From contig JADGJA010000399.1 of the NCBI GenBank assembly GCA_027596035.1, positions 1 to 19,849 of the forward strand: a DNA stretch of 19,849 bases, read 5' to 3'. The notes under the pieces were generated by a model. The model was given only the letters and a program-made list of their open reading frames with translations. It made no database searches and was not told the origin of the DNA. Position 1 is the stretch's first letter; every line of letters begins with the position of its first letter. The stretch comes from Thoreauomyces humboldtii (Eukaryota > Chytridiomycota > Chytridiomycetes > Spizellomycetales > Powellomycetaceae). Below, piece after piece: positions 1-19,849 of the stretch. The position numbers and the translations under genes are program-made.

Positions 1-206
1 CCCCCCGTATCTACACGCAGGCGCAACACCTCTCTTCTCTTGGATATATCCCGGTTACCTCTTTGCCACTCCGCCAGTACCAACGCTCTCAGAGTCTTGA
101 CACATCACCCGTCCATCCCAGCTCTCTACTGCGACGATCCATAACTTTCAGATCTCTTACTTCCTCGCATACTGCTCGCCATCAGGGCAGCTTCTTCATC
201 ATCGCC

Positions 207-1319
207 ATGTTCGCGGCACCCCACTTCGATGCTGTTGTTGCTGGGACCGCGGCCTGCCCGCTAACGGATTTCTCGATCTCTGCGCATCTGGGGGCTATGC
301 CGTCATCAACTGCCTTTCCCTTCAGCGCGGTGTTTCCTTTCCTTCCATCCACCGGTCCCTCATTGTCACCACTATCCGACCCAGTCACTTCACAGTATGC
401 GGAGCTCACATCTCTGCTCGTGCTGTTTCTCTGGCAAAAGATTCCGATGAAGAATCTTCTCGGCGCGTGGTCTGCGTCCGTCGGCGCTGCTCCTCCGACC
501 TCCTACCTTCCTTCTCCAGCAAACACCGCCACGTCCTTCACATCCACATCGACCTCATCTTCCTCCATCGGCTTCGCATCGCAAAGCGCCACTCCAGCCT
601 CTGTCACCCAGTTTCGCGCGTTCGTGGAGCAGGTCCTGTCCACGACAAAGGTCTCGTCCGCCGTGATCGTGCTTGCCCTCAAGTATCTTCAGCGGCTGTC
701 CCGGAACCGTCATCTCATCTCCAAGTCATCGGTACTTATCACCTCTCCCGACTCGTGTCGCCTAGCCCTCATCGTCACGCTGGTGCTATCGAACAAGTAT
801 TCAGATGACGAGCGCTTCACCAACGCTGCGTGGGCAGGAGTGGCAGGCATCGATGTGGACGTGCTGAACAGAGCGGAGCTGGAAGCGCTCGACGCCATCC
901 AGTGGACCCTCACTGTCAGCGAGGAGGAGTACACACGGTGGATCGAGATTGTGTCCACTTTCGCCTCCAACACCGCGGCAGCGTGCGAACTCGTTGAACG
1001 ACAGAAACACCAGGCAAAGGTGCAACAAGAGCAGCAGCAACTTATTCTGGCAGCCGCTCGACAAGATGAGCATCGCCAACAGTCTCTCCAGCTGCGGCAC
1101 GCACAGCCGCAGCAGCATTCATTTCGCAGTCGCACCGCACCGCTGACACCGATCACCGTGTCCTCGTCGAGCCCTCTCTCGGTCTTTCCGTACCCAAAGC
1201 CGAGATCCGCACCTTCCGAGCCTTCCGTGACGTGGGTCGCGCCACCATCCGCCGCCATCTACGACCGTCGTGGTTCGGCGTCCATGTTCCCACCTAGTCA
1301 GATGGTACTCGGCCACTGA
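207..1319 (+). CDS. Cyclin-box protein, PCL/Pho80-like (370 aa, single exon)
   Basis: This looks like a fungal cyclin of the PCL/Pho80 type, which would activate a Pho85/CDK5-like kinase. The cyclin box covers about residues 136-245: FRAFVEQVL, then VIVLALKYLQRL (helix 2), the CRLALIVTLVLSNKYSDD helix, NAAWAGVAGI, and LEALDAIQWTLTVSEEEY, which matches the 'E...L..L.W.l.v...ey' end of PCL cyclin boxes. The N-terminal 130 residues are Ser/Thr/Pro-rich. After the box comes a Gln-rich, probably coiled stretch (about 255-300), then a Ser/Pro-rich tail. I chose the ATG at 207: the frame stays open upstream to about 63, but 207 is its first ATG and the upstream part looks like a 5' leader. No intron is needed. 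The subfamily rests on pattern alone; no kinase partner can be inferred here. Confidence 0.72.
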   Translation: MFAAPHFDAVVAGTAACPLTDFSISAHLGAMPSSTAFPFSAVFPFLPSTGPSLSPLSDPVTSQYAELTSLLVLFLWQKIPMKNLLGAWSASVGAAPPTSYLPSPANTATSFTSTSTSSSSIGFASQSATPASVTQFRAFVEQVLSTTKVSSAVIVLALKYLQRLSRNRHLISKSSVLITSPDSCRLALIVTLVLSNKYSDDERFTNAAWAGVAGIDVDVLNRAELEALDAIQWTLTVSEEEYTRWIEIVSTFASNTAAACELVERQKHQAKVQQEQQQLILAAARQDEHRQQSLQLRHAQPQQHSFRSRTAPLTPITVSSSSPLSVFPYPKPRSAPSEPSVTWVAPPSAAIYDRRGSASMFPPSQMVLGH

Positions 1320-1636
1320 AGCCTCCCCCTTTCTTTCACCTGTACCATATTTATTGCGTCTTACACACATGAATACAATACCCCCCTCTGCCTGCGCCTG
1401 TGGCGTGTCACTCTTCACAAACACCTTGTCCATTTGTATGTGCTGTCCATGGCCCTTCTGATAATAGGCAGTCCTGTTGGTTGTCGATTGGGCAGCTTTT
1501 TTCATTTCCGAAGGGCTGCCACGTTGCGGAGAAAGGCTGCCGTCATCAGCGATACTTCACTCATGACGAGCCTTTTCGGCTTTCCCCCTCCCCCGCTCGC
1601 CATTACCCAGCGCATACCAGACCACATCGACGCAGA
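1320..1636. other. Intergenic, cyclin 3' end to YME2 promoter
   Basis: This 317-bp gap holds the 3' untranslated region of the cyclin gene and the promoter/5' leader of YME2. It is pyrimidine-rich near 1580-1610. I see no convincing coding exon, TATA box or RNA gene. Confidence 0.5.
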
Positions 1637-4620
1637 ATGATCCTAGGAGCGCTGGCAAGGCGCCACCTGGCTCATGCATCTCGAAGGGTACCTTGCGTAT
1701 CAAGGATCGCTGCCGCTCCTCCAGTCGCATGGACAAGTCATTTCCGCGCAACACTCTCACCAGCGAACCGGCTCTCCAACTCCTCCCTTTGTCGTAGTCT
1801 CCGGACGTCTTCATTACTCAAGGACGAAGAGGTACGGCAGCCCATACGAAGTGCTGGCATCCGCTCACGAGTCCGATTGCTCAGAAGGAATCCGGCGAGT
1901 TACTCATGTCTTGTTTTCCATAGATCGCGGCCTACAACGCCCCGCCACCCTTGGATGGGACCGAACCACCACCTAACACAGATGAGAAGACACCGTCAGT
2001 CAAGGGCACCATCTGGTTCGACAACATCTTTCCTATCCGTGAGCTTCTCTTAAATCGGATATGCAACGTATCTTGAAAGTCATTTTAACCATCATCCTGC
2101 CTGGAAAGGTTACTACAAGTACGATCCGCGCTGGCTGTGGGTTCGGAAGTACGCAAACGAAGCTGGAAAAGCTGCCACGTCTCGGCTCATTCCAAAGGAC
2201 TTTCCGGCAACGTTCAAATATCTGGGGGCCACTCCCAATTGGAAGGAGGGAGGCCTGTTCGTCCACTTCAAATATGAGGGCCATTCCGTGGATGAGGCGG
2301 TCGAGACGATCCGGAATCATATCGAGAAGCGAGGGATTCGGAACTGGTCAAATATGCAGATGTGCAGAGTCTATCTCGTCCGGGGACATCCCTGGGTGGA
2401 TGACATGCTCGGGCGTTTGCCATCGCAAGTACTGAAAGTCGAGTTCTCCGGTCCCGACGCGTCGGTCGAGGAGCTGTACAAGGACTTTCGTCAGTACGGC
2501 AAGATCGTCAACATCACCTTGCAGCCTGCCAACGTCAAGGACCTTCCCCGGTTTGCTCTCATCGAGTTTATGCGCGTAAGATCCGCCACTAGCGCCCGCA
2601 ATTGTCTCAACGGAGAGGCTATCACGGGAACCACCATCAACATCAACTACGAGAAGAAGCGCGGGTCATCGGAAAACTTCTGGACGTGGGTATCGAACCA
2701 TCCTAGGATCACCATCCCCGTTCTCCTCGGTCTCCTGGCGGGTCTCACTTACGTCGTGTTTGATCCTGTCCGAGTCTTCTTCATCACGAATCAGCTCACG
2801 GAAAGGTTCAGTCTGAAGGCATACACGGGCGCCGCAGAACAACTTTGGTCATCCACCCAGAATGCCGTAGGGGCCGTATGGGGCCACAAGCAGAGAGACT
2901 CTGTCACGGCTCCCGAGACCTGGACGGAACGGCAGGCCGACCTAGCGCGTCTGCAGCATCATCTCAAGCAGACGCCGGATACGGTTGTACTGGTCAACGG
3001 ACCGAAGGGATCGGGGAAGAGTCAGCTGGTACGGAAGGCCATTGAAGCCTCCAACTATAAGCTCGTCATTCGCTGCGATGAGCTTGCGGGCCAACCTACG
3101 CACATCGCGCTTAACCGTCTGGCCACTCAGATAAACTTCAAGCCTATGTTTAACTGGTATGGCTTCGGACCAGCTACGCTCTACCTGAGATGATCTCGCT
3201 CACGCAACGCGCTTATCAGGCTCGTGCAAATGTCTTCCATGATCGACACCATGATTACAGGTTCGTGACCCTTCTCGTTCTTCTGCTTGGTATTCTTTCT
3301 CACACCTTTATCCACCCCTTAGCTACGACGGGAGCCAAGGCGGGCTTGTCAACCACCAACGAAGGTCAAATTCGCAAGATGCTTGAGCTTCTCTCCTCCG
3401 CTGTCAGCCGAGTGACTCTTCAACAGAAGGAAGCTCGCAACAAAATCCTTTCCGAACAACGGTTGCACCAACGCATGGAGGACAGCGACGGCAAGGGCAC
3501 TGCTCAAGCCATCGCGGACGAGAAGACTCTCGTTTCGGACGTGGTGCCTGAGGTGGAATATCCTGTCATTGTCATCGATGGCTTCCTGGCGAGTGAGGCG
3601 ACCAAGGATAGCGTCATTTATGATTTGCTCATCGAAGTATGTCCAGTCGCTGGGGCGGAGCGAACATATATTCTGTTGTACTGATCTCTTAACCGTTCCA
3701 ACAGTGGGCCGCCGTCGCTGCAGAGTACCATCTAGCCCATGTGATCTTGATATCGGACAACCCGATTGCCGTTAAAACCATCGGCAAGGCTCTACCGAAC
3801 AAGACGATCGAGATGATCACGCTTTCCGATGCGACACCAGAGAGCGCGCTAGCCGTCGTACAGCGACGACTTGGCGACAGCGTGAGCACCGATGCTCTGA
3901 AGACATGTATCGATGGACTCGGAGGACGCTTGACGGATCTGGAGCTTCTGATTCAAAAGATCAGGGCTGGAATGTCTCCTCAAGGTGCGTGTCTGTTGAG
4001 ATGCATGTGATTCGAAAACCTCAGCTCACGTTTTTTGAACTTTAGACGCTTACGACGAGATCGTGGTGCGCGCCATTAACGAGGTCCGCAAGGCCGGTCT
4101 CGGCGAGGACACAGCCACGGGCGGATCCAGTGCCGGACACACGCAATGGACCGCCATACAATTTTGGAAGGTGGTTCAGCTCCTGACCACGCACGACGAG
4201 GTCTCGTACGACGGCACCCGCTGGCATCCCTTCTTCAAGGGCGACGAAGCTCCGCTCCAGGCCATGGAACGCGCCGGACTCGTCGCCATTACCTACGACA
4301 CCGGTCGACCCGCCGAACTCAGAGCCTCCCGACCCGTCTTCCGGACCGCCTTCGCTCACATGTTGGCCGACCCGGCCCTCTCGGCCACCATGGGCATCCT
4401 GACCACGTCGAAGCTCATCGCGGACGAGGAGGAGGCCCTGAGGAAGACGGTGGTGGAGATGAACGCGTTGGCCAACCTAGCCAGCGTCAAGCCTGTCAAA
4501 GGAGTCGTGTTTGATCGACTGGCGGCGTTGAGGGACGCCTTCCAGGCGCATGTCGACAAGATGGGGACGCTGGGGGACGAGCAGAAGCGATACAAGCAAG
4601 TCGTGTCCATACAAGAGTAA
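1637..4620 (+). CDS. YME2: Mitochondrial escape protein Yme2/Rna12 (855 aa, 7 exons)
   Basis: Yme2 is an inner mitochondrial membrane protein with an RRM and a P-loop ATPase domain; it affects mtDNA maintenance and escape. Exons: 1637-1831, 1924-2038, 2109-3156, 3220-3260, 3323-3636, 3705-3984, 4046-4620. All phases agree and the introns are 61-92 nt. An Arg/Ser-rich presequence (1-60) precedes the conserved GTIWFDNIFPIR segment (about 90-104). The RRM lies at about 211-285, a membrane helix at about 304-322, Walker A GPKGSGKS at 401-408 and Walker B-like VIVID at 548-552. The length matches the yeast protein (about 850 aa). The joins restore family-like text, for example FNW-LVQMSSMIDTMIT-ATTGAKAGLS across the 41-nt exon 4. 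Read without splicing, several of these exons run into stops. Confidence 0.93.
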
Positions 4621-5819
4621 ACCTGGAGAAGAAGTTGACATCGACCTTGTCGTGTATCAGTGTCCCCGGGATCCGCATGCCTGTACTTTCCTGTTCTTTG
4701 CCCGCAATCTTCTTTGCCCTGATTCCTCCCCTCATATCTCATACCTCATACCTATGATAGACGAGAGTACAAGCTGTCTTTGAGAGATCTGTACGAGGCG
4801 ACATCGAAAGGTAGAAGCTTACTCACATTTTCAGTACATTTTCTTCTTTTACCTCAGCACGCTACATGTATTATCAGCGATAGGCACCCAGATAGGCACG
4901 GCAACTTGAAGTCGATTCGGCAGCGACTTTTCGCACTCCACAGTCTGCTGCCCTCCATGCATAAAACCCGCGAAGGTTTACTGTATGCAAACACTTGCAA
5001 ACATGGTCATTGTCCAGGAGTAGGCTAAGCACGGCGCGTTGTTGGTTCTGTGTCAGTCTCGGCGAAATGACCATCCTGGCGACGAGGAACGTGGGTAAGT
5101 CCATGGATACCATTGACGCCCTGGGCCGCCTGTTGAGCGGCGCCCGCAGGAGGCTCGGCCGTTAGTATACTAGTATACAGGTACATGTACACTGTACACT
5201 GGTATTGTACAGCGTACACACCGATGGGTGGTGCTTTGACTTTTTCCCTGGCCACAAACACCCGGCCTTTTCCTGGGTGGCCTTTAATCTCGCCCTGTAC
5301 GCGGGGATGAAACGAGGGAAGGGAACGAACGAATGGGGTCGGTGCGCAGCGAGGTGTGCGCAGCAACGAAGGACGCATCTGTCGAAAGTCGCACGGAGAA
5401 AACGTGAGAGAGGCGCCCTCCGAGAGAGAGAGGAGGAACCTTTGGGACCGAGACCGAGCCGTCGGACCGTTGGACAGCAGAGGGAAAAAAAGAAGGAAAG
5501 AGGAAAAGGCCGAAAATCTTTGCAGCTGTTTGGGGACGTTGCCGGTATCCCCCAGAAGGGAGTGCCCGCGGCCCGCCCCTTCGGTGTCGTCTTTCACACT
5601 GCCAGGCGAGACGGCATGGCTGCTAGGGCCACAGCCAGGTGGGAGAGGTGCGTCACGGTTCTGTTCTGTAGTAGCGGTGGATGTGATGTGGGGTGGGGAA
5701 GAGAAAGATCTCTCTCGTAGCGGTATAAAGTCCATCACGCTTCCTTCCCTCCCCTTGCTCCCCCCGCAAACTCCGCTTTCACACCTTCCCTTCACCCTAC
5801 ATCCCTTCTAGTCCCAAGC
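4621..5819. promoter_or_regulatory. Long intergenic region with palindrome cluster; promoter of the LPMO-like gene
   Basis: This 1.2-kb stretch lies between YME2 and the secreted-protein gene. It contains a 14-bp perfect palindrome GTATACTAGTATAC (5165-5178), directly followed by AGGTACATGTACA (5179-5191) and further TGTAC/GTACA half-sites to about 5218. A purine-rich tract follows (about 5385-5515). A TATA box (TATAAA, 5724-5729) lies 91 bp before the ATG, with a CT-rich leader between them. Open frames on both strands here are compositionally skewed and resemble no family, so I do not call them genes. Confidence 0.55.
5724..5729 (+). promoter_or_regulatory. TATA box of the secreted LPMO-like gene
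   Basis: TATAAA within CGGTATAAAG, 91 bp upstream of the ATG at 5820. A pyrimidine-rich leader (CTTCCCTCCCC...) follows, as is common at fungal start sites. Confidence 0.6.
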
Positions 5820-6794
5820 ATGCACGCCTCCATCGTCGCCCTGGCGTCGGCATCTGCCCTCATCTCCACAGTCTCCGCTCACGGTTTCCTTATGGGCATC
5901 GGCAAGCTTGATGCCAACACCCGTGGATCCGTCCGAGACTACGCAAAGATCAACATCGCCATCGACGATCTCCGAAGCCCTCTGGTAGACGGCGAAGCCT
6001 TCTGCCGAGGTGCCGCAAAGTCCGCCAACCCGGTAGCGCTCACTCTCACCGAGGGCGGAAGCCTGACCATCACCCAAGCCTTCTCCCTTGGCGCCCAGCA
6101 CATTGGTCCTTGCGCCGTCGAGATCGTGGATGCAGACAACACTGCCAACATCGTCACTCTCACCGAGGCCGACGGTCTCCGTGGATGCGCCGTGACCCCC
6201 ATCGCCCAGTTCGAGACCGACAAGAACAGCGCTGCTACCGCACAGTGCAACGGGCTCATTCCCTCGGGCCTGATCACAAACGACATGTGCATGCAATACT
6301 GGACCTTCACCACCAACAACGTCGACCAGATCACCTGCACCAACTGCATCCTCAGGTGGACCTGGGAAGGAGAGCACATCTCGGTCACCAACCCCGAAAA
6401 GTACGAGAACTGCATCGACGTCAAGCTGACAAAGAATGGATCCGGCAGCGGCAAGGCCGCCACCGTCGCCGCCCCCGTTCCCACCACCACCGCCAAGGCG
6501 ACCAAGGCCACCGCGACTGCCGCCGCTCCCTCCGCACCCGTCGCGACCAAAACACCCGTCGCCCCCTCCACCGGCTCTGGATCCAGGACCGGCTCCGGAT
6601 CGGGCTCATCCGGTTCCTCGAAGTCCAACGGCTGCATGGGCAACTCCGTGAGCGCGCCTTACATGGCCTGCAACGGTGAGGGATTCCTTGTCTGTTTCCC
6701 TGGCCAGACCACTCGCGCCGCGACTCCCATGTCCTGTGCCCCCGGAACAAAGTGTTCCACGTCCGGCAAGTACATCTCTTGCATCGCGAAGTAG
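5820..6794 (+). CDS. Secreted LPMO-like protein with C-terminal Cys-rich (CBM-like) domain (324 aa)
   Basis: The protein has a signal peptide (1-20, cut after STVSA) that would expose His21 as the mature N-terminus (HGFLMGIG). This is the hallmark of lytic polysaccharide monooxygenases, which use an N-terminal histidine brace to bind copper. A second candidate ligand is His94 in GAQHIGPC, resembling the H-x-G-x-C motif of AA11-type enzymes. Trp180/Trp182 and Tyr195 in PEKYENCIDV fit the usual C-terminal strand with its axial Tyr. The catalytic-like domain ends near residue 203. An Ala/Thr/Lys/Pro then Gly/Ser linker (205-268) leads to a Cys-rich domain (271-324, six Cys, CAPGTKC) reminiscent of chitin-binding CBM19-type modules. 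Chitin is thus a possible substrate, but the AA family and the activity are inferences. Single exon with its own TATA box. Confidence 0.68.
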   Translation: MHASIVALASASALISTVSAHGFLMGIGKLDANTRGSVRDYAKINIAIDDLRSPLVDGEAFCRGAAKSANPVALTLTEGGSLTITQAFSLGAQHIGPCAVEIVDADNTANIVTLTEADGLRGCAVTPIAQFETDKNSAATAQCNGLIPSGLITNDMCMQYWTFTTNNVDQITCTNCILRWTWEGEHISVTNPEKYENCIDVKLTKNGSGSGKAATVAAPVPTTTAKATKATATAAAPSAPVATKTPVAPSTGSGSRTGSGSGSSGSSKSNGCMGNSVSAPYMACNGEGFLVCFPGQTTRAATPMSCAPGTKCSTSGKYISCIAK

Positions 6795-7075
6795 AGACTT
6801 CCAGCAAAGGAAGCACGATGTCTTGCGTAACATTCCGCGAGAAAACCCATCGTAACACTTAGAAGTAACTAGAGCCTTTATCTCACGTACGTGACTTTTT
6901 CGCGTACGTTGCTGTTCCATCCACTTGTGGCCCTATTTCTGTTTACTTCCCACCTTTTGTAAAATACCATACACCCGTTCTTTTTGTCACAATCACACAC
7001 ATGCTCGTTCGATCAAAGGCTTTTTCCACTCAGTTCATGTTGGCCGATGAATTGCTATGACATCATTAGACGCAA

Positions 7076-9211
7076 TCAAAAGGCATCGTCGCCGTATGAC
7101 AGATTGTCGTCTGAAAAGACGATCTCTCCGTCTTCATCCTCGTCATCACTCGGATCCTCCACCAAGATGCCTCCATCGTCGTCATTGTCCCCGTCCGCCT
7201 CGTCGTCCGTGTGTCCCGCACCGAACCCTGAAGACACGCTGCCCTCGTCCTGGTCTTCCTGGACAGCTTCCTGCTTCTCGACGGACGGCTTCGCGTGAGT
7301 CATCCCAGGCAGGCCGGGGAGTCCGGAGAGGGACGTCGCAGCGACAGGGACGGGACCGGATGCAACCTGCGGTGGTGACATGACTGGTCTTGCAGTTGGC
7401 TTTGTCCCGGATCGTGCACGGTCGTCGGCTTCGTCTTCGTCCTCTTCCTCTCCTCCCACGTCGCTGTCAAACACCATGATGTCCTCGCTCACGTCCTCGA
7501 TCTCGTCGTTCGCGACCGCGGGAGGGGAGATGGTCATGGCTGACACGGGTCGGGGAGTGGTCGCCGATACGAGAGGCGCTACGACGTGGGTCGTCGGTTG
7601 TGGGCCTGTGCGGAGGGGAGCGAGGGCGGGCGTGGCTGGTGTTGGAGGAGGAGGGACGAGAGGTTTCAAGGATGTCAATGGAGCCAGAGAGGTCAGTCCC
7701 GACGTAATCGGAAGCTTGACAGGAGCGTTGGTGAGGGATGTTGACGGTGTCGAGAGTGGGGCAAGGCTGGGAGTTGGATGTGGGACTGACGTCGTGTGCG
7801 GCGTTGTTGCAGGATCCGGATGTGGGATGGGAGCGTTGTGCAGCGCTGATGGAGGGTCTCGTGGTAACGCGGTGGACGAGGCAGGGACTGTCGTCCCCAA
7901 CGTAGGTGTGAGCGAAGGCATGGATTTCGGTTCCTTCCGCCCGCTCTCACGTTCCATCCGCTCGATCTCAGCTTCGATTCCCACGTCCTCGTCGTCTTCA
8001 TCTCCGTCATCGTTTCCGTTCTCCTCGTCGTCGAAACTGGTTCTTGCTGCAGTCCTTGACGTCGCAGCGAAGGGAAGCCGCTCGCTTTCTTCGTCTTCGA
8101 AGCTTTCATCTTCGAGTAGGTCTTCGATGTTCTCGCTGATGTCGTAACTATCCACATCCGTCTTTGTAGCAGGCTTTGCCAGAATTGTGTTTGTAAGTGG
8201 GGCGCTTGCCGATGGCTTGTTTGACGAGGCGGCGGATGCAAGAACTTCAGATTCTTCGTCCCAGTCGTTGTCACCGTCAACTGGCGGTCCGTAGGATTTC
8301 TGAGTTCGCACATGATTCAGAGGTCAACCGCTTGCTCCGATCCCACATTGACGATATCTCTCTCACCTGAACATCGTATACAAAATCTGGATCGTCCTTG
8401 CGAACGCGATTCCGCTCGAACTCGGTATTCATCTCTCGCTTGACAGCTTCTAGCTCCGCGTCACTATACATCGCACGCAATCATGAGCTGATCCACTCCC
8501 TCCGTCTCAGTCACACTGTTTTCCCAATTTGCCGTACCCGAGCTTGTTCAGATCCTTCTTGCCATCGACAGTGAACGCGGTCTCCTTTTTCACGGTCGGC
8601 GCTTCCGTGACGTGTATCAAAGGAGCTACGGCCGCTGCCGATGGTTTGAGGGGAGGAAGGGCGCCCAACATGCTTGCTGCGGTGTCTCGTGGAACGACAG
8701 TCGGGAGCGAGGATGGCAGTGGAGCGACCGCTCGTTTCTCTGCGCTGGGGTGGACTGCTGCTGGCGTCGTGCTGCTCGTGTGGGCACGGACAAGTTCCAC
8801 AAGTCTCCTAAGCTGAAGAACGCGACAGTTTCCCGTCAGATGACGATTCAAGAAGCTCATTGCACGATAGATGCACTCGCTCACCTGCTCGAGCTTGACG
8901 GTCCCCAGGTACGCTTCGTGCTTCTCTTTCAAACCCTTTGCTAGGTCCTCCTTCCCCTCCTTACCCAGACCCCTGATTGGCATGCTCCTTCGTCTTGTCT
9001 TTCCATCGTTCAGATAGAAAAGCACCAGGGTCGGTGACTTGTATCGCACGGCCAAGCGCCTCGGAATGATACGTAGGCGACCTGTCCGTCGAGATGCGGT
9101 GGACGGCACGTCGAGGGAAAACGGTGGTGGAGCACCTGCTGCTGGCTCTTTATGGGTCAAAGTATCCTTCGTTAGAAAGCTCGGCATGGGGAGGGGTGCC
9201 CTCGTCTGCAT
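7076..9211 (-). CDS. CEP19: CEP19 homologue with long acidic C-terminal extension (640 aa, 4 exons)
   Basis: CEP19 is a centriole/basal-body protein that, in animals, helps recruit RABL2 and IFT-B at the cilium base. Exons on the minus strand: 9211-8885, 8812-8538, 8463-8367, 8299-7076, with consistent phases. Family landmarks are RRLAVRYKSPTLVLFY (51-66), GKTRRRSMPIR (70-80), DLNKLGDAELEAVKREM (spanning the exon 2/3 join) and RKDDPDFVYDV (222-232). NDWDEES then matches the usual family C-terminus. Animal CEP19 is about 165 aa. Here a Ser/Pro/Ala insert (about 125-190) and about 390 extra acidic, Pro-rich residues have been added. Intron 8813-8884 is stopless and a multiple of three; removing it restores KLEQ-LRRLVELVRA, which aligns with the family. 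The start is ATG 9211; ATG 9187 is also possible. Confidence 0.85.
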
Positions 9212-9519
9212 CTTTGCTTTGGATTTACTTCTGGGACTTGGAGACGTGTAAGAGGTGTGTGTTTGATGTGCGAGGGGTTTGTTTTCGGCAGAAGCGGCGG
9301 AGTGCAACTCGAGTGCAACGCGTCCCCTGACCGCGCTGGCTCACCCCTTACTAGCCCTCCCACGGCTTAGGAAAAACGCAACGGTTTGCGAAGAAAAGCT
9401 CTCGTTCATAGTAGCACTAGATAGTTATATTGCTGTGAGGACATCAGGTCTCTCGTCTCAAGCGGCTGGCTCCCATTGTTTCTTCCCGCACTCTGACAAA
9501 CAAGGGTTTCTGTCCTACT
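9212..9519. other. Intergenic: R-SNARE 3' end to CEP19 promoter
   Basis: This 308-bp gap separates two minus-strand genes in tandem. It should hold the R-SNARE 3' untranslated region and the CEP19 promoter. The CEP19 frame is open above 9211 but has no further in-frame ATG. I see no RNA gene or repeat. Confidence 0.45.
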
Positions 9520-9941
9520 CTAGCTGGTGGGACTACTCTTCTTGATCGATGTGGCGATGGGGACGATGATGATGATCAGAATGACAATGACTGTGGTTAA
9601 CGTAGAGGAAGGTCGTTAGCTAAAGCTAATCAACGACTCCTGCTACCAAACTACTGGAAGTTTGGAACTGAACGAGTACGAAACTTACTGATGGCAGCGA
9701 TGATGAGCTTCAACTTGAGGTCCTTCCACCACATCTGTCGTCGGACCTTTGTCGCTCCGCGCTTGAACTGAAGGGCTCCCTGCTGCAGGTCGTCCGTCTT
9801 GTTCTGGAGGCTCTCGAGCTTCTCCCCTCGCGCCATGACCTTTTCGATGTTGTTGTGCATGATCCCGATCACCTCGTCCACCTGGCCCTGGACGGCCTGG
9901 GTCTTGTTGGGCCCCTCGTTCCGGTTGTTGGATGCGGACAT
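9520..9941 (-). CDS. Synaptobrevin/Snc-type R-SNARE (107 aa, 2 exons)
   Basis: This is a vesicle R-SNARE for exocytic/endosomal membrane fusion, similar to yeast Snc1/2 and animal VAMP2. Exons: 9941-9689 and 9590-9520; the 98-nt intron (9591-9688) has a GTAAGT donor and a CACAG acceptor. The SNARE motif spans about residues 13-73, with the zero-layer Arg38 in KVMARGEKL and the conserved FKRGATKVRRQMWWKDLK juxtamembrane region. Splicing completes the C-terminal anchor (LIIAAIIIVILIIIIVPIA, about 79-97) and leaves a short lumenal tail. Without splicing the frame loses half its membrane anchor. Its length and lack of a longin domain fit the brevin class. Confidence 0.95.
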
Positions 9942-10307
9942 GATGATATTTGTTTTTTTGCTTTGCTGAGTGTTGTGCGGTCGGGGTGGAGGATCGACTG
10001 GCGGGATGGAAGATGAACGCTCGTTGATGGATTCCCACAGTCGAGATCGAGGGAACGCAAAAAGGACGGGACAGTAAAAGGAGGATCACGCGCAGAGAAG
10101 ATAACGAAGGGCTCGGCTATAGTTGATGGATCTATTTGCGGATGGAAGCGGGCGTAGGGTGAGGCGGGTCTTTCCTGAGAAGCCTCTATACCTAAAATAG
10201 GACCGTTCACTGCGACGGACAAAAAGAAGGAAACCTTCGTCCTTCCTCGCAGCCTTTACAGAGACTTTCAAGAAAAACTCACGCATATCCAGCATCTATA
10301 TCATACC
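9942..10307. promoter_or_regulatory. Divergent promoter region between R-SNARE and coactosin-PH genes
   Basis: This 366-bp gap separates two divergently transcribed genes and must hold both promoters. The side next to the R-SNARE is A/C-rich on the sense strand (poly-A run at about 9952-9958). A TATA-like TATATCA sits only about 11 bp before the ATG at 10308, so it is unlikely to be functional. No other motif stands out. Confidence 0.4.
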
Positions 10308-11962
10308 ATGGCAACTCAGCTAGACCTCGAAGACCCCAGGATCACCTCGACTTACAATGATATCCGCTCCGGAACGAGCACGACGGACTGGTACGTGGCT
10401 GTCTAAAATTGAGCTGAATCTGAGATGGCGATAACTAATTTGATGCTCTCGCTGTCAGGATGATCCTCGGTATGTCCACTGTTGTGACATATGCTGGGCG
10501 GAATGATAGTAGGAGCTGATACTCTCCCGACATTGCAGCTGTAGCGCCCCAGCTCCCTGGACAAAAGAAGGACATGCTCAGGTTAGACGTTTTGATTTGT
10601 AGAATATGTTCAATGTCCAGGCGCCTTATCGAAACGTATTGTGCAGCGTCCTGGGATCTGGTTCTGGTGGTCTCGAAGAGTTTCAGCAGCAGGCGGCCAG
10701 CTTCGCCACAACAGGTTACGGGTATCTCAAGCACGATAACAAGCTTGTGTTCATTGAGATCGTGCCCGAGCAGGTAGCCAGCCTCACTGCGATTATGCAG
10801 TGCGCCTATTTCGGATGCTCACGATAGTACCGTCCGTCTCGCAGCTCAGCGGTGCCCAGCGGACGGTCGCCCGCAAGTACGGAAAGCAAATCTCTAGCGT
10901 ACGTTCAGCCGCTCAGGCATTGCGCTTCCGGTACTTCCGAAGAACCTTCTCAGATTCGCGCTCTCACAGGTTCTGAAAGATTTCGACACGTCTCTGACCA
11001 TCACCTCGGGTTCCGAGCTCCTCGAGTCTCCCGTGTTCAGTCCGTCCGTAGACGCCATTGTCAACGCGAACCGCAAGCGCGCCCCATCCGAGACTTCAAA
11101 CACTGCTCAATCCCCTTTGTTCCCGGGGAAGTCGGCCCTTTCCACCTCGTCCCTCACGTCCGATGCCGATCTCCTCGCGGAAGAGTCGCTGAGAAAAATC
11201 AAGGAAAACACTCAGGCTAGGGATCGGGCTCGTGAGGATGCTAACAGAAAACTGAAAGCTATCCTTGAGCAGAGGCAAGTTGTTTCTCTTCCTCGAGAGT
11301 GGTTGTTTGTTCTTTGGCTTGGAATCTGATTGGGCAACCTCATTTCGATAGGAATCGAGAGCAGCAGTGGGCCAAGGAGAAGGAGACCAGGGAACGCCAG
11401 CTGAAAGACACGTTTAAAGCCGAGTATCAGGCTTTCGAGGAGAGCACGCGAAAGGTAAGATACACAGCGGGGCTCTAAGGTGAGTTGTTCGCGGGTTCTG
11501 AGTTTTGCTACGAGCAGGATCATGTCCTCGGCGCCTGGGCCGATCAAATGACATCCGATGGAAAATTTTGGCGACGAAGGTGGATTGTCATTCAGGTGGG
11601 AGCTCTCATGGGACTACTTGGTTGAAGCTGGTCTGTCTAGCTCCTCTTTAACACACTTGTGATTGCAGGGCACGTCTATGAAGGTGTTCGCTGATGGCGC
11701 GGTTAGTTATGAGCATTTACGTTTGTGTCTGTCGATAGAGACTGATGCAGCCTCTCTCATGCAGTCTATTAAGCCTCTTGCTACCATCGACCTCAAGCAA
11801 GCTTCGATCCGGGACTCTCAGGACATATACTACCTTCCTTACACGTTCACGCTCCGCGACGCTGTCGGCAAGGAGCACACGCTCCACTCGGGAGACGCGC
11901 GCCAACATCTTCAGACGGTCGCAGCCGTGGAGCGCAATGTGGGCAGGGCTCTAATGACTTGA
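10308..11962 (+). CDS. ADF-H/coactosin-like domain plus PH domain protein (344 aa, 10 exons)
   Basis: Exons: 10308-10390, 10459-10469, 10539-10581, 10647-10773, 10845-10898, 10970-11274, 11352-11454, 11518-11595, 11669-11701, 11765-11962. All phases agree. Residues 1 to about 130 resemble a coactosin-type ADF-H domain, which binds F-actin: DPRITSTYNDIRS, TTDWMIL, VLGSGSGGLEEF, GYGYLKHDNKLVFIEI, then ARKYGKQISSVLKDF. A charged, probably coiled segment follows (about 165-242). A C-terminal PH-like domain (about 243-342) shows GKFWRRRWIVIQGTSMKVF, KPLATIDL and YTFTLRD. It may be an actin regulator that is also tethered to membrane phosphoinositides. Exon 2 is only 11 nt, intron 11275-11351 uses a GC donor, and intron 11702-11764 is stopless and in frame. 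I know no named orthologue; the domain calls are from pattern. Confidence 0.74.
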
Positions 11963-12025
11963 TGATACTGTGGGACACTTTGAAGTGTGTACCGGTACTG
12001 AGTAAACAGTTAATTGGCAAAGACT

Positions 12026-12230
12026 CCACGCGTGGGGATGGAAAATGGGTTGCGCAAATGTGGACGGTGTCGCTGTCGGCGCGTCGACGCGTGGAACCCA
12101 TGTACAGACCCTGAAGCGTTGCGCGAAGCCTCACCTTGACCCCGTCAATCAGAGGAGGCACAGCTACCTGGTAACCAAGCCATCCAATCAAGTATGCTGC
12201 GCTTCAATCCCATCTGCCGGGTTATAAAAG
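12026..12230 (+). promoter_or_regulatory. Promoter block: two ACGCGT boxes, CCAAT box, TATA box
   Basis: A 10-bp palindrome CCACGCGTGG lies at 12026-12035 and a second ACGCGTGG at 12087-12094. CCAAT follows at 12184-12188 and TATAAAAG at 12223-12230. ACGCGT is the core of the MluI cell-cycle box bound by MBF in yeasts. Whether it works that way here is inference. The order and spacing suit a plus-strand start site near 12255. Confidence 0.5.
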
Positions 12231-12358
12231 GGCGAGCCATCTCTCTTCGGGCATGTCACTCGCCATCTTGCCAACTTCACCAACTCGCAGAACAACAAGA
12301 AGCCTGTACGCCAACGTACTATCATACTGTCACTCCCTTTTCACAAGGGCGTCGCAAG

Positions 12359-12661
12359 ATGGTAGTTCGCTGGAGTACAGGGCCCTTGTCTTGCATTGGT
12401 TTCGCTCTTCATCTCCGAATCTGCATGATACACTCGTACGCCAAAACAACTTTCTTTCTGCCGGGTTCACAGCTGCCCCATCTGGCCGTGACCTCCGCAG
12501 AGGAGAGTGTTATGGCGTACGATCCGTATCTTCTCTCTCACTCGCTCACGGCCAAACATCATTACCTCTCGTTGTTTGAAGAATCATACGCTAAGTCACC
12601 TTTCGTCATGCCGCGCCCGCAGTGTCACCGCTGCGTGTGTCGCAAAGTGAAATTGGCCTAG
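12359..12661 (+). CDS. Possible small protein, unrecognised (100 aa)
   Basis: The ATG at 12359 (context GCAAGATGG) lies about 130 bp after a good TATA box and opens a 100-codon frame. It has a hydrophobic N-terminal half (SCIGFALHLRICMI) and a Cys/His-rich end (PRPQCHRCVCRKVK). I recognise no family. A different frame starting at ATG 12253 is also open for 108 codons. Either could be a small gene, an upstream exon of the gene at 12850, or chance. Confidence 0.2.
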   Translation: MVVRWSTGPLSCIGFALHLRICMIHSYAKTTFFLPGSQLPHLAVTSAEESVMAYDPYLLSHSLTAKHHYLSLFEESYAKSPFVMPRPQCHRCVCRKVKLA

Positions 12662-12849
12662 GGTACGGTACAAAGCTGCATCGCACGAGCGAGTCGGTGC
12701 TTGCCATGGCTCCACGGTGGATGGGGTGTTGCGGTTTTTGCGAGTCGAACTTCTGGAAGGGGTGATTTCCGTGGCAGTGCTACTCAAGTAGGAGTTCTGG
12801 CTTCGTGGTGTTTTGCTCGTTCCAGTTTCCACGTCACCCCCCGCATGCC

Positions 12850-13382
12850 ATGGCACACGACCTACCAATTCCTGAGAACGCCAGGGTCTCCCCGGAGGCG
12901 CTGGCTCAACGTCGTGCTATGGTGAAGGAAAAGTTTGGGCCAGGGTGAGGTCGTTTTTGGTCTGCGCGTAGGAGGGCCTCGGCGCTTCCATGGACTGACC
13001 AATGGCTCACAGAGGCTGGGAGAAGGGGCAACTGGCTCGGCCACATCGCTGTAATGGGCACGTGGAGGATCTGATGGTATCTCTAGTACCGAGAAGCTCA
13101 CTCGGTCTGGCATTGCTCAATCTGTTGCTCTGCAGGTCGCGATAACCACATGGCCCTTTCACGACGCGGGAACGACGCTGAAACTTGCGGCCCAGTGTTT
13201 CTTATCTCAGAAAGGGTACACGTTCCTCCCGTTCCACGCGATCTACTACGCGACCTTATCCTTTCAATTGCAGACATGAGCCACTACGACGCTACTTGGA
13301 GGCCAAGCCCTATGGCGGGGAGCTTGGCACCAAACGCGGAATGTGGTGGGGAGGTGACGAGAAGAACGAGTTCGAGGAATGA
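12850..13382 (+). CDS. Unrecognised small protein (115 aa, 4 exons)
   Basis: Exons: 12850-12944, 13013-13076, 13136-13215, 13274-13382. The three introns of 68, 59 and 58 nt have GTGAGG, GTATCT and GTACAC donors, CAG acceptors, and CTGAC/CTCAC branch-like sites in the first two. All phases agree, and the joined frame is stop-free. The protein begins MAHDLPIPENARVSPEALAQ and continues with RRAMVKEKFGPGGWEKGQ. A middle segment has two Cys and one Trp (RPHRCNGHVEDLM, TTWPFHDAGTTLKLAAQCF). It ends with YLEAKPYGGELGTKRGMWWG and an acidic tail. It has no signal peptide or membrane helix. I do not recognise it; its composition suits a small soluble protein. The model depends on splice signals only. 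An earlier start through an upstream exon is possible. Confidence 0.48.
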
Positions 13383-13424
13383 GTTCTTGGGTCCGGCGGA
13401 TCTGCTCAAGCTGCTGCTCAAATT

Positions 13425-13524
13425 GCTGCTTTTGCTGTTTCGAGCCTTGAATTGCTTTGCTGGTCGGCTCAGAGTGGCTGCTTTTGATGTTCCGGGCCTT
13501 AGATTGGCTTCGCTGGTCGGCTCA
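13425..13524. repeat. Imperfect tandem duplication, 47/48-bp units
   Basis: Copy 1 (13425-13471) and copy 2 (13477-13524) both run from GCTGCTTTTG to GCTGGTCGGCTCA, with a few substitutions and a 1-nt length difference, separated by 5 bp. The flanks are Leu-codon-like CTGCTG runs. The duplication lies just downstream of the small four-exon gene, probably in its 3' untranslated region. Confidence 0.7.
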
Positions 13525-13944
13525 CCGACCACTGCCACCGCTCCCTCCGTCGTGGAACCATTCCGGATTAAGATGTTCCCTAAACCGGACGGGGCATGGG
13601 AAGGATCTTGATGCGGCATGACTGCTGGCGACCTCTCCACCTGCGGAACAATTCTCCGAATTAATATGAGAACGAGGGTCTCGCGGACGATGAATCGGTC
13701 TCTCGCACCCTATTTCTTGGTCAGCCAAGCTCTTTCATATAGAAGGGACATGAGCCGCCCACACGACCCGCCACCTTCAAACATGCCTACATGTATGTTT
13801 GCTTCGGTCGTTAGTCTTGTGTCAGGGTGACCGTAGTGCACATGTTACAGACGAATCAGCAGCAAGTTTACAGTTTGGCGCTGACGTGAGCTGCGAAGCC
13901 CCGCTTTTCGGCAGAGGTGTGCGCCGATCCCTGTAGACTTTTTA

Positions 13945-13972
13945 AGGTACATGTACATCACAGTACATGTAA
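13945..13972. promoter_or_regulatory. Palindromic GTACATGTAC motif cluster
   Basis: AGGTACATGTACA, then CAGTACATGTAA 3 bp later, lie about 110 bp before the ATG at 14065. The same 13-mer occurs at 5179-5191 upstream of the LPMO-like gene. It is a candidate transcription-factor site; the factor is unknown. Confidence 0.4.
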
Positions 13973-14064
13973 AGAGAGCGCACTTTCTGCATTCTTTCAA
14001 GTCTCCCTTCTCCTTCTCTCGTACTCTCAACAGTATCTCCGTGTCGTCTGTGGGGATAGTAGAC

Positions 14065-15696
14065 ATGTCCTCGGTCGCGACCATACGTCTTCTTGACAGC
14101 GCCGGCTTGAACGTTCTGGACTCGGTCTCAGCCGACTACGAGGACAGCTTTTCGCTCGAGACTTTCCTTGATCTCGCCCACGCTCACAACGATGCTCCAC
14201 CGCCAGGCACAAAATCGTTCATCCTGGCCCGCGTGCAAACTTGGGACATCAAACAGCCTGGTCGTGTGTATTGGTCCTACTACAATGCCTACTACCTCAA
14301 CAAGATCCTGTTCCAGACGCAGGTCTACCTGGGCAAGAAACTTATCCACAGGCTCCACGTACTCAACCCCTTGAGCAATACGGATATCATCGGCGACGTG
14401 CAGTACTTTATGGTCAAGTTTCCGGTCCCACCGGTCGTGGATCCGGCGGCGACTGGAGTGGGGAGAAAGGATGCCGATGATCAACCCGCCATCCTCGCGA
14501 CCGCGATCGCGGATGACACGCCGAACGCCGGGGCTGGCGGCGGCGGGAACGGAGAAACCAGAGGGATCGAGGCAGGATCACCTCGTCGTACCATGCTCCG
14601 TAGAAACCGGCCCGCCACCGCACCGCTGCTCAACAAATCTCGCGCACCCCCACCCTCCATCACCACCACGTCCCTGTCGGCGAGTCCGGGCGGCGGGAAC
14701 GGACGGAACCAGTACGATCTTCCCCCTCCGTCTCCGAGCGTCCGGGAGGCCGAGTCGGGAGCGGCATCCTGGACGCTCATGGGGCCCCTCGTCGGGGAGC
14801 TCACGGAGGAAGAACACACCGGACCGGGACCCCTGCGACGAAAGTTCAGTCTGGCGACCCTACGGACTCGCGCCCCGTTCCAGCTCGCACCTGCGCCGAA
14901 GAGCGCTTATCCGGCCTACAGGGACGACGCCGTCGGTCAAGCGAGCGAGTTCGTCCTGAACATCCCGGCGTCGCCCACCAAGACGGGATCTGGCGGAGAC
15001 CTGATCCCGGACCTGCGCGTCGTCACCCGTCCACCGCGAGGCACCCTGATGCTCAACAGTCGGGATCGACCTCACCGAGTCGACATCCCTGCCGGAACGG
15101 TGACTCGGTTCGCGCGACCGGTGGACGTGGCGGAGGAGGCCGGTCGACATCGTACACCAGAGACGAGACGTCGATCCATGTCCTTGCAGAACCACGTCTC
15201 GGGCGGGGGACGGATCGGGATCGACGCCGTGACCGACTGGAGCAACGCCCTGCGAGTCGAGTCCCTCGCGTCCGATGCGAGGAAACAGGAGACGGTCCCA
15301 CTCCTCACCTCTTCCTACTCCGCCGCCACCCTCCTCCCAGCTCCCGTCGTCGAGGCAGCCCGACCCGTCGTCCTCACGTTCGACGCGATACTGTTCGCGA
15401 CCGACACGGACTACCTCGAGACGTCCCGGATCCGATCCGTTTTCAGGGCCAACGCCGTCACGCCCGACGACGTCAAGCTGTTCGAGATGCAGGAGTTCAC
15501 GGGGATCGACTCTCCTCTCCCCTTCACCATCGTCGACGACTCGCCTGTCTGCGAGTGGTGCTTTCCCAGCCCGGACTCCATGATGGACATGTCTCCCACG
15601 AGAAGGTTCTTCCACAGGAGCAAGTTCTGGGCTTGCATCCTCGCCTTTGCTGTGGTGCTCATCGTTTTGGTATGGCGATATGCCATGCAGTATTGA
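14065..15696 (+). CDS. Tail-anchored membrane protein of unknown function (543 aa)
   Basis: This is a single-exon gene. I chose ATG 14065 because an upstream in-frame ATG (13951) lies inside a palindromic promoter motif and would add a leader-like segment. A compact N-terminal domain (about 5-116) contains QPGRVYWSYYNAYYLNKILF and the stretch IHRLHVLNPLSNTDI. A long low-complexity Pro/Gly/Arg/Ser region (120-430) follows. A second compact block (435-480) carries FDAILFATDTDYLE and FRANAVTPDDVKLFEMQEF. The C-terminus is a single membrane helix (about 522-539, FWACILAFAVVLIVLVW) after basic residues (RRFFHRSK). This layout suits a tail-anchored protein of the ER or outer mitochondrial membrane, facing the cytosol. 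No signal peptide is seen. I cannot name the family. The two compact blocks resemble each other and may be diverged copies of one fold. Confidence 0.72.
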   Translation: MSSVATIRLLDSAGLNVLDSVSADYEDSFSLETFLDLAHAHNDAPPPGTKSFILARVQTWDIKQPGRVYWSYYNAYYLNKILFQTQVYLGKKLIHRLHVLNPLSNTDIIGDVQYFMVKFPVPPVVDPAATGVGRKDADDQPAILATAIADDTPNAGAGGGGNGETRGIEAGSPRRTMLRRNRPATAPLLNKSRAPPPSITTTSLSASPGGGNGRNQYDLPPPSPSVREAESGAASWTLMGPLVGELTEEEHTGPGPLRRKFSLATLRTRAPFQLAPAPKSAYPAYRDDAVGQASEFVLNIPASPTKTGSGGDLIPDLRVVTRPPRGTLMLNSRDRPHRVDIPAGTVTRFARPVDVAEEAGRHRTPETRRRSMSLQNHVSGGGRIGIDAVTDWSNALRVESLASDARKQETVPLLTSSYSAATLLPAPVVEAARPVVLTFDAILFATDTDYLETSRIRSVFRANAVTPDDVKLFEMQEFTGIDSPLPFTIVDDSPVCEWCFPSPDSMMDMSPTRRFFHRSKFWACILAFAVVLIVLVWRYAMQY

Positions 15697-15872
15697 CGGA
15701 AATAAGATATGTTTTGGCCATTTAAGGACACATGGATGCATTGGGAACAGAAAAGACTTTCTGGTTTTTGGCAAAATGATTGATATCATAAAGCAAGGGG
15801 ACAAAATTGAGATGGGTGATATGTGCTGTTCTAGGTGTTTTCGACTGTGGGAACCGGAGCTAAGCAAGGTTT

Positions 15873-17526
15873 CTAAGTCTGTGCTACGACAGGCGCCCCC
15901 TTCTTGACCAAGTAACCGAGAAGGTCGACCTTCGTCACGACGTGCTTGACGATGTGGTTGTTGGGTGCCGTCTCGGTGACGACCGCGGACGAGTTGTTTT
16001 CAAAGAACTTGGACAGCGAGTCGAGCGGCGTGTCGGTGTTGATCTCGGTGAACTTCTTCTTTTGCGCAAAGTGGAACATGGCCGAGCCGACGGGCTTGTC
16101 CAGCGACGTTTGTCCAGAGTGGATCTTGCTGAGCAGGTGGCCGAGGGTGAGGAGACCGATGAGGTGGGGTGCGGCGTCGGCAGTGACGACAGGGAGCTGG
16201 TCGAAACCGCGGGACTGCATGACCGCGACGGCGTCACGGCAGGTAGTCGACTCGGGGACCGTGACGGCCTCGGGCAGCTGCAGGTCCTTGATGCGGGCGC
16301 CTCCCCACTGGGAGACACGAGCCTCCTCCTTCTTGACGGTCTCGGAGTCGATGTAGCCGTGGGCCTTCATCCAATCGTCGTTGAGGTGTTTGGTCATGTA
16401 GTTACGGATGGAATCGGCGAGCAGGACAACGCAACGCTGTCCCTTCTTGAGGGTGCGAGCAGCCTTCAACGCTCCGACGACGGCGGCTCCCGAGGATCCG
16501 CCGCACAGGAGACCTTCCTCGCGGATGAGGCGACGCGCCATGAGGAACGACTCCTTGTCGTCCGTCTTGATCCACTCGTCGACGTGCGACCGGTCGAGGA
16601 CCTCGGGGATGAAGTCGTATCCGATTCCCTCGACCTGGTAGCCGTGCACACCTTCCTTGTTCAGAGCCTCGGGCTGGGCGAGGATGGAGCCGTTGGGGTC
16701 GATTCCGACCACGCGGCATCCCGGGAAGCGCTCCTTGAGCTTCTTTGCGATACCGGCGATGGTTCCGCCGGTTCCGGCGCTCGCCACGAACATGTCGATG
16801 TGGCCGTCGCACTGAGCGATGATCTCCTCTGCGGTTCCCTCGTAATGCGCCATGGGGTTGTTGACGTTGGAGTACTGGTCAGGGATCAAGGAGTCCTTGA
16901 TCTCCTTGTTCAGACGACGTGCGACGCCGATATGGGAGTCTGGCGCGTCCCATGCCGCTTCCGTCGGTGTGCGGATGATCTCCGCACCGAGTGCCTTGAG
17001 GACGTCGACCTTCTCCTGCGACATCTTCTCGGGAAGCGTGATGATCGCGCGGTAACCCTTCACAGCTGCGGCGAGGGCGAGTCCGATTCCGGTGTTTCCG
17101 GAAGTGGGCTCGATGAGAGTGAATCCGGGCTGAAGCAAAGGGACAAAGCGGTGAGCTGACGACTCCAACTTCGAAAAGGATTTGTGGTTCTGAGCGAGAC
17201 TCCACCGACCTTGAGCAGACCATCCCTCTCCGCTCCTTCCACCATGCGCTTTGCGATTCTGTCCTTGACGGAGCCTCCCGCATTGAAGAACTCACATTTG
17301 GCGACTGCAGGCAGGTGACCGGGGGTCAGCATGGAGCCTCAAAGAGAAACAGACGCACACAAGTGCAAAGAGCGCAAGCGCAACCAGCCTTACCGATCTC
17401 GCACTCGATCCCAGCGTCGAGGACGACACGGTTGAGCCTGACGCAGGGTGTTCCTCCGATGTGCTCGAGGATGTTGTCGAGGATGCGCTTCCTGTCAAAG
17501 GGGTCCGTCACGGTTCCGGTGGTCAT
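15873..17526 (-). CDS. CYS4: Cystathionine beta-synthase (494 aa, 3 exons)
   Basis: This PLP enzyme joins serine and homocysteine to form cystathionine, the first step of transsulfuration, in the cytosol. Exons on the minus strand: 17526-17394, 17304-17210, 17129-15873; introns of 89 and 80 nt with consistent phases. The catalytic core shows [10 protein letters not shown], the PLP lysine Lys58 in AGGSVKDR, the SGNTG loop (86-90), SAGTGGT for the phosphate and GGSSG. A Bateman pair of CBS domains follows (about 365-490), ending near the C-terminus. There is no N-terminal heme-binding region, as in yeast Cys4 and unlike human CBS. The length matches the yeast enzyme (507 aa). The sense strand just upstream of the ATG is strongly CT-rich (about 17640-17705), a common fungal promoter/leader feature. 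Confidence 0.97.
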
Positions 17527-17833
17527 GGTTGCGAAGAGTCTAAAAGGAAGGTTGAGCAGAGAGGGTCGGCGGCAGCAACAGGGAGCAGCAGGTCGAGGAT
17601 TCGAGAAGAGGTGTGAAGTGGTGGTGGTGTACTATATCGGCGAAGAGAGAGAGAGAGGGGGAAGAGAGGGGAAAAAGGAAAAAAACAGAACAAGAAAGAG
17701 AGCCAGCAGCACCCCTCATGACATGGCGCTACAACACCCCAACCACCGCACACGGCGCGCATCCCCGGGTTGCGCCACTTCCAGTACATTTGAGATACCG
17801 AAGTAAACCAAAGTAAGTGTAGAGTAGCGCTAA
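17527..17833. other. Gap between Fanzor stop and CBS start; candidate guide-RNA/element-end region
   Basis: This 307-bp stretch holds the 3' flank of the Fanzor gene and the CBS promoter, both read on the minus strand. Near the Fanzor stop there is a short palindrome TAGCGCTA (17826-17833). A possible GC hairpin follows, with arms GGCGC (17754-17758) and GCGCC (17772-17776). Nearer CBS is a purine/pyrimidine tract (17640-17700). In known Fanzor systems the guide RNA comes from non-coding sequence beside the nuclease gene and often overlaps its 3' end, so this is where to look. I cannot define its ends. Confidence 0.35.
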
Positions 17834-19848
17834 CTACCCCGGAGGTATTCTGCCTCTGCCTCTACCCCGTCCTCTGTTTCGGCCCCGTCCTCTGCCTCTC
17901 CCAGCGTTTCCAGCCCTCCGCCTTGCTGGAGGTGCCCGTTGTCCCCTCCGGAAAGCTTCAGGTCTTCCGTACCCTTGCAGATGAGACTGGACGATGGTTC
18001 GCATGTTGCGGACGCTCAGGGTGTCGCGGTTGAAGTAGCAGATTCGAGGGCCTTGGTAGTTGACGCCGAAGGTTTGTTGTACACAATTCGGGTGGTCGCA
18101 CCCCAACAAACCGTGGACGTCATCCAACTGTCCTGTACTTGCCCTCCATGGCCGTGGGCTGGGTCGCTTCGGGACCACTTTCTTCCTGACCTTGTGATAG
18201 GTCATGCTGCCGTCTGCGAGTTGCTCTCCGATCGGGCAGATGGAGGACGTGAGGTACTCGTCGATGAGGAACCTAGACATTGATTCCGGAAACAGGATCA
18301 GCCAGGACGTAGGTGCATCAACTCGTCTTCGTCTCTTGTGGCCTTTGCCCCCGACTCTCTCTCTTCCAATCCGTCGCCCTTCTTCGCCAACCATCCTTCG
18401 CCAGCCATCCTTCGTAACTCTGTTGTCGTCTCTCTGTCTTTGCAAGCTTTCCTTTCCCCATCATCATCGGTCATCGTCACCGTCATTCGCCGTGGCCATC
18501 CTCCGCCCGCCCCTGTCCTTTGCTGTCGCAAGTCGGCACCCCCGTCATTTGCGACTAGCCCCTCATTTGCAGCGCTCCCGCCATTTGCTGCTCCCCCGTC
18601 CATCCCGTCGCCGTGTCCATCCTTTGCGACTCCCCGTCCGTTTCCTTCGCCGTGGCCATCCTCTGGCGCCCCCGTTCTGGGCTTTCGTCGTCGCCGTCGC
18701 TGTCCTTTACCATAACCCGACCTTCCGTTTGCCATCGCCGTCCTTTGTCGTTACCTTCGCCGTCATCGTCACCTTGTCCGTCGCTGTCACTATCCTTCAC
18801 CGTCACCGTCATTCGCCTTTGTCGCCGCAGGCACCGTCTTCGGGCAGTCTCCGTCTCCCTCTTTCTCACCGCCTCGTCCTTCGCTCTCCTTCGCCGGCAC
18901 CGACACCGTTCCGATTCCGAGACCTTCACCGTCACCGACGCCGTTCCAATTCCGGTACCTTGGCCGTCACCGTCACCGTCCTGCCTATGATGAGACTCAC
19001 CATGGGATTTTTGCCGCCGTAAACGTCTTGCGCCAACCCGATGTCTTTGACGATGTCTGGAATTTTGTAGTGTGTCCACCGTCGCTCCAGTCTCCCAGCA
19101 CGATTGTGAAGGTCCCGAACTTGGCTTTCATGGCGTTAATGAGTTTGGCCTCCGATTTTTGCTTCAAAGAGTACGCCTTCAGACGCTCCTTTGCATGTGC
19201 GTTATCTCTGGCGTAGAACTCGGTGAGGCGGGGGCCGTGTCGAACCTGGAAACGGATGTAAGCCTCGAACGCTCTGTGCTCCATTGTCTTTGAAGGGGGA
19301 GTGACTAGATCGTTCAGTTCTTGTGCTCTCCCCTCTCGAGCCTGTGGAGTAATTTGCGTCAGCTGTCGGCGGGTATCCTCAGTCTGAATAAGCGCCGGTG
19401 TCCCAATTGCAGTTCGCCTCTGCGCCATCTTCCCGCTGCGCCGAGGCCGACTCCTCTGCACCGAGGCCGATTCCGCTGCCCGGAGGCCCCATCCTCCCCT
19501 GCGCCGACACCATCCTCCCGCTGCCCCGAGGCCGATTTCCGCAGGCTCCCGTTGCCCCGATTCCCGGCAGAGGACGGTGAGGCTCCCGTTGCCCCGAGGC
19601 CGATTCCGTTGCGCCAAGGCCCCATCATCGCCTGCGCCGACACCATCCTCCCGCTGCGCCCTCCGCCTTCGTCGCCGTAGCCTCCATCAAACCGTCTGTC
19701 ATTTGTAACGTACCTTTGCGAACACCCGTCTCTTGGTCTCCTTGTCTCTCTGCATGGAGGTATATCGAAGCATCTGTCCACTCGAGTCCATGCAGTACAG
19801 TAGATCTCGCTTGTTGGGATCGATGTAGACGATGTTGGCGTCCGGGTC
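17834..19848 (-). CDS. Fanzor RNA-guided nuclease (eukaryotic TnpB homologue), C-terminal part, 5' end off window
   Basis: Fanzors are eukaryotic relatives of TnpB and Cas12 that cut DNA guided by an RNA encoded beside them; one from the chytrid Spizellomyces has been shown to do so. Exons on the minus strand: from the window edge (first full codon 19848) to 19714, 19383-19001, 18272-17834, with consistent phases, giving 318 visible residues. RuvC-I is VYIDPNKRDLLYC (Asp10), followed by LRYTSMQRDKETKRR. Exon 2 includes FEAYIRF and IVLGDWSD. RuvC-II is WFLIDEYLTSS (Glu178), created exactly by the exon 2/3 join. The zinc-finger region has CPIG, PSPRPWR, HGLLGCDHPNC, and RuvC-III is CYFNRD (Asp256). 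All three acidic residues are present; one zinc Cys is Gly. The tail (from about 280) is RG-rich. Introns are 330 and 728 nt and repeat-filled. The N-terminal recognition half lies outside the window. Confidence 0.9.
18273..19000 (-). repeat. Repeat-filled 728-nt intron of the Fanzor gene
   Basis: The donor is GTGAGT (19000-18995) and the acceptor TCTAG (ending 18273). The intron is a degenerate minisatellite rich in CACCGTC, CATCC and TTCGCCGT units (plus-strand reading). Clear copies include a 35-bp tandem pair (18902-18936 and 18937-18971, about 6 differences) and the 16-mer GTCACCGTCATTCGCC at 18476-18491 and 18802-18817. The frames open through it have only repeat-like composition, so I read it as intron rather than coding insert. 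Confidence 0.65.
19384..19713 (-). repeat. Repeat-filled 330-nt intron of the Fanzor gene
   Basis: The donor is GTACGT (19713-19708) and the acceptor ATTCAG (ending 19384). The GC-rich interior repeats CCGAGGCCGATTCC units. A 64-bp block at 19461-19524 recurs at 19594-19657 with about 6 differences, including an exact 27-bp core (19498-19524 and 19631-19657). This gives a period of about 133 bp. Minus-strand frames through it read as Arg/Gly/Ala-rich repeats that match no Fanzor segment. Confidence 0.65.
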
Positions 19849-19849
19849 T

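Follow-up and report, generated by a model that had tools for sequence, protein, structure and literature searches.

Homology identifies a Fanzor1 variant half in Thoreauomyces humboldtii whose mobile family spreads from its right end

The closest characterised relative of the gene described here is SpuFz1 of Spizellomyces punctatus, whose host belongs to the same fungal order, Spizellomycetales. Fanzors occur in eukaryotes and are related to CRISPR nucleases. SpuFz1 has solved structures (PDB 8GKH and 9CEU-9CEZ) and measured RNA-guided cleavage, its residues D383, N385, E541 and D606 bind two magnesium ions, and a CCCC zinc finger is common to SpuFz1 and TnpB (PMC10432273). An earlier note on this DNA had presented the gene as part of a little-studied system, a description that does not fit so well characterised a relative. 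SPu-1, the element in which SpuFz1 sits, contains one open reading frame and carries inverted repeats of 30-33 bp, with putative duplications of TA (PMC3627910, PMC10432273). In Bao and Jurka (2013), Fanzor1 proteins share the motif D-X(125,275)-[TS][TS]-X-X-[C4 zinc finger]-X(5,50)-RD, and the zinc-finger cysteines are called strictly conserved (PMC3627910). The same authors assign CRe-1, CRe-2 and CRe-3 of Chlamydomonas reinhardtii, which encode multi-exon Fanzor1 proteins, to Helitron2; these elements leave 5'-truncated copies whose 3' ends are nearly always intact, show duplications of ~7-19 bp mostly at truncated copies, insert after TTTT-like tetranucleotides and share their ends with verified Helitrons (PMC3627910). 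The second-best solved relative, PpFz1 of Parasitella parasitica (PDB 9CF0), is more distant and keeps all four cysteines, as CPKC and C-K-N-M-S-C.

The window, that is, the whole stretch of DNA analysed, is the entire 19849 bp contig C333 of the T. humboldtii assembly G000 (20.67 Mb, 823 contigs). On its reverse strand, from 19848 to 17834, three exons are joined in frame over two GT-AG introns into 304 residues with zero stops and zero frameshifts, closed by a TAG stop (Table 1). The start codon is missing from the window because the contig ends. The earlier note had rebuilt a C-terminal Fanzor half from three exons by phase and splice signals, and its reconstruction stands: the joins are in frame, the exons are uninterrupted, and IDPNKRDLLYC, GDWS, IDEYLTSS, HGLLGC and FNRD all read as it gave them. 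The exon 2/3 join, which it had placed inside the RuvC-II motif, falls just before IDEYLTSS.

Table 1. Positions of the Fanzor1 gene and element features in the window
Feature	Position	Strand	Description
Exon 1 (truncated 5' where the contig ends)	19714..19848	-	RuvC-I, IDPNKRDLLYC
Asp codon in exon 1	19819-19821	-	SpuFz1 D383
Asn codon in exon 1	19813-19815	-	SpuFz1 N385
Intron 1	19342..19713	-	372 nt, GT-AG (GTACGT...ACAG), G-rich, 20-21 bp tandem units
Exon 2	19001..19341	-	Mid RuvC domain, with GDWSDGGHTTKFQTSSKTSGWRKTF
Intron 2	18273..19000	-	728 nt, GT-AG (GTGAGT...CTAG), 35-39 bp tandem units
Exon 3	17834..18272	-	RuvC-II Glu, altered zinc finger, RuvC-III Asp, RG-rich tail, TAG stop
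Glu codon in exon 3	18257-18259	-	SpuFz1 E541
Asp codon in exon 3	18023-18025	-	SpuFz1 D606
Zinc-finger region in exon 3, CPIG	18227-18238	-	
Zinc-finger region in exon 3, C-D-H-P-N-C	18083-18100	-	
RG-rich C-terminal tail	17837..17941	-	35 residues; not in SpuFz1 or paralogue P0001
Right end of element	17785..17856	-	Core CTCCGGGGTAGTTAGCGCTAC, CACTTACTTTGG, CAAATGTA; overlaps stop codon; sharp terminus 17785; candidate omega-RNA scaffold
First 16 nt beyond element	17769..17784	-	Guide position by analogy with SpuFz1 (PMC10432273), should an omega-RNA arise from the right end

The splice joins are supported by the borders in other copies, by a deposited protein and by the SpuFz1 alignment. 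Intron 2 has its GT...AG at identical borders in five other genomic copies, where it measures just 80 nt in L030 and 561, 163, 116 and 546 nt in L032, L033, L035 and L043. Among 21 sequences searched, all six copies in which both border marks were found, the window included, retain this intron, and a directly joined exon 2/3, with a zero gap permitted, occurs in none; L031 also covers the site and stands outside the count of six, its exon-2 end mark being too diverged for detection. The deposited T. humboldtii protein P0001 (HKX48_006969), 81% identical to the window protein over 88% of the query, has identical joins (VFAK/RE and KIPW/FLIDEY, with the slash at the join), and the phmmer alignment with SpuFz1 continues across both. 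A frameshift after GDWS, where another frame reads HYKIPDIVKDIGLAQDVYGG, was rejected, as both the alignment with SpuFz1 and the deposited protein P0001 keep the original frame. Both window introns are long and 41% G on the sense strand, with imperfect tandem units of 20-39 bp.

Two neighbouring genes are found in the window. A cystathionine beta-synthase gene (15873-17526, reverse strand; TIGR01137, E 2.1e-172) lies on the same strand as the Fanzor element, and its likely start codon is ~260 bp downstream of the end of that element; given this orientation and spacing, read-through would enter the promoter region of this gene. On the forward strand, a 603-residue frame (13885-15696) carries DUF5092 (PF17010, E 1.5e-18).

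Homology shows that the window gene encodes the C-terminal half of a Fanzor1 and is carried by a mobile element. In phmmer, the joined 304 residues match SpuFz1 (8GKH, chain 8gkh_P) at E 2.8e-64 over residues 4-269, the separate, unjoined frames reach E = 1.1e-17 and 4.4e-23, and the joined protein matches PpFz1 at E 5.2e-16. A Pfam scan gave no match, PF07282 included, for either the window Fanzor pieces or the joined residues, and the proteins P0002 and P0003 carry a precomputed PF26935 label, yet show no such match on the Pfam scan here. The RuvC triad, called intact in the earlier note, is so in the alignment: window D10, N12, E164 and D242 align with SpuFz1 D383, N385, E541 and D606, and all four metal-binding residues are identical. 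SpuFz1 numbering was obtained through a 394-residue offset in 8gkh_P, which places all four named residues on the right letters. Sequence related to the N-terminal half, which the earlier note looked for beyond the contig end, is present elsewhere in the genome and is in part rearranged. None of the results named in that note as refuting an intact Fanzor turned up. Paralogue pieces N-terminal to RuvC-I match SpuFz1 in L031 (E 3.3e-14) and L046 (E 6.6e-5), and a VNVQEH-type stretch is inverted in L031 (E 5.3e-4 with P0014). A short repeat at residues ~118-158 of the N-terminal-side sequence in L046 (G000:C547:1355-1897, reverse strand) recurs on C198, C277, C526, C117, C16, C701 and C260.

The same genome also holds five Fanzor2/IS607-type places, L001-L005 (on G000 contigs C128, C800, C21, C107 and C52), which are likewise homologues of TnpB-derived RNA-guided nucleases. 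All five match PF07282, whereas the window Fanzor1 does not, and they form a separate lineage. The frame on C800 runs for 839 residues with no stop. Relatives of these five occur in Geranomyces and Borealophlyctis; one match carries the resolvase domain PF00239, and one carries domains of MerR type.

The window protein is a Fanzor1 by descent and is not categorically new; by the strict published motif it is a variant rather than a canonical member because its zinc finger departs from the C4 of Bao and Jurka. The D, TSS and RD of that motif are all present, and the finger is C3, with CPIG in place of CxxC and a histidine gained in CDHPNC. Compared with SpuFz1, the window protein has CPIG rather than CPRC, an inserted stretch after CPIG and the RG-rich tail, which comes after the last conserved helix and is absent from P0001, a member of a second right-end set described below. 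CPIG is found in 9/9 family copies spanning the first knuckle, and the second knuckle is C[DN]H in 12/12 copies spanning that stretch. Among 24 relatives from other organisms, the first knuckle is readable in 20 and reads CxxC in 18 and CQCG in two (P0015 and P0016), so departures from CxxC occur outside the window family as well. A histidine at the window's second-knuckle place is seen in none of the 18 other-organism relatives with a readable knuckle; P0006 has a histidine one residue later. From the residues at these positions, the histidine may serve as a replacement zinc ligand, changing the finger from C4 to C3H.

Among copies spanning >85% of each exon segment, with stop-containing codons skipped, dN/dS has a median of 0.245 in exon 3 (range 0.13-0.60; 9 sequences, 36 pairs) and of 0.14 in exon 2 (range 0.07-0.33; 7 sequences, 21 pairs). 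These low values indicate purifying selection on the nuclease half during the spread of the family; they speak for the family and do not show that the window copy is functional.

Copies of the element are numerous. The exon-3 region has at least 40 DNA matches in the assembly, from the scoring of 40 of 44 candidates, and the exon 1-2 region has 22. Two N-terminal-side DNA queries have 8 and 12, and several of these 12 are confined to a repeat within the query. Exon-3 coverage climbs unevenly from 5' to 3', from 9 to 28 of the 40 matches, or from 9 to 18 of 29 once nine contig-edge and two unjudged matches are left out; part of the 3' excess arises because contig breaks cut matches. The assembly contigs seen were all >10 kb, and P0002 and P0025 sit on shorter ones (7413 bp and 5332 bp), so the assembly searched probably omits short contigs and hence misses copies. 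No full-length, uninterrupted copy was found among the loci read, and stops interrupt several paralogues, such as L031 and L040. The Fanzor1 identification in the earlier note was right, while this mobile family with its truncated copies, and the departure of the zinc finger from C4, went unnoticed in it.

What family copies have in common is a sharp terminus, ...CACTTACTTTGG...CAAATGTA. Across the assembly, the tail pattern gives 55 matches at 45 distinct sites against 0 for a reversed control, and the core GTAGTTAGCGCTAC has 54 exact sites, or 71 with at most one mismatch against 6 for the control. The core lies within 90 bp of 40/45 tail sites, and core and tail sites together number 76, a few of whose one-mismatch core sites may be chance. 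A second right-end set (L041, L043, L048 and L078) shares the core and finishes in ...CACTTACCCGAT..GTGATTGGTA or close to it; L035 belongs to this set as well, with the last bases GTGATTGGTA absent. Two sub-lineages of the element coexist in the genome.

Spread of the family is anchored at the right end: insertions have a fixed 3' terminus (...CAAAT/GTA, the slash marking the border) and 5' truncation of varying extent. This is seen at 19 loci whose right end is intact and whose 5' breakpoint lies within the contig, a sample that leaves out L059 for its unclear breakpoint and L041 and L042, where no adjoining duplication was seen. A GTA-led target duplication of at least 6 bp adjoins the breakpoint at 9 of the 19, against 3/342 cross-paired 5'/3' controls, and one of at least 7 bp at 7/19 against 0/342; with L041 and L042 taken as negatives the rate is 9/21. 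The duplications are 6-15 bp long and start with GTA, a target that is partly built in because the test requires GTA. The remaining 10/19 truncated copies show no GTA-anchored duplication of at least 6 bp; L048, one of these ten, has a 14 bp duplication starting with TA, outside the nine counted. Several 5' junctions of truncated copies show microhomology, and at L055 and L060 the inserts consist of nothing but right end, ~26 and ~32 bp long without their duplications of 9 and 6 bp. In the open-licence literature, we found no report of right-end-anchored spread with GTA-led duplications for a chytrid Fanzor.

With SpuFz1 and SPu-1 the family shares the RuvC/NUC half, all the metal-binding residues and many partial genomic copies; it differs from SPu-1 in having introns, no inverted repeat that was seen and GTA-led duplications of 6-15 bp. 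CRe-1, CRe-2 and CRe-3 are the closest precedent for its insertion pattern, with truncated copies and variable duplications of similar kind (PMC3627910), but the window family has a GTA anchor, and a Helitron with the same end was not found in the assembly.

Several routes could have produced this pattern. We infer that one-ended rolling-circle (Helitron2-like) transposition ranks first among them: the judgeable copies keep their introns, which favours a DNA route. The single match to Helitron_like_N (PF14214) is weak, below the cut-off and broken by an internal stop, and its contig, C478, carries none of the 76 right-end sites. Truncation, microhomology at several 5' junctions and variable 6-15 bp duplications also fit target-primed reverse transcription, in which a LINE-type enzyme would copy, at a nick containing GTA, an RNA that terminates with the right-end hairpin; the very short inserts at L055 and L060 suit such a mechanism. 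The retention of intron 2 in all six judgeable copies tells against it, as does the lack of any LINE seen: RVT_1 occurs at four places in the assembly (C543, C804, C198 and C472), and the two read are L079 on C543, with RT and integrase-like frames, and L080 on C804, with a frame resembling protease/RT. Judged by eye, both look like Ty3 retrotransposons, and neither shows LINE machinery or the right-end motif. On balance we regard insertion through RNA as unlikely. Still less credible, and in our judgement very improbable, is a cut-and-paste element of the SPu-1 kind, with terminal inverted repeats and TA duplications, whose truncated copies would be later deletions. SpuFz1 itself sits in an element of this kind (PMC3627910, PMC10432273), and the window family's right end finishes in TA. 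None of the 45 tail sites shares its contig with a second exact tail, although the scope of this search is limited by breaks between contigs and by the absence of a left end, and a diverged left repeat would escape it; a pattern search for an inverted left end found none, and opposite-strand core pairs are seen only on C599 and C813, ~13 kb and ~84 kb apart. Moreover, the duplications abut the truncation points, which disfavours later deletion.

Whether the family still encodes a working nuclease is a separate matter. The copy could be a decayed Fanzor1 remnant, 5'-truncated and inactive, the missing zinc cysteine meaning that the family has lost nuclease function or keeps only RNA or DNA binding. 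Many copies are truncated, a complete one was not seen among the loci read, several paralogues (L031, L040) have stops, and CPIG is present in every copy that spans it. These observations are countered by dN/dS well under 1 in both exons, by the retention of all four metal-binding residues and by the histidine gained in the second knuckle of all 12 copies, as expected of a ligand that was replaced and not lost. We hold decay to be a serious contender, somewhat short of an even chance; it overlaps in part with the reading that we prefer, and the chances given here do not sum to one. That preferred reading, which we consider probable as a whole, is a Fanzor1 variant half in a mobile element, a SpuFz1-like omega-RNA-guided nuclease, with spread anchored at the right end. 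We infer its nuclease activity, its omega-RNA and its mobilising enzyme.

Homology and the conserved right end together suggest how such a protein would act. Most likely SpuFz1-like, it would bind an omega-RNA that the element encodes in its right end; the final bases of this RNA would extend into the flanking DNA as the guide, and matching DNA would be cut by the RuvC site D/N/E/D. Truncated copies that keep the right end may then be additional sources of guide RNA, comparable to the 'ghost' loci in Spizellomyces. An omega-RNA from the right end is likely but unproven. The window right end adjoins the stop codon, which is also the position of the omega-RNA in SpuFz1. The core of the right end remains conserved in copies with a reading frame that stops earlier, and in minimum-free-energy folds the last three bases are paired in a terminal stem in 18/28 distinct right ends. 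The window right end folds no better than shuffled sequences (z -0.55), RNAalifold on 28 sequences gives 7 consensus pairs with 0 compensatory changes, and Rfam at the gathering threshold has no match in the window. The guide-like 16-mer has its own site as its sole exact match in the genome and, with at most two mismatches, matches 20 places against 23 for a reversed control.

The right end could also have a dual role, serving both as the omega-RNA that guides the Fanzor and as the terminus that primes insertions at GTA. Every truncated insertion, even one of ~26 bp, would thereby create a new guide locus, whole or partial, directed at its own target, and the C3-His zinc change and RG-rich tail would be adaptations of this lineage. 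We consider this fuller version rather improbable; if it were true, the guide repertoire of the nuclease would be written by failed transposition.

The chytrid family is a testable case for how Fanzors move and for what the nuclease does for its element. It offers 76 right-end sites in one 20.7 Mb assembly, with duplications that reveal the empty site, and it has a contrast pair in SPu-1, with its inverted repeats, and the Helitron-like CRe-1, CRe-2 and CRe-3. A Fanzor1 lineage with a changed zinc cysteine under purifying selection also bears on the reach of the 'strict' TnpB/Fanzor motif for finding members.
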